From Microbulbifer sp. YPW16 (GTDB taxonomy: Bacteria; Pseudomonadota; Gammaproteobacteria; Pseudomonadales; Cellvibrionaceae): 64,000 nucleotides of DNA. This document shows, piece after piece, positions 1 to 64,000 of this stretch. The stretch covers positions 2,278,501-2,342,500 of the forward strand of contig NZ_CP089928.1 of NCBI RefSeq assembly GCF_021290385.1. The letters are read 5' to 3'. Made by a program: the position numbers and the translations under genes. Numbering within the stretch: position 1 is the first letter of the stretch; every line of letters begins with the position of its first letter. The notes under the pieces were generated by a model. It searched no databases, was not told the DNA's origin, and was given only the letters and a program-made list of their open reading frames with translations.

Positions 1-1
1 G

Positions 2-601
2 GAAAAGATTGAACGCGAGCGCGATGCCCTGGCACTGATGCAGGCTGGCGCAACGGAAGACGATCCGGCGGTGGAGCTGCTCGCCCTGCAACAGCGGGCA
101 GCGCGGCTCTACCGGCAACTGCAGGCGTCGGGCAAAGTCGGTGAGCGGGAGCGGCAGGTACTGGCGCGCGCCCACGGGCTGCTGCTCTGGCAGGCCGCGC
201 AGGCCTGGCACGACAACCTGTGGCGGCAGCAGCGCGCGCTCGACAGCGTCGGTGTGGCGCTGGAACAAGCGGCGGGCAATCGCCGGCAATTACAGCAGAC
301 TGCCGAGCGGGCTCCCCAGCTCAGCAGCCTGGGCGCGCGGGTGCAGTCTGCACTGCCCCGGGTGCGCAGCCAGCAGCGCGCGGTCAACCGCGCCAGTGCG
401 GTGCTGGAAGCCGACATCCGGCGCGACCTGCGCGCTGAACTGGCACGGGTCGACCAGCGCCTGCGCCAATACAGTGCCCATACCCGGCTGGCTATCGCCC
501 GGCTGCAGGATGCCGCCCTCCAGGAAGGCACCACCCACGAACAGGCACCAGGCGGGCGGGAAGCAGCCCCGGCCTCGGAACTGGCGGGGGGCGCACCGTG
601 A
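2..601 (+). CDS. Coiled-coil hypothetical protein, 5' end outside window
   Basis: The reading frame is open from base 2 without a convincing start, so the gene begins upstream; the first internal ATG is at 38. The visible part, about 199 residues, is rich in Gln, Arg, Ala and Leu, with heptad-like stretches such as RVQSALPRVRSQQRAV, which suggests a coiled coil. No signal peptide or catalytic motif is visible in this part. Its TGA overlaps the GTG start of the next gene (GTGA at 598-601), so the two are probably translationally coupled. By position it is part of the TPR/ExbB/ExbD/TonB-like operon that follows. The family is not recognised. Confidence 0.6.
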   Translation, partial: EKIERERDALALMQAGATEDDPAVELLALQQRAARLYRQLQASGKVGERERQVLARAHGLLLWQAAQAWHDNLWRQQRALDSVGVALEQAAGNRRQLQQTAERAPQLSSLGARVQSALPRVRSQQRAVNRASAVLEADIRRDLRAELARVDQRLRQYSAHTRLAIARLQDAALQEGTTHEQAPGGREAAPASELAGGAP

Positions 602-3444
602 AGCATCCCCGTCACCTGCTGGCCGCCGCAGTGTGCAGCCTGGCCCTGGCCGGCTGCAGCCAGCCACAGGTTGCCACCCTCGCGGACCTGCCCGGTGCCG
701 GCCTGCCGGCTGAACCGGATATCCGGATTCCGCAGGTACAGATCGATACACTCCAGCGCAACTACAAGCAGGCGCTCGTGGACCAGCAGGATCCCGCCGT
801 GCGCCGGCAGATCAGGATGCGCCTGGCCGACCTGGAAATGGAGCGGCTGGAGCAGCTGCAGGCTGACAACCCCGGGCAGCGGGTGTCCTTCCAGCCCGCC
901 ATCGAACGCTACCGCGCACTGGTCGCCGCACAACCCGGCGATGACTACCTCAATTACCGCCTGGCACGGGCCGAGGCACTGGACGGCAACCAGGGCGCCG
1001 CACTGCAGGCACTGGAAAATATCGCCAGCGCGAGGCCGGAATCGCCATTCATTGCCGAAGTACTGTTCCGCCGCGGCGAGGCCGCCTTCAACGACCGCCG
1101 CTACCGGGACGCGGCACGGGATTTCGACGCCGTGCTGGCCCAGGGCGAATCACCGTTTACCGATAATGCCCGCTATATGCTCGGCTGGTCGCAATTCAAG
1201 GCATCCGACTACCCGGCTTCGACGCGCACCTTCCTGGGCCTGCTCGACACCCTGCACAGCCGCGCACCGCTGGATGAACTGGACAGCGGCGACCGCCGCC
1301 TGGCCGATGACAGCCTGCGCGGGCTGGCGCTGGGATTCAGTTACCAGGGCGGCGCCGGCGCCATCGAGCCCTACAACCCGGACCGCGGGGCGCGTCCCTA
1401 CCAGCACCGCATCTATCGTGCGCTGGGGGACTGGTACCGGGAGAAAGAGCGTTTCCGTGAGGGCGCCGACAGTTACCTGGCCTTCGTCGAAAACTATCCC
1501 GGCAGCGCCGAGGCGCCGGCGTTGCACCTGCGCGCCATCGAAACCCTGCAACAGGCCGGGCTGGACGCCGAGGTGATGCCGGCCAAGCGCGAATTCGTGC
1601 GGCGCTATGGCATCCACAGCGATTACTGGCAGGCGGCCGACGACACCCAGCGTGAACAACTGGGCGCCTGGCTGCGGCCCTGGCTGGCGGAGCTTGCGCG
1701 CTTCGACCACGCCCGCGCCCAGGCCCTGCAGCAAGAGCAGCCCGGCAGCCCGCGCGAACGGCGCCAGCTGGCCACCCGGGCACGCCAGGCCTATCTCGCC
1801 GCCGCAGCCATGTACCGCGAGTACACCGAGACGTTCCCGCAGGACATCGAGACGCCGGCAATGGCATTCCTGCTGGCGGAGTGCCTGGAACAGGCCGGCG
1901 ACCGTGCCGGGGCCTGGCGGGCCTACCGGAACGTGGCCTCCACTTACCCGAAACACGAGCAGGCCACCGAAGCGGGCTATTCCGCGATCCTCAACGCCGA
2001 GGCGGTTTACCGGGAGACTGCCGCCCAGGCAAACGCAGGCGGGCAACGGGACGAGCAGGCGACCCTGTGGCGGGATCGTGCCATCGAGGCCGGGCAGTAC
2101 TTTGTCGATACCTGGCCGCGCGACCCGCGCGCGCTGCCGGTATTGCTCGATGCTGCCGACAAGCTGTTCCAGCAACGCCGTTACGCCGAAGTGATCGTTG
2201 CTGCCGAGCGCGCAGCCAGGTGGCAGCCGCCACCGGACCTGCAGCAGCGCCGCAACCTCAACCTGCTGCTGGGCCACAGCTATTTCGAGCAACGGGATTA
2301 CCCGGCCGCGGAACAGGCCTACGCCCGCGTGCTGGCGGGAACTGCGGCAGGCGTCCCTGCGGCAGGCGTTCCTGCGGCAGGTGATTCCATTGCGGCTACT
2401 GCCCGGCAGAAAATGCAGGCCGCCATCTACCGCCAGGCCGAGGCCGCCCTGGCGCAGGGAGACAGCGAGCTGGCAATCACTCACCTGCTGCGGGTCCGCG
2501 ACAGCGGGCGCACCGACATTGCCGCCACCGCACAGTACGATGCCATCAACCAGCTGGTGACCCTTGAGCAGTGGCAACGCGCAGCCACCGAACTGGCGGA
2601 TTTCCGCAGTCACTACCCCGCCCACGCCCTGACCCCCACCCTCACTGCCAAGGCGGTGGTGATCTACCAGGCCCTGCAGATGCCGGGCGCCGCGTCGGCC
2701 GAGCTGCTCAGGCTGGCGCAGTCGGACGCGGACCCGCAGGTGCGTCGCCAGTCGCTGTTCCTGGCCGCCGAGGGTTTCCGCGAGGCGGGCGAGACCGATC
2801 GCGCCATCGCGGCCTTCCAGCAGTACAGCGAACAGTGGCAGGAGCCCCGCGAACAGCAGCTGGAGGCGCAGTACCAGCTGGTACAGCTGACCGGCGAGGC
2901 CGGCGATAGCCGTGCCCGCACTCGCTGGCTGCAACGCCTTGGCCAGGCGCAGCCGCGGAGTGAGCGGGCCCGCTACCTGGCAGCCTATGCCCGCAGCGAA
3001 CTGGCTGAACAGAGTTACCAGGCTTTTGCCGGCATCCCGCTGGCACTGCCACTCAAGGCCAGCCTGGCCAGCAAGAAACGCGCGCTGGAAACCACCGTCG
3101 CGGACTATCGCGAGGTGCTCGACCTGGGCGTGGCCGAGTTCTCCACCCAGGCCAACTTCCGCCTGGCGGAGGTCTACCGCACCCTGAGCGGCGACCTGAT
3201 GGATTCCGAGCGACCACCGGGGCTATCCCCGCTGGAGCTGGAACAGTACGACATCCTGCTGGAAGAGCAGGCATTCCCGTTTGAGGAAAAGGCCATCGAA
3301 TTGCACGAAGCCAATATCCAGCGCACCGCCGACGGAATGTATGACGACTGGGTGCGTCGCAGCTTCCGTTCGCTGGCAAAACTGCTGCCGGCGCGCTACC
3401 AGAAACCGGAACAAACCGCGGAGTGGAGCGATGCCCTGCACTGA
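598..3444 (+). CDS. Large tetratricopeptide-repeat lipoprotein
   Basis: 948 residues starting at GTG 598. The N-terminus is a lipoprotein signal peptide with lipobox LAGC, so the mature protein is predicted to be lipid-anchored at Cys22 or so and to lie in the periplasm. Most of the rest is made of helical TPR-like repeats, with typical blocks such as LFRRGEAAFNDRRYRDAARDF and YFEQRDYPAAEQAYARVL, pointing to a protein-binding scaffold. A Gly-Val-Pro-Ala-Ala linker encoded by three 15-base tandem repeats sits at about residues 583-597. It overlaps the next gene by 14 bases. Context suggests it is the periplasmic partner of the downstream ExbB/ExbD motor; that role is inferred, and no specific partner can be named. 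Confidence 0.82.
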   Translation: MKHPRHLLAAAVCSLALAGCSQPQVATLADLPGAGLPAEPDIRIPQVQIDTLQRNYKQALVDQQDPAVRRQIRMRLADLEMERLEQLQADNPGQRVSFQPAIERYRALVAAQPGDDYLNYRLARAEALDGNQGAALQALENIASARPESPFIAEVLFRRGEAAFNDRRYRDAARDFDAVLAQGESPFTDNARYMLGWSQFKASDYPASTRTFLGLLDTLHSRAPLDELDSGDRRLADDSLRGLALGFSYQGGAGAIEPYNPDRGARPYQHRIYRALGDWYREKERFREGADSYLAFVENYPGSAEAPALHLRAIETLQQAGLDAEVMPAKREFVRRYGIHSDYWQAADDTQREQLGAWLRPWLAELARFDHARAQALQQEQPGSPRERRQLATRARQAYLAAAAMYREYTETFPQDIETPAMAFLLAECLEQAGDRAGAWRAYRNVASTYPKHEQATEAGYSAILNAEAVYRETAAQANAGGQRDEQATLWRDRAIEAGQYFVDTWPRDPRALPVLLDAADKLFQQRRYAEVIVAAERAARWQPPPDLQQRRNLNLLLGHSYFEQRDYPAAEQAYARVLAGTAAGVPAAGVPAAGDSIAATARQKMQAAIYRQAEAALAQGDSELAITHLLRVRDSGRTDIAATAQYDAINQLVTLEQWQRAATELADFRSHYPAHALTPTLTAKAVVIYQALQMPGAASAELLRLAQSDADPQVRRQSLFLAAEGFREAGETDRAIAAFQQYSEQWQEPREQQLEAQYQLVQLTGEAGDSRARTRWLQRLGQAQPRSERARYLAAYARSELAEQSYQAFAGIPLALPLKASLASKKRALETTVADYREVLDLGVAEFSTQANFRLAEVYRTLSGDLMDSERPPGLSPLELEQYDILLEEQAFPFEEKAIELHEANIQRTADGMYDDWVRRSFRSLAKLLPARYQKPEQTAEWSDALH
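2344..2388 (+). repeat. Three tandem 15-bp units inside the TPR gene
   Basis: Units at 2344-2358, 2359-2373 and 2374-2388 begin GCGGCAGG and differ at a few bases, the third most. They encode repeated Ala-Ala-Gly-Val-Pro. The unit is a multiple of three, so gain or loss of a copy would keep the frame and change only a flexible linker between TPR blocks. Confidence 0.8.
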
Positions 3445-4105
3445 TGACAGCGTCGCGCGTGTCGTGACCCGCGCAGCCGTGGTGCTCACCCTGGTGTGGC
3501 TGGCCGCCTGTAGCCAGACCGGCCCGCGCGCGGGCGGTGATCCCGGGGCAACAGGCAGCGCCACGGCGCCGGGCACTGCCGCCAGCCCCAATCCCTACCT
3601 GGCCTCCCGGGTATCCGTGCCGGGCGCGGCCCGCAGCGGTATGGCACAGGCGCGGGAGCTGCTGGAGAGCGGCGATGCCGCTGCGGCCGAGAAACGGCTA
3701 CTGGGCCTTACCGCAGAGTGGCCGGAATTGTCCGGGCTGTGGCTCAACCTGGGCATCGTCCAGCGCCACCTGGAAAAGTACACCGAGGCCGAGCAGAGCC
3801 TGCGCAGTGCCATTGCCGCCAACGATGACAATGTATTTGCCTGGAACACGCTCGGGGCACTACTGCGTGACCGGGGACAGTTCGACGCGGCAGAGCAACA
3901 CTATCGCGGGGCGCTGGAACGCTGGCCGGACTTCGCCGCCGCCCACCGCAACCTGGGCATTCTCTACGACCTGTACCTGCAGCGTCCGCAGGAAGCACTG
4001 CAACATTACCGGCGGGCGCAGGAATTGCATCAGTTGCGGGACCCGGAACAGGAACCGGACCGGCAGCTGGCCGGCTGGATCGTCGACCTGGAGCGCCGAC
4101 TATGA
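3431..4105 (+). CDS. Small TPR lipoprotein
   Basis: 224 residues. The chosen ATG at 3431 overlaps the end of the preceding gene by 14 bases and is directly followed by a hydrophobic segment and lipobox LAAC at about residues 24-27; the longer in-frame extension to 3281 is out-of-frame coding sequence of the upstream gene. The mature protein has a Pro/Ala/Gly-rich linker and then about three TPRs (blocks around LWLNLGIVQRHLEKYTEAE, FAWNTLGALLRDRGQFDAAE and AAHRNLGILYDLYLQRPQEA). Likely a periplasmic scaffold lipoprotein co-expressed with the large TPR lipoprotein and the ExbB/ExbD motor. The ATGA overlap with the next gene (4102-4105) supports one operon. Confidence 0.82.
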   Translation: MPCTDDSVARVVTRAAVVLTLVWLAACSQTGPRAGGDPGATGSATAPGTAASPNPYLASRVSVPGAARSGMAQARELLESGDAAAAEKRLLGLTAEWPELSGLWLNLGIVQRHLEKYTEAEQSLRSAIAANDDNVFAWNTLGALLRDRGQFDAAEQHYRGALERWPDFAAAHRNLGILYDLYLQRPQEALQHYRRAQELHQLRDPEQEPDRQLAGWIVDLERRL

Positions 4106-4404
4106 CATCACCGCAACCACAACGCACCAGGCTCTACCTGGCAACCACACTGCTTGCGCTAACCGCGCTGGCAGGGGCGGCACAGGCCGAAGAGCCGATC
4201 GAACTGGAATCGACGATTATCGGCAGCCAGGAGCAACCCAAGGTGCTGTACATCATCCCGTGGAAACAGGCCGACAGCCTGCAGAAAATTGACGGCGGCC
4301 TGCCGCAGACCATCGACGATATATTCGAGCACCAGGAATACTCGGAGCTGCAGCGCGAAATGGAAAACTCGGGCCAGGACAACAGCGACTCGTCGCCGGA
4401 ATAG
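4102..4404 (+). CDS. Small secreted hypothetical protein
   Basis: 100 residues with a clear Sec signal peptide (hydrophobic stretch LYLATTLLALTALAG, cleavage after AQA near residue 29). The mature part is short, acidic at its C-terminus and contains a conserved-looking core, EPIELESTIIGSQEQPKVLYIIPW. ATG overlaps the upstream stop (ATGA). It is predicted periplasmic; no known family is recognised. Its position between the TPR lipoproteins and exbB suggests it is an accessory part of the same envelope machine. Confidence 0.72.
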   Translation: MTSPQPQRTRLYLATTLLALTALAGAAQAEEPIELESTIIGSQEQPKVLYIIPWKQADSLQKIDGGLPQTIDDIFEHQEYSELQREMENSGQDNSDSSPE

Positions 4405-4504
4405 GCCGGCAGGATCGCAGGCAACTGTGGCCAGGAATACTTTTTAAAAATTGCAGGGCGCGACTGTGCGCCCCAGCTATCCACCGAAAACCCCGGAGAA
4501 CAAC

Positions 4505-5170
4505 ATGGAATTCACTCAGGCGCTGTTGCGTTTTTTCCAGAATGGCGGCCCCTTCATGTACCCCATAGCGCTGGTACTGGTGATCGGCCTGATCATGGTG
4601 ATCGAGCGCTGGATCTTCCTGTCACTGGCCCGCAGTGCCAACCGCAAGGCCTATCGCCAGGTGCTGCCGCTGCTACAGCAGCGTAACTACAACGGCGTGC
4701 TGCAGGTGGCCCGTGACAACAAGGCGGCCATGGGCCGGATTGCCGCCGCCGGTATCGGCACCCTGCAGTACGCAAAGCGCGATGAGAATATTGCCCTGGC
4801 AATCGAGGAGGGCATCCTCGAGGCGGTACCGCGCCTGGAAAAACGCACCAATTACCTGGCCACCCTGGCCAACATCGCCACCCTGCTGGGCCTGCTGGGC
4901 ACCATCATGGGCCTGATCGCCGCCTTTACCGCGGTAGCCAATGCGGACCCGTCCGAGAAGGCCTCGATGCTGTCATCCAGTATCTCCGTGGCCATGAACA
5001 CCACGGCCTTTGGCCTGATTTCCGCGATACCCCTGTTGCTGGCCTACTCCATGCTGCAAAACAAGACCAATGAAATCGTCGACAGCCTGCAGATGGCCGG
5101 GGTGAAGTTCCTCAACCTGCTCACCATGGGGCGCGCACAGGCGGCTGAGCAACGCGCAGCCAAAGGCTGA
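4505..5170 (+). CDS. ExbB/TolQ/MotA-family proton channel protein
   Basis: 221 residues. The start at ATG 4505 is preceded by GGAG at 4495-4498 with good spacing; the in-frame ATG at 4451 lies before this site and within the intergenic hairpin. Three membrane segments are visible: about residues 17-36, 124-143 and 157-180, the usual ExbB/TolQ layout with a cytoplasmic loop between the first two. The TM2 region reads LLGLLGTIMGLIAAF and TM3 contains NTTAFGLISAIP, matching the MotA/TolQ/ExbB family signature. It should form the pentameric channel that surrounds ExbD and converts proton-motive force into movement of the TonB-like partner encoded at 6240. A 6-bp hairpin (4456-4473) lies in the 100-base gap upstream. 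Confidence 0.93.
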   Translation: MEFTQALLRFFQNGGPFMYPIALVLVIGLIMVIERWIFLSLARSANRKAYRQVLPLLQQRNYNGVLQVARDNKAAMGRIAAAGIGTLQYAKRDENIALAIEEGILEAVPRLEKRTNYLATLANIATLLGLLGTIMGLIAAFTAVANADPSEKASMLSSSISVAMNTTAFGLISAIPLLLAYSMLQNKTNEIVDSLQMAGVKFLNLLTMGRAQAAEQRAAKG

Positions 5171-5174
5171 CGGC

Positions 5175-5699
5175 ATGCTGAAACTGAATATTCGCCGACG
5201 CGGCGGCATCGACCCGGAGCTGGACATCACCTCGTTTATGAGCCTGATGGTCATCCTGGTGCCGGTGTTGCTGTTGAATATGGTGTTCTCGCATATCGCC
5301 ATCCTCAAGCTGAACCTGCCGGGCCTCAGCGACGGTAATCCCGCGAGCGAGGAAAACCGCCAGCTGGAGGTGGTTTTGCGCGATCGCCATATCGATATCA
5401 ATTACCCGGCCGGGGTGCGGGTACAGCGGGTCGAGCATGTCGATGGCGTACCCGATTTCGAGCGCATGTCCGATGTCCTGCAGGAAGTGAAGCGCCAGCT
5501 GCGGGAGAAGTCTGTGGACAAGAAAGACATCCTGATCCTGTCCCAGCGGGATACGCCCTACCGCACCCTGGTAAAAGCCATGGATACCGCGCGCAGCTAT
5601 CGCGCCGTGGTCGCGACTTCAGTCGTGGATGCGGAACTGTTCCCACAGATTTCCCTGGGTGACGCAGCGGAACCCACGGCAACGGCAGCGGGGCAGTGA
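5175..5699 (+). CDS. ExbD/TolR-like protein with Ser replacing the membrane Asp
   Basis: 174 residues, four bases after exbB. Short cytoplasmic tail, one membrane segment at about residues 19-40 and a periplasmic domain, as in ExbD. Aligning by eye with E. coli ExbD, the TPFIDVM segment that carries the essential aspartate corresponds here to TSFMSLM, so position 23 is Ser and no acidic residue lies within the membrane span; Asp17 lies just before it. The alignment is anchored by KLNLPG after the span, matching KVNLP of ExbD. The protein may be a structural subunit that cannot carry protons by itself and works with the second ExbD at 5701. Confidence 0.88.
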   Translation: MLKLNIRRRGGIDPELDITSFMSLMVILVPVLLLNMVFSHIAILKLNLPGLSDGNPASEENRQLEVVLRDRHIDINYPAGVRVQRVEHVDGVPDFERMSDVLQEVKRQLREKSVDKKDILILSQRDTPYRTLVKAMDTARSYRAVVATSVVDAELFPQISLGDAAEPTATAAGQ

Positions 5700-5700
5700 T

Positions 5701-6243
5701 ATGAACCTGAACGTCGGTAAAAAATTACAGGAGCGCCGCGAGCGCCAGAAAAAACAGCAGTCACGCCTCAACCTGGTATCGCTGATGGACATTTTCACCA
5801 TCCTGGTGTTCTTCCTGCTGGTGAATTCCTCGGACGTGGAGGTGCTGCAGAGCGACAAAACCATCAAGCTGCCGGAGTCCACATCGAAGCAGAAACCGGA
5901 GCTTACCCCGGTGGTGCGCATCAACAACGAGACGCTGTTTGTGGGCAACCGGCCTGTGGCCAGTATTGGTGAGATCAGCAGCGACGCGGAGCAGATCGAA
6001 CCATTGCTCAAGGAACTGCAGTACCTGGCCCAGCGCGCCGAGCCCCTGTCAGAAGCGCAGGCAAAAACTGGCCGCGCGGTGACCATCATGGGCGACGAGG
6101 AACTGCCATACCAGCTGCTGAAACAGGTGATGCGCACCTGTGCGGCGGCGGATTACCGGGATATTTCCTTCGCCGTGAGCCAGGCCGCGCCCGACGCGGC
6201 GGCTGGCGATGAAATTGCAGGGCGGGGGCCGGGAGCCAGATGA
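5701..6243 (+). CDS. ExbD/TolR-like protein, membrane Asp present
   Basis: 180 residues starting at ATG 5701, two bases after the first exbD. A very basic, Gln/Arg/Lys-rich cytoplasmic tail of about 22 residues precedes a single membrane segment, LNLVSLMDIFTILVFFLL, in which Asp30 occupies the position of the essential ExbD aspartate. The periplasmic domain contains IKLPES and ends in a low-complexity tail. It is expected to be the proton-conducting ExbD of the motor. The stop overlaps the next start (ATGA, 6240-6243). Confidence 0.9.
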   Translation: MNLNVGKKLQERRERQKKQQSRLNLVSLMDIFTILVFFLLVNSSDVEVLQSDKTIKLPESTSKQKPELTPVVRINNETLFVGNRPVASIGEISSDAEQIEPLLKELQYLAQRAEPLSEAQAKTGRAVTIMGDEELPYQLLKQVMRTCAAADYRDISFAVSQAAPDAAAGDEIAGRGPGAR

Positions 6244-7229
6244 GTGCCGCAACCCTTTCCCGACCGGCCCCCTGGCAGTTACAGGAAACTGAGCTGCCCT
6301 GGACTTCCGCCGCGGCTGAAGATGCACGTTTCCGGCGCCTGCTGAAGTGGGGCCTGGGCGCCCTGTGTGTACTCGGCGTGGTCATCAGCCTGGTACCGGT
6401 GCCCGAGCTGACCCGCGAGCAGGCCGAGCGGGTTCCGCCACAGCTGGCGCGGGTGATCCTGGAAGAGAAGTCGAAGCCCAAGCCACCGCCACCCAAACCG
6501 GCCCCCGAACCGAAACGGGAAAAGCCACCTGAGGCAAAGGCGGAAAAGCCCAAACCGAAACCCGAGCCCCGGCCGGAGCCAGAACCGCAAACCAGGCCGA
6601 AGCCGGCTCCGGCAAAGGTGCAGATGGCGCGGGAGAAAGCCGCCAACAGCGGCCTCTTGCAGATGCAGGACGACCTGGCGGCAATGCGCGACACGGTCGA
6701 TGTGGCAGAGGTTTCCCGCAAGGCAACCGCGAGCGGGGCCGCGGCGAGCAGCGCCCAGCAGGTCGACCGGGCGGTAATTGCGAACCGGGCGCAGACCCGC
6801 AGCGGCGGCGTCAGTGACAGCAACCTGAGTCGTGATACCGGCGGTGCCGAACTGGCACAGCGGCAGGCGACCCGCGTCGCAAGCGCCCAGGCCAGCAACG
6901 CCGCCCGGGCATCCGCGCGGGAAACCCGGCGCGAGACCTCGGTGCGCCCGGAGGACGCCATCCGCAGTGTCATGGAGAATAACAAGGGGGCGATATTCGC
7001 CATCTACAACCGCGCCCTGCGCCGCGACCCCACGCTGCAGGGCAAGGTTACCGTGCAACTGGTGATCGAGCCCAATGGCAGTGTTTCGGATATAAAGCTG
7101 GTGGGCAGCGAGCTCAATGCACCGGCGCTGGAACGCAAGCTGCTGGCGCGAATCCGCTTGATCAACTTCGGCGCGGCCAATGTGGAGCGGGCGACCCTCA
7201 ATTACTCCATCGATTTCCTGCCTTCCTAA
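6240..7229 (+). CDS. TonB-like energy transducer with AgmX/PglI-type C-terminus
   Basis: 329 residues. Cytoplasmic N-terminus of about 35 residues, one membrane anchor at about 37-54, a Pro/Lys/Glu-rich rod at about 77-125 (PPPKPAPEPKREKPPE type), a Ser/Ala/Arg-rich middle, and a C-terminal domain at about 238-329. That domain carries the pattern NNKGAIFAIYNRALRRDP, LQGKVTVQLVIEPNGSV and a final Y-x-I-D-F-L-P, which fits the AgmX/PglI C-terminal family, related to TonB-C. It probably spans the periplasm and is driven by the ExbB/ExbD proteins encoded just upstream. The outer-membrane or cell-wall target is unknown; the TPR lipoproteins of the same operon are the obvious candidates. Confidence 0.85.
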   Translation: MSAATLSRPAPWQLQETELPWTSAAAEDARFRRLLKWGLGALCVLGVVISLVPVPELTREQAERVPPQLARVILEEKSKPKPPPPKPAPEPKREKPPEAKAEKPKPKPEPRPEPEPQTRPKPAPAKVQMAREKAANSGLLQMQDDLAAMRDTVDVAEVSRKATASGAAASSAQQVDRAVIANRAQTRSGGVSDSNLSRDTGGAELAQRQATRVASAQASNAARASARETRRETSVRPEDAIRSVMENNKGAIFAIYNRALRRDPTLQGKVTVQLVIEPNGSVSDIKLVGSELNAPALERKLLARIRLINFGAANVERATLNYSIDFLPS

Positions 7230-7256
7230 AGCCCTGCGCCGGACCAGCCCCGGCGG

Positions 7257-8108
7257 TCAGGGTAAGCGGCGCATATCGAGCAGCGGCATGCGCCGGCGGA
7301 TCTCCGCCAGGCGCTTGCCGTGCAGGTCGGCGGCCAGCACGGTTTCCTCCTCGCCGGCCTCGGCCAGCACATCGCCCCAGGGGTCCAGTATCACCGAGTG
7401 CCCCCAGGTCCGCCGCCTCGGTGAGTGCTGCCCGCACTGGTCGGCGGCAACCACGAAGCAGCCGTTCTCGATCGCCCGGGCCCGCAGCAGGGTCAACCAG
7501 TGGGCACTGCCGGTGACATGGGTGAAGGCCGACGGCACCAGCAGGATTTCGGCGCCGCGGGCGGCGAGTTCGCGGTAGAGTTCGGGAAAGCGCAGGTCAA
7601 AACAGATACTCAGCCCCAGGCGGCCCCAGGGGGTCTCCACCACCTGCAGCGAGTCGCCGGCCTCGATACCGGCGGACTCACGGTAACTGCGCGCCGCATC
7701 CTCCACCTCCACATCGAACAGGTGCACCTTGTCGTAGCGCGCCCGGCACTGGCCACGGTCGTCATAGACCAGGCAGGCGGAGCGCACCCGGCCCGCGTCA
7801 ACGGCACTGCCGTCCGGCCGCTGGTTCAGGGGCATGGCACCGGCTACCAGCCACAGGCGGTTTTCCCGCGCCCAGCGCTGCAGCGCCGCCTGGACCGGCT
7901 GGCGTTCGGGGTCTGCCTCCGCGCTGGCGAAGGTCTCTGCCACTGCCGCACTGCCGCCATCGGCCAGGTGGGCAAAATATTCCGGCAACAGCACCATTTT
8001 CGCCCCTCCGGCCGCCGCTGCCCGGACCAGCTCCCCGGCCCGCGCCAGGTTGGCGGCCACCGAGGCACCGCTGCTTATCTGGATGGCGGCAATTCGCAGG
8101 TCTCGCAT
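7257..8108 (-). CDS. Carbon-nitrogen hydrolase (nitrilase superfamily, Nit/omega-amidase type)
   Basis: 283 residues, the usual length of single-domain nitrilase-family amidases. The catalytic triad is visible: Glu43 in LLPEY, Lys127 in YDKVHLFD and Cys169 in SICFDLRFPEL. The Cys context and the K-x-H-L-F-D block are typical of the Nit1/Nit2 branch, members of which deaminate glutathione or act as omega-amidases on alpha-ketoglutaramate. The exact substrate cannot be read. The gene is convergent with the TonB-like gene (27-base gap) and separated by a terminator from the DUF2237 gene upstream, so it has its own promoter. Confidence 0.9.
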   Translation of the reverse strand: MRDLRIAAIQISSGASVAANLARAGELVRAAAAGGAKMVLLPEYFAHLADGGSAAVAETFASAEADPERQPVQAALQRWARENRLWLVAGAMPLNQRPDGSAVDAGRVRSACLVYDDRGQCRARYDKVHLFDVEVEDAARSYRESAGIEAGDSLQVVETPWGRLGLSICFDLRFPELYRELAARGAEILLVPSAFTHVTGSAHWLTLLRARAIENGCFVVAADQCGQHSPRRRTWGHSVILDPWGDVLAEAGEEETVLAADLHGKRLAEIRRRMPLLDMRRLP

Positions 8109-8197
8109 GACAATTTGTCTCCGCTCGCGTTGTTGCTCTCTGCCCAGCAGCTTATGCCCTGGCCGGGGTGGATGCCAACGGCGGCAGCGCAGCGCAC

Positions 8198-8238
8198 AAA
8201 AAAACCGGCGGGGCTGAACTGGCAGCCGCGCCGGTTTT
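8198..8238 (-). terminator. Rho-independent terminator of the DUF2939-DUF2237 unit
   Basis: Inverted repeat: ten bases at 8201-8210 (AAAACCGGCG) pair with 8229-8238, and GGCTG 8212-8216 pairs with CAGCC 8223-8227 around a 6-base loop, with one G-G mismatch. Read on the minus strand the stem is followed by a run of T from the A tract at 8198-8204. It lies 20 bases after the stop of the minus-strand gene at 8259. Confidence 0.85.
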
Positions 8239-8258
8239 CGCTGGCACCATAGCCCGGC

Positions 8259-8636
8259 TCAGTTAAGGTCCGCGGCGTACTCGCGCAGCACTGTCAGCGG
8301 AACCACTTCCAGAGCCTTGATATGGGTGCGCTGCAGGTATACCCGCGGGGCCATGCCCTCTTTCTGCGCCTCCAGCCAGCGGGCGGCACACAGGCACCAG
8401 CGGTCCCCCGGGGCCAGGCCGGGAAAGCCGAACTCCTTCTGTGGAGTGCTGAGGTCATTGCCCCGGCTGCGGGAGAATTCCAGGAACTCCTCCGTGACAG
8501 CCACGCACACGGTGTGCGACCCCAGGTCCTCGGCGCAGGTATTGCAGTGCCCATCGCGGAAAAAGCCCGTCAGCGGTTCCATGCCACAGGCCAGCAGGGG
8601 GTCGCCAAAGACGTTGATCGGTTCATCCATTTTCAT
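8259..8636 (-). CDS. DUF2237 family protein
   Basis: 125 residues, full length for the family. The segments PLTGFFRDGHCNTCAEDLGSHTV, FLEFSRSRGNDLSTP and FPGLAPGDRWCLCAARW are characteristic of DUF2237, a small conserved bacterial family of unknown biochemical function. Several conserved Cys residues (about 17, 31, 34, 46, 81 and 83) could bind a metal, which is an inference. The start codon lies inside the end of the upstream DUF2939 gene (14-base overlap) after a GGGGAGAG ribosome binding site, so the two are co-translated. Confidence 0.9.
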   Translation of the reverse strand: MKMDEPINVFGDPLLACGMEPLTGFFRDGHCNTCAEDLGSHTVCVAVTEEFLEFSRSRGNDLSTPQKEFGFPGLAPGDRWCLCAARWLEAQKEGMAPRVYLQRTHIKALEVVPLTVLREYAADLN

Positions 8637-9222
8637 CGTTCTCTCCCCTGTCTTGCTCTTTTTCTTCCATCTCCGGGAATCTCAGTTCAACCACCCGCCA
8701 GTGCAGGCCCTGGCGCTCCAGGATCAGGCGCAGCTCGGTTTTATCGCTGGCGCCGTAGTCGGCGGCGATGTGGTTAATACCCGTGAACCCCCAGCGGCGC
8801 AGCTGCAGGTATCCGGCATCCTCATCGGTTTTATCGTCGCTACCGGCCGGGGACAACTCGCGCCCGGGCTGTGGCGGGTAAAGTTCGCGCTCAAACTGCC
8901 AGAGCGCATCACCACCGCGCAACAGGGCAGCCAGAGACTCGCCGGTTACCAATCCCTCCAGCAAGGGTCCCAGGAACAGGTTGGCGCCGGCGCTCAGGAA
9001 GTCGCTGAGGTCCCGGGGCATGTCCTCGCCCATGGAGCCGCGCAGGCTCTGTTGCAGGTGGCGCTTCAGGTTGGTACGGACCGCGGGAAGGTCGACATAA
9101 CCCCGGAAACGATCCATATCCTCACTATGTGCGGTGGCGGCAACCTGACTGGCGGCGTACCACGGCATGCCCACATAAGCGGCAGCCAGCAACAGCATTG
9201 CCAGCATCAACCATTTTCTCAC
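8623..9222 (-). CDS. DUF2939 domain protein, exported or membrane-anchored
   Basis: 199 residues. The N-terminus is a short basic start followed by LMLAMLLLAAAYVGMPWYAA, an uncleaved anchor or a signal peptide. The following DMDRFRGYVDLPAVRTNLKRHL is the typical opening of DUF2939 proteins, whose function is unknown. The C-terminus is highly acidic (EMEEKEQDRGENDENG). It overlaps the DUF2237 gene by 14 bases and is the first gene of this two-gene unit; the 275 bases upstream (9223-9497) hold its promoter and that of the divergent membrane gene, but no site could be read confidently. Confidence 0.75.
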   Translation of the reverse strand: MRKWLMLAMLLLAAAYVGMPWYAASQVAATAHSEDMDRFRGYVDLPAVRTNLKRHLQQSLRGSMGEDMPRDLSDFLSAGANLFLGPLLEGLVTGESLAALLRGGDALWQFERELYPPQPGRELSPAGSDDKTDEDAGYLQLRRWGFTGINHIAADYGASDKTELRLILERQGLHWRVVELRFPEMEEKEQDRGENDENG

Positions 9223-9497
9223 TGGCTCTCTCCAGTCGGTAACTGTTGGCGCAGATATTAGCGAAAGGAGACCACCACTGCACGGGCCCTATTAGCAGAC
9301 GGGCCGGTTGTTGCTACAGCCGCATTGTAATGGCGCGTGATTGTTCGCTCACCGGCTGTGTGAGATATTTGCACATCTGTACCCGGCCTACGGCAACCTG
9401 ATCCGGGTACCCGCAGCAGTGCAGGCAGGTCGGAATGACTCGACGTCGACTCCCCTCACTGGACGCAAAATAAAAATACAGATCAATGGAGTATGAC

Positions 9498-10256
9498 ATG
9501 AGTGATATTTACCAGGCCCCGGAATCAGAACTCACAACCGGGGAGAATGGCGGCGAATACGGATCACTGGAGAAAGGGCTGGCGGGGGATTACAGCCTTT
9601 CGATTGGTGCGATTATCGGTGAGGCATGGCGCCGGATCAGTGGCAGGAAGCGCACCATCTGGCTGGGTACCCTGCTGCTGATCGTCGCGTATGTGATTAT
9701 TGATTACGTCACCGGGCTTTTCACCGGCATCAACAACTGGAGCCTGGAGGGCACCTCCGTCGGCGTGAACAGCTCAATCTATAACGGCCCCTCGCTGTTG
9801 CACCAGCTTGTTATCACCGCGGTCACTGCCCCACTGACCGCCGGCCTGATGATGATTGTGGTCAAGATCGCGCGCGAAGAGCAGGTCTCCGGCTCCACCG
9901 TATACTCCTACTTTGACAGGATTGTACCGCTTGCCATCTGCAGTGTGCTGATGTCCGTCCTGGTCCTGATTGGATTTATGCTGCTGGTATTGCCGGGTAT
10001 CTACCTTTCCATTGCTTACATGCTGGCCCTGCCGCTGATCGTGGACAAGGGCCTGGGTCCGTGGGAAGCGCTGGAAACATCCCGCAAGGCAATTACCAAG
10101 CACTGGTTTGCGTTCTTCGGGCTGGTCATCGTCTGTGCCCTGATTTATATCGCCGGTGCACTGGCGCTGATGATTGGCCTGATCTGGGCCGTTCCCACCG
10201 GCCTGCTGGCCCTCGGCATTGCCTACCGCAATATTTTCGGTGGTGCCGAAGACTGA
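9498..10256 (+). CDS. Multipass inner-membrane protein
   Basis: 252 residues. ATG 9498 is chosen over the in-frame ATG at 9486 because GGAG at 9488-9491 overlaps the upstream codons and is ideally spaced for 9498. A soluble N-terminus of about 50 residues precedes about five hydrophobic segments (around IWLGTLLLIVAYVIIDYV, LVITAVTAPLTAGLMMIVV, LAICSVLMSVLVLIGFMLL, FFGLVIVCALIYIAGALAL). The topology and the Gly/Pro pattern LPGIYLSIAYMLALPLIVDKG resemble YciC-type or glycerophosphodiester phosphodiesterase membrane-domain proteins, but no assignment is certain. It is the first gene of the chain that runs to the DUF58 gene. Confidence 0.78.
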   Translation: MSDIYQAPESELTTGENGGEYGSLEKGLAGDYSLSIGAIIGEAWRRISGRKRTIWLGTLLLIVAYVIIDYVTGLFTGINNWSLEGTSVGVNSSIYNGPSLLHQLVITAVTAPLTAGLMMIVVKIAREEQVSGSTVYSYFDRIVPLAICSVLMSVLVLIGFMLLVLPGIYLSIAYMLALPLIVDKGLGPWEALETSRKAITKHWFAFFGLVIVCALIYIAGALALMIGLIWAVPTGLLALGIAYRNIFGGAED

Positions 10257-10279
10257 TCGGGACGGGAGGGGGGTACTGC

Positions 10280-10966
10280 GTGCTGGATACCCGCTACACA
10301 ATCGAGACCCCCGAGGGCATAGACCTGCAGGCACAGGTGGCGGGGCCGGTGCCGCGGGTGCTGGCCTATGCGGTAGACCTGTTCTACCGCACTGTCATTA
10401 CCATTGCCCTGTGGCTGGGACTTAACCTGGCCGGCATGGACACTGCCGGCTGGGGCATCTGGCTGCTGGGCTCTTTCCTGCTGGAATGGTTTTACCCGGT
10501 AGTATTCGAGCTCTGGCGCCACGGCCAGACACCGGGCAAACAGGCTTTTGGTCTGATGGTGGTCAATGCAAACCTGACCCCGGTCTCCTGGAGCGCTTCA
10601 CTACTGCGCAACCTGCTACGTGTCGCCGACTTCCTGCCCCTGGCATACGCCACCGGGCTTACCACCATGACCCTGTCCCGGCAGTTCCAGCGCCTGGGGG
10701 ATATGGCGGCGGATACAATAGTGGTCTACCGCCAACCGCAAGCAGACCGCAAGGCCCTGCCACAACTGGCTCCGTGTGTGCCGCCGCGGAACCTGGAGGC
10801 AGAAGACCAGCGCGCTATCATCAGCCTCACCGAGCGCCACCGCGAGATCAGCGAGGCGCGCCAGGAGGAACTGGCCGAGCTACTGCAGCCAGTCACTGAC
10901 GCGTCGGGGCCCGCCGGGCTAAGGTACCTGCGTGCCATCGGCCTGTGGCTGCTGGGAGCTCGCTGA
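10280..10966 (+). CDS. RDD family membrane protein
   Basis: 228 residues from GTG 10280, which follows a GGAGGGGGG site at 10265-10273; the ATG-started extension to 10061 overlaps the previous gene and does not resemble the family. The N-terminus LDTRYTIETPEGIDL and the motif PRVLAYAVDL followed by three membrane segments match RDD proteins, as does HGQTPGKQAFGLMVV and the later RNLLRVADFLP. The C-terminal 60 residues are soluble and charged. RDD proteins are poorly understood; some have been linked to ion transport. Here it is the second gene of the MoxR-associated operon. Confidence 0.88.
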   Translation: MLDTRYTIETPEGIDLQAQVAGPVPRVLAYAVDLFYRTVITIALWLGLNLAGMDTAGWGIWLLGSFLLEWFYPVVFELWRHGQTPGKQAFGLMVVNANLTPVSWSASLLRNLLRVADFLPLAYATGLTTMTLSRQFQRLGDMAADTIVVYRQPQADRKALPQLAPCVPPRNLEAEDQRAIISLTERHREISEARQEELAELLQPVTDASGPAGLRYLRAIGLWLLGAR

Positions 10967-10967
10967 A

Positions 10968-11927
10968 ATGAGGCAGAGGGAGTTCGAAAAACGCCACGAA
11001 TCCGGGTGGCGGGAACTGGAGGCGGCACTGCGCACTGATGGGGGGACTGTCGCGGACCTGCCGGGCCGCTATCGCCAGCTCTGCCAGCAATTTGCCATGG
11101 CCTCCGAGCGCCACTACACCAGTGACCTGCAGGAGCGACTGAACCGGCTGGTGATGGCCGCCCACCAACGCATCTACCGTCGCCGCCCCCTTCGCCGCAG
11201 CGCCTGGGTGGACTACCTGCTGGGTGGTTTCCCCCGTGCGGTACGAAGCCAGGCGCGGGCGGTGTACCTGTCCACGGCGCTGTTCCTGTTGCCCGCACTT
11301 GTACTGGGCATCGGCTGTTACCTCAACGATTCACTGGTTTATACCCTGATGGAACCCGAACAGGTGAGCCTGTTCGAGTCCATGTACGATCCCGCCAACC
11401 GGGTTACAGGCAGGGAGCGTGGATCAGATTCCGACCTGTACATGTTCGGTTTCTATATCAAAAATAATATCGGCATTGCGTTCCGCACCTTTGCAGCTGG
11501 CATCATCTTCGGCGTGGGCGCTGTGTTTATCCTGGTCTTCAATGGTGTCTATATCGGCGCAACTGCCGGCCACCTCACTCGCCTCGGCTTCGGTGGCACT
11601 TTCTATCCGTTTGTCATCGGTCACGGGGCTTTCGAGCTGACCGCGATTGCCCTGGCAGGTGCGGCCGGGCTGTGCCTGGGACAGTCACTGATCGACCCGG
11701 GCGGCTACCCACGCCTGGTGGCACTGCGCAAGGCGGCTTCGAGGGCGATGCAAATCATGTACGGCACCTTCCTGATGCTGGTGCTTGCCGCTTTCCTGGA
11801 GGCCTTCTGGTCATCCAGCCAGTCGCTGCCGGTGGGCCTGAAACTGGCAACTGGTGCGGCACTCTGGATCCTGGTGCTGGCATACCTGGCTTTTGCCGGT
11901 CGCGGGGGGCAGCATCGTGCAACTTGA
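10968..11927 (+). CDS. SpoIIM-like (stage II sporulation protein M family) membrane protein
   Basis: 319 residues from ATG 10968, one base after the RDD stop. A cytoplasmic helical N-terminus of about 90 residues (opens MRQREFEKRHESGW) precedes several membrane segments, among them LSTALFLLPALVLGIGCYL, FAAGIIFGVGAVFILVFNGVYIG and FVIGHGAFELTAIALAGAAG. The G-x-x-E-L-x-A-I-x-L-A-G-A-A-G block is a hallmark of the SpoIIM/DUF95 family. In Bacillus SpoIIM works in peptidoglycan hydrolysis during engulfment; in Gram-negative MoxR clusters its role is unknown. The gene ends 11 bases inside the next one. Confidence 0.88.
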   Translation: MRQREFEKRHESGWRELEAALRTDGGTVADLPGRYRQLCQQFAMASERHYTSDLQERLNRLVMAAHQRIYRRRPLRRSAWVDYLLGGFPRAVRSQARAVYLSTALFLLPALVLGIGCYLNDSLVYTLMEPEQVSLFESMYDPANRVTGRERGSDSDLYMFGFYIKNNIGIAFRTFAAGIIFGVGAVFILVFNGVYIGATAGHLTRLGFGGTFYPFVIGHGAFELTAIALAGAAGLCLGQSLIDPGGYPRLVALRKAASRAMQIMYGTFLMLVLAAFLEAFWSSSQSLPVGLKLATGAALWILVLAYLAFAGRGGQHRAT

Positions 11928-13464
11928 TCGCCTGGCAATCCGGGCGCGCATGCGCAACCCGTGGGAGTCCACCGACCTCGGTATTCTGCTGGCACGACGC
12001 CACTGGTTCGCGATGTTCCTGGCCTGGCTGCTGCCCGCAGCTGCAGCATTTACCTTTGCCCTGGTATTTATCCCCGAATCCCCGGGCTGGGGCCTGCTGA
12101 TAGCCTGGTGGCTGAAGCCGGCTTTCGACCGGTTGCCACTCTTTATTGCCAGCAGGGCCCTGTTCTCCGAGCCGGTCACTGCCCGCCACGCGCTGGGCCA
12201 GGTCCTGTCCCTCAACCGGCTCGACTGGCTGCCCTGGTTGACCTGGCGCCGCCTGAGCCCCACGCGCTCGTTCGACCTGCCGGTAACACTGCTGGAACGA
12301 CTCACCGGTGCCCGGCGCGGCAAGCGCATCCGCGTGCTGCATCGCAAGTACGCCGGCACGGCCACCTGGCTCACCCTGGTCGCCGTCCATCTGGAAATGA
12401 TCCTGTTTTTAGCCGCGATTGCTGTCCTCTACCTTTTGGTGCCGCAACAGCTGCAACTGGACTGGACGGGAATCATTGACGGGCACGAGCTGGCTGCCCA
12501 GTGGGTGGGGAACGGCCTGTACCTGCTGGCAATGGCCGCCATCGCCCCCTTTTACGTGAGCGCCGGTTTCTGCCTCTATATTGGCCGGCGCATCGAGCTG
12601 GAGGGATGGGATATCGAAATCCAGTTCCGCAAGTTACGTGAGCGTTGGCAAAGCGCCGAGCAGCGCCAACCCCGGGCCCGGAGTGTCAGTGCCGCCCTGC
12701 TCGCCCTGTGCCTCGCGACCGGGGCCACAATGTATCCGGAGCCTTCCCAGGCAGAATCCATTGAATCCCGTGAGGAAGCCGCAGAACGGATCGAAGAAGT
12801 CCTGCAACAGCGTGACTTTCACCAGGTGGAGGAAGTGAGTGGCTGGCGGCTGAAGGACCGCGAAACCCAGCATGAACAATTGCCGGGCTGGCTGGTGGAA
12901 TTTATTTTCTGGCTGGCAGACCTGCTGCGCATGGAGGAGGAAGAAAAGGAGTACTCCTGGGGCCCACTTGTTGCCACCCTGGTGGAGGTGATGTTGTGGC
13001 TGGCGCTCGCCATACTCTCCATTCACCTGCTGTGGCGCCATCGCCACCGGCTGCAGTTCAGCTTCCGCAAACAGCCACCAAAACCGGCGGCAGATACCCC
13101 GGAGGTGCTGTTCGGCCTGGATGTCTCCCGCGAGAACCTGCCGGACGATATCTGCGGCGTGGTAATGGAGCAATGGCAGAAGGGCAATGCCCGGGCTGCC
13201 CTGGGACTGCTGTATCGAGCCACACTTTCGCACCTCATCAACCGCTACGGATTGGCGTTCGGCGACCAGTACACAGAGCACGAATGCGCAACCGTGGTGG
13301 AACAGACGGTCGGCCGCGGCGAAGCCGGCAGCCCGCTGGTGGAGTTCATGTGGCAGCTGACAAACGACTGGCAATTGCTCGCCTACGCACACCGCCTGCC
13401 TGATGAGCAGCGCGTGCAGCAGCACTGCTTGCGCTGGCGGGAGATATTCGACAATGAAGTCTAG
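11917..13464 (+). CDS. DUF4129 domain membrane protein
   Basis: 515 residues starting at GTG 11917, after a G-rich site and overlapping the SpoIIM-like gene by 11 bases. The N-terminal half has about four membrane segments (around residues 28-50, 150-175, 190-230). A fifth hydrophobic block, AALLALCLATGATMYP near residue 260, looks like an internal signal sequence, so the following Glu-rich region is probably periplasmic. A further membrane segment lies near 345-370 (TLVEVMLWLALAILSIHLLW). The C-terminal 100 residues (GNARAALGLLYRATLSHLI, TEHECATVV) form the DUF4129 domain, predicted cytoplasmic. The domain is common next to MoxR and DUF58 genes. Confidence 0.82.
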   Translation: MQLDRLAIRARMRNPWESTDLGILLARRHWFAMFLAWLLPAAAAFTFALVFIPESPGWGLLIAWWLKPAFDRLPLFIASRALFSEPVTARHALGQVLSLNRLDWLPWLTWRRLSPTRSFDLPVTLLERLTGARRGKRIRVLHRKYAGTATWLTLVAVHLEMILFLAAIAVLYLLVPQQLQLDWTGIIDGHELAAQWVGNGLYLLAMAAIAPFYVSAGFCLYIGRRIELEGWDIEIQFRKLRERWQSAEQRQPRARSVSAALLALCLATGATMYPEPSQAESIESREEAAERIEEVLQQRDFHQVEEVSGWRLKDRETQHEQLPGWLVEFIFWLADLLRMEEEEKEYSWGPLVATLVEVMLWLALAILSIHLLWRHRHRLQFSFRKQPPKPAADTPEVLFGLDVSRENLPDDICGVVMEQWQKGNARAALGLLYRATLSHLINRYGLAFGDQYTEHECATVVEQTVGRGEAGSPLVEFMWQLTNDWQLLAYAHRLPDEQRVQQHCLRWREIFDNEV

Positions 13465-14701
13465 TCACTTCCTCTACGGCGGTTTTGCACTGGCACTGGC
13501 TGCCGCGGTCACCCTCTTTGTTATTTTTTTCGAGCGCTACACCGAGGAGCGCGATATAGGCTGGAGCCAGGAAGCCCATCGCCATCCATTCCTGGCCGCG
13601 CAGCGTTTCCTGGAAAGCACCGGGCTGACGTTCCGGAGGGAAGATAACATTGATGCCATCGGCGGATTGCGACCGGGTGACACGCTTTTCCTGGGCAGCT
13701 CCAGTTATCTCTACAACGAAAACCAACTGCGCATGTTCATGCAGTGGGTCAGGCGTGGCGGCCATGCGATTGTGGTGGCACGGCAGAGCGAGCTCGATGC
13801 CGGCGACCCGCTGCTGGAATCCCTGGGGGTCACCATTGTGGAGGGAGAGCTGGATGCTATCCAGGAGTACCTGCTGCCGCTCTACTCCCGTCCCGGGGGT
13901 GGGGACAAGTGCGAGCTGAATCGCGCGCTGGCGCAATTGCTGGAGATCGAGGGAGACCCTTGCCAGCCCGAGATCGATCCCAAATATGTAAGCACCCTGG
14001 ATATGGGTGATGGCGACTTCCGTGTGTTTTTTAATCCGGCGCTGATGCTGCAACACGCGGATGTCCAGGACCAGGGGCTGGCACCCGGCGGGCCGCTATT
14101 CCGGGCGACCCTGGAGAGCCAGCCCGAGGGCGTCCCGTTGATACAGTTCTCCCGTGGTGAGGGCCGGATTACTTTGCTCGCCGACGACACGCTGTGGCTC
14201 TCCCAGCGTATCGGCCAGTTTGACCACGCCTGGCTTCTATACCAGCTCGCCGGCGACAGTGAGTTCGTGCTGATGTCGCGCCCCCGCTTCGATTCCCCCG
14301 GCTCCCTGGTCGCCCGCTACCTTTCCGAGTTTTTCCTCGCCGGAGCCCTGGCACTGATACTCTGGCTATTGCACCGTGCCAGCCGCTTCGGCCTGCGCCA
14401 ACCAATACCCGATACGGCTCGTCGCTCGCTGCGCGAGCACATCGCCGCCAGTGGTTACTACTACTGGTACGAGGACCAGTGCGGCCAATTGCTGCGCGAC
14501 TATCGCGCGCGCATTTTACGACAGCTGTGCGCAGCGCCGGACAGCCCCGCACTGCGGCGCAGCATGTCCGCGCGACTGGCCGAGGCCACCGGGCTGGCAC
14601 CGTCCGCTGTCGCCCTCTGCCTGTGGGGCGAGCCGCCCCGCGACGAGGAAACCTTTACCCGGCATATCCGCAGTCTGCAAATAATTGAGGCAACCCTATG
14701 A
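13454..14701 (+). CDS. DUF4350 domain membrane protein
   Basis: 415 residues from ATG 13454, 11 bases inside the preceding gene. A membrane anchor occupies about residues 7-26; a periplasmic DUF4350 domain follows, with PFLAAQRFLESTGL, LRPGDTLFLGSSS and FMQWVRRGGHAIVVA, a glutamine-amidotransferase-like fold in the family. A second membrane segment near 290-312 (FFLAGALALILWLLHRAS) leads to a cytoplasmic Arg-rich tail of about 100 residues. Neighbours on both sides support a single complex with DUF4129 and MoxR. The stop overlaps the moxR start (ATGA, 14698-14701). Confidence 0.83.
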   Translation: MKSSHFLYGGFALALAAAVTLFVIFFERYTEERDIGWSQEAHRHPFLAAQRFLESTGLTFRREDNIDAIGGLRPGDTLFLGSSSYLYNENQLRMFMQWVRRGGHAIVVARQSELDAGDPLLESLGVTIVEGELDAIQEYLLPLYSRPGGGDKCELNRALAQLLEIEGDPCQPEIDPKYVSTLDMGDGDFRVFFNPALMLQHADVQDQGLAPGGPLFRATLESQPEGVPLIQFSRGEGRITLLADDTLWLSQRIGQFDHAWLLYQLAGDSEFVLMSRPRFDSPGSLVARYLSEFFLAGALALILWLLHRASRFGLRQPIPDTARRSLREHIAASGYYYWYEDQCGQLLRDYRARILRQLCAAPDSPALRRSMSARLAEATGLAPSAVALCLWGEPPRDEETFTRHIRSLQIIEATL

Positions 14702-15714
14702 GTGAATCCACCGTCCCCACCAGGCCGGCAGCCACCAGCCAGCCCGGCGTCACCAGCCGGGACTGGGACCTTGCCATTGAACGCGCCAGTGCCCTGCGCG
14801 ACACCGTCAACCGGGTCCTGGTGGGGCAGCGGGCGGTGGTCGACCAGGTGCTGGTGGGACTGCTGGCTTCCGGCCACCTGTTACTGGAAGGGGTTCCCGG
14901 CCTCGGCAAGACCCTGCTGGTGCGGGCCCTGGCAAAATGTTTTGACGGCGACTTCCGCCGCATCCAGTTCACCCCGGACCTGATGCCGGCGGATGTTACC
15001 GGGCATTCAATTTTCCATATGGGAGAAAGCCGCTTCGAGGTGCGCCGCGGGCCCGTGTTTACCAACCTGCTGCTTGCCGATGAAATCAACCGGGCACCGG
15101 CCAAGACACAGGCGGCGCTACTGGAGGTGATGCAGGAGTGCCAGGTCACCATTGATGGCGAGGCGCTGCCGGTGCCGCGCCCGTTCATGGTGCTCGCCAC
15201 ACAGAATCCCATCGAGCAGGAGGGCACCTATCCCCTGCCGGAGGCAGAGCTGGATCGCTTCCTGCTGAAGGTGCTGATCGATTTTCCCTCCCTGGAAGCC
15301 GAGGTACAGCTGGCCGCCGCCGCCAGTAGCGGGCAGATCGAGCGGGACCTGCTGGACAACCAGCAGCCGTTGATGGACCTTGCCGGGCTGCAGGCGCTAC
15401 AGGCCCTGGTGCCCCAGCTTGAGATGGACCAGAAAGTTGTGGACTACGCCGTCCGCCTCGTGCGCGCCACCCGGGAGAATGCACAGCTGCGCCGGGGCGC
15501 CGGCCCCCGTGCCAGCATCGGGCTGCTGCAGGCAGCCAGGGCCCGGGCGCTGCTGGCTGGACGCACTTTTGTACTGCCTGATGATGTGAAGTCCATGGCC
15601 ATTCCGGTGATGCGCCACCGCGTCGGGCTTTCACCGGATATGGAGATCGACGGCCAGGACCCGGACGCGGTACTGGCCCGGATTATTGAAACGGTGGAGG
15701 CTCCCCGCCTGTGA
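14698..15714 (+). CDS. MoxR-family AAA+ ATPase
   Basis: 338 residues. Walker A GVPGLGKT at about 65-72, Walker B LLADEINR at about 121-128, and the sensor region [23 protein letters not shown] are all present and canonical, so it is expected to be an active ATPase. MoxR proteins act as chaperone-like remodellers, often on a partner containing a von Willebrand A-like domain, which here is the DUF58 protein encoded next. GTGA overlap (15711-15714) with that gene indicates coupled translation and stoichiometric production. Cytoplasmic. Confidence 0.95.
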
Positions 15715-17063
15715 AGCTCCCGCCCATACGGCCGGACGGCACCCTGGTCCGGCTGGCTGCGGCCTGGTGTGCAGCGGCACTGGCAGTCACCGTCGCGCGA
15801 ATCTGGTTCCCGCATGCACTGCCCGCACTGTCACTGATGTGGTGGGGCGCGGGAGCCTTGCTGCTGGCAACGATGGCGCTGGATGGCCTGGCTGTTTTCC
15901 GCCTCAATGGCCTGTCAGCAGACCGCCAGCTGGCCTCCAACCTGGCACTGGGCGTGCGCAGCGTCGTTAACCTGGAGCTACGCAACGAGGGCAGCCACCG
16001 CCTGCGGCTGGAGGTATGCGACCAGGTGCCGCCGCAGCTGGCCGTCGCCGATTTGCCCCGCACGGTCGAGCTGCAGCCGGGCCAGGTTTCCACCCTGGAA
16101 TACGCAGTGACACCGGAGAATCGTGGCCTCGCCCGGTTCGGGCAGGTTGAAGCACTGGTAAGTTCTCCCCGGGGACTCTGGCAGAGAAAGGTGCGCCTGG
16201 CGGGGCCAGATGGGATCCGCGTCTACCCGAATTTCCTTGGCGTATCTTCACTGCAGGCCCTGTCCGCCGAACAGAGCCTGCGCCTGCTGGGATTGAACCA
16301 GCAGCAGCGCCGTGGCGAGGGCATGGATTTCCACCAGTTACGTGAATATCGCCGCGGAGACAGCCAGCGCCAGGTGGACTGGCGGGCCAGTGCCCGGCTG
16401 AGCAAACTGATCAGCCGCGAGTACCAGGATGAACGCGACCAGGACATCATCTACCTGCTTGATTGCGGTCGACGGATGCGCGCCCGGGACGGTCGCTACA
16501 GTCACTTCGACCACGCACTGAATGCGCTGCTGCTGTCGGCGTATGTAGCCATCCGCCAGGGGGACGCGGTGGGCCTGCAGACCTTCGCCACCGGCGCGGG
16601 CCCCACGGTGCAGCTATCCCCGATTCGCGGCGAAGACAGCATCAACGTGCTGCTAAACCATGTTTACGACCTTCACTCCAGTACGGCGCACAGCGATTAC
16701 ACCACCGCCGCCCGCGACCTGATGGAAAACCACCAGAAGCGCTCGCTGGTAATACTGGTCACGAACCTGCGCGATGAGGACAGCGATGAGCTGCTGGACG
16801 CCGTGGAACTGCTTGCGCGCCGGCACCTGGTGATGGTGGCGAGCCTGCGCGAGGAGGCCCTGGATGACCTCCGGGAGACCCCGGCTGCACAGTTCCCGGC
16901 CGCACTCGAATACCTGTCGGCGACAGACCTGGCCCGCCGCCGCCAGGGGCTGCTGCAACACCTGCGGGCACGCAATATTATCGTTGCCGACGCGCGCCCC
17001 GAAAATATGCACCTGTCACTGGTGGAAAATTACTGGCGACTCAAGCGTAGCGGCAAGTTGTGA
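15711..17063 (+). CDS. DUF58 / vWA-like protein, MoxR partner
   Basis: 450 residues starting at GTG 15711. Two membrane segments near residues 18-38 and 43-66 are followed by a beta-rich region and the DUF58 core at about 200-290, with FHQLREYRRGDSQRQVDW and RASARLSKLISREY. The following von Willebrand A-like part begins LLDCGRRM, so the usual metal-site pattern D-x-S-x-S is reduced to D-C-G-R-R; metal binding at this site may be altered. Presumed membrane-tethered partner of the MoxR ATPase. It is the last gene of the chain. A 7-bp hairpin (TGCGGCG/CGCCGCA at 17154-17175) lies downstream but lacks a clear T run. Confidence 0.9.
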   Translation: MKLPPIRPDGTLVRLAAAWCAAALAVTVARIWFPHALPALSLMWWGAGALLLATMALDGLAVFRLNGLSADRQLASNLALGVRSVVNLELRNEGSHRLRLEVCDQVPPQLAVADLPRTVELQPGQVSTLEYAVTPENRGLARFGQVEALVSSPRGLWQRKVRLAGPDGIRVYPNFLGVSSLQALSAEQSLRLLGLNQQQRRGEGMDFHQLREYRRGDSQRQVDWRASARLSKLISREYQDERDQDIIYLLDCGRRMRARDGRYSHFDHALNALLLSAYVAIRQGDAVGLQTFATGAGPTVQLSPIRGEDSINVLLNHVYDLHSSTAHSDYTTAARDLMENHQKRSLVILVTNLRDEDSDELLDAVELLARRHLVMVASLREEALDDLRETPAAQFPAALEYLSATDLARRRQGLLQHLRARNIIVADARPENMHLSLVENYWRLKRSGKL

Positions 17064-17198
17064 GGCGCGACACCACTGCCGTCGGGGGAACGGGATCTGA
17101 GCGGGCCCGGCCGGGTCCCTGATGATTGCCGGCAGAGCGGGCGAGTGACCGGCTGCGGCGCGGGAAAACGCCGCAACTTATCCGTGCGGGCGGGCTGC

Positions 17199-17771
17199 TT
17201 ACTGCGGCCCGAAAAACCGATAGCTGAAGTTGAGGGTCAGTGAACGCAGGTGGCCCAGGTCAAACCCCGCCACCGTGCCAACGTCGTTGTACATGTACTC
17301 CACCGAGGTATCGAAATCCCGCGTCCAGCGGTAGCGATAACCCACACCGGTATGCCAGTAGTCGTCACTACCGTCTTCTTCCACCAGGATGGTAAGCCCG
17401 CGGCTGTCGATGGTGTCGACGTCGAATTCACCGTATGTCCAGCCGGCCATCCAGTACAGGCACTGCACATCACAGTCAAAACTGAAGTCGACCTTGAAAT
17501 TCAGGCCGTAGGTATCGGCGGAGACACCGCCATCGTCAAAATTGGAATAGCGCAGCTCTGTCTGCCACACCCCCACCGTGGGGGTAATGCCGATGCTGGC
17601 ATAGCCGAAACCATCCTGGTCCTTGTTCACCTGCAGCTCGCCCGCGCCAAGACCGACTGTGCCCACTACCTGGTATTCACCGGCACAGATACCGGCGATC
17701 GGGTTATTCCACTCCACTGCCAGGCTGGCCGTGGAAAACAGCAACGCAATCGCGAAAACAACCTTTCTCAT
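17199..17771 (-). CDS. Small outer-membrane beta-barrel protein
   Basis: 190 residues from ATG 17771, which has an AAGGAAGG site upstream; an in-frame ATG at 17795 is less well placed. A signal peptide (VVFAIALLFSTASLA) is followed by alternating amphipathic strands rich in Tyr, Trp, Gly and Asp, ending in LTLNFSYRFFGPQ. Four Cys residues are present in the mature part, two close together in DCDVQC. The pattern fits an OmpA-like or OmpW-like small barrel of unknown ligand. It is convergent with the DUF58 gene. Confidence 0.72.
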   Translation of the reverse strand: MRKVVFAIALLFSTASLAVEWNNPIAGICAGEYQVVGTVGLGAGELQVNKDQDGFGYASIGITPTVGVWQTELRYSNFDDGGVSADTYGLNFKVDFSFDCDVQCLYWMAGWTYGEFDVDTIDSRGLTILVEEDGSDDYWHTGVGYRYRWTRDFDTSVEYMYNDVGTVAGFDLGHLRSLTLNFSYRFFGPQ

Positions 17772-17841
17772 TACATCCTTCCTTGGTACTGACAAGCTTC
17801 CTTGCTAATCACGTGGGTAATCACATGCTCCGGTAACTGGT

Positions 17842-18123
17842 TCAGGGCTGTGTCTTCGGTGATGACTGCTCGTGTGCCACATCGATGATGGCCCAGATGC
17901 CGCCACTGAAAGCCGGGTTGCCGCGCAGCTTTTCCAGCTCGCTGGGCGGTGGCGGGGCGCTACCCGCGGCACCCAGTTCCTCGACTCGCTGCAGGATGGT
18001 TTCGGCCATTTTCTGCAGGATGTCGTCGAGTGTTTCCGCGTGGCAGTGGCAGTGGGGCAGGTCCGGCGCAATGGCACCGAAGCCGGCATACTCGATATTG
18101 TGGATCACTACCGGATAGCGCAT
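17842..18123 (-). CDS. HicB-like protein without a HicA partner
   Basis: 93 residues. The N-terminus MRYPVVIHNIEYAGFGAIAPDLPHC fits the HicB-type partial RNase H fold, and the C-terminal part (RGNPAFSGGIWAIIDVA) resembles stand-alone HicB-like proteins known from pseudomonads. A canonical HicB carries a helix-turn-helix or ribbon-helix-helix after this fold; none is obvious here. Neither the 46 bases downstream nor the 118 bases upstream can hold a HicA toxin of about 60 residues. A toxin-antitoxin role is therefore doubtful; the protein may be a solitary regulator or ligand-binding protein. The run HCHCH near residue 24-28 could bind metal, which is speculation. Confidence 0.75.
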   Translation of the reverse strand: MRYPVVIHNIEYAGFGAIAPDLPHCHCHAETLDDILQKMAETILQRVEELGAAGSAPPPPSELEKLRGNPAFSGGIWAIIDVAHEQSSPKTQP

Positions 18124-18241
18124 CGGGCTGACTCTTTATGGCTTTAACTCACCAAGCGTAGACCCGATTGAAACTTTTGTGCTGCTTTGGCGCCACAGTC
18201 AAACCGGCCGGCAGGCCGCGGCGGGGGAACAGGAGGGGCCG

Positions 18242-18448
18242 TCAGCGGGGGATACGGCCGAGCAGGGCGCGGCGGGAAAAAATCATTTCCTTGTAAGTCT
18301 GCACCAGGGTGAGGTCCAGCTCCTCGCCATCCCCCCGGGCCGCTTCCATCTGGCGGTCCAGCCAGGCGATTTCCTCTTCCAACTGCTGGCGCAGGCGGCG
18401 GATCTCGGGTTCGGGGAGGTTGAAATAGTGGCTGTTTTGACTGGACAT
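18242..18448 (-). CDS. Small hypothetical coiled-coil protein
   Basis: 68 residues from ATG 18448. The protein opens MSSQNSHYFNLPEPEIRRL and continues as one long charged helix (LRQQLEEEIAWLDRQMEAA), then LDLTLVQTYKEMIFSRRALL. There is no signal peptide or membrane segment, so it is probably cytoplasmic. The extension to 18529 runs through an inverted repeat and lacks a good ribosome binding site. The family is not recognised with certainty. It lies between cysQ and the HicB-like gene on the same strand. Confidence 0.62.
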   Translation of the reverse strand: MSSQNSHYFNLPEPEIRRLRQQLEEEIAWLDRQMEAARGDGEELDLTLVQTYKEMIFSRRALLGRIPR

Positions 18449-18496
18449 GACTCCGGACACAATTCCTGTGCGGGCAGCGGACAGCCCGCAGGTGCT

Positions 18497-18535
18497 TTTA
18501 CGGTGCTGTACCGGCGGATGGCACAGCACCGTAAA
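18497..18535. repeat. Perfect 13-bp inverted repeat between cysQ and a small gene
   Basis: TTTACGGTGCTGT at 18497-18509 pairs with ACAGCACCGTAAA at 18523-18535 across a 13-base spacer. No T run follows on either strand, so it is not a canonical rho-independent terminator, although it sits 18 bases downstream of the cysQ stop and could stabilise or end that transcript. Confidence 0.75.
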
Positions 18536-18552
18536 GCTTAGTCCAGGGTCAC

Positions 18553-19404
18553 TCAGTCAGAGAGCAGGCGGCGCCAGTCGAAACTGTCATCGCCGATTAC
18601 GTAAAAAAACGGGTTGAGGAGGGAGTCCTTGCGGTTGTAGCGCAACAATTCGAACCGGTCATCCACCACCGTGCCCCCGGCAGCCTCCACCACTGCCTGG
18701 GCCGCGGCGGTATCCCACTCACAGGTGGGTGCCAGGCGCGGGTAGAGGTCGGCGGCGCCCTCGGCCACCAGGCACAGTTTCAGGGAACTGCCCATGTTCT
18801 TGAGACCGGTCTTGCCCAGCTCGCCCTCGATCCGCTCCAGCAACTTGTCCACAGCACCGGCGCCGTGACTGCGGCTGGCCACCAGCTCCACCGGCTGGCC
18901 CGCATCCAGGCGCTCGCGCACGGAACGCACACGGATCGGCTGCTCGCCGTCGGCAGTGCGCTTGAAGGCGACGCCTTTGCCTCCGGCGTCCCTGCAACCG
19001 GCGTAGGTGATGTTCAGTACCGGCACGTAAACCACCCCCAGCACCGGCTCGCCGTCCTCGATCAGGGCCACATTGACGGTGAATTCGCCGTTGCGGCGGA
19101 TAAATTCCTTGGTGCCGTCCAGCGGGTCGACGATCCAGTAACGCTGCCAGCTGCGGCGCTCGTCGAAGGAGGGCATTTCCTGCTCCTCGGACAGTACCGG
19201 TACGCCTTCCACCAGTCCGGCCAGTGCCGGCTCGAGGACCTTGTGAGCGGCCAGGTCCGCGGCGGTGACGGGGGAATCATCCGCCTTGGTGTCAATCTCC
19301 AGCTCGGCGCTGCTGTTATATACCTCGAGGATGGCCTCGCCCGCGCGCTCGCAGATTCCAATCACCTGCTCGAGCAGTTGTTTCTTGTCCAGCTCTGTAC
19401 CCAT
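18553..19404 (-). CDS. cysQ: 3'(2'),5'-bisphosphate nucleotidase CysQ
   Basis: 283 residues of the inositol monophosphatase superfamily. Metal ligands are visible: Glu73/Glu74 in LSEEQE, Asp93 and Asp96 in DPLDGTKEF, and a late Asp in CEWDTAAAQAVVEAAGG. The D-P-L-D-G-T-K-E-F wording is that of CysQ and not of SuhB. The enzyme removes a phosphate from 3'-phosphoadenosine 5'-phosphate made during sulfate assimilation, giving AMP. It is followed downstream by a 13-bp inverted repeat, and a cysteine synthase gene lies upstream on the same strand, both within sulfur metabolism. Confidence 0.93.
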   Translation of the reverse strand: MGTELDKKQLLEQVIGICERAGEAILEVYNSSAELEIDTKADDSPVTAADLAAHKVLEPALAGLVEGVPVLSEEQEMPSFDERRSWQRYWIVDPLDGTKEFIRRNGEFTVNVALIEDGEPVLGVVYVPVLNITYAGCRDAGGKGVAFKRTADGEQPIRVRSVRERLDAGQPVELVASRSHGAGAVDKLLERIEGELGKTGLKNMGSSLKLCLVAEGAADLYPRLAPTCEWDTAAAQAVVEAAGGTVVDDRFELLRYNRKDSLLNPFFYVIGDDSFDWRRLLSD

Positions 19405-19486
19405 AGGTCCCCCTTGTTAGCGATGGCGGCATTATACGCGGTTGCCGCCAGCGCTGATAACCCGGGGATCGCTGGCGCGGCCGCCG

Positions 19487-20404
19487 TCAGGCGGGGAACA
19501 GGTCATCAATGGAAAGATAGCGCTCGCCGGTGTCATAACTGAACACCAGCACCCGGCTGCCGGGGGCGAACTCCGCCTGCCGCTGCTTCACTGCGGCCAG
19601 GGTTGCACCGGAGGAGATGCCGACGAAAATGCCTTCCCGTGCTGCGCACTGGCGCGCCATCTCAAAGCTGTCCTCCTCGGAAACCTGGATGGTACCGTCG
19701 AGGGTTTCCCGGTTGAGGATTTCCGGCACGAATCCCGCACCAATACCCTGCAGGCGGTGGGGGCCCTTTTCGCCGCCGCTGATTACCGGTGACTTCTCCG
19801 GCTCCACGGCGAAGGTCTGCATCTTCGGGAAATGCTCCTTGAGCACCTCGGAACAGCCGGTGATATGCCCGCCGGTGCCCACCCCGGTGATCATGTAATC
19901 GAGCCCCTCGGGGAAATCGGCGAGGATCTCCCTGGCACTGGTGTCGCGGTGCACCTGCACATTGGCGGGATTGCGGAACTGCTGCGGCATCCAGCTGTTG
20001 GCATGCTGCTCCAGCAGCTCCTCGGCCTTCGCGATGGCACCGGGCATGCCGGTCTCTTTCGGCGTCAGCACCAGTTCTGCGCCCATGGCCTTCATGATGC
20101 GACGGCGTTCCAGCGACATCGACTCCGGCATCGTGAGGATCAACCGGTAGCCGCGCACGGCCGCCACCATGGCGAGGCCGATCCCGGTATTGCCGGAGGT
20201 GGGCTCGATGATCACGCCACCGGGCTTCAGCGCACCGCTGCGCTCGGCATCCTCGATCATCGCCAGGGCGATGCGGTCCTTGATGCTGCTGCCGGGATTG
20301 AAGCGCTCCACTTTCATCCACACTTCGATATCGTCGCGGAATAACCGGTTGAGCCGCACATGCGGGGTATCGCCGATTGTCTCGAGAATATTCTCAGCCT
20401 TCAT
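19487..20404 (-). CDS. cysK: Cysteine synthase (O-acetylserine sulfhydrylase), CysK type
   Basis: 305 residues, fold-type II PLP enzyme. Lys42 in NPGSSIKDR is the PLP lysine; PTSGNTG at about 68-74 and [10 protein letters not shown] bind substrate and phosphate. The sequence [10 protein letters not shown] near the end contains the PLP-contacting Ser. The enzyme makes cysteine from O-acetylserine and sulfide. The length and the GIGAGFVP block favour CysK over CysM, but the two are hard to separate by eye. The start is ATG 20404, divergent from the lysoplasmalogenase gene, with 133 bases between. Confidence 0.88.
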
Positions 20405-20537
20405 CGATTACGCTCTCCCTTCCTGGATTTGCCTGTTGATTGATGTCCCGCCGGGCGTGACCTTGCCGGATAGCGGCGGTCGGCGTCATCATACGCCCCA
20501 CGGTAAACAAGAAAACACGAAAAGCCGGGACAATGCC

Positions 20538-21269
20538 ATGACCGCCACCACCGCTACAGCTGACTCCAGTGCCAGATCCGGGCACCACCGCCCTGTCGCC
20601 GACGGCGGCATTCCCATCGCCGCGTTCCTGGTTGGCGCCGCCGCCTACATGCTAGTGGACGCCTCCGGCTGGCAGGGTGCCGGCAGCGGGCTGCTGCTGC
20701 CGCTGGTGAAGGCCGCCCCCATCCTGTTGCTGCTGTGGCTTTCGAGCCGCTGGCTGCACGGCGCCACCCGGGTCCTGGCGGCCACCGCGCTGGGCTTTTC
20801 CGCCCTGGGGGACATCCTGCTGGCGCTCGACTTCCCGCAGCAGTTTGTCTTCGGCCTGGGCGCCTTCCTGCTGGCCCAGCTGACCTATGCCTGCCTGTTC
20901 CTGCGCCACGCCGATTTCCGTTCCTGGCGCTTCCTGTTGCGCGGCCTGCCGGTGCTGGCTGCCGCCTTCCTGCTGGCCCGGCTGCTGCTCCCGGCCGCAG
21001 GGTCCCTGGCCGGTCCGGTCACTGCCTACCTGCTGGCGATCCTCGCCATGGCCCTGGCCGCCGCGGCCCATCGCGGCAACTCGGCGCTGCTGTTCTGTGG
21101 CGCGGTGACGTTCATGGCATCCGACGCCCTGATCGGCCTCAACCGCTTCGTGGTCACCATCCCCATGGCCGGCACACTGATTATGGTCACCTATTACGCT
21201 GCCCAGCTGTCCCTGCTGGTGGGTATCCGGCGCGCCAGCCCGGGCGGGCGCGGCAATAATCGGGCATAA
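20538..21269 (+). CDS. Lysoplasmalogenase-like membrane protein (YhhN/TMEM86 family)
   Basis: 243 residues from ATG 20538; the longer frame upstream is antisense to cysK. Seven or eight hydrophobic segments cover nearly the whole protein. The conserved pattern ALGFSALGDILLALD (acidic G-D in a membrane helix) and FVFGLGAFLLAQLTYACLF, together with FMASDALIGLNRF near the C-terminus, match the YhhN family. Characterised members cleave the vinyl-ether bond of lysoplasmalogens; the bacterial physiological substrate is often unclear. Gene is followed by yrfG after 41 bases. Confidence 0.87.
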   Translation: MTATTATADSSARSGHHRPVADGGIPIAAFLVGAAAYMLVDASGWQGAGSGLLLPLVKAAPILLLLWLSSRWLHGATRVLAATALGFSALGDILLALDFPQQFVFGLGAFLLAQLTYACLFLRHADFRSWRFLLRGLPVLAAAFLLARLLLPAAGSLAGPVTAYLLAILAMALAAAAHRGNSALLFCGAVTFMASDALIGLNRFVVTIPMAGTLIMVTYYAAQLSLLVGIRRASPGGRGNNRA

Positions 21270-21310
21270 TAGGGGGACCATGCCTTCGATCAGAGAGGTT
21301 TACCGACCGC

Positions 21311-21964
21311 ATGCTGGACTGGCACGACGTCGACACGGTGATGCTGGACATGGACGGCACCCTGCTCGACCTGCACTACGACAACCACTTCTGGTTGACC
21401 CACCTGCCCCAGCGCTATGCGCAGACCCACGGATTGACCCTGCAGCAGGCCGAACAGCGGCTGGTCGGCCAGATTGACGCCCGTCGCGGCACCCTGGAGT
21501 GGTACTGCCTGAACTTCTGGTCGCGGGAACTGAATATGGATATCCCCGCGGTGCTCCGGGAAATCGAGGACCGCGTCGCCCTGCGCCCGCACACGCCTGC
21601 CTTCCTGGATGCGTTGCGACGCATGGAAAAGCATGTCCTGCTGGTCACCAACGCCCACCCGGACGGCCTGGTGCGCAAGCTGGAGATCACCGGTATCGAT
21701 CGCTGGATGGACGGCATCATTACCTCGCACGAGCTGAAGCACGCCAAGGAGAGCCCCTTTTTCTGGGAGGCCCTGTCGAAGCATATCGAGTTCGATCCCG
21801 ATCGCACCCTGTTCGTCGACGATAACGAGCAGGTGCTCACCGCCGCCCGGGATTTCGGTATTGGCCACCTGCTGTGCATCCGCCAGCCGGACAGCCGCGG
21901 CCCGCTCCGGGATATCACCGATTTCCCCGCCATTCACCATTTTGACGAGATTGTCCCGCTGTAA
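21311..21964 (+). CDS. yrfG: GMP/IMP nucleotidase YrfG (HAD superfamily)
   Basis: 217 residues. HAD motif I is MLDMDGTLLDL at about residues 11-21 (nucleophile Asp13 or so, acid Asp two later), motif II is LVTNAHP, motif III the Lys in HAKESPFFW, and motif IV FVDDNEQVL. The opening DWHDVDTVMLDMDGTLLDLHYDN agrees with YrfG, which dephosphorylates GMP and IMP. Cytoplasmic and Mg-dependent. It is followed by hslR after seven bases, an order also found in Enterobacteria. Confidence 0.92.
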   Translation: MLDWHDVDTVMLDMDGTLLDLHYDNHFWLTHLPQRYAQTHGLTLQQAEQRLVGQIDARRGTLEWYCLNFWSRELNMDIPAVLREIEDRVALRPHTPAFLDALRRMEKHVLLVTNAHPDGLVRKLEITGIDRWMDGIITSHELKHAKESPFFWEALSKHIEFDPDRTLFVDDNEQVLTAARDFGIGHLLCIRQPDSRGPLRDITDFPAIHHFDEIVPL

Positions 21965-21971
21965 TCCCCCC

Positions 21972-22349
21972 ATGGATAAAGTACGTATCGACAAGTGGCT
22001 CTGGGCCGCGCGCTTCTACAAGACCCGCAGCCTCGCCAAGCAGATGATCGAGGGCGGCAAGGTGCAGGTGGACGGCCAGCGCATCAAGGCCAGCAAGGAG
22101 ATCACCACCGGCGCCACCCTGACCCTGCGCCAGGGCTGGGACCAGCTGGAAGTGGAGGTGCTGGCGCTGTCGGACCAGCGGCGCGGCGCGGAGGTCGCCC
22201 GCGAGCTCTACCGCGAGACCGAGGCCAGCCAGGCCAGGCGGGAACGCGAGGCAGCGGAGCGCAAGGTCGCCAATACCGGTATTCGCAGCGAGCGCCCGAA
22301 CAAGAAGCAGCGCCGCCAGATTCACCGCTTCCTGCGCGAGCAGGACTGA
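21972..22349 (+). CDS. hslR: Ribosome-associated heat shock protein Hsp15
   Basis: 125 residues from ATG 21972. An S4 RNA-binding domain spans about residues 3-65 (VRIDKWLWAARFYKTRSLAKQMIEGGKVQVDGQ pattern), followed by a basic helical tail (QARREREAAERKVA, RPNKKQRRQIHRFL). Hsp15 binds free 50S subunits that carry nascent chains and helps recycle them after heat shock. Seven bases separate it from yrfG, so co-transcription is likely. Confidence 0.94.
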   Translation: MDKVRIDKWLWAARFYKTRSLAKQMIEGGKVQVDGQRIKASKEITTGATLTLRQGWDQLEVEVLALSDQRRGAEVARELYRETEASQARREREAAERKVANTGIRSERPNKKQRRQIHRFLREQD

Positions 22350-22518
22350 CCCCGGGCAACGAACAAAACGCCATTGCCCCCACAGGTGGCGACCAATGCC
22401 GGACACCGCTGTCCAATAATTCCGGCCTGCTGGCCGACACCGGGCCGGGCCGGGCGCCCGGGCAACTACTGCTAAACTGGCCCCACAACCGGCCCCCACA
22501 CCGACGGGACACAGATCC

Positions 22519-24036
22519 ATGCTGACAAGAATCCTTTCACTCGCCGCCATCCTCCTGCTGCTCTGCCAGCCGGCGCTCGCCGATAACCGTGAGCACGAGC
22601 AACTCAAGCGGTCGATCATCAAGATCTACACCACCGCCGCGGCACCGGACTACTTCAATCCCTGGTCGCTGCTCAATCCCAAGCAATTGTCCGGTTCCGG
22701 CGCGGTGATCGACGACGAGCGCATCCTCACCAATGCCCATGTGGTTGCCAATGGCAGCTTTATCCAGGTGCAGCGCCACGGCGACGCGCAGAAGTTCCGC
22801 GCCCACGTGGAGTTCGTTTCCCACGACGCGGACCTGGCCCTGCTGCGGGTCGAGGACGAGAGCTTCTTCGACACCACGCGGCCGCTCGACCTGGGCGAGC
22901 TGCCGGACCTGCAGGAGGAAGTGTCGGTGTACGGCTACCCGATCGGTGGTAAATCCCTTTCCATAACCCGCGGCGTCCTGTCCCGGATCGAACACCAGTT
23001 TTACGCCCACGCCGGCAGCTACCTGATGGCGGGCCAGATCGATGCAGCCATCAATCCGGGTAACAGCGGCGGCCCGGTGATTTCCGGCGGGCGCATTGTC
23101 GGTGTCGCCATGCAGACCAACCACAGCAAGGGCGCTGAAAACCTGGGTTACTTCGTACCACCGAGCGTGATCGAACATGTCCTCGAGGATGCCGAAGACG
23201 GCGTGCACCAGGGCTTCCCCGAGCTGGGCGCGGTCACCCAGAGCATGGAAAGCCCGGCCATGAAACAGGCCGCGGGCCTGGCCGACGGCCAGGAGGGCGC
23301 CCTGGTGGTGAAGGTATTCAGCGACTCCCCCGCGGCGGATGTACTGCAGACCGGGGACGTACTGCTGGAGGTGGACGGCTACGAGGTGGCCGCCGATCGA
23401 ACCGTGGAATGGCGCGAAAACCAGCGCACCAACTACCACTACGCCGCCGATCTCTACCACGTGGGTGACCGCCTGCCGGTCAAGTTCGCCCGCGCAGGCG
23501 AGGTCATGGAAGCCGAAATCGAGCTGGCCGCCCCGTCGCCGTCGCGTTCCCTGGTCCTGAGCGAGAAGTTTGACCAGCGCCCGCGCTACTACATCTATGG
23601 CGGCGTGGTGTTCGTGCCGCTGAACATGAACCTGATCAAGCGCTGGGGCAATAACTGGCACTCCAAGGCACCCATCGAATACCTCTATGCCCGCAACCAG
23701 TGGAGCGAACAGGGGCGACGCGAACTGGTGGTGGCGCTGAAGGTACTGCCCGCCGGGGTCAACCTGGGCTACCACGACTGGAAGAACTGGATTATCGATT
23801 CAGTGAATGGCCATCGCGTAGCGGATTTCGATGAGTTCGCCCAGTTCATGGAGGGCAACGAGCAGCAGTTCGTCGAATTGCGCGATGAATCCGGCTACCG
23901 CATGGTGCTGGATGCGGCAGCCGCCCGCGAACAGGAACCACTGATCCTGCAGACCTACCATATCCCCCATCGCCACTCCCCGGGCCTTTTCAGTACACTG
24001 GCAGACAACGAGGACAAGCCCAGGGAAACACCGTGA
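22519..24036 (+). CDS. Periplasmic trypsin-like serine protease with PDZ domain
   Basis: 505 residues. Signal peptide at 1-21 (ILLLLCQPALA). The protease domain carries a complete triad: His74 in TNAHVV, Asp105 in DADLALL and Ser183 in NPGNSGGP. A PDZ domain follows at about 255-345 (AADVLQTGDVLLEVDGYEV). The last 160 residues form a further domain typical of the larger Deg-like proteins of unknown specific role. The protein is likely a soluble periplasmic protease; no membrane anchor beyond the signal is seen. The stop overlaps the DUF4124 gene (24033-24036). Confidence 0.9.
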   Translation: MLTRILSLAAILLLLCQPALADNREHEQLKRSIIKIYTTAAAPDYFNPWSLLNPKQLSGSGAVIDDERILTNAHVVANGSFIQVQRHGDAQKFRAHVEFVSHDADLALLRVEDESFFDTTRPLDLGELPDLQEEVSVYGYPIGGKSLSITRGVLSRIEHQFYAHAGSYLMAGQIDAAINPGNSGGPVISGGRIVGVAMQTNHSKGAENLGYFVPPSVIEHVLEDAEDGVHQGFPELGAVTQSMESPAMKQAAGLADGQEGALVVKVFSDSPAADVLQTGDVLLEVDGYEVAADRTVEWRENQRTNYHYAADLYHVGDRLPVKFARAGEVMEAEIELAAPSPSRSLVLSEKFDQRPRYYIYGGVVFVPLNMNLIKRWGNNWHSKAPIEYLYARNQWSEQGRRELVVALKVLPAGVNLGYHDWKNWIIDSVNGHRVADFDEFAQFMEGNEQQFVELRDESGYRMVLDAAAAREQEPLILQTYHIPHRHSPGLFSTLADNEDKPRETP

Positions 24037-24482
24037 CCACAGCACCTCCCGGCCGGCTGGCAACAGCGCTGGCCGCCCTCCTACTGGCGTCCGCTGCCAG
24101 CGCGGACAAGCTCTACCGCTGGGTGGACGAACAGGGCAATGTTCATTTTGGCGACCGCCCGCCCGGGGAGGCCCGGGCGGAGGACCTGTCGGGGAAGCTG
24201 GCACCGGTCAACAGTGCCGATGCCACCAGCGCCCGCTCCCGCAACAGTAGCGGCGACGCCAGCCTGCAGCGCGACTACCAGGAAAACCAGCGGCGCCAGC
24301 GCCTCAAGCAGCAGCAGGAAAGCCGCCGGGCCTGCGCCCTGGCCCGCAATCGCCTGCGCATCCTGCAGGGACCGGTGGCCCTGGTGGACGGCAATGGCGA
24401 GGAAATCCGCATGAGTGAACGCGAGCGCCAGCGGCGGGCGAAGGAACTGGAGCGGGAAATCACACGGCTGTGCGGTCAGTAG
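24033..24482 (+). CDS. DUF4124 domain secreted protein
   Basis: 149 residues with GTG start at 24033 overlapping the protease stop. A signal peptide (ALAALLLASAASA) precedes the DUF4124 motif KLYRWVDEQGNVHFGDRPP at about residues 27-45. A Gln/Arg-rich helical segment follows (RDYQENQRRQRLKQQQ) and a C-terminal ERERQRRAKELEREI helix with two Cys residues. DUF4124 proteins are periplasmic and of unknown function. Coupling to the protease suggests a shared role in the envelope. Confidence 0.87.
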   Translation: MTTAPPGRLATALAALLLASAASADKLYRWVDEQGNVHFGDRPPGEARAEDLSGKLAPVNSADATSARSRNSSGDASLQRDYQENQRRQRLKQQQESRRACALARNRLRILQGPVALVDGNGEEIRMSERERQRRAKELEREITRLCGQ

Positions 24483-24601
24483 CAACACCACCCGGCCGGG
24501 CCTCGCGCCGTCCATGGCGCGTCCGGCAACTACCATTTATGGTAACGGGGCACTAAAATCCCGCGCCTTAAATCCCCGAGACTGCCCGAGGCCTTCGATT
24601 C

Positions 24602-25480
24602 ATGTCCGACCAGCTGGAACGCTTCATTTTCTCCCACCACGATATCCGCGGCCAGGTCGTCACCCTGACTGGCGCCTATCGCGAGGTTCTGGAAAATAAC
24701 CAACTGCCGGCCCCGGTGGCGCTGGTGCTGGGGGAGTTCCTTGCCGCGGCCTGCCTGCTGTCCACAACCCTCAAATTCGAGGGCCTGCTGAGCCTGCAGG
24801 CCCGTGGCGATGGTGACGTGCCGCTGCTGCTGGCAGAGTGCACCCACCACAGCGACCTGCGCGGCATCGCCAAGCTCGCCGACGGGGCACAGATCGAAGA
24901 GGGCGCCAGCCTGCGCCAGCTGGTGGGCAAGCGCGCCGCCCTGGCCATTACCGTGGAACCCGAGCAGGGCGAGCGCTACCAGGGCATAGTCCCGCTGGAA
25001 AAAGATACCCTGGCGGAGTGCCTGGAGGATTACTTCACCCAGTCCGAGCAGCTGGCCACCCGCTTCTGGATCGAGTCCAGCCCGGACACTGTCGGCGGCA
25101 TCATGCTGCAGGTACTGCCGGGCAATAACGCCGCCAGCGCGGCCGAGAACGAGGATGCCTGGGAAACCGCCCAGCACCTGGCGGAAACCGTGACCGCCGA
25201 CGAGCTCCACTCCCTTCCCCACGAACAGCTGCTCACCAGGCTGTTCCACCAGCTCACGCCCGCCGCCCTGGGCACCGCCAACATCCGCTTCCGCTGCAGC
25301 TGTTCGCGCGAGCGCAGTGCCCGGGCCCTGGTGGCCATGGGCCCCGAGGAGGTTTACCAGCTGCTGGAGGAGCAGGGTGGGGAGATCATCGCCGATTGCC
25401 AGTTCTGCAACGCCCGCTACCGATTCGATGGCGACGATATCGAGAGCCTGTTCAACGCGCCCCCGCATACGCTGCACTGA
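24602..25480 (+). CDS. hslO: Redox-regulated chaperone Hsp33
   Basis: 292 residues, the family length. The N-terminal core runs from DQLERFIFSHHDIRGQVV; the C-terminal zinc centre has C-x-C (RCSCSRERS, near 238-240) and C-x-x-C (DCQFCNARY, near 272-275). Oxidation of these four cysteines releases zinc and activates the holdase in oxidative stress. The gene is upstream of pckA on the same strand, as in many gammaproteobacteria, but 297 bases apart, so separate transcription is likely. Confidence 0.96.
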   Translation: MSDQLERFIFSHHDIRGQVVTLTGAYREVLENNQLPAPVALVLGEFLAAACLLSTTLKFEGLLSLQARGDGDVPLLLAECTHHSDLRGIAKLADGAQIEEGASLRQLVGKRAALAITVEPEQGERYQGIVPLEKDTLAECLEDYFTQSEQLATRFWIESSPDTVGGIMLQVLPGNNAASAAENEDAWETAQHLAETVTADELHSLPHEQLLTRLFHQLTPAALGTANIRFRCSCSRERSARALVAMGPEEVYQLLEEQGGEIIADCQFCNARYRFDGDDIESLFNAPPHTLH

Positions 25481-25777
25481 GGCCGCGGGTGCTCCCGCCG
25501 GCCACGGGGAGACACAACGGAAACCGGGCCCAAAACGGTGCAAACCATCGACCTTTATTCACGTGATCGATAGGCGCATTTATCGACATCATACAGGCGG
25601 ATAAAACAGCACAAAATTTTGCCAGACAACGCTGTCATTGGGTAAAAAATAGCCTTTTTTGCTATCCCGCCAAATTGAACTTTGCCATAATTCGCCACCC
25701 GAATATTACCGGCCGCGCTCCCTGTGGCGCGGTCGTACTATGTTTTACTCCATACAACTTTCACGGGTAATCGACGA
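25481..25777. other. Intergenic region between hslO and pckA
   Basis: 297 bases of lower GC than the flanking genes, with A/T-rich stretches around 25600-25700. It must hold the pckA promoter and leader, but no convincing -35/-10 pair, operator or terminator could be identified. A 6-bp CCGCGC/GCGCGG inverted repeat lies near 25713-25732. No small gene is evident. Confidence 0.5.
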
Positions 25778-27325
25778 ATGGCACAGACCGATGATACGGC
25801 GCAGGTGATGAAGAACCTGTCTGCGGCGCAACTGGTTGAACAGGCGCTGCTGCGTGGCGAGGGCAAGCTGTCCGACACCGGCGCGCTGGTAACCGAAACC
25901 GGTGCGCGCACCGGCCGCTCCCCGGCCGACCGCTTCGTGGTGGAAGAGCCTTCCACCAGCGACAGCATCGCCTGGGGCAACGTGAACCGCGCCTTCCCGC
26001 AGGACAAGTTCGACGCGCTGTGGAGCAAGGTGGAAGAGTTTGTTTCCGGCTCCGACACCTTTGTCCAGCAGCTGCACGTGGGCCAGCACGAGGACTACTA
26101 CCTGCCGGTCGTCGTCACCGCCCAGACCGCCTGGCATTCGCTGTTTGCCCGCAACATGTTCATCCGCCCGGACAAATACAATCCCAAGGGCAAGGAAGAG
26201 TGGCGCATCCTGCACGCCCCCAACTTCGTCTGTGAACCCGAGCGCGACGGCACCAATTCCGAGGGCTGCGTGATCATCAACTTTGCCCAGCGCAAGGTAC
26301 TGCTGGCTGGCATGCGCTACGCCGGCGAGATGAAGAAAGCCATGTTCTCCGTGCAGAACTTCCTGCTGCCGGAAAAAGACGTCATGCCCATGCACTGCGC
26401 CGCCAACGTCGGCAAGGACGGCGATGTATGCCTGTTCTTCGGCCTGTCCGGCACCGGCAAGACCACCCTGTCCGCCGACCCGGAACGCTACCTGATCGGT
26501 GACGACGAGCACGGCTGGGCCAAGGGCGGCGTGTTCAATATCGAGGGCGGCTGCTACGCCAAGACCATCAACCTGAGCCGTGAAAACGAGCCGGTGATCT
26601 GGGATGCCATCCGCTTCGGAGCCATCGTGGAAAACGTGGTGACCGACGACGCCGGCACCCCCGACTACCACGACACCAGCCTGACCGAGAACGGCCGCTG
26701 CTCCTATCCCCTGGAGCACGTGGTGATGCGCCAGCCGGGCAACCAGGCCGGCGAGCCCAAGAATGTGATTTTCCTGACCTGCGACGTTTCCGGCGTATTG
26801 CCCCCGGTATCCATCCTGTCCAAGGAAGCGGCCGCCTATCACTTCCTGTCCGGCTACACGGCCCGCGTGGGCTCCACCGAACTGGGCGCGGAAGCGGGTA
26901 TCCACCCGACCTTCTCCACCTGCTTCGGCGCGCCCTTTATGCCGCGCGCACCGCGCGAGTACGCCGACCTGCTGATGAAGCGTATCGAGGACTTCGGCTC
27001 CAATGTCTACCTGGTAAACACCGGCTGGACCGGCGGCTCCGGTGACAAAGGCAAGCGCTTCCCGATCCCGGTGACCCGCGCAGTGATCGCCGCGATCCAG
27101 AGCGGCGCGCTGGAAGGCGCCGACACCCAGCACCTGGAAGCCCTGAACCTGGATATCCCGCTGGACGTACCGGGCGTGGACAAGGCCTACCTGAACCCGC
27201 GCGAGGCCTGGACCGACCAGGGCGCCTATGACGAGCAGGCCGCCAAACTGGCCAAGCTGTTCGCCGAGAACATCGAGAAGTTCGAAGTGAGCGCAACCGT
27301 CAAGGGCGCCGGCCCCCGGGCCTGA
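25778..27325 (+). CDS. pckA: Phosphoenolpyruvate carboxykinase (ATP)
   Basis: 515 residues from ATG 25778 (MAQTDDTAQ); the frame extends to 25724 but that part does not resemble the enzyme. The kinase P-loop [13 protein letters not shown] is at about 229-241, the metal and oxaloacetate regions include [20 protein letters not shown] and [13 protein letters not shown]. It converts oxaloacetate and ATP to phosphoenolpyruvate, the first committed step of gluconeogenesis, in the cytoplasm. It is monocistronic: a strong terminator follows at 27365. Confidence 0.97.
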
Positions 27326-27364
27326 GCCTGACCGCCGGCGCCCCACCCGGGTCGCCGCGGATTC

Positions 27365-27401
27365 AAAACGCCCCCGCGGAGCATTCCCCGGGGGCGTTTT
27401 T
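27365..27401 (+). terminator. Rho-independent terminator of pckA
   Basis: AAAACGCCCCCG at 27365-27376 pairs perfectly with CGGGGGCGTTTT at 27389-27400 around a 12-base loop, ending in TTTTT. It lies 39 bases after the stop codon. Confidence 0.93.
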
Positions 27402-27519
27402 ATTGGGGCCGGCACGGTCACGCCGGAGGATTGGGCAGATAGCGACTATATTGAATAAATGACGCGCCGCCGAAGGCGCCAGATCCATCGCGACGACGAC
27501 CACAGGCACAGGTAAGCCC

Positions 27520-28188
27520 ATGCCAGCAGGCCAGCCGTTTTCCAGCTATCGGACCCGACCACCGGGCCAGCGCACCAATCGCCTGGTGATCGCCGCCATC
27601 GTGCTGATTTTGCTGGGAATCGTCGGTGGCCTGTGGCTCTACCTCTATTTCAAGGCGCTGGAAAAACCCTATCGCGATGTGCAGGGCTATCGCGTGCCCG
27701 CCGACCATGCACTGAGGGCATTCCTGCGCCAGGGGGACAACCGCACGCGCATGAAGGCCCTGGAAGGCTACCTCCGGGCCGAGGGCGCCGGTGACGTGGT
27801 CGAGGCCGGCGTGCTCTTTCGCCAGGGTTCCGACTGGCTGGACATCAATGAGCCGCCCTTCGCCATCCCCCCGCGCCGGCAGTGGGAGAATATGGTGAAC
27901 ACCCTGGCACTGGTGCGGGACGAACTGGTCCCGGCAATCGGGCCGGTGGAAATCCTCTCCGCGTACCGCACCGACAGTTACAACCGCAAGGGTGGCGGTG
28001 CCGGTGGCAGCAAGCACCGGGAATTCTGTGGCCTGGACCTGGTGCCACTGTCCAATATCAGCCACAAGGAACTGGTGGAGGAGCTGAAGATGCTGCACGC
28101 GCGGCTGGGCGAGCCCAGCCGGATGGGGCTGGGTATCTACAGCAACGTGCGTTTCCATATCGACACCTGCGGTTACCGCAGCTGGTAG
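27520..28188 (+). CDS. Membrane-anchored M15-type D-Ala-D-Ala carboxypeptidase-like protein 1
   Basis: 222 residues. A single membrane segment at about 23-43 (LVIAAIVLILLGIVGGLWLYLYF) places the rest in the periplasm. The C-terminal domain shows the zinc ligands of the M15 peptidase family: His and Asp in GSKHREFCGLDLVP, and a late His in VRFHIDTCGYRSW. Preceding blocks include EPPFAIPPRRQWENMVNTL and EILSAYRTDSYN. Family members trim peptidoglycan peptides; catalysis on that substrate is inferred. Two conserved Cys lie by the zinc motifs. A paralogue follows after 26 bases. Confidence 0.85.
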   Translation: MPAGQPFSSYRTRPPGQRTNRLVIAAIVLILLGIVGGLWLYLYFKALEKPYRDVQGYRVPADHALRAFLRQGDNRTRMKALEGYLRAEGAGDVVEAGVLFRQGSDWLDINEPPFAIPPRRQWENMVNTLALVRDELVPAIGPVEILSAYRTDSYNRKGGGAGGSKHREFCGLDLVPLSNISHKELVEELKMLHARLGEPSRMGLGIYSNVRFHIDTCGYRSW

Positions 28189-28214
28189 GCAGTTTTTCCA
28201 GGAGCGGTTGAGCA

Positions 28215-28943
28215 ATGGATATCAAGGAGAGCCCCGATCACGAGTGGATCGACATACATATCGAGCGCAAGCGGGTACTGTGGATCACCGCCGCGGTGCT
28301 GGCGGGCATCCTGCTGCTGGTGATCCTCACCGTGGACAAGGTCCGCGAACTGGCGGAGCGCGCCGTTACCCCGCGGGAGTATGCCCCGGTAGAGCGTATC
28401 CCGGAAACCGCCGAGATCCCCGAGGTATATGACATCAAGGGCTACGCGGCCGCCTCGGCGCGCGCCTTCGAGCGTTTCCTCGGCGACAGCGACCGGCGAG
28501 AACTCTACACCCGCCTGCAGCATTTCCTCTTCCTCAACAAGGTCGATGGCGTGCTCCCCTCATACCAGCTGCTGCGCCAGGGCAGTGACTGGCAGAAAAT
28601 CGATGAGCCACCGTTCGCCATTCCACCGGAGCAGAACTGGGAGACCATGGTGGATACGCTGCGCGTCCTGCAGGACGAAATTATTCCCCGTATCGGCCCG
28701 GTAACCGTCCTGTCCGGCTGGCGCACCCCGGCCTATAACGCCAAGGCCGGCGGCTCCAAGCGCAGCAAGCATATGCATTTCTGTGGCATCGACGTGGTGC
28801 CGGAGCGCGATTACACCCGCGAGGAGTTGATTCCCATCCTGCGGGATATCCACCGCAAAGTGGGCAAGAAGTGGAATATGGGGCTGGGGATATACAGCGG
28901 TGTGCGCTTCCATGTGGACACCTGCGGTTACCGGCGCTGGTAA
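28215..28943 (+). CDS. Membrane-anchored M15-type D-Ala-D-Ala carboxypeptidase-like protein 2
   Basis: 242 residues, paralogous to the preceding protein. Membrane segment at about 21-39 (LWITAAVLAGILLLVILTV). Zinc motif residues are conserved: His and Asp in SKHMHFCGIDVVP and His in VRFHVDTCGYRRW. The blocks DEPPFAIPPEQNWETMVDTL and VLSGWRTPAYNAKAGGSKRSKH closely parallel those of the first copy, so the pair arose by tandem duplication. Likely periplasmic peptidoglycan peptidase; the linker between anchor and domain is longer and more acidic than in copy 1. Confidence 0.85.
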   Translation: MDIKESPDHEWIDIHIERKRVLWITAAVLAGILLLVILTVDKVRELAERAVTPREYAPVERIPETAEIPEVYDIKGYAAASARAFERFLGDSDRRELYTRLQHFLFLNKVDGVLPSYQLLRQGSDWQKIDEPPFAIPPEQNWETMVDTLRVLQDEIIPRIGPVTVLSGWRTPAYNAKAGGSKRSKHMHFCGIDVVPERDYTREELIPILRDIHRKVGKKWNMGLGIYSGVRFHVDTCGYRRW

Positions 28944-29022
28944 TTGCGACGCCCGGTTGCCCTGGAGGCGAGCGGCAGTGGTAGCATAGCGCGCATCGAC
29001 AACAATAACCGCGGGGGCTCCC

Positions 29023-30087
29023 TTGGTTCAGGAAAAGCTGGAACGGCGCTCATTCATCGCTGCGCTGCTGCTGGTGACAGTGGCATTTACCTTTCTGCTC
29101 AGGCCCTTCTTCACGCCCATTTTCTGGGCCTGTGCCATCGCCGTGATTTTCTTTCCCGTGCATCGCACCCTGTCCCGTCGCTACCCGAACTGGCCCAACC
29201 TGATGGCACTGCTGACGCTGCTGCTGTGTATGGTGCTGGTCGTGATACCGGTGCTGGTGGTGGCCAGCTCGTTCGTCAATGAGGCGGCCAGCGTCTACCA
29301 GAAAGTCCAGAGCGGCGAGATCGACGTGGCCGGCCAGGTGGATCGGGTGCGCAGCGCCTTCCCCGGCTTCGAGGCCCTGATGCAACGCATCGGTATCGAC
29401 CTGGACCAGCTGCGCGAGCGCCTGCTGAGCGGCTTCATGAGCGCCGGCAGCCTGATCGCCAAGAATGCCCTGGCGCTCGGCCAGAATACGGTGAATTTCT
29501 TCGTGATGCTGGGCCTGATGCTCTACCTGACCTTCTTCCTGATTCGCGACGGCGAATCCCTGGTGGGGCTGCTGATCCGTGCCCTGCCACTGGGCGATGA
29601 GCGCGAGCACCTGCTGCTGGCCAAATTCGCCGAGGTCACCCGGGCCACCGTCAAGGGCAACCTGGTGGTGGCGGTTACCCAGGGCACCCTGGGCGGATTG
29701 ATTTTCTGGGCCCTGGGGCTGCCGGCTCCACTGCTGTGGGGCGTGGTGATGACGCTGTTGTCACTGCTGCCCGCCATCGGCGCTGCACTGATCTGGCTGC
29801 CCGCCTCGATCTACCTCTATGCCATCGGCGATGTGGTCAAGGGCACGGTGTTGCTGATCTTCGGTGTGGCGGTAATCAGCCTGGTGGACAACCTGCTGCG
29901 CCCGATCCTGGTGGGGCGCGATACCAAGCTTCCAGACTATATCGTGCTGTTTTCCACCATCGGCGGGCTGATGATGTTCGGCATCAGTGGCTTTGCCATA
30001 GGTCCGTTGCTGGCTGCACTTTTTATGGCATTCTGGGAAATTTTCATGCGCGAGTTCATCAACTCCGCCGAGATGAAGTCCCTGTGA
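29023..30087 (+). CDS. AI-2E family transporter (PerM-like permease)
   Basis: 354 residues starting at TTG 29023 (MVQEKLERRSF). Eight or so membrane segments; the N-terminal pair lies at about 12-60, a long periplasmic helical region at about 90-150, then four or five segments near the C-terminus including LVDNLLRPILVGRDTKLPDYIVLFSTIGG, the hallmark of the AI-2E/PerM family. Members export varied solutes; some act in sodium-proton antiport or autoinducer export, so the substrate is unknown. A TTG start is the only good candidate close to the conserved region, but it has only a G-rich upstream site. Confidence 0.87.
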   Translation: MVQEKLERRSFIAALLLVTVAFTFLLRPFFTPIFWACAIAVIFFPVHRTLSRRYPNWPNLMALLTLLLCMVLVVIPVLVVASSFVNEAASVYQKVQSGEIDVAGQVDRVRSAFPGFEALMQRIGIDLDQLRERLLSGFMSAGSLIAKNALALGQNTVNFFVMLGLMLYLTFFLIRDGESLVGLLIRALPLGDEREHLLLAKFAEVTRATVKGNLVVAVTQGTLGGLIFWALGLPAPLLWGVVMTLLSLLPAIGAALIWLPASIYLYAIGDVVKGTVLLIFGVAVISLVDNLLRPILVGRDTKLPDYIVLFSTIGGLMMFGISGFAIGPLLAALFMAFWEIFMREFINSAEMKSL

Positions 30088-30122
30088 ATTTCCGTACTGG
30101 AGTTGCGACGACACAAAAATAG

Positions 30123-30947
30123 TCAGTGCACATCGGGCACAGTGTCGTCGCGACGGGCCTTCTCCGCCCGCTTCAGGTGCTCATTCAGTTCTGCCATCGG
30201 CCGCTGCTCGATGACCAGCGTGCCCTCAGTGGCGCGGTCCAGGTCGGCGATCAGCAGGATCGCGGTGGAGAAGGTGATCGCCAGGGTCACCGCCACATGC
30301 ACCGACCCCCCGCGGCTGATACCGAACTGGTAGCCGATGGCGAGCATTGCCAGTGCCGTCATGAAGTACAGTGCCAGCCAGATGGGCGTGGGAATACGGA
30401 ACTCCAGCCCCACCACCACCCGCGAATAATGTTTATTGATTACGTCACTGACCGGCTCCACGAACTGGCGCAGGTAGCCGGCATCGTATTTTTCGGCCAC
30501 GTGCTCATCGACCAGTTCCCACAGCTGCTGGTGCAGGCGCTCACTCTGGAGCAGGTCATCGGCAGTGATTTTTTCCTTCAACGGATCAAAATCACGCAGG
30601 TCCGTGTAGGCCGCCAGTAGCGACCTGGCGCGGGCCGCGGCATCCGGCACAAGGAAGTCCGCGTGCAGGTATGCCGTATGGATCGCGTTCACTTCCTCCA
30701 CGAGCAGGGCCTTGCGCTGGTTGAAGCGGTCGGCAGTCATGTTGAAAGTAAACGCCAGCAGGAAAGCCAGCAGCCCCAGGGTGGCCGTGATGGCATTGCG
30801 CATCGAGGATTCTTTCTGTTCCCCGTAGCGATGTACCGACCAGCGCCCCACGACCAGGCCCGCCCCCAGCGCGGCAAGTACAAACAGCACCGTTAAGACA
30901 TAGACGGCGGCCAGAGGCATGGTATGGAACAGGTCTTCGGCGTACAT
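30123..30947 (-). CDS. DUF4239 (bestrophin-like domain) membrane protein 1
   Basis: 274 residues from ATG 30947; the frame opens further at a TTG (30962). Two membrane segments at the N-terminus (AAVYVLTVLFVLAALGAGLVVG and ATLGLLAFLLAFTFNM), a large soluble part, then two more near residues 195-245 (IWLALYFMTALAMLAIG, HVAVTLAITFSTAILLI). DUF4239 is a family of unknown function annotated as bestrophin-like, which suggests an ion channel but is unproven. It has a paralogue directly upstream (31017-31838) and is convergent with the AI-2E gene. Confidence 0.82.
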   Translation of the reverse strand: MYAEDLFHTMPLAAVYVLTVLFVLAALGAGLVVGRWSVHRYGEQKESSMRNAITATLGLLAFLLAFTFNMTADRFNQRKALLVEEVNAIHTAYLHADFLVPDAAARARSLLAAYTDLRDFDPLKEKITADDLLQSERLHQQLWELVDEHVAEKYDAGYLRQFVEPVSDVINKHYSRVVVGLEFRIPTPIWLALYFMTALAMLAIGYQFGISRGGSVHVAVTLAITFSTAILLIADLDRATEGTLVIEQRPMAELNEHLKRAEKARRDDTVPDVH

Positions 30948-31016
30948 GGGGGACCGGGGCAATTTAGGACAAGTCTGGCCCAGCCGGAATCCGCTCGCCA
31001 GTCGATGATAGCCGCG

Positions 31017-31838
31017 CTAATCCGGGCCGGCGCCCAGCCGCCTGCGCTCGGCCGCCTGTAACTGCTGGCTCAGTTCTGCCATTGGCCCCTGGTCCACCAC
31101 CAGTAGGCCCTCGTAACTACGGTCCAGGTCCTCGATCAGCAGGATTACCAGTGAAAACGCCAGTGCCAGCGCCAGGGCCACCAGTGGCGAAGCCCCCCGG
31201 CTGGTGCCCAGCTGGAAGCCGATCCCGAACATCGACAGCGCAGTGATTGCGTAGAGTGCCATCCAGATAGGAGCGGGTATCTGGTAGCGCCCACCCACCA
31301 GGACCCGCCGGGTATGGTAGTCGAATACCTCATTCAGGGGCTGGTAAAAGGCCCTCAGCTCGCCCGCGCCATAACCACGGGATTCGTGCTCCGCCACCAG
31401 GGCCCACAGGGACGCCTGGATCTGCTCGCTACGGGCCAGTGCCCGCAGATATTCCCGCTCGTCAAGGGTATACGGGTCGAACGCCCGGACCTGCGCATAC
31501 TCGGCCAGTAATTCCCGTGCCCGTGCCGTGCCCTTCTCATCGAGAAAATCCGCCCGCAGGTAAGCGGTGGAGATGGCGTTGATTTCTTCGAGCAACAGGG
31601 CCTTGCGCGCACCGAAGCGTTCGGCTGTCATATTGAAAGTAAACGCCAGCATAAACGCCAGCAGGCCCAGGGTGGCCGCGACGATACTGCCGATGGAGCC
31701 CTCGCTGACCTCCTTGTTGCCGCGTGCGAGTATACGCCCCAGCAACATGCCGGCGGCGAGTGACACCAGCACCACCATGATGGCAAAGGCGCAGACACCC
31801 CACAGCGGGAGACTTGAAAAAAAAGTATTGAAGGTCAT
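31017..31838 (-). CDS. DUF4239 (bestrophin-like domain) membrane protein 2
   Basis: 273 residues from ATG 31838 with a GGAAG site; an in-frame ATG-like extension to 31901 runs into the esterase gene's end. Same architecture as its neighbour: two N-terminal membrane segments, the shared NMTAERF and RKALLLEEINAISTAYLRADFL blocks, and two more segments near the C-terminus, ending LVVDQGPMAELSQQLQAAE. The two proteins are nearly equal in length and similar over the whole sequence, consistent with tandem duplication and perhaps a hetero-oligomer. Confidence 0.82.
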   Translation of the reverse strand: MTFNTFFSSLPLWGVCAFAIMVVLVSLAAGMLLGRILARGNKEVSEGSIGSIVAATLGLLAFMLAFTFNMTAERFGARKALLLEEINAISTAYLRADFLDEKGTARARELLAEYAQVRAFDPYTLDEREYLRALARSEQIQASLWALVAEHESRGYGAGELRAFYQPLNEVFDYHTRRVLVGGRYQIPAPIWMALYAITALSMFGIGFQLGTSRGASPLVALALALAFSLVILLIEDLDRSYEGLLVVDQGPMAELSQQLQAAERRRLGAGPD

Positions 31839-31900
31839 GACGGCTTCCGGCAGCTTCTTACTATTCTGGACCAGCTGCGCACCGGCTGCCGTGGGAAGCA

Positions 31901-32647
31901 CTATGGCTGCGCAGCCGGCCGGAATCCCCCGCCCTCCCGACGGATCAATTCGATCGCGCGCTTTGCAAACCGTTCACCCAGGACCCGGTATCCGGTGGTG
32001 GAATAGTGCAGGTCATTGGCCACCTGCCTGCCATCCCGGTTCAAGCCATCGTTCAGGTCGTCGGTATCGACCCAGGCCGCCCCGGGCCGGCTTTCAGCGA
32101 ACTGCACCTGGATCTCGCGGATGCGCTGCCAGTGGGCGGCGCTGCGACGCGCCAGGCCGTAATCGCTCAGGCGACCGATCACCACATTGATCTGCGGCTG
32201 TCCCAGGTCCCGCTGCAGTTGTGTCACCAGCGTGCCGAGGGCAGGGCCGTAGGCGGCGCTGCGACCAAACCTGGCGTCATTCTCACCCTGCATCCAGACA
32301 AAAGTTACCGACGCAAGGTGTTTCCCGTGCGTGGCGCGCCCAACCTTGCGCAACAACCTCTGGTACAGGTCACCCACCTGTTTGCCCGGATCCCCGATAC
32401 CCTCCTGTGGGGCCACCAGCCAGCGCTGGATCGGCTGGCCTCCCTGGGCATCCTTGACCACGAGGATGCGATCCCGGCCAAACTCTGCAGCCACCAGCGG
32501 TGTGAAGAAAGCATCCGCATCGAGCCAGGCCATGTTGGATTGGCCGGAGAGAATAAACAGGTGCTGGCCCTGGACGGCCAGTGCCTGCGGCGGCGCGGCC
32601 ACCGAAATCAACAGGATAGCCAGGCCAAAGAAATGCAATGCACGCAT
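31901..32647 (-). CDS. Secreted sialate-O-acetylesterase-like (SASA, SGNH) hydrolase
   Basis: 248 residues. Signal peptide at 1-24 (LAILLISVAAPPQALA). Catalytic Ser37 lies in ILSGQSNMAW, and an Asp/His pair follows near the end in NDLHYSTTGYRVLGE; WMQGENDARFG in the middle supplies the Gly/Asn-type oxyanion region. This is the SASA/DUF303 arrangement of SGNH esterases that remove O-acetyl groups from sugars. The protein is expected in the periplasm or outside the cell; its glycan substrate is unknown. Upstream (32648-32820) it diverges from the peroxiredoxin gene. Confidence 0.85.
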   Translation of the reverse strand: MRALHFFGLAILLISVAAPPQALAVQGQHLFILSGQSNMAWLDADAFFTPLVAAEFGRDRILVVKDAQGGQPIQRWLVAPQEGIGDPGKQVGDLYQRLLRKVGRATHGKHLASVTFVWMQGENDARFGRSAAYGPALGTLVTQLQRDLGQPQINVVIGRLSDYGLARRSAAHWQRIREIQVQFAESRPGAAWVDTDDLNDGLNRDGRQVANDLHYSTTGYRVLGERFAKRAIELIRREGGGFRPAAQP

Positions 32648-32820
32648 ACCGTGCCTCCAGTCCCTGGAAAATAGCCGGCGGCACCAATCCGGGTGCCGGG
32701 TTTTGCGTATGAATGTAATTCAAGTCCCGGGCCTGTGCCAGCCCGGCCAATGGCAGCACCGCTCCCGGCGCGTTAGCATAGCCATCACCCGATCCAGTAA
32801 ATACCTACCCGGAGAATTCG

Positions 32821-33339
32821 ATGAGACATGCACTGACCCTGCTGCTGGCCACGCTGGTAAGCCTGCCGGCGCTTGCCCTGGAAGTGGGCCAGCCGGCCCC
32901 GGACTTCACCCTGGAGGCTTCCGACGGCAAGACCTACTCCCTGGACGACTTTCGCGGCAAGCGGGCGGTGGTCATCGCCTGGTATCCAAAGGCGTTCACC
33001 AGGGGCTGCACCATCGAGTGCAAGTCACTGGCGGAAAACGGCCACCTGATCCGTGAGTACGACGTGGCCTACTTTATGGCGAGCACTGACGAGGTGGAAA
33101 CCAACAAGAAGTTCGCCGCCGCAGAGAAAGCGGATTTCCCGCTGCTCAGTGATCCCGAGGGGAAAGTGGCAAAAGCCTATGACGTGCTGGTGCCGGCGTT
33201 GAACATCGCCAAGCGGGTGACTGTCTACATCGGCAAGGACGGCAAGGTCCTCAAGATCGATCGGGATATCAAGCCCGCCACCAGCGCCGAGGACATGGCT
33301 CAGACCCTGGGGGAGCTGGGTGTGGCCCGTAAGGGCTGA
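32821..33339 (+). CDS. Exported peroxiredoxin (AhpC/TSA, Bcp-like)
   Basis: 172 residues. Signal peptide at 1-19 (LTLLLATLVSLPALA) precedes a thioredoxin-fold domain starting VGQPAPDFTLEASDG. The peroxidatic Cys63 is in FTRGCTIECKSL, with Cys67 four residues on, the C-x-x-x-C spacing of Bcp/PrxQ-type enzymes where the second Cys is resolving. The proline usual before the Cys (TPGC) is Arg-Gly here. Export would place peroxide reduction in the periplasm. A hairpin lies just downstream. Confidence 0.9.
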   Translation: MRHALTLLLATLVSLPALALEVGQPAPDFTLEASDGKTYSLDDFRGKRAVVIAWYPKAFTRGCTIECKSLAENGHLIREYDVAYFMASTDEVETNKKFAAAEKADFPLLSDPEGKVAKAYDVLVPALNIAKRVTVYIGKDGKVLKIDRDIKPATSAEDMAQTLGELGVARKG

Positions 33340-33347
33340 GCCTGTCT

Positions 33348-33375
33348 GTGGCAGGAATCCCGGAATTCCTGCCAC
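33348..33375. terminator. Hairpin between convergent peroxiredoxin and DUF2784 genes
   Basis: Perfect 11-bp inverted repeat: GTGGCAGGAAT at 33348-33358 pairs with ATTCCTGCCAC at 33365-33375 around a 6-base loop. It begins 8 bases after the peroxiredoxin stop. There is no clear T run, so a bidirectional terminator is likely only from its position between convergent genes. Confidence 0.5.
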
Positions 33376-33410
33376 GGTATCCTGGCACCACCAGCGCGAC
33401 AGGAGCTGGC

Positions 33411-33818
33411 TTACCGGCGGCGGAATGGCCGCGGTCGCACCCAGAACCAGCTGAGCACCACCAGCAGCCCAAACACCGTGTAACAGAGCGCAAAGACCCA
33501 GGCCGGGGCACGGTAGTAGAGGATGCTTTCCAGCCAGTGGGCGATAAAGGAGCCGGTATAGGTCACTTCCCCGGCCCGCGCCCGCAATGCCATTTCCCAG
33601 GTGGTGAGCGGGCAGATCACCCCCAGCCACGCCTGTAAAACCACGACCCCGATTGCCATCAGGTGCGCCAGGCGGAACCAGGGATTGTGCACCCAGGCCC
33701 AGCCTCGCAGCCTCCCGACCAGGATCAACAGCAGGCCGCTGACCACAAAGGCAACGAAGAGCACGTGCAGGAACAGCACGAGATCTGCGGCGAATCGATA
33801 GAGGAGTTGTGGTTCCAT
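33411..33818 (-). CDS. DUF2784 family membrane protein
   Basis: 135 residues from ATG 33818 with GGAAG upstream. Four membrane segments cover the protein (LVLFLHVLFVAFVVSGLLLIL, RLAHLMAIGVVVLQAWLGVICPL, AWVFALCYTVFGLLVVLSWF). The signature WVHNPWFRLAHL and CPLTTWEMALR identifies DUF2784, function unknown. It is preceded by a GNAT gene on the same strand with 26 bases between. Confidence 0.9.
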   Translation of the reverse strand: MEPQLLYRFAADLVLFLHVLFVAFVVSGLLLILVGRLRGWAWVHNPWFRLAHLMAIGVVVLQAWLGVICPLTTWEMALRARAGEVTYTGSFIAHWLESILYYRAPAWVFALCYTVFGLLVVLSWFWVRPRPFRRR

Positions 33819-33844
33819 TGGCTTCCAGGCAGTTTCCCGGGCGG

Positions 33845-34327
33845 TCACACCATCCCGGTTTTCTCCCGGATGGCTCTGGTCAGGAACCTACTGTAGGGAT
33901 CAGGCGCATAGTCGGCAAATGGTCCGCATTCGATAAAACCATATTTTCTATACAGTGCAACCGCCGGCTCAAACGCGTTATGCGTGCCGGTCTCCAGGCT
34001 GATCCGGGTATAACCACGCCGCCGCGCCTCGCGCATGATTGCCTCAAGCACCCGGGCGGCTATCCCCATTCTCAGGAAAGCTGACCCGGTTTTCATTGAC
34101 TTGATCTCGCCCAGCCGCGGCGAGATTTCCCGAAGGGCCCCGCAGCCGGCCAGCTGGCCATCGACACGGGCGGCCCAGAAAGTCATACGCGGATCTTTCA
34201 GCTTGCCTGTATCGAGGGCATGAATGCTGGCCTCCGGAGAGTATTTGCGCATATCTTCCAGGTGCGCACGCAGTAATTCGATAACCGCGCCATCCGATAA
34301 ATCATCCGTTTGCAGGTCGACATACAT
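33845..34327 (-). CDS. GNAT family N-acetyltransferase
   Basis: 160 residues with the full GNAT fold. The acetyl-CoA-binding region is near FLRMGIAARVLEAIMREARRRGY (the R-x-x-G-x-G/A motif reads R-M-G-I-A), followed by ISLETGTHNAFEPAVALYRKYGF, the usual motif B. Substrate cannot be predicted; the length and the opening IELLRAHLEDMRKYSPEASIHAL suggest a YhfO-like or PaiA-unrelated amino-acid/small-molecule acetyltransferase. Only 26 bases from the DUF2784 gene. Confidence 0.85.
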   Translation of the reverse strand: MYVDLQTDDLSDGAVIELLRAHLEDMRKYSPEASIHALDTGKLKDPRMTFWAARVDGQLAGCGALREISPRLGEIKSMKTGSAFLRMGIAARVLEAIMREARRRGYTRISLETGTHNAFEPAVALYRKYGFIECGPFADYAPDPYSRFLTRAIREKTGMV

Positions 34328-34393
34328 TCAAAAGATTTCTCTCGTTTTCAATTCAGTCTTTGCCACTGCAATTCGGCCATAGCCTGAAAGTAA

Positions 34394-34419
34394 AGAGGCC
34401 GCTCCGGAAAGCGGCCTCT
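34394..34419 (-). terminator. Rho-independent terminator downstream of ntrC
   Basis: AGAGGCCGCT at 34394-34403 pairs perfectly with AGCGGCCTCT at 34410-34419, loop of 6. On the minus strand the stem is followed by TTACTTTC. It lies 36 bases after the ntrC stop. Confidence 0.85.
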
Positions 34420-34455
34420 CAGGGTTAATGACTGACGCCATCCACTGGCACGGCT

Positions 34456-35868
34456 CTACTCGGAGTCGCCGTTCATGCCCAGCTCTTTCAGCTTGCGGGT
34501 CAGCGTGTTGCGGCCCCAGCCCAGCAGTTCGGCGGCATCGCGCTTGCGCCCTGCGGTGTGCTTGAGTGCGATCTCGATCAGCGCGCGCTCGAACTGGGGC
34601 ACCGCCTCACTGAGGATCTCGCGGCGGCCATTGGCCAGGGCCTGGTCGGCCCACAGGCGCAGTGCCTTCTGCCAGTCCTGCGGGGCCTGGGTGCCGGCGG
34701 TCTGCTGGTGCAGCTCCTGCGGCAGGTCCTCAATATGCACCTCGCGGCCGGAGGCCATTACGGTAATCCAGCGACAGGTATTCTCCAGCTGGCGCACGTT
34801 GCCGGGCCAGTCGAGGCCGGTGAGGTATTCCTCGGTCTCCTTCAGCAGGATCTTCGGCTCCACCCCCAGGTCCTTGGCGGCGCTGGTAAAGAAATGCTGC
34901 ACCAGCCGCGGGATATCCTCGCGACGGTCAGACAGGCGCGGAATATGGATGCGGATTACATTGAGGCGGTGGAAAAGGTCCTCACGGAATTTATGCTCCT
35001 CCACCAGTCGCTCCAGGTCCTGGTGGGTGGCAGCAATGATGCGCACATCCACCTTGACCGGGGTGTGGCCACCCACGCGGTAGAACTCACCATCGGCCAG
35101 CACCCGCAGCAGGCGGGTCTGGGTTTCCGGCGGCATATCGCCGATTTCATCAAGGAACAATGTGCCGCCATTGGCCTGCTCGAAGCGGCCGGTACGTTGC
35201 GCGGCGGCACCGGTGAAGGCACCCTTTTCATGGCCAAACAGTTCGGATTCCATCAGGTCCTTCGGAATCGCGGCCATGTTCAACGCGATAAAGGGCTGGC
35301 TGCGGCGGGGGCTGTGGTTATGCAGCGCCTGGGCCACCAGTTCCTTACCGGTACCGGACTCGCCATTGATCAATACGGTGATATTGGAATGGGACAGGCG
35401 ACCGATAGCGCGGAACACCTCCTGCATCGCCGGCGCCTCGCCGATAATCTCCTTGCTGGCCTGGCTGTTTTCCAGGCTGACCTGCTCACCGCCCTGCTGC
35501 TCGCTGGCATGGGCCAGGGCACGGCGGGTCACAGCCACCGCCTCGTCGACGTCGAACGGCTTGGGCAGGTATTCGAAGGCACCGCCCTGGTAGGCGGCCA
35601 CGGCGCTGTCCAGGTCGGAGTGTGCCGTCATGATGATGATTGGCAGGGCCGGGCGTTCGCTCTGGAAGCGTTGCAACAACTTGAAGCCATCGGCACCGGG
35701 CATGCGAATATCGCTGATTACCACATCGGGGGAGTCGCTGTAGAAATCGTCCAGTGCCCGGTCACCACTCTCGTAGCACTTGGTCTCGATACCGGCCCGG
35801 GTCAGGGCCCGCTCCAGTACCCAGCGTATCGATCGGTCGTCGTCAATGATCCAAACGCGGTTGCTCAT
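34456..35868 (-). CDS. ntrC: Nitrogen regulation response regulator NtrC
   Basis: 470 residues. Receiver domain 1-120 with phospho-acceptor Asp53 (VVISDIRMPG) and KPF at 103-105. Sigma-54 AAA+ domain about 140-375: Walker A GESGTGKE at 169-176, the GAFTGA loop at 216-221 and LDEIGDMPPETQTRLL. Fis-type DNA-binding helix at the C-terminus (KRDAAELLGWGRNTLTRKLKELG). Phosphorylated by NtrB, it activates sigma-54 promoters for nitrogen assimilation, including those predicted here for glnA and for ntrBC itself. Encoded 23 bases downstream of ntrB. Confidence 0.97.
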   Translation of the reverse strand: MSNRVWIIDDDRSIRWVLERALTRAGIETKCYESGDRALDDFYSDSPDVVISDIRMPGADGFKLLQRFQSERPALPIIIMTAHSDLDSAVAAYQGGAFEYLPKPFDVDEAVAVTRRALAHASEQQGGEQVSLENSQASKEIIGEAPAMQEVFRAIGRLSHSNITVLINGESGTGKELVAQALHNHSPRRSQPFIALNMAAIPKDLMESELFGHEKGAFTGAAAQRTGRFEQANGGTLFLDEIGDMPPETQTRLLRVLADGEFYRVGGHTPVKVDVRIIAATHQDLERLVEEHKFREDLFHRLNVIRIHIPRLSDRREDIPRLVQHFFTSAAKDLGVEPKILLKETEEYLTGLDWPGNVRQLENTCRWITVMASGREVHIEDLPQELHQQTAGTQAPQDWQKALRLWADQALANGRREILSEAVPQFERALIEIALKHTAGRKRDAAELLGWGRNTLTRKLKELGMNGDSE

Positions 35869-35891
35869 GGTCTTTCCCAGTGTCTAATCGT

Positions 35892-36956
35892 TTATTCGGT
35901 TTCCAGCGGCAGGTAAATCTGGAACACACTCTGTCCCGCCTGGCTGTCGCACTTAATCAGTCCGCGATGCTGGTTGATGATGTTTTGCGAAATAGAGAGC
36001 CCCAGCCCGGAGCCCTCCGCGCGCCCGGAAATCATCGGGAAGAAAATCCGCTCGCGGATGTCTTCCGGGATACCCGGGCCGTTGTCCTCAATTTCGATCC
36101 TGCACACCAGCGGGCAGTGGTGCTTGCCGATGGTGAACTGGCGCTGGATGCGCGTGCGCAGCACGATCTGTCCCGCCGGCAAACCGATGCTCTCGTCGAC
36201 AGCCTGCATGGCGTTGCGGGCAATATTGAGCAATGCCTGGATCAGCTGTTCCCTGTCGCCCGGCAGGTCGGGGATCGACGGGTCGTAGTCACGGCGTATG
36301 CTCAGCTCCCCATCGCACTCGGCGTCGATCAGCTGCGCCACCCGCTCGAGCACCTCATGCACATTGGTGGGCTGCATATTGGCGGGCTGGCGTGGCCCCA
36401 GCAGGCGATCCACCAGGTTCCGCAGGCGGTCGGCCTCGTCGATGATGATCTGCGTATATTCCGCCAGCTCCGGGTCCGGCAGCTCCCGCTGCAACAGCTG
36501 TGCCGCGCCGCGGATTCCGCCCAGGGGGTTCTTCACCTCGTGGGCCATGCCGCGGACCAGGTTGCGGGTGGTTTCCTGGGCATCGATCAGGGCGTCTTCC
36601 CGCGCAATCCGCAGCAGCCGGTCCATGGTCTGCACTTCCACCAGCAACAGGCCCAGCTCCGCCACCGGGCTCACCGAGTAATCGACGGTACAGGTTTCCA
36701 GGTTGTGCAGGTGCCAGGTGGCACGTCGCACGGTGTACTTCTGCCCGCTCACCAGCGCCCCGCGCATGGCGCGCTGCGCGGCGTCAGATTCCCGCACGAC
36801 CTCTTCCAGCGGCTGCCCGCTGACCCTGGCACTGGATGCGGCCAGCAGGTCCTCGGCAGCGGAGTTCAGGTAGCAGAGCGCCAGGCGCTCATCCAGCACC
36901 AGTACTGCGGCGGAAAGGTTGTCCAACAGTTGACGCAACTGGCGGTCATTCAACAT
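35892..36956 (-). CDS. ntrB: Nitrogen regulation sensor kinase NtrB
   Basis: 354 residues. A PAS domain at about 5-115 (QLLDNLSAAVLVLDERLALCYLN opening) precedes the HisKA segment RGMAHEVKNPLGGIRGA with phospho-acceptor His139. The ATP-binding domain has N box, DNGPGIP and GSGLGLSISQNII. No membrane segment, so a soluble PII-controlled kinase/phosphatase, as expected for NtrB. Partner gene ntrC follows. The upstream region carries a sigma-54-type promoter and NtrC-like sites. Confidence 0.96.
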   Translation of the reverse strand: MLNDRQLRQLLDNLSAAVLVLDERLALCYLNSAAEDLLAASSARVSGQPLEEVVRESDAAQRAMRGALVSGQKYTVRRATWHLHNLETCTVDYSVSPVAELGLLLVEVQTMDRLLRIAREDALIDAQETTRNLVRGMAHEVKNPLGGIRGAAQLLQRELPDPELAEYTQIIIDEADRLRNLVDRLLGPRQPANMQPTNVHEVLERVAQLIDAECDGELSIRRDYDPSIPDLPGDREQLIQALLNIARNAMQAVDESIGLPAGQIVLRTRIQRQFTIGKHHCPLVCRIEIEDNGPGIPEDIRERIFFPMISGRAEGSGLGLSISQNIINQHRGLIKCDSQAGQSVFQIYLPLETE

Positions 36957-37026
36957 GCAAAAGTCCCGGGGTCATTCAGCGGGCGGTTCTGGGGCACGGC
37001 GTACCCTGAGGTCGCGGTGCCCGCCA

Positions 37027-37045
37027 GCACTGTTTAAGACAGTGC
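37027..37045. promoter_or_regulatory. Perfect 7-bp inverted repeat over the predicted ntrB start site
   Basis: GCACTGT at 37027-37033 and ACAGTGC at 37039-37045 flank a 5-base spacer. It overlaps the -12 end of the predicted sigma-54 promoter and the expected transcription start, so it could be an operator that limits ntrBC expression. It does not match the NtrC consensus closely. Confidence 0.5.
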
Positions 37046-37058
37046 AAGAAGCAAACCA
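37044..37058 (-). promoter_or_regulatory. Possible sigma-54 promoter of ntrBC
   Basis: Read on the minus strand the sequence is TGGTTTGCTTCTTGC. It has the GG and GC dinucleotides exactly 10 bases apart and the TTGC at -12, but TTT instead of CAC after TGG. The start site would be near 37032-37033, 76 bases before the ntrB start codon. Two NtrC-like sites lie 98 and 140 bases upstream of it. Confidence 0.55.
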
Positions 37059-37123
37059 AAATGGCGCACGATAGTGAGTGCGGTGAGTTCCGGGGGCAGG
37101 CAGGCAATAGCCAGCCCCCGAGC

Positions 37124-37138
37124 GCACCATTGTGGTGC
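37124..37138. promoter_or_regulatory. NtrC-binding site, perfect dyad
   Basis: GCACCATTGTGGTGC matches the NtrC consensus GCACCA-N3-TGGTGC at every specified base. Its centre (37131) is about 98 bases upstream of the predicted ntrBC start. Autoregulation of ntrBC by NtrC is the likely function. Confidence 0.75.
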
Positions 37139-37165
37139 ATAGATCAAAAAAACGCCAGTGCAGGC

Positions 37166-37180
37166 GCATCATTTTGGTGT
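37166..37180. promoter_or_regulatory. NtrC-binding site, near-consensus
   Basis: GCATCATTTTGGTGT differs from GCACCA-N3-TGGTGC at two of 12 specified bases. Its centre (37173) is 42 bases, four helical turns, from the perfect site, so both would face the same side of the DNA. Confidence 0.6.
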
Positions 37181-37227
37181 GGAAGTGCGCCCGCCCGGTC
37201 AGCCGGGCGGGAGAAAGCGGGCCGCCT

Positions 37228-37923
37228 TCAGTTGCGGGAGCGCCGGGACTGGCTGGTTGACTGGGGCACGCCCGGCGCCGTGGGTGCCTGGGGCGCGGGC
37301 ACCGCCTGCGGGGAGGGGTTGTCCGGCAGGGTGCCGCCCGGGCGCTTGACGAAGATGGTGATGGGCTGGGAGCGCGCCAGCACCTGGCCGTCGGGATCGG
37401 TAAGCACGGCCTGGATATCGTGAGTGCCCCGCTCCAGTGCGGAGATATCCAGGCTGTTGCCACTGGAACTGCCCTGCCACGGCCGGCCGTCGACTACGGC
37501 GAAAAAGCGGTAACCGCCGGGAGGCGCCGGGTCGATGGCCACCCGCAAGACGATCAAGCGCTGTCCCGGGGGAATGGTGGCGCCACTCTGGGGACTGACG
37601 ATGGCGAAGTTGATAGGGCCCAGGGGCCTGTCGCGTTCGCGCCGGTCATTGGGTGACAGCTTGCGCGTGGGCATGGGGCGCGGCCGCACGATCGGCTGCA
37701 CGTTGGTGGGAGCCAGCCTGATACGTTCCGCCTTGCCGTCTTCCGGCGGTACATCGGTGAAGGTCACCTTACCATCCGGGCCCACGGTCTTGTAGATCGC
37801 CTTGCCGTCGCTGGCGTCATCTTCCCCCGAACCGCCCGCCAGCGCCCCGGCAGTGGCGAACATGAGGGCCGCTGCGGCAAAGGTTGCGACGACAGCGCCG
37901 GTGATGGTGTGGTATCTGCGCAT
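37228..37923 (-). CDS. DUF4124 domain exported protein between glnA and ntrB
   Basis: 231 residues from ATG 37923, which has GGAG six bases upstream; an in-frame ATG at 37968 is less likely. A signal peptide (AVVATFAAAALMFATAGALA) is followed by the DUF4124 motif AIYKTVGPDGKVTFTDVPP, then a domain with FAIVSPQSGATIPPGQRLIVLRVAIDP and LERGTHDIQAVLTDPDGQVL that looks like an immunoglobulin-like fold, and a Pro-rich tail. The gene lies between glnA and ntrB on the same strand, where relatives also carry a DUF4124 gene in my recollection. Its function is unknown; a link to nitrogen control is not evident beyond position. Confidence 0.82.
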   Translation of the reverse strand: MRRYHTITGAVVATFAAAALMFATAGALAGGSGEDDASDGKAIYKTVGPDGKVTFTDVPPEDGKAERIRLAPTNVQPIVRPRPMPTRKLSPNDRRERDRPLGPINFAIVSPQSGATIPPGQRLIVLRVAIDPAPPGGYRFFAVVDGRPWQGSSSGNSLDISALERGTHDIQAVLTDPDGQVLARSQPITIFVKRPGGTLPDNPSPQAVPAPQAPTAPGVPQSTSQSRRSRN

Positions 37924-37994
37924 TGGCACTCCTGCCTCCGGCATGCCCGCAAAATGGCGGGGCTTCATTAGGTGAAGGCTAGTTTACCCCCAAT

Positions 37995-38025
37995 AAAAAA
38001 GCCCGTACCAGACGGTACGGGCTTT
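37995..38025 (-). terminator. Rho-independent terminator of glnA
   Basis: AAAGCCCGTACC at 37998-38009 pairs perfectly with GGTACGGGCTTT at 38014-38025 around a 4-base loop. On the minus strand the stem is followed by TTTTTTATTG. It lies about 28 bases after the glnA stop. Confidence 0.95.
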
Positions 38026-38052
38026 CTTGACACGCGGATTGCGTGAGGGCGC

Positions 38053-39459
38053 CTATACGGAGTAGTACATGTCGAACTCGACCGGGTGAGTGGTCATGTT
38101 CAGGCGCTCCACTTCCTCACGCTTCAGCTCGATGTAGGCATCGATGGCGTCGTCGGAGAATACGCCGCCCTCGGTCAGGAAGGCGCGGTCCGCGTCCAGG
38201 GCATCCAGGGCCATTTCCAGGCTGGAGGCAACGGTCGGGTACTCGGCCACTTCTTCCGCCGGCAGGTCGTACAGGTCCTTGTCAGCCGGGTCGCCGGGGT
38301 GGATCTTGTTCTTGATGCCGTCCAGGCCGGCCATCAGCATGGCGGCGAACACCAGGTACGGGTTGGCGGTCGGGTCCGGGAAGCGGGCCTCGATGCGCTT
38401 GCCTTTCGGGGAGGCAACGTACGGAATGCGGATGGACGCAGAGCGGTTGCGCGCGGAGTAAGCCAGGATCACCGGCGCCTCGAAGCCCGGTACCAGGCGC
38501 TTGTAGGAGTTGGTCGAGGCGTTGGCGAACGCGTTGATGGCGCGCGCATGCTTAATGACACCACCGATGTAGTACAGGGCGGTCTCGGACAGGCCGGAAT
38601 AGCCGTCACCGGCAAACTGGTTCACGCCGTCCTTGCTGAAGGACATGTGGATGTGCATGCCGGAACCGTTGTCGCCTACCAGCGGCTTGGGCATGAAGGT
38701 GGCAGTCTTGCCGTAGGCGTGCGCAACATTGTGCACCGCGTACTTGAGGATCTGCACCTCGTCCGCCTTCTTGGTCAGGGTGTTGGCGCCAACGCCGATT
38801 TCACACTGGCCAGCGGTACCCACTTCGTGGTGGTGCACTTCAACGTGCAGGCCCATCTGCTCCATGGCGGAACACATGGCGGCACGCACGTCGTGCAGTG
38901 AGTCGACCGGCGGTACCGGGAAGTAACCGCCCTTGACGCCCGGGCGGTGGCCGATATTGCCTTCCGGGTGCGGCATGCTGGAGGACCAGGCCGCTTCCTC
39001 GGAGTTGATCTTGTAGAAGGCACCGCCCATCTCGGCACCCCAGGTGATGTCGTCGAATACGAAGAACTCGGGCTCCGGGCCGAACAGCGCGGTGTCGCCC
39101 AGGCCAGTGGACTTCAGGTATTCCTCGGCGCGCAGGGCGATGGAACGCGGGTCGCGCTCGTAACCCTGGCCGGTGGACGGCTCGACGATGTTGCAGCGCA
39201 CGATCACAGTGGGCTCATCGGTGAACGGGTCCAGGAAAGAGGCCTCGTCATCCGGCATCAGGATCATGTCGGACTCGTTGATGCCTTTCCAGCCGGCGAT
39301 GGAGGAGCCGTCGAACATCTTGCCCTCTTCGAAGAACTCGCCGTCGACTTCGGAAGTCGGCAGGGAGACGTGCTGCTCCTTACCCTTGGAATCGGTAAAG
39401 CGCAGGTCTACCCATTTGGCTTCACTCTCTTTAATCAAACCGAGCGTATTCGCTGACAT
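38053..39459 (-). CDS. glnA: Glutamine synthetase type I
   Basis: 468 residues, typical of dodecameric GSI-beta. Starts [13 protein letters not shown]. Visible blocks: [17 protein letters not shown], the catalytic [42 protein letters not shown], and the adenylylation loop [10 protein letters not shown] with the Tyr near residue 397. The enzyme makes glutamine from glutamate, ammonium and ATP in the cytoplasm and is presumably controlled by adenylylation. A sigma-54 promoter with two NtrC sites lies in the 390-base upstream region, and a terminator follows. Confidence 0.98.
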
Positions 39460-39560
39460 TGCTGTCCTCCAGGTCTTGAAAGTTTGTAGGTCGCTGAACG
39501 TTAACCCTTGGTGAGGCTCGACTCTTTAGCGACGGCGTACTGTTCGTGGTCAGTACTGAA

Positions 39561-39575
39561 GCAAGGAGTGTGCCA
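39561..39575 (-). promoter_or_regulatory. Sigma-54 promoter of glnA
   Basis: On the minus strand the sequence is TGGCACACTCCTTGC, which matches the -24/-12 consensus TGGCAC-N5-TTGC perfectly. It lies about 102 bases before the glnA start codon; transcription would start near 39549, giving a leader of about 90 bases. Confidence 0.85.
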
Positions 39576-39649
39576 AATTGGGGCAATTGGGCCGGAGCCA
39601 CGGGCACCGGGGTCCAGGGCACGGATTGGGCGCCGCCCTGAGCAAAATA

Positions 39650-39664
39650 GACGCAAACTGGCGC
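39650..39664. promoter_or_regulatory. NtrC-like site near -108 of glnA
   Basis: GACGCAAACTGGCGC matches 8 of 12 specified bases of GCACCA-N3-TGGTGC. Its centre (39657) is 108 bases upstream of the predicted start, the same distance as a known NtrC site of the E. coli glnA promoter. On sequence alone it is a weak match; the spacing supports it. Confidence 0.5.
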
Positions 39665-39681
39665 GCCGGCCACCAATCTGC

Positions 39682-39696
39682 GCACCAAAATGGCAC
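39682..39696. promoter_or_regulatory. NtrC site near -140 of glnA
   Basis: GCACCAAAATGGCAC matches 10 of 12 specified bases of GCACCA-N3-TGGTGC. Its centre (39689) is 140 bases upstream of the predicted start, matching the second NtrC enhancer site of E. coli glnA, and 32 bases (three turns) from the other site. Confidence 0.65.
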
Positions 39697-39849
39697 GAAT
39701 TGGGACCCTGGCGCACAAATTCAGTGCAGCACAATATTCAACATTGCGCCAGTCACCCCCAACTGCTCCCCGGCCCGGTGAATTTACAGCCAGACTGTTT
39801 ATAATTCCGTGCTCATCATCAACCTGCGGTACCCGGTCAACAACTCATC

Positions 39850-41322
39850 ATGCACTTTGTCGTCAAGTTCTTCCCCGAGATCACCATCAAGAGCAACCCG
39901 GTGCGCAAGCGCATGTCGCGGCAGCTCAAGGACAACCTGCGCATCATGCTGCATCGGCTCGATGACCGCATCAAGGTGCTGAAGGACTGGGAAAAGATAG
40001 AGGTGATTGCACCGGATGCCGTCTCGCACCTGGCGGACCGCATCGAGGAGGTACTGGCACACACCCCCGGTATCGCCAACTTCGCCCGGGTGCGCCAGTA
40101 CCCCCTTGGTGATTTCCACGACATCTATGAGAAGACCCTGTCCGTGTGGGGCGACAAGCTGGACGGCAAGACTTTCTGTGTGCGGGTCAAGCGCAGCGGC
40201 AAGCACGACTTCCAGTCCCTGGATGTAGAGCAGTACGTGGGTGGCGGCCTGAACAAGAACACCGGGGCCGCCGGGGTCAAGCTGAAGGACCCGGATATCA
40301 CCGTGCGCCTGGAGATCCGCCACGACAAGCTCAACGTGGTGGAGCAACAGCACGCCGGCCTGGGCGGCTTCCCCATGGGTACCCAGGACCCGGTCCTGTC
40401 GCTGGTTTCCGGTGGCTTCGACTCCACCGTGTCCAGCTACCTGACCATGAAACGCGGCATCCGCACCCACTTCCTGTTCTTCAACCTTGGGGGGCGCGAC
40501 CACGAACTGGGCGTCAAGGAAGTGGCCTACTACCTGTGGAACCGCTACAGCTCATCGCACCGGGTAAAGTTCATCACCGTGCCCTTCGACGAGGTGGTAG
40601 CCGAGATACTGCAGAATGTGGACGACTCCCATATGGGCGTGATCCTCAAGCGCATGATGCTGCGCGCCGCCACGGCCATCGCCAACGAGCTGAAGGTAGA
40701 CGCGGTGGTGACCGGTGAGGCCATTGCCCAGGTATCCAGCCAGACCCTCAAGAACCTGAAAGTGATCGACAGTGTCACCGACACCCTGGTGCTGCGCCCA
40801 CTGATCACCAGCGACAAGGGCGACATCATCCGCACCGCGCGGGAGATCGGCACCGAGGAGTTTGCGGCCAATATGCCCGAGTATTGCGGGGTCATCTCGG
40901 TCAAGCCCACCACCCGGGCCAAGCTGTCGCGGGTGGAGGAGGAAGAGGGCCACTTCGATTTCAGTGTCCTCGACCGCGCCATCGACGAGCGTGTGCTGCA
41001 GAACATCGACAAGGTCATGGAGGATGTGACCGAAGGCGCGCCGGAGGTTGAGATCCTCGCCGAGCCCGGCGACGCGGTGGTCATCGATATCCGCCACCCG
41101 GACGAGGAGGAAGTGGACCCGCTGGAGATAGAGGGCAGCGACGTGGAGACCATTCCCTTCTACCGCCTGAACAGTGCGTTCGCCGGACTGGACCCGCAAA
41201 AGCAGTACCTGCTGTACTGCAGCCGCGGCGTGATGAGCCGCCTGCATGCCTCCCACCTGCTGGACGCCGGCTATCGCAATGTGGGCGTGCTGCGCCCGCA
41301 TATCCCCCACCGGCCCGACTGA
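39850..41322 (+). CDS. thiI: tRNA 4-thiouridine synthase ThiI with rhodanese domain
   Basis: 490 residues. An N-terminal ferredoxin-like and THUMP domain (MHFVVKFFPEITIKSNPVRKRM) is followed by the PP-loop ATP pyrophosphatase with SGGFDSTVSSY at about residues 181-191, and a C-terminal rhodanese domain with the active Cys in YLLYCSRGVMSRL near residue 457. The full-length E. coli-type enzyme adenylates and thiolates U8 of tRNA and also supplies sulfur for thiazole synthesis. Monocistronic, divergent from glnA. Confidence 0.96.
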   Translation: MHFVVKFFPEITIKSNPVRKRMSRQLKDNLRIMLHRLDDRIKVLKDWEKIEVIAPDAVSHLADRIEEVLAHTPGIANFARVRQYPLGDFHDIYEKTLSVWGDKLDGKTFCVRVKRSGKHDFQSLDVEQYVGGGLNKNTGAAGVKLKDPDITVRLEIRHDKLNVVEQQHAGLGGFPMGTQDPVLSLVSGGFDSTVSSYLTMKRGIRTHFLFFNLGGRDHELGVKEVAYYLWNRYSSSHRVKFITVPFDEVVAEILQNVDDSHMGVILKRMMLRAATAIANELKVDAVVTGEAIAQVSSQTLKNLKVIDSVTDTLVLRPLITSDKGDIIRTAREIGTEEFAANMPEYCGVISVKPTTRAKLSRVEEEEGHFDFSVLDRAIDERVLQNIDKVMEDVTEGAPEVEILAEPGDAVVIDIRHPDEEEVDPLEIEGSDVETIPFYRLNSAFAGLDPQKQYLLYCSRGVMSRLHASHLLDAGYRNVGVLRPHIPHRPD

Positions 41323-41552
41323 GGCAAGCCGCTTCTCCCCCTCCAAGACCCCGCCCTGGCCACAGAGCGGGGCATTCCCGGGCCAGACCGGCCAAAATTG
41401 ACCACTTTTTATGCAAAAGCAGCTCGCAGTTGTCACGCTTGGCCACTATAATCGCCGCCTTTGGCCGGAGAGCCGCTGCCCGTCAGCCCCCGCCCCGATA
41501 CATTTGACGCGACAGTCAGGGGACTGCGCGCTTTACCCCTCAGAGGTTCATA

Positions 41553-43361
41553 GTGATAGACAACCTGCGCAATATTGCGATCATCGCCCACGTAGACCAC
41601 GGCAAGACCACCCTGGTGGACAAGCTGCTGCAGCAGTCCGGCACCCTGGACCGCCGCGACGAGGGCGCGGAACGCGTAATGGACTCCAACGACCAGGAGC
41701 GTGAGCGCGGCATCACCATCCTGGCCAAGAACACCGCCATCCGCTGGCACGACTACCGCATCAACATCGTCGACACCCCCGGGCACGCCGACTTCGGCGG
41801 CGAGGTGGAGCGCGTCCTGTCCATGGTGGATAGCGTGCTGTTGCTGGTGGATGCCGTGGACGGCCCCATGCCGCAGACCCGTTTCGTGACCCAGAAGGCC
41901 TTCGAGCAGGGCCTCAACCCGATCGTGGTGATCAACAAGATCGACCGCCCCGGCGCGCGCCCCGACTGGGTGATGGACCAGGTGTTCGACCTGTTCGACA
42001 GCCTCGGCGCCACCGATGAGCAGCTGGACTTCCCGGTGGTCTACGCCTCCGCCCTGAACGGCATCGCCGGCCTGGACGACACCGACATGGCCGACGACAT
42101 GACGCCGCTGTTCCAGATGATCGTGGACAAGGTCGAAGCGCCGAAAGTCGACGAGAAAGGCCCGTTCCAGATGCAAGTGTCCGCACTGGACTACAACAGC
42201 TATGTGGGCGTGATCGGCGTGGGCCGTATCACCCGCGGCACCCTCAAGCCCAACCAGCAGGTAGTGGTGCTGGACCGCGAGGGCAACCAGCGCAAGGCCA
42301 AGGTACTGCAGGTGATGGGCTACCTGGGCCTGGAGCGCGTGGAAGTGGAGCAGGCCAGCGCCGGTGACATCGTCTGCATCACCGGTGTGGGCGAACTGAA
42401 CATCTCCGATACCCTGTGCAACCCGGAAAACCCCGAGGCCCTGCCGGCGCTGTCCGTCGACGAGCCCACCGTGAGTATGACCTTCCAGGTGAACGACTCG
42501 CCGTTTGCCGGCCAGGACGGCAAGTTCGTCACCTCGCGCAATATCAAGGAGCGCCTGGAACAGGAGCTGATCCACAACGTGGCGCTGCGCGTGGAGCAGG
42601 GCGATTCCCCGGAAAAATTCAAGGTGTCCGGCCGCGGCGAACTGCACCTGTCGGTGCTGATCGAGACCATGCGCCGGGAAGGTTTTGAGCTGGGCGTATC
42701 CCGCCCGGAAGTGGTACAGAAAGAAGTCGACGGCGAGATCCAGGAGCCCTACGAGGAGGTGGTGGCCGACGTCGAGGAGCAGCACCAGGGTGCGGTGATG
42801 GAAGAGCTGGGCCTGCGCAAGGCAGAGCTCAAGAACATGGAGCCCGATGGCAAGGGCCGTGTGCGCCTGACCTTTATCGTGCCGTCCCGCGGCATGATCG
42901 GCTTCCGCTCACAGTTCCTGACCATGACCAGCGGCTCCGGCATCATGACCAGCATCTTCGACCACTACGGCCCGGTGAAAATGGGTGACGTGGGCAAGCG
43001 CATCAACGGTGTGATGGTCTCAATGGTCAAGGGCAAGACCCTGGCCTACGCCCTGTACACACTGCAGGACCGCGGCCGCCTGTTCCTGGGCCACGGTGAG
43101 GATATCTACGAAGGCCAGATAGTGGGTATTCACTCCCGCAACAATGACCTGGTGGTAAACCCCACCAAGGCCAAGCAGCTGACCAACGTGCGCGCCGCCG
43201 GTACGGACGAGGCCCTGACCCTGACCCCGCCGATCCGCCACACGCTGGAACAGGCACTGGAGTTTATCGAGGACGATGAGCTGGTGGAGGTGACCCCGAA
43301 CCACCTGCGCCTGCGCAAGAAGATCCTGCAGGAAAACATGCGCAAGCGCGCCAAGAAGTAA
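41553..43361 (+). CDS. typA: Ribosome-associated GTPase TypA/BipA
   Basis: 602 residues starting at GTG 41553 after AGAGG. GTPase motifs: G1 [10 protein letters not shown] at about 11-20, [18 protein letters not shown] and [11 protein letters not shown]-like domains II, III and V follow, then the BipA-specific C-terminal domain. It binds the ribosome and supports growth in cold or stress and 50S assembly. A strong terminator follows. Confidence 0.97.
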
Positions 43362-43389
43362 GCACTCGTTAACTTCAGAGTGCAAAGAG

Positions 43390-43416
43390 AAAGGCGGGCC
43401 ACTGGCCCGCCTTTTT
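43390..43416 (+). terminator. Rho-independent terminator of typA
   Basis: AAAGGCGGGCC at 43390-43400 pairs with GGCCCGCCTTT at 43404-43414 around a 3-base loop, followed by TTTC. It begins 29 bases after the typA stop. Confidence 0.92.
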
Positions 43417-43508
43417 CGTTTCCGCTCTCCCGCCAGGCCGCAGGCCCGCCTGTCCGCTAAATCCGGGGCCCCGCATGGACTGGCTGCAGGTAGCGGCCAC
43501 CACTGCGG

Positions 43509-44030
43509 TCATGACGGTGTAAAGAACCTGCGCTCCACCTGCTGCCATTCAGCCAGTGCCGCAGGGGTGTGGAGGCAAACCGTAATCTGGCTAAATTCAT
43601 GCGCCCGCGGGTGCAGCACTTCCAGTGCCTGGTGCGCGGCGATACTGTGCGGAAAGCGATTGGTGCCCGCCCCCAGGGCGGGAAACAGCAACGTATCTAT
43701 TTTTCCCTGTCGCGCCAGGTCCAGCACACTGTGATAGCACTGGCGTAACTCGACCAGCGCCCGGGCACCCCACTGGTCGCCACTACTCCACTGTGGTGTC
43801 ACCGTGTGCAACAGGTATTTCACCGGCAGGTTGTATGCGCGAGACATGCGCGCCTCGCCCACCCCGCACTCAGCGACATGCACACAGGCATCCCGCAGCG
43901 GCTCACCGCCGCGCTCGTATACCTGTGCCGACAGCCCGCGCCCGGGTATCAGGTGCTTGTGAGCCGGGCAGACCAGGGCCCCGGCACGCAAAGTCAGGAT
44001 ATTTCCACAAGTCAGTCTCAAGGGTTCCAA
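43509..44030 (-). CDS. Macro-domain protein
   Basis: 173 residues with TTG start at 44030; TTG at 44021 (nine bases downstream) is an alternative and has a GGAA site. The fold is recognised from LTCGNILTLRAGALVCPAH (the G-x-I-x-x-x-x-x-D-A-x-V-x-x-A region, with Ala-Gly-Ala replacing the usual D-A), CVHVAECGVGEARMSRAYNLP and FPALGAGTNRFPHSIAAH (phosphate loop). Macro domains bind or hydrolyse ADP-ribose and related metabolites. The replacement of the usual Asn-Ala-Ala by Pro-Ala-His leaves hydrolase activity uncertain. It is divergent from the diguanylate cyclase gene. Confidence 0.75.
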   Translation of the reverse strand: MEPLRLTCGNILTLRAGALVCPAHKHLIPGRGLSAQVYERGGEPLRDACVHVAECGVGEARMSRAYNLPVKYLLHTVTPQWSSGDQWGARALVELRQCYHSVLDLARQGKIDTLLFPALGAGTNRFPHSIAAHQALEVLHPRAHEFSQITVCLHTPAALAEWQQVERRFFTPS

Positions 44031-44115
44031 AAGTGCACAATTCCGCAGTCAAGTTGCTGTTAAAACTATAGCCGGGCTTTGGCGGCGCAAAAAATCACAA
44101 TATACTCGGCGGTTT

Positions 44116-44131
44116 ATCTAAATATTTAGAT
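44116..44131. promoter_or_regulatory. 16-bp perfect palindrome, likely operator
   Basis: ATCTAAATATTTAGAT is a perfect 16-base palindrome in the A/T-rich 240-base gap between the divergent macro-domain and diguanylate cyclase genes, 155 bases before the latter's start codon and 86-95 bases before the former's. Such symmetry in GC-rich DNA is unlikely by chance and suggests a dimeric repressor site. Confidence 0.65.
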
Positions 44132-44270
44132 TTGCGCCATGCGCACCACGCCGCCGGATCCCGGGGTATCCTGCAACGGCGGCGCAACAACGATCACTTT
44201 AAGACATCCGGGCCATGCCGGAGTCAGCGGGCCCACAGGAGTTTTGAGGCCCGTTACACAGGAATTCCCA

Positions 44271-45344
44271 ATGGGTTCAGGGCATCAGGACAGCACCGCA
44301 CACAATCCCGCCGCCAGGTCTATGGAACTCGACCTGCGCCGGCGGGTGCAGGCCTCCGGCTATATGCTGATCTTCTCGCTCGCCATCACTGCCGCCATGG
44401 CGGTACTGGCGCTCACGGACGGCGCACTGCTGCAGTCCCTGACCCTGCTTGGTGTGACGGCACTGATCCTCGCTACCTATATCGCCATCAACCTGGTGAA
44501 CCCCAGCAGCAAGACACCGGTCCTGGTCACCTGCCTGTTACTGGTCCTGTACTTCTACCTGCTGCTTTCCGGCGGCGTCAACAATACCGGCCTGATGTGG
44601 GCAGTAATGCTGGTGCCGGGTTTTATCAACCTGTTCGGTTACCGCCTTGGCACCCTGGTGCTTATGGCGGTGGGCGCCGCCACGGCTCTGGTGCTCTTCT
44701 ATCCGGATTTCCCCGGGCTGGCAGCAGAGTATGACGTCGCCTATCGCGCCCGCTTTATTGCCGTGTTCGGTGCCCTGACCGCACTGACTGCGCTACTGGA
44801 CAGCAGCCGGGACGAGGCGCAGAAACTGCTCAATACCCTCACCGTGGAACTCGAGAACCACGCCGCCACCGATGCGCTTACCGGTCTCGCCAACCGGCGC
44901 GAGGCCTACCGGGTTCTCCAGGAACTGGAACGGGCCGGCCAGGCGCTGGGTGTACACGCCATATTGATCGGCGACCTGGACCACTTCAAGGCACTCAATG
45001 ACAGTCGCGGCCATAACTTCGGCGACCGTGTATTGAAAGACGTGGCGGCAGTGCTGAAGGGTAATACCCGTTCCGGCGACCTGGTGGCGCGCTGGGGGGG
45101 CGAGGAATTCCTGGTGCTGCTTCCCAATACAGGCACCAGCGGCGCTTCCGTGCTGGCGGAGAAGCTCCGCCAGAAGGTGGAGGCGCTGGGCCACCAGTAC
45201 GAACCGCCCGCGCGCCTGTCCATGAGTTTCGGCGTCGCTGCGTCCAGTGATGGCACACAGAACCAGACTGAGCTGCTGGCCGAGGCCGATGCGCGCCTTT
45301 ATCGCGCCAAGCACGCGGGTCGCAACCAGGTGGTAGTCGCCTGA
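44271..45344 (+). CDS. Membrane diguanylate cyclase (GGDEF)
   Basis: 357 residues from ATG 44271, which has AGGA at 44259-44262; longer and shorter in-frame starts (44139, 44322) exist. Five or six membrane helices occupy about residues 25-180, similar to a MASE-type sensor of unknown ligand. The GGDEF domain contains TDALTGLANRREAYR, the active-site GGEEF at 276-280 and an inhibitory I-site RSGD at 267-270. It is expected to make cyclic di-GMP with feedback inhibition. No EAL domain. Convergent with the barrel gene at 45402. Confidence 0.92.
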   Translation: MGSGHQDSTAHNPAARSMELDLRRRVQASGYMLIFSLAITAAMAVLALTDGALLQSLTLLGVTALILATYIAINLVNPSSKTPVLVTCLLLVLYFYLLLSGGVNNTGLMWAVMLVPGFINLFGYRLGTLVLMAVGAATALVLFYPDFPGLAAEYDVAYRARFIAVFGALTALTALLDSSRDEAQKLLNTLTVELENHAATDALTGLANRREAYRVLQELERAGQALGVHAILIGDLDHFKALNDSRGHNFGDRVLKDVAAVLKGNTRSGDLVARWGGEEFLVLLPNTGTSGASVLAEKLRQKVEALGHQYEPPARLSMSFGVAASSDGTQNQTELLAEADARLYRAKHAGRNQVVVA

Positions 45345-45401
45345 AACAGCGACGCGCGGGTGTCCCCGCATACCCGCGGTCGCCCTGTCAGACGTTAGTA
45401 C

Positions 45402-46178
45402 TCAGAAGTGCCAGCGCGCGCCGATCTCGACAATCAGGCTCTCGGTATCGATATCGAAATCAGCCGGCAACAAACGCGAGCGAACCTCGGCGTCGTCCGT
45501 TTCACGCCAGCGCAAACCGCCAAAATAGGTAAGCTCATCGGTGCACAGGTAATTGATGCCACCCATTAGCTGCCAGGCGAAGACACTATCGTCATCATCG
45601 ACGATACGCACGTCCGAGGGTTTGTAGTCCACGTCCACCCAGGCATTGCCCAGGCCCGCACCGAGGTAGGGCTGCCACTGCGTCCCGGTATCGAAGTCGT
45701 AATACGCGTTGAAGAACACAAAGTCGGTACTGACATCACCCTGGCCGCCATCGACGAGCTCACCCACAGTGACACCGAGTGGCTCAAGCTGTCCGGTCAG
45801 GAGCACAGCGGCATCCACTCCGTCGATATTTGCACCGCCAACACGCACATTTTTGTGGGACTCCACGTCGTGTTCGGCCCAGGCGTACTCCACTTCAAAG
45901 CGCCACTCGCGCATGCGCCAACCGGCGGCCAGCTGGACACCCCAGCTGCTGTCGATATCCGTATCCCAGCGCAGCCGGGTGCCGCGCGGAATGACCACAC
46001 CGGATGGAATCGCCACCCCCTCTCCGGTGACAAAGTCACCGGTAAAGCGGCCATCGGTATCGATATCATCCATGTCATTCCAGCTTACCGAACCACTGAT
46101 ATAGAAATCTTCGGCATGTGCGGAGACGGAAGCGAGGGCTGCCGCCAGTGCTGTCATAGCTAGCTTCTTGCTGATCAT
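45402..46178 (-). CDS. Outer-membrane beta-barrel protein 1
   Basis: 258 residues from ATG 46178 with AGGATG upstream. Signal peptide (AMTALAAALASVSAHA) followed by DFYISGSVSWNDMDDIDTDGRF and alternating strands with many Asp and aromatic residues. The C-terminus ends ARWHF, with the terminal Phe recognised by the BAM complex. A paralogue (46490) lies directly upstream. Strand pattern and length suggest an OmpW/OmpA-like 8-10 strand barrel; ligand unknown. Confidence 0.8.
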   Translation of the reverse strand: MISKKLAMTALAAALASVSAHAEDFYISGSVSWNDMDDIDTDGRFTGDFVTGEGVAIPSGVVIPRGTRLRWDTDIDSSWGVQLAAGWRMREWRFEVEYAWAEHDVESHKNVRVGGANIDGVDAAVLLTGQLEPLGVTVGELVDGGQGDVSTDFVFFNAYYDFDTGTQWQPYLGAGLGNAWVDVDYKPSDVRIVDDDDSVFAWQLMGGINYLCTDELTYFGGLRWRETDDAEVRSRLLPADFDIDTESLIVEIGARWHF

Positions 46179-46489
46179 AATTACATCCTGTAATTGCATA
46201 TTCGCCTGGAATATTTACGTGGACGCACGACCGGCGGACCTCTGTCCAGCGATAAGTGCCGTTTAAAAACCTGCAGACTTTCAGCGCGATTCTGGTTAAC
46301 GCGCCATGCCGGTTCAAAACTGATCCACAGCACTCACGGGGGAAATACTCTCCCGCTTCTCTCACGATAGACCTGATTTTCAACGACAGGAGGAATGCAA
46401 CACTCACTAATTAAAAACGGGCGCCACGAGCGGCAGTTGAATTCCTGCCAGCCGTGACGCCCGCAACATCGTACCGGTCTGTTTCCTGG
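46179..46489. other. Intergenic region between two barrel genes
   Basis: 311 bases. The 46412-46463 part is the terminator hairpin of the upstream barrel gene. The rest, 46179-46411, must hold the promoter of the downstream barrel gene; no hexamers or operators could be assigned and no small ORF has a convincing start. Confidence 0.6.
46412..46463 (-). terminator. Terminator of barrel gene 46490-47263
   Basis: CGGGCG-C-CACG at 46418-46428 pairs with CGTG-A-CGCCCG at 46453-46463 with one mismatch; an inner helix GGCAG/CTGCC extends it. On the minus strand the stem is followed by TTTTTAATTAG. Confidence 0.8.
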
Positions 46490-47263
46490 TCAGAACTGCC
46501 AGCGGGTGCCAACTTCGGCGAGGAAACTGTCAGCGCCAATTTCAAACTCGGCCGGGAACAGGCTTGCATTCACGGACAGGTCATCAGTCTGGCGCCAGCG
46601 CAGGCCACCGAATACTTCCAGTTGTTCGCTCACGGCCAGGCTCGCACCGCCCATAAACTGGTAGGCAAGCACACTGTCGTCGTCCTCGATGATGCTGACG
46701 CCGGAGGGGCTGTAGTCCACATCAATCATTGCGTTACCGATACCGGCACCAATATATGGCGTCAACGCGGTGCCGAGGTCGAAATCGTAATAGGCATTTA
46801 CGAACAGGTAATCCGCACTGATTTCCCCTTCACCTGCTGCCACCAGGTCAGCGACGGTGACACCCAGGTTGTCCTGCCGACCACTGATCAGCACCGCTGC
46901 ATCTTCCCCGTCCAGTGGAATACCCGCAGCAGAAACACTCCCGTGGGAGTCAATATCGTTGTCGGCCATGGAGTACTCGGCCTCGAAACGCCACTGGTCG
47001 ATTCCATAACCTACAGCAAAGGAGATCGCGGTACCGCTGTCGACACTGGTATCCCAGTTCACGCCGGTACCGGCCGGCAGGGGGGTGCCCACCGGAATAT
47101 TGGTGCCTGCACCGGTGGTAAAGTCACTGGAAAAAGCGCCGGCAGTGTCTATATCGTCCAGGTCGTTGTAGCCGATATTACCGCTGATATAGATCCCTTC
47201 CGCCATGGCCGCGGTGGAAAACGCACAGCCCAGCATTGCACTAAACAAAATATTCTTACGCAT
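46490..47263 (-). CDS. Outer-membrane beta-barrel protein 2
   Basis: 257 residues. Signal peptide (ILFSAMLGCAFSTAAMA), then EGIYISGNIGYNDLDDIDTAGAF, aligning clearly with the neighbouring copy; later FVNAYYDFDLGTALTPYIGAGIGNAMIDVDYSPS is nearly the same as copy 1. The C-terminus is TRWQF. Tandem duplication with separate promoters, as its own terminator lies between. Function unknown. Confidence 0.8.
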   Translation of the reverse strand: MRKNILFSAMLGCAFSTAAMAEGIYISGNIGYNDLDDIDTAGAFSSDFTTGAGTNIPVGTPLPAGTGVNWDTSVDSGTAISFAVGYGIDQWRFEAEYSMADNDIDSHGSVSAAGIPLDGEDAAVLISGRQDNLGVTVADLVAAGEGEISADYLFVNAYYDFDLGTALTPYIGAGIGNAMIDVDYSPSGVSIIEDDDSVLAYQFMGGASLAVSEQLEVFGGLRWRQTDDLSVNASLFPAEFEIGADSFLAEVGTRWQF

Positions 47264-47478
47264 TTGGTTGCTCCCCTGATCTGGTTTCGGTGCATCACTT
47301 GCTCTGGCATATCAAGTGGTGCGGGCTTGTCTACGGGGGAGCATCGAATGGCAGATTAACCGGATTCCTGCAATGGAGGGAATTTGTGAGCGGGTTTCCA
47401 GTTTCAACGAAACAATGCATGGCCGCTAATCCGGATTTGCATGGCCCCCGTAAACCCACAACTTGGCGCTGCCGTAAA

Positions 47479-48234
47479 TTATGAGCCAGAGGTGAACTTA
47501 TTGAGTAAATAACCAACCAGGAACGCCAGCAGTGCCGCGCTGCCCCCAAGCAGTAGCGTGCGCCCCCCGGCGCTCAGCAGCGAACTACCATTGACGAAGC
47601 CCTTGCCCACGCCCACGGCAAAAAAAGCGAGTCCTGACAGCCCGGCACTCAGGTAAAACCGCACTGGTTCTGCCAACCCGGGCAAAAGAAAGGGCACCAG
47701 CGGCACGGCACCAACCAGCAGGAATGCGAAAAAGGTGACAATGGAAGAACGCAATGGGCTGGCCCGCGTCGGGCTGATGCCATGTTCCTCGGTCAACATG
47801 GTTTCCACCCACAGCTTCCGGTCGCGACAGATCGTGGACACGATTTCCTCAAGTGTCGCATCGCGAAAACCCTTGGCGGCGAAGATCTGGCGAATTTCCT
47901 CGCGCTCCCCCTCCGGCACCAGGTCTATATGCCGCTCTTCCGTGCGGCGAATGGCAAATTCGTGGTCGAGCTGCGCCTGTATCGCCTCATAGTTGCTGAC
48001 CGCCATACTGAAGCCGTCCGCCAGCAGGTTGGCAAAGCCCATGATTATCACCACGATTGAAGGGAAGCCGGCGCCATAGGCGCCGGATACAATCGCAAAG
48101 GTAGTGACGCACCCGTCGATAGCGCCCAGCACAAAATCCCCGAGTGTTGGCGGGCGCGAGGGCTCGCGCAATCGCCGGGCGATATTTTCTGGGCGATGCT
48201 GGCGCCGCAGGGCTTGTCTGCCCGGCTCATCCAT
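47479..48234 (-). CDS. VIT1/CCC1 family iron/manganese transporter
   Basis: 251 residues. The opening [25 protein letters not shown] is the first VIT1/CCC1 membrane helix with its conserved Asp-Gly; a metal-binding cytoplasmic helical region follows ([20 protein letters not shown], many Glu and His) and three C-terminal helices. Members move Fe2+ or Mn2+ out of the cytosol. About five membrane segments in all. The next gene on the strand is ectD, upstream. Confidence 0.9.
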
Positions 48235-48318
48235 TTCGGTAACCTTCCCTTCTGCCCAGCGGGCCGATGTAAGGCAGTTTAGCTTTTTACTATCGACCCG
48301 TTTGTGGCCTGTCCGGGA

Positions 48319-49215
48319 TCAGGCAGCGAGGTTCACCGGCGCCGTGTCCCGGTTACTGAGAAAGTCCGGGCGCGGTTCCTGCCCACCAAATGGCGCGCGA
48401 GGCCGGTTATGTACGCTGTTGTAGACGCACATCATCACTTGTCGCGGATTGCTGGAAATATTGTCGGGGGAACCATGCAGGAGGTTGCATTCATGGATCA
48501 CCAGCGTACCGGGCCGGCCCGTGATGGCGCGAATTTCCCGGTCGCGAAGAATTTCATTCATGGTATCAGGCTGTGGCACGCCGAGTTTCTGTTGTCGCAG
48601 GGAAGTTTTATAGTTGTCCCTGCCGGTCCGGCCCCTGCAGGAGATAAACAGGTGGTGGGAGCCCGGGACTACATAGAGTGGGCCGTTGTGGTCGTGGTTT
48701 TCACTGAGCATGATCCACGCGGTAAGTGCCCGCATACGCGGCATGCCATCCTCCACGTGCCAGGTTTCAAAATCCGAGTGCCAGGCAAACGATCTGCCGG
48801 TATAGGCCGGCTTGTTATTAACCCGCGATTGCATCAAGTAGACATCTGAGCCAAGCAGCTGCTGCACCATGGGCAGTATTTTCGGATGCCGGAAAAATTC
48901 GTTCGCCACTGAGCTGAAGCGGCAGGGATTGAAGATTGTGCGGAGTTCCTTGCCCTGGGGTTCAAACACAAGCTCTTCACGCCCCGCCAGTGAATGCTGC
49001 ATTCGCACCACTTCTTCCTGCAATGGTTCTACCATTTCGGGCATAAAATCCGGAAAAACCAGATAACCGTTTTTTTCGTACTGGGCCAGCTGCATCTGAT
49101 TGAGGGGATTACTGGTATCCGGCGCCTGATTATGGAAAACCACCGGATCCTGTCGGGGGATGATTTGTTCCCTGCCGCCAATGCGCGAAGGGTACAGATC
49201 ACCAGTCATAGGCAT
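48319..49215 (-). CDS. ectD: Ectoine hydroxylase EctD-like dioxygenase
   Basis: 298 residues from ATG 49215 with AGGAGG upstream; the long frame to 49536 is not family-like, and an ATG at 49209 is also possible. The EctD signature FAWHSDFETWHVEDGMPRMR is present, with iron ligands His146 and Asp148 and a third His near 247 (NLLHGS). The N-terminus DLYPSRIGG and the end PRPDFLSNRD also fit. The enzyme would use iron, oxygen and 2-oxoglutarate to make 5-hydroxyectoine. ectA, ectB and ectC are not in this window, so ectoine must be made elsewhere in the genome or taken up. Confidence 0.88.
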   Translation of the reverse strand: MPMTGDLYPSRIGGREQIIPRQDPVVFHNQAPDTSNPLNQMQLAQYEKNGYLVFPDFMPEMVEPLQEEVVRMQHSLAGREELVFEPQGKELRTIFNPCRFSSVANEFFRHPKILPMVQQLLGSDVYLMQSRVNNKPAYTGRSFAWHSDFETWHVEDGMPRMRALTAWIMLSENHDHNGPLYVVPGSHHLFISCRGRTGRDNYKTSLRQQKLGVPQPDTMNEILRDREIRAITGRPGTLVIHECNLLHGSPDNISSNPRQVMMCVYNSVHNRPRAPFGGQEPRPDFLSNRDTAPVNLAA

Positions 49216-49552
49216 TCTTCCTCCTGTGATTAATTCTATCAGTGCACACATTGTCCCGGATGGGCAAACACCATGCGGTATTTTGTCGGGGAAATGTGGC
49301 CTGAACGGCCTGCCGCAGTGGGCAGCAACCGCCAGGTGGTGACGGGTCCCATGGATGGACTCGCTGCACCAGTGTGAATTACCCTGCATTGCGCAGGGCA
49401 GGAAACACGGTGCCTGTTCAGCGGGCGCAAAACTTAATGGTTCCGGCGTTTTGTTGTCAAGCTGTTGCTGGCGGAAGAGGGAGGTGGGGGCCGTAACATA
49501 GTGGGGGGCCACCCGCGCACAAACTTTTTTGCACACGGGTGGGCAGTGCGGT
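49216..49552. other. Intergenic region upstream of ectD
   Basis: 337 bases between a secreted-protein gene and ectD. Near 49509-49543 an imperfect inverted repeat with a CCACCCG/CGGGTGG core may end the upstream gene. The remainder holds the ectD promoter; no consensus element was found. An apparent in-frame extension of ectD through it lacks family similarity. Confidence 0.5.
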
Positions 49553-50332
49553 TTATTCGCGCACGATAAAGCTCACCCGGTCCACGCCGGTATTACCGGT
49601 ACGCTCGTCGAATGCATAGACCCGTAATTCGTAAACACCCGGTTCTTCGGGGGCCAGGGAAGCGGCAAAAGTATTGTCAGTATCGGTCATCGCCAACGGA
49701 ATAGTCCGGTAGGCCTTGCCGTCTTTCTTGACCAGCGCCGCCACCTCCATCTTGCTGCCGTCCCAGAGTCCGCCATCGGTAATCGGGCAACCACACATCA
49801 TTACCACATTGGCGCGAATCTCGAACGGGGCTTCTGCCATGGTGGTATAGCGATGGGTCTGCGGGCTGAGAATGTCCACTACCATGCCGGGAATCTCGAT
49901 CACCAGCCCGTCACCGTCAATCGACTTGCCAGGCACCAGCCAGGTCTGGGTGGTGGCAAGCACCCGCGCCTGCTTCTTGATATAGGGCGCCAGTACCTCG
50001 ACGGTGACGAATACCGGCTCCTCGATATCCAGTTCGGCGCGGAAGGCCGCGGCCCCTTCGCCTATCTCCTGGTAGCGGGAATGTGGCTGGCGCATGATGA
50101 TGTCGGTATTACCGGTACTGCCGCTGGTTATGCCTTCAGCCAGGATGGTGCCGCTCTCGGCATCACGGATCCTTACCGAGGCGCCACCGATCGACGAGCC
50201 AATAAACTTTGCGTCCTTGGCCCGGGCACGCACCACCACCTCGGTCGGCTCCGCCTGCACGGCGGCAATATCGCCAAGCAGGAATACCAGCCCGAGACAA
50301 AACAGCGGGAATATTTTTGCCATTTTCTTCAT
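49553..50332 (-). CDS. Secreted protein with Ig-like C-terminal region
   Basis: 259 residues from ATG 50332. Signal peptide (IFPLFCLGLVFLLGDIAAVQA). Domain 1 (about 35-105) resembles a carboxypeptidase regulatory-like beta sandwich, with GGASVRIRDAESGTILAEGIT. Domain 2 (about 160-259) has RANVVMMCGCPITDGGLWD, EVAALVKKDGKAY and a final VYELRVYAFDERTGNTGVDRVSFIV, Ig-like. A C-x-C pair could bind metal. No family name is given. It is 28 bases downstream of the sugar dehydrogenase gene. Confidence 0.75.
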   Translation of the reverse strand: MKKMAKIFPLFCLGLVFLLGDIAAVQAEPTEVVVRARAKDAKFIGSSIGGASVRIRDAESGTILAEGITSGSTGNTDIIMRQPHSRYQEIGEGAAAFRAELDIEEPVFVTVEVLAPYIKKQARVLATTQTWLVPGKSIDGDGLVIEIPGMVVDILSPQTHRYTTMAEAPFEIRANVVMMCGCPITDGGLWDGSKMEVAALVKKDGKAYRTIPLAMTDTDNTFAASLAPEEPGVYELRVYAFDERTGNTGVDRVSFIVRE

Positions 50333-50360
50333 GGGGAGTTTCTCCAGGTTCAGCACGGGC

Positions 50361-51512
50361 TCAGTTCTCTACCGGCTCGAGACGAAAGAGGCCGCCATCG
50401 GGCAGGTCGTTCAGCAGGTAAATATAGCCATCCCGGCCCTGGCGCACATCGCGGATACGGCCCAGATCACCTTCAATCAGGGTCTCGGTGGACTGCACAT
50501 CGTCACCCTGCAGCACCACACGCAGCAGTTTTTCACTGCCCAGGCCGCCGGCCAGTAGATTGCCGCGCCACCTGGGGAAACGATCACTGTCCACAGCCGC
50601 CAGGCCCGAGGGGGCAAAGCGACCGCTGTAGATATGCCGCGCCTCGCGCATGCCGGGCATGCTGGCCTTGCCAATCGGCGCCTTCGAGCTGTATTCCTTG
50701 CTGCGGGTGGCCTCCGGCCAACCGTAGTTTACGCCGGGCTCGATCAGGTTCAGCTCGTCCCCGGTGCGGGCCGCATGCTCGCTGGCCCAGATTCGGCCAT
50801 CGGCACCCACTGCCAGCCCCTGGATGTTGCGGTTGCCGTAGCTGAAGATTTCATCGTGGCCTTCTTCCTTCCCGGCAAAGGGGTTATCGGCTGGCGCGCC
50901 ACCGGTCTCGGTCAGGCGCAGCACACTGCCGGCGTGGTCATTGATATCCTGAGCGCGGGAGCGGTCCACACCACGATCGCCAATGGTCATCAACAGGGTG
51001 CCATCCTTGCGCCAGGCCAGCCGGGAGCCGTAGTGGCGGCCCGGGGAAGAGAAGCGGTCCTGCACAAAGAGCTCTTTGACATCGACCAGGGCGCCGTCAC
51101 CCAGCCGCGCACGGGCCAGCGCGGTCGCGGTGCCGTCGTCGCCGGGCTTGGAGAAAGTCATGTACACCCAGTCGTGCTCACCGTCGCCGTATCCTGGGTG
51201 CAGCACTACGTCCAGTAAGCCACCCTGGCCCATGGCCGAGACTTCCGGCACGCCATCGATGTAGCTGACCTCATCACCGTCCACCAGTGCCAGGCGACCG
51301 CCGCGCTCAGTCACCAGGAAACGTCCGTCGGGCAGTTGTGCGACACCCCAGGGATGCTTGAATCCCCCTGCCAGTTTCACGATCCGGAAATCATGCTCCT
51401 CTGATTGCACGTTTTCCTCGACAACTTCCGCAGCATTGGCGGCTGTGGCAAAGGCCCCACACAGGGCGAGCGTGCGGGCCAGTCTCCGCACCGCGTTCAG
51501 CAGGTCTGTCAT
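50361..51512 (-). CDS. PQQ-dependent aldose sugar dehydrogenase-like protein
   Basis: 383 residues from ATG 51512 with GAGGAG upstream. Signal peptide ending ATAANA. The fold is a six-bladed propeller of the soluble glucose/aldose dehydrogenase (GSDH/YliI) type: HPWGVAQLPDGRFLVTERGGRL, GQGGLLDVVLHPGY, SRLAWRKDGTLLMTIGDRG and GRIWASEHAARTGDELNLIEPGVNYGWPEAT, the last carrying the His of the PQQ site region. Likely a periplasmic oxidoreductase. Followed by the secreted-protein gene on the same strand. Confidence 0.9.
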   Translation of the reverse strand: MTDLLNAVRRLARTLALCGAFATAANAAEVVEENVQSEEHDFRIVKLAGGFKHPWGVAQLPDGRFLVTERGGRLALVDGDEVSYIDGVPEVSAMGQGGLLDVVLHPGYGDGEHDWVYMTFSKPGDDGTATALARARLGDGALVDVKELFVQDRFSSPGRHYGSRLAWRKDGTLLMTIGDRGVDRSRAQDINDHAGSVLRLTETGGAPADNPFAGKEEGHDEIFSYGNRNIQGLAVGADGRIWASEHAARTGDELNLIEPGVNYGWPEATRSKEYSSKAPIGKASMPGMREARHIYSGRFAPSGLAAVDSDRFPRWRGNLLAGGLGSEKLLRVVLQGDDVQSTETLIEGDLGRIRDVRQGRDGYIYLLNDLPDGGLFRLEPVEN

Positions 51513-51601
51513 GGTGTACTCCTCACCGTCATCTTTTTCTATTGGCCCGATGCTACTGCCCCCATCGCAAGAACACAAAGCGGGCCGGCAATCGCCGGGT
51601 A

Positions 51602-51626
51602 CAAAAAAGCCGGGCAGCGCCCGGCT
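51602..51626 (-). terminator. Rho-independent terminator of the DUF885 gene
   Basis: AGCCGGGC at 51608-51615 pairs with GCCCGGCT at 51619-51626, three-base loop. On the minus strand it is followed by TTTTTTGT. It lies about 62 bases after the DUF885 stop. Confidence 0.87.
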
Positions 51627-51687
51627 CCTGGATCAACTGGATCCTTTGTTACCGTCCCTGCCGATACGACAGGAAACGGCGGCAAGA

Positions 51688-53598
51688 TCAGCTGCCCTTG
51701 GTTTCCTCGATCCAGCGATTCACACGCTCTTCCAGCATCGGCAGGGGCAGTGCGCCGCCGCCAAGCACGGTGTCGTGGAAGCCCCGGATATCGAACTTGT
51801 CGCCAAGCTCCTGCTTCGCTTTCTCGCGCAGCTCCTGGATCTTCAGCATGCCGATCTTGTAGGAAGTGGCCTGGCCCGGCAGGGTCAGGTAGCGGCGCAC
51901 TTCGGAGCGCACCGCACCTTCCGGGATGGCAGAGTTTTCCAGGAAGTATTCCACCGCCTGGTCCTGGCTCCAGCCCTTGGAGTGCATACCGGTATCCACC
52001 ACCAGGCGAATCGCGCGCCACATTTCCGCGGTCAGGCGGCCGAAGTCCTTATAGGGGTCCTCGAACTGGCCCATTTCCTTGGAGAGTGTCTCGGAATACA
52101 GCGCCCAACCCTCGATATACGGGGTAAAGTGGGCCTGGGTGCGGAATTGCGGGATACCTTCCAGCTCCTGGGCGATGGAGATCTGCATATGGTGACCGGG
52201 GCTGCCCTCGTGATAGGTCACGGTTTCCATGTCAGTGGTGGACAACGCGCTCATATCGGCCATGTGCACATAGTAAACACCCGGGCGCGAGCCGTCCGGG
52301 GTACCGGATTGGTAGTGCTGCGCACCGCCCGGCACTTCACGGAAGGGCTCGACGCGCTTCACCACCAGGTCCGCCTTGGGCAGGATGCCGAAGTACTCCG
52401 GCAGTTTCTCCTTGATATCGGCGAGGAAGCCACGGGTCTCTTCCAGGTAACCCTCGCGCCCCTCATCGGTGTTCGGGTAGTAGAACTGGTCGTCGGTGCG
52501 GATAAAGGTGAAGAACTCCTGCAGGTTGCCGTCGAAGTTCACCTGCTCCTTGATTCCCTCCATTTCCTTGCGGATCCGCGCCACCTCGTCCAGGCCGATC
52601 TGGTGTACCTCGTCTGCCGTCAGCGGCAGGGTGGTGTAATAGGCCAGGCGGTTGTTGTAGTAGGCATCACCGTCGGGCAGGCTGGAAACACCCTGCGGTT
52701 CCTCATCGGCATTAACGCGGTCTTTTTCCAGCCAGGCAATGTAGGCATCGTAGGATGGCTTGAACTCTTCTTTCAGGGCGCTTTCCACCTGGTCCAGCAG
52801 CGCCGACGCTTTTTCGCCATCGATCTTGCCGGCTTCTTTCAGGCCCTCGATCTTGCCTTTGGCGTCCGCAAACAGAGGCGCATCTTCCTCGCCAGCGAAG
52901 GGCTGGCCGGTGATGACATTGTTGGCGCGCTTGATCGCCAGGTCGTAGGCGAACTGCGGCGGGCGGATATCCTTGCTGGCGGAGAGCTGGGCGCGCTCCA
53001 GCAGCTGGCCCAGGGCACGGGAGACACCGCCGATACGGGCGATGTAGGCATCCATGTCCTCGACCGTGTCCACCTTGTGCTGGTTGATCAGGAAGGTGGG
53101 CAGGGAGGCCTCGGGGCCGTACAGTTCGCTGGCGAAGTAGGCGTGGTTCCAGAAGGGCTTGTTGGCCTTGGCCTGCTCGTACTGGAAAATCCACAGGTCG
53201 TAGGATTCCTTGCCGGCGGTGCTCAGGCTGTCGTAGTCGAACTTTTCCTTCAGCTCCTCGACGGTCTTGGCCTTCCATTCCAGCTCGCGCTCACTGGCGG
53301 CCAGGCTCATATCGTCAATCTGGTCGTAGAGTTCCTTGCGGCCCAGGTAGCTGAGCTGCATGGGGCTGAACTGGAGCTCCTCCTCGAAGCGCTCATCCAG
53401 CCACTCGGTCAGGCGCGCTGTTTCCGCCGCCGGGTCGGTCGCCTTGTCACCAGCGGGGGCCGCGGCCTCGGACACCTGGGCGCTCTGCGCCTGTTGTGCG
53501 GCATCGGCGGCCTGGTTCGGGTCTTCCCCCTGGCACCCGGAAAGGATCGCCAGCGCCAGCAGGCTGGGAATAAATGGGCTGTTCAGATTGCTTCGCAT
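51688..53598 (-). CDS. DUF885 lipoprotein, putative metallopeptidase
   Basis: 636 residues from ATG 53598. Signal peptide with lipobox LSGC, so lipid-anchored near residue 22. The DUF885 core has HEGSPGHHMQIS at about residues 400-410, a H-E-x-x-P-G-H motif thought to bind metal, and YEQAKANKPFWNH earlier. DUF885 proteins are widespread and mostly uncharacterised. The first 60 residues after the lipid Cys are Ala/Gln-rich linker. Terminator downstream; 133 bases from mgtC-like gene. Confidence 0.88.
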   Translation of the reverse strand: MRSNLNSPFIPSLLALAILSGCQGEDPNQAADAAQQAQSAQVSEAAAPAGDKATDPAAETARLTEWLDERFEEELQFSPMQLSYLGRKELYDQIDDMSLAASERELEWKAKTVEELKEKFDYDSLSTAGKESYDLWIFQYEQAKANKPFWNHAYFASELYGPEASLPTFLINQHKVDTVEDMDAYIARIGGVSRALGQLLERAQLSASKDIRPPQFAYDLAIKRANNVITGQPFAGEEDAPLFADAKGKIEGLKEAGKIDGEKASALLDQVESALKEEFKPSYDAYIAWLEKDRVNADEEPQGVSSLPDGDAYYNNRLAYYTTLPLTADEVHQIGLDEVARIRKEMEGIKEQVNFDGNLQEFFTFIRTDDQFYYPNTDEGREGYLEETRGFLADIKEKLPEYFGILPKADLVVKRVEPFREVPGGAQHYQSGTPDGSRPGVYYVHMADMSALSTTDMETVTYHEGSPGHHMQISIAQELEGIPQFRTQAHFTPYIEGWALYSETLSKEMGQFEDPYKDFGRLTAEMWRAIRLVVDTGMHSKGWSQDQAVEYFLENSAIPEGAVRSEVRRYLTLPGQATSYKIGMLKIQELREKAKQELGDKFDIRGFHDTVLGGGALPLPMLEERVNRWIEETKGS

Positions 53599-53731
53599 CT
53601 CTTTGCCTCGGTTAATTTTTAAACAGAAAAACGCCCAATACTTTGCCATGCTTTGGCATCGTAGTCGACGCAGGACAGGTTATTTTCAGGCAGGCTCCCG
53701 GCCCCGTGCGGCAGGCTGACGAGCCCTCCGC

Positions 53732-54235
53732 TCAGCCGTCGCCGGGTTCGGCCTCACCGGCGATCGTCCGCCGGCGGCGCCAGCGCCGGTAGCGGGTATG
53801 CACACCGCGGGTAAACAGGGACGAATACTCTTCCAGAATATCCACCCCGAGGAGCACGAACAGCACCAGCCCGGCCAGGACCACCGCAGTGCCCGGCGCG
53901 CCGAAACCAATCAGGGTGCCTATGGCCGCCTGGACCCAGATGGTGGCCGCGGAGGTGACTCCCACCACCACACCGTCGCGCGCCAGCATCACGCCGGCGC
54001 CGAGGAAACCGATACCGGTAATGACCTGCCCCAGTACTCGCGCCCGGTCGGGCCCGCCTCCCAGTGATACCGCCAGAGCGGTGAAGGCATAGGTGCCCAG
54101 CACAATCAGGATCGAGGTACGGATACCGACCGGTTTACCGCGCAACTGTCGCTCCAGGCCGATGGCTCCCGCACACAGCATGGCGGTCAGGACACCGCCC
54201 CAGTCGAGCGGGGCGATGGTGAGCCAGTCACTCAT
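53732..54235 (-). CDS. MgtC/SapB family membrane protein
   Basis: 167 residues with about five membrane segments. The MgtC signature AMLCAGAIGLERQLRGKPVGIRT is complete (residues about 19-40), followed by GQVITGIGFLGAGVMLARDG. Family members support growth in low magnesium; some act on membrane ATP synthase or phosphate uptake. The C-terminus lacks the ACT-like domain of MgtC proper. It overlaps the mechanosensitive channel gene by 8 bases. Confidence 0.92.
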   Translation of the reverse strand: MSDWLTIAPLDWGGVLTAMLCAGAIGLERQLRGKPVGIRTSILIVLGTYAFTALAVSLGGGPDRARVLGQVITGIGFLGAGVMLARDGVVVGVTSAATIWVQAAIGTLIGFGAPGTAVVLAGLVLFVLLGVDILEEYSSLFTRGVHTRYRRWRRRRTIAGEAEPGDG

Positions 54236-55070
54236 GCTCGATCTTCTCCAGCGGTTGCCGGGCCACCTGGTTCACAATATGCAGCTCGCGCTGCGGGAAG
54301 GGAATCGACAGGCCTTCCGCCTCCAGGGCCGGCTTCAGCTTGGCCATCAGTGACCAGTAGACATCCCAGTACTCTTCAGTGCGTGTCCAGGCGCGCATGT
54401 GCAGATTCACCGAGCTGTCCGCCAGCGCGCGCACGGCAAACGCGGGCTCGGGTTCCGGTAGCAGGCGCTCTTCCTCGGCCACCAGCCGGCGCAGCACCTC
54501 GATGCCCTTATCGATGCTGTCGCCATAGGCGATGCTGGCAATGATCTCGATACGGCGGGTGGCGTTGCGGCTGAAGTTGGTCAGGGTCTGGCCCCAGACA
54601 TTGCTGTTGGGAGCGGAAATACTCAGGCCGTCCACGGTATCCAGCTGGGTGGTAAACAGGCCCACTTCCTTGACCGTGCCCAGGATGTCGCCGAACTGGA
54701 TAAAGTCGCCGACGCGGAAGGGACGCAGGCCCAGCAGGATAAAGCCCGCAGCAATATTCTGCAGGGTGTCCTTGAGCGCCAGGCCGACGGCGATACCCGC
54801 CGCACCCAGCAGGGCCACGACGCTGGTGGTATTCACCCCGAAGCGCCCCAGCACCATCAGCAGGCCGATAATGTACACAGTCCATGCGGCCATATTGGCG
54901 AGCACGGGGATCAGCAGCGCATCCAGCTTACCGCTCAGGCGCTTTACGCCCCGGCGCGCGAGCCGGGCGGCGATCGCGGTGGCGACCAGGATCAGGATCG
55001 CCGCGCCGAGATTCAGTGCCAGCGCCATCAGCTGCGGCCAGTACTCTTCCAGCAGTGCGTTGAAGTCCAT
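54228..55070 (-). CDS. Small-conductance mechanosensitive channel, MscS family
   Basis: 280 residues, close to E. coli MscS in length. Three membrane helices at the N-terminus; the pore helix reads ALLGAAGIAVGLALKDTLQNIAAGFILL, the family signature, followed by the beta domain RPFRVGDFIQFGDILGTVKEV. Gated by membrane tension and releases solutes on osmotic downshock. It overlaps the mgtC-like gene by 8 bases, so both are co-transcribed. Confidence 0.95.
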   Translation of the reverse strand: MDFNALLEEYWPQLMALALNLGAAILILVATAIAARLARRGVKRLSGKLDALLIPVLANMAAWTVYIIGLLMVLGRFGVNTTSVVALLGAAGIAVGLALKDTLQNIAAGFILLGLRPFRVGDFIQFGDILGTVKEVGLFTTQLDTVDGLSISAPNSNVWGQTLTNFSRNATRRIEIIASIAYGDSIDKGIEVLRRLVAEEERLLPEPEPAFAVRALADSSVNLHMRAWTRTEEYWDVYWSLMAKLKPALEAEGLSIPFPQRELHIVNQVARQPLEKIEHE

Positions 55071-55154
55071 CAGTCTCTCCCTGGATAAGTATTCAAGAAA
55101 AGGAGCATACGTTAATCGGTGCAGTCACTGCACGCCCGCGTTATGCCCCCTGGC

Positions 55155-55748
55155 CTACAGCAGGCCCTTACGCCGCGCCTCGTCGAGGCAGGGCTGGCGC
55201 GCGGGGCAGCCCAGCAGGTGATCATTAACCATACCCGTGGCCTGCATATGGGCGTACATGATGGTGGAACCAACAAAACTGAAGCCGGCCTTTTTCAGGG
55301 CCCTGCTCATGGCATCGGACTCCGGCGTGGTGGCTGGCACCTCGGCCAGGGTGCGAAAATCATTGACGATCACACGCCCATCGGTGAACTGCCAGAGGAA
55401 TTCCGACAGGGTGGTACCACACTCGTGCAGCTCCAGGTAAGCCCGGGCATTCTTCACCGCTGCCTCCACCTTGCGCCGGTTGCGGATAATGCCCGGGTCC
55501 TGCAGCAGTTGCTCGATTTTCCTGTCGGAATAGCGGGCAATCTTCCCCGCATCGAAACCGTCAAACGCCGCACGGTAATTCTCCCGCTTGTTCAGCACGG
55601 TGATCCAGGATAACCCCGCCTGCGCGCCCTCGAGGATCAGGAACTCGAACAGCAGCTGGTCATCGACGACCGGGCGCCCCCATTCCTCATCGTGGTACCT
55701 CTGGTACAGGGGTGTGGAAAGGCACCAGTCACAGCGTTGGTCTTGCAT
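55155..55748 (-). CDS. tag: DNA-3-methyladenine glycosylase I
   Basis: 197 residues. Zinc ligands visible: Cys6 (RCDWC), His19 (YHDEEWG), His177 and Cys181 (NDHLLGC). GAQAGLSWITVLNKRENYRAAFDGFD contains the substrate-binding region and IIRNRRKVEAAVKNARAYLEL the helix-hairpin-like DNA-contacting part. It excises N3-methyladenine from DNA. Its downstream gene is the mscS-like gene, 84 bases away. Confidence 0.96.
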   Translation of the reverse strand: MQDQRCDWCLSTPLYQRYHDEEWGRPVVDDQLLFEFLILEGAQAGLSWITVLNKRENYRAAFDGFDAGKIARYSDRKIEQLLQDPGIIRNRRKVEAAVKNARAYLELHECGTTLSEFLWQFTDGRVIVNDFRTLAEVPATTPESDAMSRALKKAGFSFVGSTIMYAHMQATGMVNDHLLGCPARQPCLDEARRKGLL

Positions 55749-55858
55749 GGTTCTACTGTCTCAAAAAAGCGCGTTTGCCGGGACCGGGTTTTGTGAATCC
55801 AGGCCAACGCGGGTTCGCGGCCATGGCCCGCCGCTGCAATTACGCGTGATCTATGGAT

Positions 55859-55948
55859 TTACTGCGCACCGGTGAAGAAGTAGTGCTGGATCAGCTGCAA
55901 TACCAACAGCGTCATCACCAGGATAAAGACAATATTATTGCGATTCAT
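55859..55948 (-). CDS. 29-residue putative membrane peptide
   Basis: ATG 55948 to TAA 55859 encodes MNRNNIVFILVMTLLVLQLI then QHYFFTGAQ. Nearly all of it is one membrane helix of about 18 residues. An AAGGGG ribosome binding site lies seven bases upstream, inside the end of the epimerase gene, which it overlaps by 14 bases. It is too short for standard gene finders. Function unknown; coupling to the epimerase suggests a role at the membrane with it. Confidence 0.6.
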   Translation of the reverse strand: MNRNNIVFILVMTLLVLQLIQHYFFTGAQ

Positions 55949-56966
55949 AAATTACCCCTTGTTGGAGTTGCAGCAGCCCCTGCTCAACGAGCCAGTCGCG
56001 ACTCTCGGCCAGCATCTGCCCGAGTTCGACATCAGTGGTGTAGCCCAGTTCGCGCCGCGCCCTGTCGCTGCTGGCGACCACACGACGGGTCAGCATTGCC
56101 GCCTTTTCCGGTGTCACCGCCGGCTCGCGCCTGGTGATGCGCGAAACCCAGTCGTTGCAGCGGGCCAGCGCGCGGATTGCCAGGGCCGGTGTGGTGCGCC
56201 GCGGTTCCGGCTTGCCCACCAGCCGCGCAATCTGGCCAAAGAATTCCAGGAAGGTCGCATCGGTGCCGGCGAGGATATAGTTCTCACCACAGCGGCCGCG
56301 GTGCCAGGCGCTGATATGCGCTCGCGCCACCTCGCCCGCGTAGCAGAAGGAACCCGCACCCGGCGGCACCCCCGGCAACCGGTCCTGCGCGATCATGAAG
56401 AAAGTCTGTGCCCAGCTGCTGGTGTCGTACTTACCGACGATACCGCAGGGGTTCAGGAAGAGCGCATCCAGTCCACGACCGATTTCCTCACGCACCACCT
56501 GCTCGGCCCGCTTCTTGGTATACAGGTAGTGATGGCGCGGGTCATCCGCCAGCTGCGGGCTCGCCTCGGTGATTTTCTCGCGGTGGTAGCCATAGGCGGA
56601 AATGGAGCTGGTCACCACCATACGGCCCACTCCCTTCTCCCGCGCCACCCGGGCGATGTTGGCCGACCCCACCACATTGTCCCGCCATTGCTGTGCGTTG
56701 CCACCCCGCCACATATTGGTATTGGCGGCCACATGGAATAGCGCGTCGATCCCCGCCGGTACCGCCGCGCGCAGGGAGTCGATGTCCCCCAGGGCGGCCG
56801 GCACCAGTGTGACCCCGGCCCGCTCGACCAACCGGGTGTCAGAGCCTTCCCGATGCATCGCCGTCACCTGCCAGCCATCGGCCAGTAACTGTTCGACCAG
56901 GTTGGCACCGAGGAAGCCGGTACCGCCGGTGACAAAGGCATGCAGGCCTTGCTCTTTATTATTCAC
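55935..56966 (-). CDS. NAD-dependent epimerase/dehydratase family protein
   Basis: 343 residues from GTG 56966, chosen because GGAG lies seven bases upstream; GTG at 56972 has the site too close. Rossmann motif FVTGGTGFLGANLVEQLL, then a Tyr-x-x-x-Lys triad region YLYTKKRAEQVVREEIG. Extended SDR of the dihydroflavonol-reductase/UDP-glucose-epimerase type; the substrate is not predictable. The C-terminus includes a long helix (RVVASSDRARRELGYTTDVELGQML). The small membrane ORF begins within its end. Confidence 0.87.
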   Translation of the reverse strand: MNNKEQGLHAFVTGGTGFLGANLVEQLLADGWQVTAMHREGSDTRLVERAGVTLVPAALGDIDSLRAAVPAGIDALFHVAANTNMWRGGNAQQWRDNVVGSANIARVAREKGVGRMVVTSSISAYGYHREKITEASPQLADDPRHHYLYTKKRAEQVVREEIGRGLDALFLNPCGIVGKYDTSSWAQTFFMIAQDRLPGVPPGAGSFCYAGEVARAHISAWHRGRCGENYILAGTDATFLEFFGQIARLVGKPEPRRTTPALAIRALARCNDWVSRITRREPAVTPEKAAMLTRRVVASSDRARRELGYTTDVELGQMLAESRDWLVEQGLLQLQQGVIYESQ

Positions 56967-57144
56967 TTGCACTCCAGGATTGCCGGCAACTCGCCGCTGC
57001 CGTTCAGTAGCATTCGGGTGGCCAGTGCCACCACACTCCTATTTCAAGTTTGCACATACCCTGCTTGCGGTTTTGCCCGCGCAGGCAGTCGTTTAATCTA
57101 TGGTATTTCCCCAACCCGATCCACAGCACCAGGAGAAGCGAGCA

Positions 57145-57582
57145 ATGAAGGGCCTGATCCAACGGGTAAGCCATGCGAGAGTCGAAGTCGGCGGCGAGGT
57201 GGTGGGGGCTATCGATCGCGGCCTGCTGCTGTTGCTGGGCGTGGAGGGACGGGATGACCGGGCCAGTGCCGACAAGCTGTTGCACAAGGTGTTGCATTAC
57301 CGCGTATTCGGCGATGACGAGGGCCGCATGAACCTGAACGTACAGCAGGCCGGCGGAGGGCTGCTGGTGGTAAGCCAGTTCACCCTGGTGGCCGAGACGG
57401 CAAAGGGGCTGCGGCCCAGCTTCAGCCGCGGTGCCAGTCCACAGCAGGCAGAGGAGCTGTACGACTACTTCGTCGGGCGGGCCCGCGACCAGTTGGCGCC
57501 GGTGTCCAGCGGTGTGTTCGCCGCCGACATGCAGGTCTCGCTGTTGAACGATGGCCCGGTGACGTTCCTGCTGGAGACCTGA
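57145..57582 (+). CDS. dtd: D-aminoacyl-tRNA deacylase
   Basis: 145 residues from ATG 57145, with AGGAG at 57131-57135, exactly the family length. Conserved motifs VSQFTL near residue 78 and [10 protein letters not shown] near the end (the Gly-Pro of the cross-subunit catalytic site) are present. It frees tRNA from mischarged D-amino acids. Its last 118 bases overlap, on the opposite strand, the 3' end of the aminopeptidase gene. Confidence 0.97.
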
Positions 57583-58673
57583 GCGGCGGCGTCCAGCGCA
57601 TCCAGCTCCCGCTCCCGCTCCTCCTTGTCCCGCTCGCCCAGTCGCTCGGTGGCCTCGTAGAACGCCTCCCAGCTGCCGGAGCGCCGGTACAGCTCCTCGA
57701 ACGCCGGCACCCGCGACTGGTATTCCGCCGCCAGCGCCAGGGTGGCGTTGTTGGTCTTGTCGATATAGGCCTGGTAAAGCGCGGGATTGGGCCAGTCCGC
57801 TGACATTTCCCGGTAGCAGGCACGCAGCTGCGCCAGCACGGCCTCCTTGCGGGTGCGCATGGTGCCCTTGGCCAGGCCCGACTCGTACAGATCTTCCAGC
57901 TGTTTGCGGGCGGTGGTCATCAGCTGGCGTACTGCCTGCGCCTGGGCGGTGCGGTCCGGGGCCGGGCCGGTCAGGCCCTGGCGCCGGCGCCAGTCCGGCA
58001 GTGCCAGGCGGGAGACGGCAGTGGCAAAGCTCTCGTTGAACTTCGTATCGTTGGCGATATAGACCCGCCGGTGAGCCAGCTCGTGGAACAGCAGCCCCGC
58101 CAGGCGATCCTCGGGCCATTTGACGAAGCTCGACAGCACCGGGTCGTCGAACCAGCCCAGCGTGCTGTAGGCGGGCACCGGGCCCAGGTATACGTCATAC
58201 CCCTCATTGCTCAGCTGCTTCCCCTTGGCGACGGCATCTTCCTTGTCGAAATAACCGCGGTAGCTGGCGCAGCCGGCAATGGGGTAACACCAGCGCTTGG
58301 GATCCAGGGAGAACTCCGGCGCCGCCAGTACGTTCCACAGCGGGTAGTCACTGTCGAGCTTGACGTAGTCCCCGTAGGCGCCCCCCACCGGCAGCCCCAG
58401 CTCGCCGCTGGCGTACCAGCGGATCGACTGCACCAGCCGCAGCCGCTGCTGCAGTGTGGCATCGGTATCACCGGCGTCGATCACCCGCTCGAGGGGCTCG
58501 CGTGCGGCGAGGATGCCCAGCTGCCCCACGGCCGCCTGGGTGTAATAGGACGCGGTCTCGCAACCGGCCAGCGGCAGGGAAAACACAAACAACGCCAGCA
58601 ACGCCGGCACAACCCGGCGGCGAAACGGTAGCCCCGGAATACGGGGCCGTTGGCGCGGCAGCCTGATGTACAC
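57465..58673 (-). CDS. Lipoprotein aminopeptidase (COG4324-type)
   Basis: 402 residues, start GTG 58673. Signal peptide and lipobox LAGC (Cys near 38). The sequence contains a [13 protein letters not shown] zinc motif (H-E-x-x-H) and [21 protein letters not shown], typical of the predicted aminopeptidase family COG4324. The C-terminal 40 or so residues (after [13 protein letters not shown]) are encoded antisense to dtd and are unlike the rest ([15 protein letters not shown]), which suggests readthrough beyond the ancestral end. Envelope-anchored peptidase; substrate unknown. Confidence 0.85.
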
Positions 58674-58728
58674 TCACTAATACCCGATTTAGTTCTGGTT
58701 TCCGTCGTTCCTGACCGAGGACAGAGGC

Positions 58729-58959
58729 ATGGAGCCCGTCGCCGCGGTACTGACAGTTTTCGGCATCGTATTCGCCGCCCTGGCCTGGCTGCGCCTGCTG
58801 GCAGTGAGCTTCCGCGCGCACCCGGCAATGGGCTTTATCGCGGTATTACTGCCGCCGCTGGCGTTGCTGTGCCTGGTCCCCCGCTGGCGCCAGGAGCGCG
58901 AGCTGTTCCTGCTGGCACTGGCGGCGCTGGTCTTCTCCAGCATAGCCACTGTTTTCTGA
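58729..58959 (+). CDS. Small hypothetical membrane protein
   Basis: 76 residues with two or three membrane segments (AAVLTVFGIVFAALAWLRLLAV, GFIAVLLPPLALLCLVP, LFLLALAALVFSSIATVF). No signal peptidase site. Gene starts 55 bases from the divergent aminopeptidase start, so the promoters are back to back. Family not recognised. Confidence 0.7.
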   Translation: MEPVAAVLTVFGIVFAALAWLRLLAVSFRAHPAMGFIAVLLPPLALLCLVPRWRQERELFLLALAALVFSSIATVF

Positions 58960-59074
58960 TCACTTCCGGCTGCAGGCCCCGGCAAACCGGCCCCGCCCTT
59001 GATCCAGGTCAATAGAACCCCTCCGCCGCCGCATAAACTGGCCACCAGTCAGATGTGATAGCGAGGAACCAGAA

Positions 59075-59203
59075 ATGGACGCACTGATCGACCTGTTCAC
59101 CAGCTTTTCCGGCCTGCTGAGCCTGGGCATTATCGGCTTTATCCTGCTTATGGGCGCCTTTATCACCCGCATGGCACTGCGCAATATGAACGAGGGCAAG
59201 TGA
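59075..59203 (+). CDS. DUF3149 small membrane protein
   Basis: 42 residues: MDALIDLFTSFSGLLSLGIIG then FILLMGAFITRMALRNMNEGK. One membrane helix and a basic tail, matching the DUF3149 family. GAGG lies about 9 bases upstream. It is too short for the 60-residue ORF list threshold. Function unknown. Confidence 0.8.
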   Translation: MDALIDLFTSFSGLLSLGIIGFILLMGAFITRMALRNMNEGK

Positions 59204-59301
59204 GCCGGGAGACACCGCGGGGGCGGTAATTGCGTCGCCGGTGGAATTTTTCCGGATTCACAGGCTCAAAGTCAGCGTTGTTGAATTCGGAAGTGTCTCT
59301 T

Positions 59302-59664
59302 ATGAACCGCGCAATCGCCGCCATGTCAGCCTGTCTCACCCTGCTTGTGGGCGCCTGTGACCGCGGATCCCATATCATGAGGGGCGAGGTCGACTCGCTC
59401 ATGTACCTCTGTGACCAGGGCGCGGAGCTCGCGGTGCGCTACCTGACCCCGTCACAGGGCCCGGCCACAGCAACCCTCACTTACGACAACAAGCTGATTA
59501 CCATGCACCAGGAGCCCGCGGCCTCCGGAGTGCTGTTCGTGGCCGACAAGGGCTATCCGGACTACCGCTGGCACACCAAGGGACAGGAGGGCATGCTGGT
59601 GCTCTACTCCTCCAACGACAAGGACGGCAATGTCCTGCTGGGTGGCTGCACCACCCCCGACTGA
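59302..59664 (+). CDS. MliC-like lysozyme inhibitor lipoprotein
   Basis: 120 residues from ATG 59302 with GGAAG upstream. Lipoprotein signal ending LVGAC. The mature part has the MliC pattern YLCDQGAELAVRYLTP, a central ATLTYDNKLITM and the end YRWHTKGQEGMLVLYS. MliC proteins inhibit c-type lysozyme from the outer membrane or periplasm. The late CTTPD pair with the first Cys could form the expected disulfide. Convergent with the lipase gene 13 bases away. Confidence 0.83.
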   Translation: MNRAIAAMSACLTLLVGACDRGSHIMRGEVDSLMYLCDQGAELAVRYLTPSQGPATATLTYDNKLITMHQEPAASGVLFVADKGYPDYRWHTKGQEGMLVLYSSNDKDGNVLLGGCTTPD

Positions 59665-59677
59665 ACGCCGCGCACCG

Positions 59678-60478
59678 TCAGTGGCCACAGGCGTACTCAC
59701 GCGCCGACTCACCGACAAAATAACCCCGCCACAGGAATCTCAGTGACTGCTCTATCACCTCGGCATCACGCATGATCGCGCCGTGGGTCAGCGGCACCAC
59801 GTAAAACGCGCACATCCCCTCCACCTTCGCACTCTCCACACGGATACGGCCATCATCCGGGCCCTCGAGGATCGCCGAGGCGAACGGGTTGAGGCTGCGA
59901 TCGCCGGTGATCACCCCCAACTCGAAGCGTACCGGGCCCATCTGCAGCGGCAGGCTGTTGTCGCCGGTGCCCATCTGCCGGCCCGCGGGACCGTTCACAT
60001 CCTTGATCCAGGGAATATGGTCCAGCCAGTCACCCACGCGGCTGCCCTGGTTGGGTGGCGCCAGCATCACCACACGGTCGATACCGGAGACGGGCCGGTC
60101 CTGGAAGTAATAGCGGACCAGCAGTCCGCCCATGGAGTGGGTGACGAAGTTCACCGGCGCCGCCCCCGCCTGCCGGCACTGCGCCAGCCCCTCATCCACG
60201 GCGGTGGCGGCCAGTTCCTGGATCGGCTTCTGTCGCGACGGGTAGCCGATATTGACCACGTGAAAACCGGCCTCGCCGAGGCGCTGCGCCAGCGGCACCA
60301 TACTGCTGGCGTCCTTGGTCAGGCCGTGCAGCAGGATCACGCATTCCTGCCCCGCCAGTGCCGGGCGCCAGGACAGCACGAGGGCCAGCGCAAGCAGGAG
60401 AACAATAAGTGGGGAGCGGGGGGCAGCGCGGGCTGCCCCGGCGGGAACACGGGTGTTGGCGTGGCCCGCCTCAGGCAT
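59678..60478 (-). CDS. Exported alpha/beta hydrolase (lipase-like)
   Basis: 266 residues from ATG 60478, overlapping tatC by 8 bases; the GTG at 60493 lies further inside tatC. A signal-anchor or signal peptide (LIVLLLALALVLSWRPALA) then VILLHGLT with oxyanion His-Gly, nucleophile Ser in VTHSMGGLLVRYY and an Asp and His (LTHGAIM) near the end. PGAP1-like lipase family; substrate unknown. Its coupling to tatC suggests co-transcription, although its own signal lacks a twin-arginine motif. Confidence 0.85.
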   Translation of the reverse strand: MPEAGHANTRVPAGAARAAPRSPLIVLLLALALVLSWRPALAGQECVILLHGLTKDASSMVPLAQRLGEAGFHVVNIGYPSRQKPIQELAATAVDEGLAQCRQAGAAPVNFVTHSMGGLLVRYYFQDRPVSGIDRVVMLAPPNQGSRVGDWLDHIPWIKDVNGPAGRQMGTGDNSLPLQMGPVRFELGVITGDRSLNPFASAILEGPDDGRIRVESAKVEGMCAFYVVPLTHGAIMRDAEVIEQSLRFLWRGYFVGESAREYACGH

Positions 60479-61211
60479 GCTCTTCCCGGTCACGGGCCTT
60501 GATCCAGCGGCCGAAGAAGATGCCTACCTCGAACAGCAGCCACATGGGCACCGCCAGCAGTGACTGGGAGATGACATCCGGCGGGGTCAACAGCATCCCG
60601 ACCAGGAAGCAGCCGACAATCACATAGGGCCGCTTACTGGCCAGGGTTTTGGCGTCCACCGCGCCGCTCCAGATCAGCAGCAGGGTGGCGATGGGAATCT
60701 CGAATGCGAAGCCGAAGGCGAAAAACAGTTTCAGCACCAGGTCCAGGTATGCGCGTATATCCGGCATTACCTTGATGTCGGCGTGCGCGGAGCTGACAAA
60801 GAAATCGAACAGGATCGGGAACACCACGTAATAGGCGAAAGCCATGCCGGCGTAGAACAGCACGATACTGCTCACCAGCAGCGGCACGGCCAGGCGCTTC
60901 TCGTTTTTGTACAGGCCCGGCGCGATGAAGGCCCAGGCCTGGTACAGCACAAACGGCACCGAGATAAAAAACGCCAGCACAAACGTGGTCTTGAAAGGTG
61001 TCAGGAAGGTGGACGTGACCTCGGTGGCAATCATGCCAGCACCGCCCTCGGTGAGGCGCGCCTGCAGCGGCTCGGCCACGTAATCGTAGATCTCCGCGGC
61101 GAAGGGCACCATACAGGCGAATAACACCACCACCACCATGAAGACTTTCAGCAGGCGGTCGCGCAGCTCGATCAGGTGGTCGATAAAAGGCTGGTTCTGT
61201 TGCTCGCTCAT
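60471..61211 (-). CDS. tatC: Twin-arginine translocase subunit TatC
   Basis: 246 residues with six membrane helices. Opening [19 protein letters not shown] is the conserved substrate-recognition face; [20 protein letters not shown] is also canonical. It binds the twin-arginine signal with TatB. ATGA overlap with tatB (61208-61211). Confidence 0.97.
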
Positions 61212-61768
61212 GAATGGTTATCTTTACCCTTGCCCTTGGCGGCTTCCGCTTCTGCAGCGGCTTCCTCCGCCGCTTCCTGCTCCAGCCTGGCCAGGTTGTC
61301 CGGGTGGTCCTCGACCAGGTCCGGATCGCCATAATCGTGCCAGTGCTCGGGGTACTCCGGGTCCTGCAGGTCCTCGGCGTCCTCGTCCTGCTCGGGCAGG
61401 TAGTCTTCCGCGTCCGCGCTGGGATGGGCCGGATCGTGCGCTGCCGGCTCCCCGTGCCGGGTGCCTTCCGCCGCGGGTTCTGCCGCAATATCGCCGGCAA
61501 TGGATTCGGCCGGCTCGGCGATGGCCTGCTCTACCTCGCGACGGCTCTCCTCCAGCTCGCGCATGATGCGCTCGTTGTGCAGCTCGCGGCGGATTTCATC
61601 GGCGCCCACCTCGCGCTCCAGCTCGTCCTTGGCGCTCTGCAGCGTGCGCTTGAAGCCCGACCACCAGCGCGCGGTGGTGCGCACCGCATCCGGCAGGCGC
61701 TCGGGTCCCACTACCAGCAAGCCCACAACGCCCACCAGCAGGAGTTCAAAGAAGCCGATATCAAACAC
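61208..61768 (-). CDS. tatB: Twin-arginine translocase subunit TatB
   Basis: 186 residues. One N-terminal membrane helix ([29 protein letters not shown]) with the diagnostic Gly-Pro hinge, an amphipathic helix, then a long acidic, low-complexity C-terminal tail. It works with TatC in binding twin-arginine precursors. Sixteen bases from tatA. Confidence 0.95.
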
Positions 61769-61783
61769 GCGCCGGCGCTCCCG

Positions 61784-62053
61784 TTACTTGTGCTGGGATT
61801 GGTTGTCTTTGTCCTTGACGGATTCACCGGTGGTGGAGGACTTCTTCTCGTCCTCACCCAGGCGACCGGGCTCCCCGGTCTCGTCCTCGAACTCCTCGTC
61901 CTTCTTGTCCTCGTCCTTGATCGCCTTCTTGAAGCCCTTGATGGCCCCGCCCAGGTCACCGCCGAGGTTTTTCAGGCGCTTGGTGCCGAACAGCAGCAAC
62001 ACGATTACCAGAACAATCAGCAACTGCCAGATACTAATACCGCCAAAACCCAT
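61784..62053 (-). CDS. tatA: Twin-arginine translocase subunit TatA
   Basis: 89 residues from ATG 62053 with AGGAG six bases upstream; the frame reaches 62080 but [27 protein letters not shown] is the family start. Helix, FGTKRL hinge and amphipathic [15 protein letters not shown] are typical. Acidic charged tail. It forms the translocation pore with TatBC. Confidence 0.95.
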
Positions 62054-62114
62054 AACTTTCTCCTGATAATCACTTTGCAACCGGGCCAGGTGTTCCGGTG
62101 CGGGTTTTTGTGGT

Positions 62115-62134
62115 GGGCGGCGCCATCGCCGCCC
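62115..62134. repeat. Hairpin between hisE and tatA
   Basis: GGGCGGCG at 62115-62122 pairs with CGCCGCCC at 62127-62134 around a 4-base loop. No T run follows on the transcribed strand, so it is not a clear terminator; it may reduce readthrough from hisIE or stabilise RNA. Confidence 0.55.
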
Positions 62135-62178
62135 CTTTGCTTATTCTATTCCCTGCGCATCCAGATGGGTTGTCCCGG

Positions 62179-62517
62179 TTATGGCTGCGCGCCCCGTGCG
62201 GCCTTCTCCTCCAGCCCCGAGAGGCCGAACCGCCGCGCGAGCTCGCGCAGCACATCCCGGGAATCCGCGCCCAGGTGCGACAGCATCACCAGGGAATGGA
62301 ACCACAGGTCGGCAGTCTCGGCGATCATTGCCTCGCGATCGCCGCCATGCTCCGCATCCTTGGCGGCCAGGATCACCTCGGTGGCTTCCTCACCCACCTT
62401 TTCCAGGATCTTGTTCAGGCCCTTCGCGTGCAGGCTGGCCACGTAGGAACTGCCGGCATCGGCGTCCTGTTTGCGGCTTTCCAGTACGGCGTCCAGTTCT
62501 TGCAGCAGGTCACTCAT
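62179..62517 (-). CDS. hisE: Phosphoribosyl-ATP pyrophosphatase
   Basis: 112 residues. [15 protein letters not shown] is the signature of HisE with Mg ligands (E-E-x-x-E). It cleaves phosphoribosyl-ATP, step two of histidine synthesis. Six bases from hisI, so an operon. Confidence 0.96.
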
Positions 62518-62523
62518 GGTCGC

Positions 62524-62922
62524 TCACTTGTAAATACTTTCCGGTTGCTTGATCACCGGTTCACGCGTTTGCCACTCGCCATTATCGAGCACGCGGTAAA
62601 AACAGCTGGTGCGGCCGGTGTGGCAGGCGATGCCACCCCGCTGCTCCACCACCAGCAACACCGTGTCGCCATCGCAGTCGAGCCGGATTTCGCGCACGGC
62701 CTGCACATGGCCGGAGGACTCGCCCTTGCGCCACAGTTTACCGCGCGAGCGTGACCAGTAGACGGCACGCCCCTCGTCGATGGTGAGCTGCAGGGATTCG
62801 CGATTCATCCACGCCATCATCAGTACGCGGCCACTCTTGAAATCCTGGGCAATGGCCGGCACCAGGCCGTCGCCGTTCCAGCTGACCTGGTCGAGTATCC
62901 CGCTGTCGCCGATTTCGCTCAA
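62524..62922 (-). CDS. hisI: Phosphoribosyl-AMP cyclohydrolase
   Basis: 132 residues. [32 protein letters not shown] and [14 protein letters not shown] contain the Zn/Mg cysteines and histidines of the third histidine step. HisI and HisE are separate genes here, as in pseudomonads. Confidence 0.97.
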
Positions 62923-62972
62923 GGTACCTTCCTGTCTTTACCGTTCTATTGTAGGTCTGCGCACTGGTCCCC

Positions 62973-64000
62973 TCAGGGCCACAAAAGTAGCACTGCGGCA
63001 CCCAGGGCCAGCGCCCAGCCCGCCGGCGGCAACTGGGCCGCCAGTTGCGGCGCCGCCAGGGCGGCGGCACCGGCCGCCAGCACCACGCCGGCCACCCGGC
63101 GCAGGTAGCTGCGGCGCCCGCGGCGGCGGGTCTGCGCCAGTTCATCGCCGATCGACTCGAGCCGTGGCGCCACCTCGCGGGACTGCTCCAGCGCGGAGTA
63201 GAACAGCTGCGGCAGCTGCGGGAATTTCTCCAGCCACTCGGGCCCGTAGCGCTGCACCTCGCGCCAGATGGTGCGCGGGTGGACCCGGTCGCGCATCCAG
63301 CCCTCGAGGAATGGATGGGCAGTCTTCCACAGATCCAGTTCCGGATAAAGCTGCCGGCCCAGGCCCTCGATATTGAGCAGGGTCTTCTGCAGCAGCACCA
63401 GTTGCGGCTGCACTGTCATGTCAAAACGACGCGCGGTCTGGAACAGGCTGATCAGCACCCGGGCGAAGGAAATCTCCCCCAGGGGTTTTTCGAAAATCGG
63501 CTCGCACACGGCGCGGATCGCCGCCTCGAAGGTATTGATGGGGGTATCGGCGCGCACCCAGCCGCTCTGCACATGCAGCTCCGCCACCATGCGATAGTCG
63601 CGCCTGAACATGGCCAGCAGGTTGCGGGCCAGGTAGTACTGGTCCTCGCGGCTGAGGCTGCCCACGATCGCGGTGTCGATGGCGATGTACTGGGGCTTTT
63701 CCGGCTTCTGCCGCGAGACGAAGATATTGCCCGGGTGCATGTCGGCGTGGAAGAAGTTGTGCTCGAACACCTGCTTGAAGAAGATCTCCACGCCGCGCTC
63801 GGCCAGCAGCGGCATATTGGTGCCCTGGGCGCGCAGCTGCTGCAGGTCGGTCACCGGGATACCGTCGATGCGCTCCAGTACCAGCACCTTCTCGCGGGTA
63901 TAGTCCCAGTGAACCTCGGGTACGTAGAGCAGCGGCGAGTGGGCGAAGTTACGCTTGAGCTGGGTGGCATTGGCGCCCTCGCGCACCAGGTCCAGCTCGC
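62973..64000 (-). CDS. ubiB: UbiB protein kinase-like ubiquinone factor, 5' end outside window
   Basis: About 342 residues visible; the frame is still open at the window end, so the N-terminus is missing. Kinase-like blocks: [45 protein letters not shown] (H-x-D-x-H-P-G-N) and [11 protein letters not shown], where the usual D-F-G is D-T-A. Two C-terminal membrane segments end the protein. UbiB is needed for ubiquinone synthesis. It is followed by hisI and hisE, the usual order. Confidence 0.94.

Follow-up and report, generated by a model that had tools for sequence, protein, structure and literature searches.

The motor operon described here, from Microbulbifer sp. YPW16, encodes two unequal ExbD proteins. 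The membrane aspartate that carries protons is absent from the first (ExbD1; Ser23 here, Asn or Ser in 144 of 145 distinct gammaproteobacterial homologues) and present in the second (ExbD2; 145/145). Judged by sequence comparison, ExbD1 without the Asp is a state that has been maintained and is linked to the channel, because the split recurs in two phyla and is accompanied by a proline at +7 of the ExbD1 position and by matching residues in ExbB. We predict an AglRQS-type envelope motor in which ExbD1, without the Asp, and ExbD2, with it, on balance probably share a single ExbB pentamer (5:1:1) with one proton-loading axle helix. The recurrence of the split in two phyla, with parallel changes in the protein predicted to form the ring, makes it likely that the motor is driven through one proton-carrying arm, not two. 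Two-ExbD operons and the core complex are already known; neither the Asn/Asp split nor its coupling to ExbB was mentioned in the titles, opening lines of abstracts and text passages screened from open-licence PubMed Central papers.

The core operon and its genomic context

The window, i.e. the whole stretch of 64,000 nucleotides that was analysed, carries the core operon on its plus strand, in the order GltC-like, GltD-like, GltE-like, small protein, ExbB, ExbD1, ExbD2 and GltG-like. The features are as follows.

1..601, plus strand: GltC-like protein, C-terminal part; 663 aa, start upstream of the window (L040:8611)
598..3444, plus strand: GltD-like TPR protein, 948 aa; TPR_6 above cut-off; named by its position in the core operon
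3431..4105, plus strand: GltE-like TPR lipoprotein; TPR families; lipobox-like LAAC; start inferred
4102..4404, plus strand: small protein with a signal-peptide-like start; matches no family
4505..5170, plus strand: AglR-like ExbB; PF01618
4901-4903, 5000-5002, 5003-5005 and 5030-5032, plus strand: ExbB codons Thr133, Thr166, Thr167 and Pro176
5175..5699, plus strand: ExbD1 (AglQ position), 174 aa; PF02472, 41.6 bits; Ser23 instead of Asp; Pro30 at +7
5241..5243, plus strand: ExbD1 Ser23 codon agc (proton-carrier position)
5262..5264, plus strand: ExbD1 Pro30 codon (+7; accompanies the absence of Asp)
5701..6243, plus strand: ExbD2 (AglS position), 180 aa; PF02472, 66 bits; Asp30 retained, Phe at +7
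5788..5790, plus strand: ExbD2 Asp30 codon gac
6240..7229, plus strand: GltG-like protein, AgmX/PglI C-terminal domain; NF033768, 65.9 bits (cut-off 40)

This operon is an AglRQS/Glt core complex. The aglR-Q-S genes are clustered with gltC, gltD, gltE and gltG, as in the core complex of AglR, AglQ, AglS, GltC, GltD, GltE and GltG that passages of Luciano et al. 2011 describe, including several Gammaproteobacteria (PMC3169522). The names GltC and GltD follow position, length and TPR content, and GltE follows TPR content. For the GltC-like protein, whose gene shares 4 bases with the GltD-like gene, the name comes from position and length alone (M. xanthus GltC has 673 aa); its TPR_19 match is weak and below cut-off, and no family model stands behind the name. 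The GltE and Tgl models score below cut-off on the GltE-like protein. ExbB is the sole ExbB gene of the operon. The mechanical open reading frame of ExbD2 starts at 5629, within ExbD1, and 5701 was taken as its start. Before the start of the window (L040:1425-7887), genes with DUF1585 (PSD2), Laminin_G_3 and ApbE domains precede the core operon in the same orientation. A phage or defence origin was considered and rejected, for neither ExbD matches PHROGs or PADLOC; ExbB matched ZorA in PADLOC and one PHROG without functional annotation, both weakly.

Genome-wide, PF02472 matches eight proteins. Two are the window pair, two more form a second pair, and the other four, all with Asp, are single ExbD proteins. 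The second pair (Asn/Asp) belongs to a second, complete core operon on the minus strand at about 1.461-1.469 Mb (L039, C1:1456000-1472000), in which the GltG-like frame is longer and Thr replaces the kink proline of ExbB. A TolQ-TolR-TolA-like run, identified from its translation alone, lies elsewhere in the genome (L003).

ExbD1 lacks the proton carrier and ExbD2 retains it

An earlier, sequence-only reading of this DNA had placed Ser23 of the first ExbD and Asp30 of the second at the membrane Asp position, and both assignments hold. In the ExbD1 motif, ELDITSFMSLMVILVPVLLL, Ser23 stands at the position of Asp25 of E. coli ExbD; column 23 (Asn/Ser) of the ExbD1 family profile is aligned to this same Asp25 (chain 6tyi_Y), and so is Asp30 of ExbD2. 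The codon reading and both alignments to E. coli ExbD rule out a wrong gene start or a misalignment as the cause of the missing Asp. Both proteins exceed the PF02472 gathering score of 25.4. ExbD1 is named here as an ExbD homologue; it is not a proton-carrying ExbD.

The same reading had found no other acidic residue in the span of ExbD1, and the family bears this out: no charged residue occurs at −5 to −1 or at +1 to +15 of the ExbD1 position in the 145 distinct homologues, and another acid inside the helix was rejected on this ground. An acid further out might still carry protons, e.g. Asp17 at −6, a position that holds Asp in 77/145 and Glu in 3/145. However, it holds Asn in 63/145, and Asp17 immediately precedes the helix predicted for residues 18-42 in the ExbD1 monomer model (mean pLDDT 74.8, pTM 0.52), so that proton carriage by this route appears very improbable.

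The split is conserved in Gammaproteobacteria

An ExbD1 profile search covered 369 genomes, of which 108 had matches at E up to 1e-6. The score was at least 120 bits in 83 of the 369, and the remaining matches reached at most 51 bits, bar one contig-end fragment (60 bits). The survey set was made of the loci from this search, the nearest relatives (58 genomes) and loci anchored on GltG, which scored above cut-off in 15 of 398 genomes. Among the 145 distinct ExbD1 proteins, Asn was found in 116, Ser in 28 and Asp in 1; each of the 145 distinct ExbD2 proteins carried Asp. When operons were paired by script (n=141), 113 were Asn/Asp, 27 Ser/Asp and one Asp/Asp; four loci left unpaired also hold ExbD2, with a frame overlap longer than the script permitted. 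Similar results were obtained with the class sample taken by itself (92 Asn, 2 Ser and 1 Asp among 95 distinct ExbD1) and with the GltG-anchored sample, which is independent of ExbD1 (Asn or Ser in ExbD1 with Asp in ExbD2 in 18/18). In the protein database, ExbD1 had 1051 matches, and the best 120 of them carried Asn (89) or Ser (31), each with Pro at +7; of 7844 ExbD2 matches, the best 120 all carried Asp. The window protein is included in each set.

As for the Ser cases, 26/28 fall in the Microbulbifer genus set and the other two are loci L176 and L180. On these alignments Ser is a local variant, and the family residue is Asn. The conserved Ser/Asp split that had been expected of homologous operons is thus upheld in its main part, with Asp in ExbD2 of 141/141 operons and an ExbD1 without Asp in 140/141, and has to be corrected in the residue, since Asn is the commonest. 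L174 (G074:C12:5000-11600) was the lone gammaproteobacterial core operon found with an Asp-ExbD1.

The two ExbD genes are closely spaced: in 124/141 operons, ExbD2 has a possible start no more than 20 bases from the stop of ExbD1, a favourable estimate in that the nearest possible ATG was used. Wider flanks were read for 86 homologous loci. Relatives of the whole seven-gene set, GltD through GltG, occur in 76 of them, and a GltG relative in 85; in eight, only ExbB, ExbD1, ExbD2 and GltG are seen within the stretch of the locus. The small protein at 4102..4404 has a relative in 78/86 of these loci and is a steady, though unnamed, part of the core operon.

Two classes of first ExbD in Myxococcota

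Named loci were obtained via a 16S pattern, the majority from Myxococcota. PF02472 was searched in 14 genomes reached through these loci (13 titled as Myxococcota groups or Deltaproteobacteria and one as 'bacterium'), and the ExbD1 profile was searched in 140 genomes of Polyangium's phylum, with a match at 1e-6 in 88. The loci used were 30 from the PF02472 search, 20 stretches with neighbouring ExbD matches, the best 30 profile loci and 20 hand-picked stretches with weaker matches. From 78 tandem pairs listed, two were dropped (the second-to-third pairing in the three-ExbD loci L253 and L310), which left 76. In these pairs, whose loci were partly selected by ExbD1 similarity so that class proportions are not prevalences, the first ExbD carried Asn in 32 and Ser in 1, all 33 with Pro at +7, and Asp in 43, none with Pro at +7. 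There was no crossover between the classes, and the second ExbD carried Asp in all 76.

Homologues with Asp in the first protein, which the sequence-only reading would have counted against the split, do exist: one of the 145 in Gammaproteobacteria (L174) and 43 of the 76 pairs in Myxococcota. They make up a class of their own, in which the ExbB residues are different. In two Asp/Asp operons, L242 and L245, the Asp of the first ExbD is at residue 27 (by our own count), and the frames of 254/158/185 and 255/160/196 aa are near those of AglR/AglQ/AglS (245/162/194). Because Asp placement and frame lengths resemble AglRQS, it is at the AglQ position that the present class naturally carries Asn or Ser. 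Loci L241-L248, from Myxococcota-type genomes, hold two divergently transcribed ExbB-ExbD-ExbD triplets, and the pairs read have Asp in both ExbD. Three consecutive ExbD genes were seen twice, as Asn, Asp, Asn in L310 (G908:C138:19500-26000) and as Asp, Asp, Asp in L253 (G806:C164:14500-18951). Two Asn loci (L261, L263) nest in the gammaproteobacterial clade of the ExbB tree and, for this reason, may be transfers or misbinned contigs.

ExbB residues follow the class of ExbD1

ExbB was compared across 217 double-ExbD operons and 23 single-ExbD ones (n=240). Thr133, Thr167 and Pro176 of the window ExbB align with Thr148, Thr181 and Pro190 of E. coli ExbB. It can be seen that, first, the TM2 Thr (Thr133) and the TM3 Thr (Thr167) are invariant (240/240). 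Secondly, the residue preceding the TM3 Thr (window Thr166) is Thr in 166/174 systems with an Asn/Ser ExbD1; in Asp systems it is Thr in 1/43 and Asn or Cys in 42/43, and in ExbB of the single type it is Ala in 19/23. Thirdly, the kink proline (window Pro176) is present in 170/174 Asn/Ser systems as against 2/43 Asp systems. In L174, with Phe at +7 of its Asp-ExbD1, the two ExbB sites are Asn (166) and Thr (176), i.e. all had switched together.

The exceptions are as follows. Six Asn-ExbD1 proteins have no Pro at +7; five of these systems carry Ser, Ala or Cys instead of ExbB Thr166. Among Asn systems with Pro at +7, position 166 was Asn in two and Ala in one, and position 176 was Thr in three (the second operon of three Microbulbifer genomes) and Leu in one. 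Thr166 is altered in 8 Asn systems, and the kink proline is gone in 4, without any gain of Asp; L240, an Asp/Asp pair of canonical ExbD type, has an ExbB that still carries Thr and Pro. The class-specific residues point to sites in ExbB that are worth examining.

These results bear on two other explanations. The second ExbD could have let the Asp of ExbD1 decay neutrally, and Ser in the Microbulbifer set does reflect a slight variability of the residue. But Asn and Ser are the sole residues in 144/145 homologues, Asn recurs in Myxococcota, and the Pro and the ExbB sites go with it; a neutral loss is scarcely credible, and decay of an unneeded copy was ruled out by conservation and coupling. 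The sequence-only reading had labelled ExbD1 as 'dead'; this oversimplifies, since the proline and the ExbB partner residues accompany the recurrent Asn in two phyla.

It is also conceivable that ExbD1 lies outside the pore or ring and serves as an anchor to peptidoglycan or GltG. Its periplasmic part has many invariant columns, and the best match in a fold search with the ExbD1 model was the ExbD periplasmic domain 8pek, a weak one (E 1.4e-3) among unrelated folds, with none at E <= 0.001. However, the membrane segment holds 7 of the 16 invariant columns of ExbD1, and the coupling involves ExbB residues that adjoin the Thr181 equivalent and stand at the Pro190 equivalent. An anchor outside the ring is, on this evidence, improbable.

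Direction of change on the ExbB tree

A tree was built from 100 of the 240 ExbB proteins, including eight single-ExbD ones, by a quick search and with long branches present. Against these eight, ExbB of the double-ExbD operons formed one clade (SH-aLRT 99). Three changes of Asp are required on the tree, and its root falls among Asn lineages. In a topology test with 98 rows, a single clade of all Asp rows was rejected (p-AU 0.0087) and a single clade of all Asn/Ser rows was allowed (p-AU 0.054). Independent pairs differing in Asp (217 rows, the two class columns omitted) numbered 3 on all branches and 2 on well-supported ones; the other sites changed in the same direction in most random pairings and never in the opposite one, with too few pairs for a significant sign test. 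The coupling between ExbD1 and ExbB rests on few independent changes. A wider scheme is possible, on the doubtful side: one-carrier double-ExbD motors would be a widespread 5:1:1 class, with an Asn arm fixed as if 'protonated', and would represent the older state, from which the two-carrier gliding motors of myxobacteria later regained Asp with matched changes of the ring.

A predicted motor with one proton-carrying arm

In the mechanism that we propose, one ExbD1 and one ExbD2 would share one ExbB ring. Asn would resemble a permanently protonated Asp, and the ExbD1 helix, which may be kinked, would serve as a passive arm at the Thr ring of ExbB. The Asp of ExbD2 would be the sole proton carrier, for loading and for release, so that a full turn might take about five protons rather than ten, in unequal steps. 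GltG would transmit the force to the outer membrane.

The single ExbB gene, the close spacing of the ExbD genes and the presence of both in 145/145 loci suggest the 5:1:1 assembly as the simpler fit, and are not decisive. Against it, AglQ D28N abolished proton conductance and paralysed the M. xanthus motor, as described in PMC3858216, i.e. Asn at this site is fatal in that background. The independent Asp changes are few, the kink Pro and Thr166 change without a gain of Asp, L240 is an exception, and most of the fetched Myxococcota pairs (43/76) have Asp in both proteins.

The two ExbD proteins could instead form separate homodimers on the one ExbB, an active ExbB5-ExbD2(2) complex and a silent ExbB5-ExbD1(2) complex that would act as reserve, brake or plug. 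Like dimers of ExbD, TolR and MotB are found in the solved motors (passages of PMC12215075), it is stated in a review that homo- or heterodimerization of AglQ and AglS is not known (PMC9389320), and coupling of ExbD1 to ExbB would be equally expected. Gene number, spacing and joint occurrence, as given above, favour a joint complex, though not decisively, and we regard two homodimeric complexes as unlikely.

If ExbD1 and ExbD2 do share a ring, as in the 5:1:1 assembly, a natural motor with one Asp, the other residue being Asn or Ser, breaks the two-Asp alternation scheme as written, and would offer a ready test of the number of carriers in a 5:2 motor and of the proton cost per turn.

Comparison with known systems

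The solved Ton, Tol and Mot motors are described with two Asp in unequal settings, one at the Thr ring and one towards a cytoplasmic cavity, and the rotary models of ExbBD and MotAB all take 36 degrees per proton, with a channel alternating between the two Asp (passages of a 2025 structure paper, PMC12215075). With the E. coli TonB-ExbB-ExbD system the operon shares the ExbB residues matched to Thr148, Thr181 and Pro190, and the Asp retained in ExbD2; it differs in having two unequal ExbD proteins and GltG in the place of TonB. The GltG-like protein scores 22.1 bits with TonB_C (PF03544), under the cut-off of 24.6, and is matched by NF033768 instead; on inspection of the sequence, the SHLS motif named in PMC12215075 is absent from its membrane helix. 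Among PDB sequences, ExbB is matched best by TolQ, whereas the tolQ and tolR models reach 69.9 of 221 bits and 25.2 of 127.3 bits, far under cut-off, which sets the operon apart from Tol-Pal. MotAB stators share the 5:2 architecture of the wider family, with the Asp of MotB (as outlined in PMC9389320), whereas here the ExbD domain is the only one found in the two ExbD proteins, and one of them has no Asp.

The closest likeness is to AglRQS/Glt, in which ExbB is followed by two ExbD/TolR proteins, together with GltC-, GltD-, GltE- and GltG-like genes. According to the description in a review (PMC9389320), AglQ and AglS of M. xanthus both carry Asp, which agrees with the Asp class and not with the Asn class; the AglQ-position protein here has Ser or Asn. 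A hand-over-hand idea with one AglQ and one AglS has been raised (in passages of PMC9120999), and the present operon bears on whether the two pair together, a question touched on in both papers (PMC9389320, PMC9120999). Taken together, the effect of AglQ D28N and the existence of an Asn/Ser class at the AglQ position mean that a substitution fatal to one motor occurs as the natural condition in related motors, in which the ring protein ExbB differs from that of the Asp class at matching sites.
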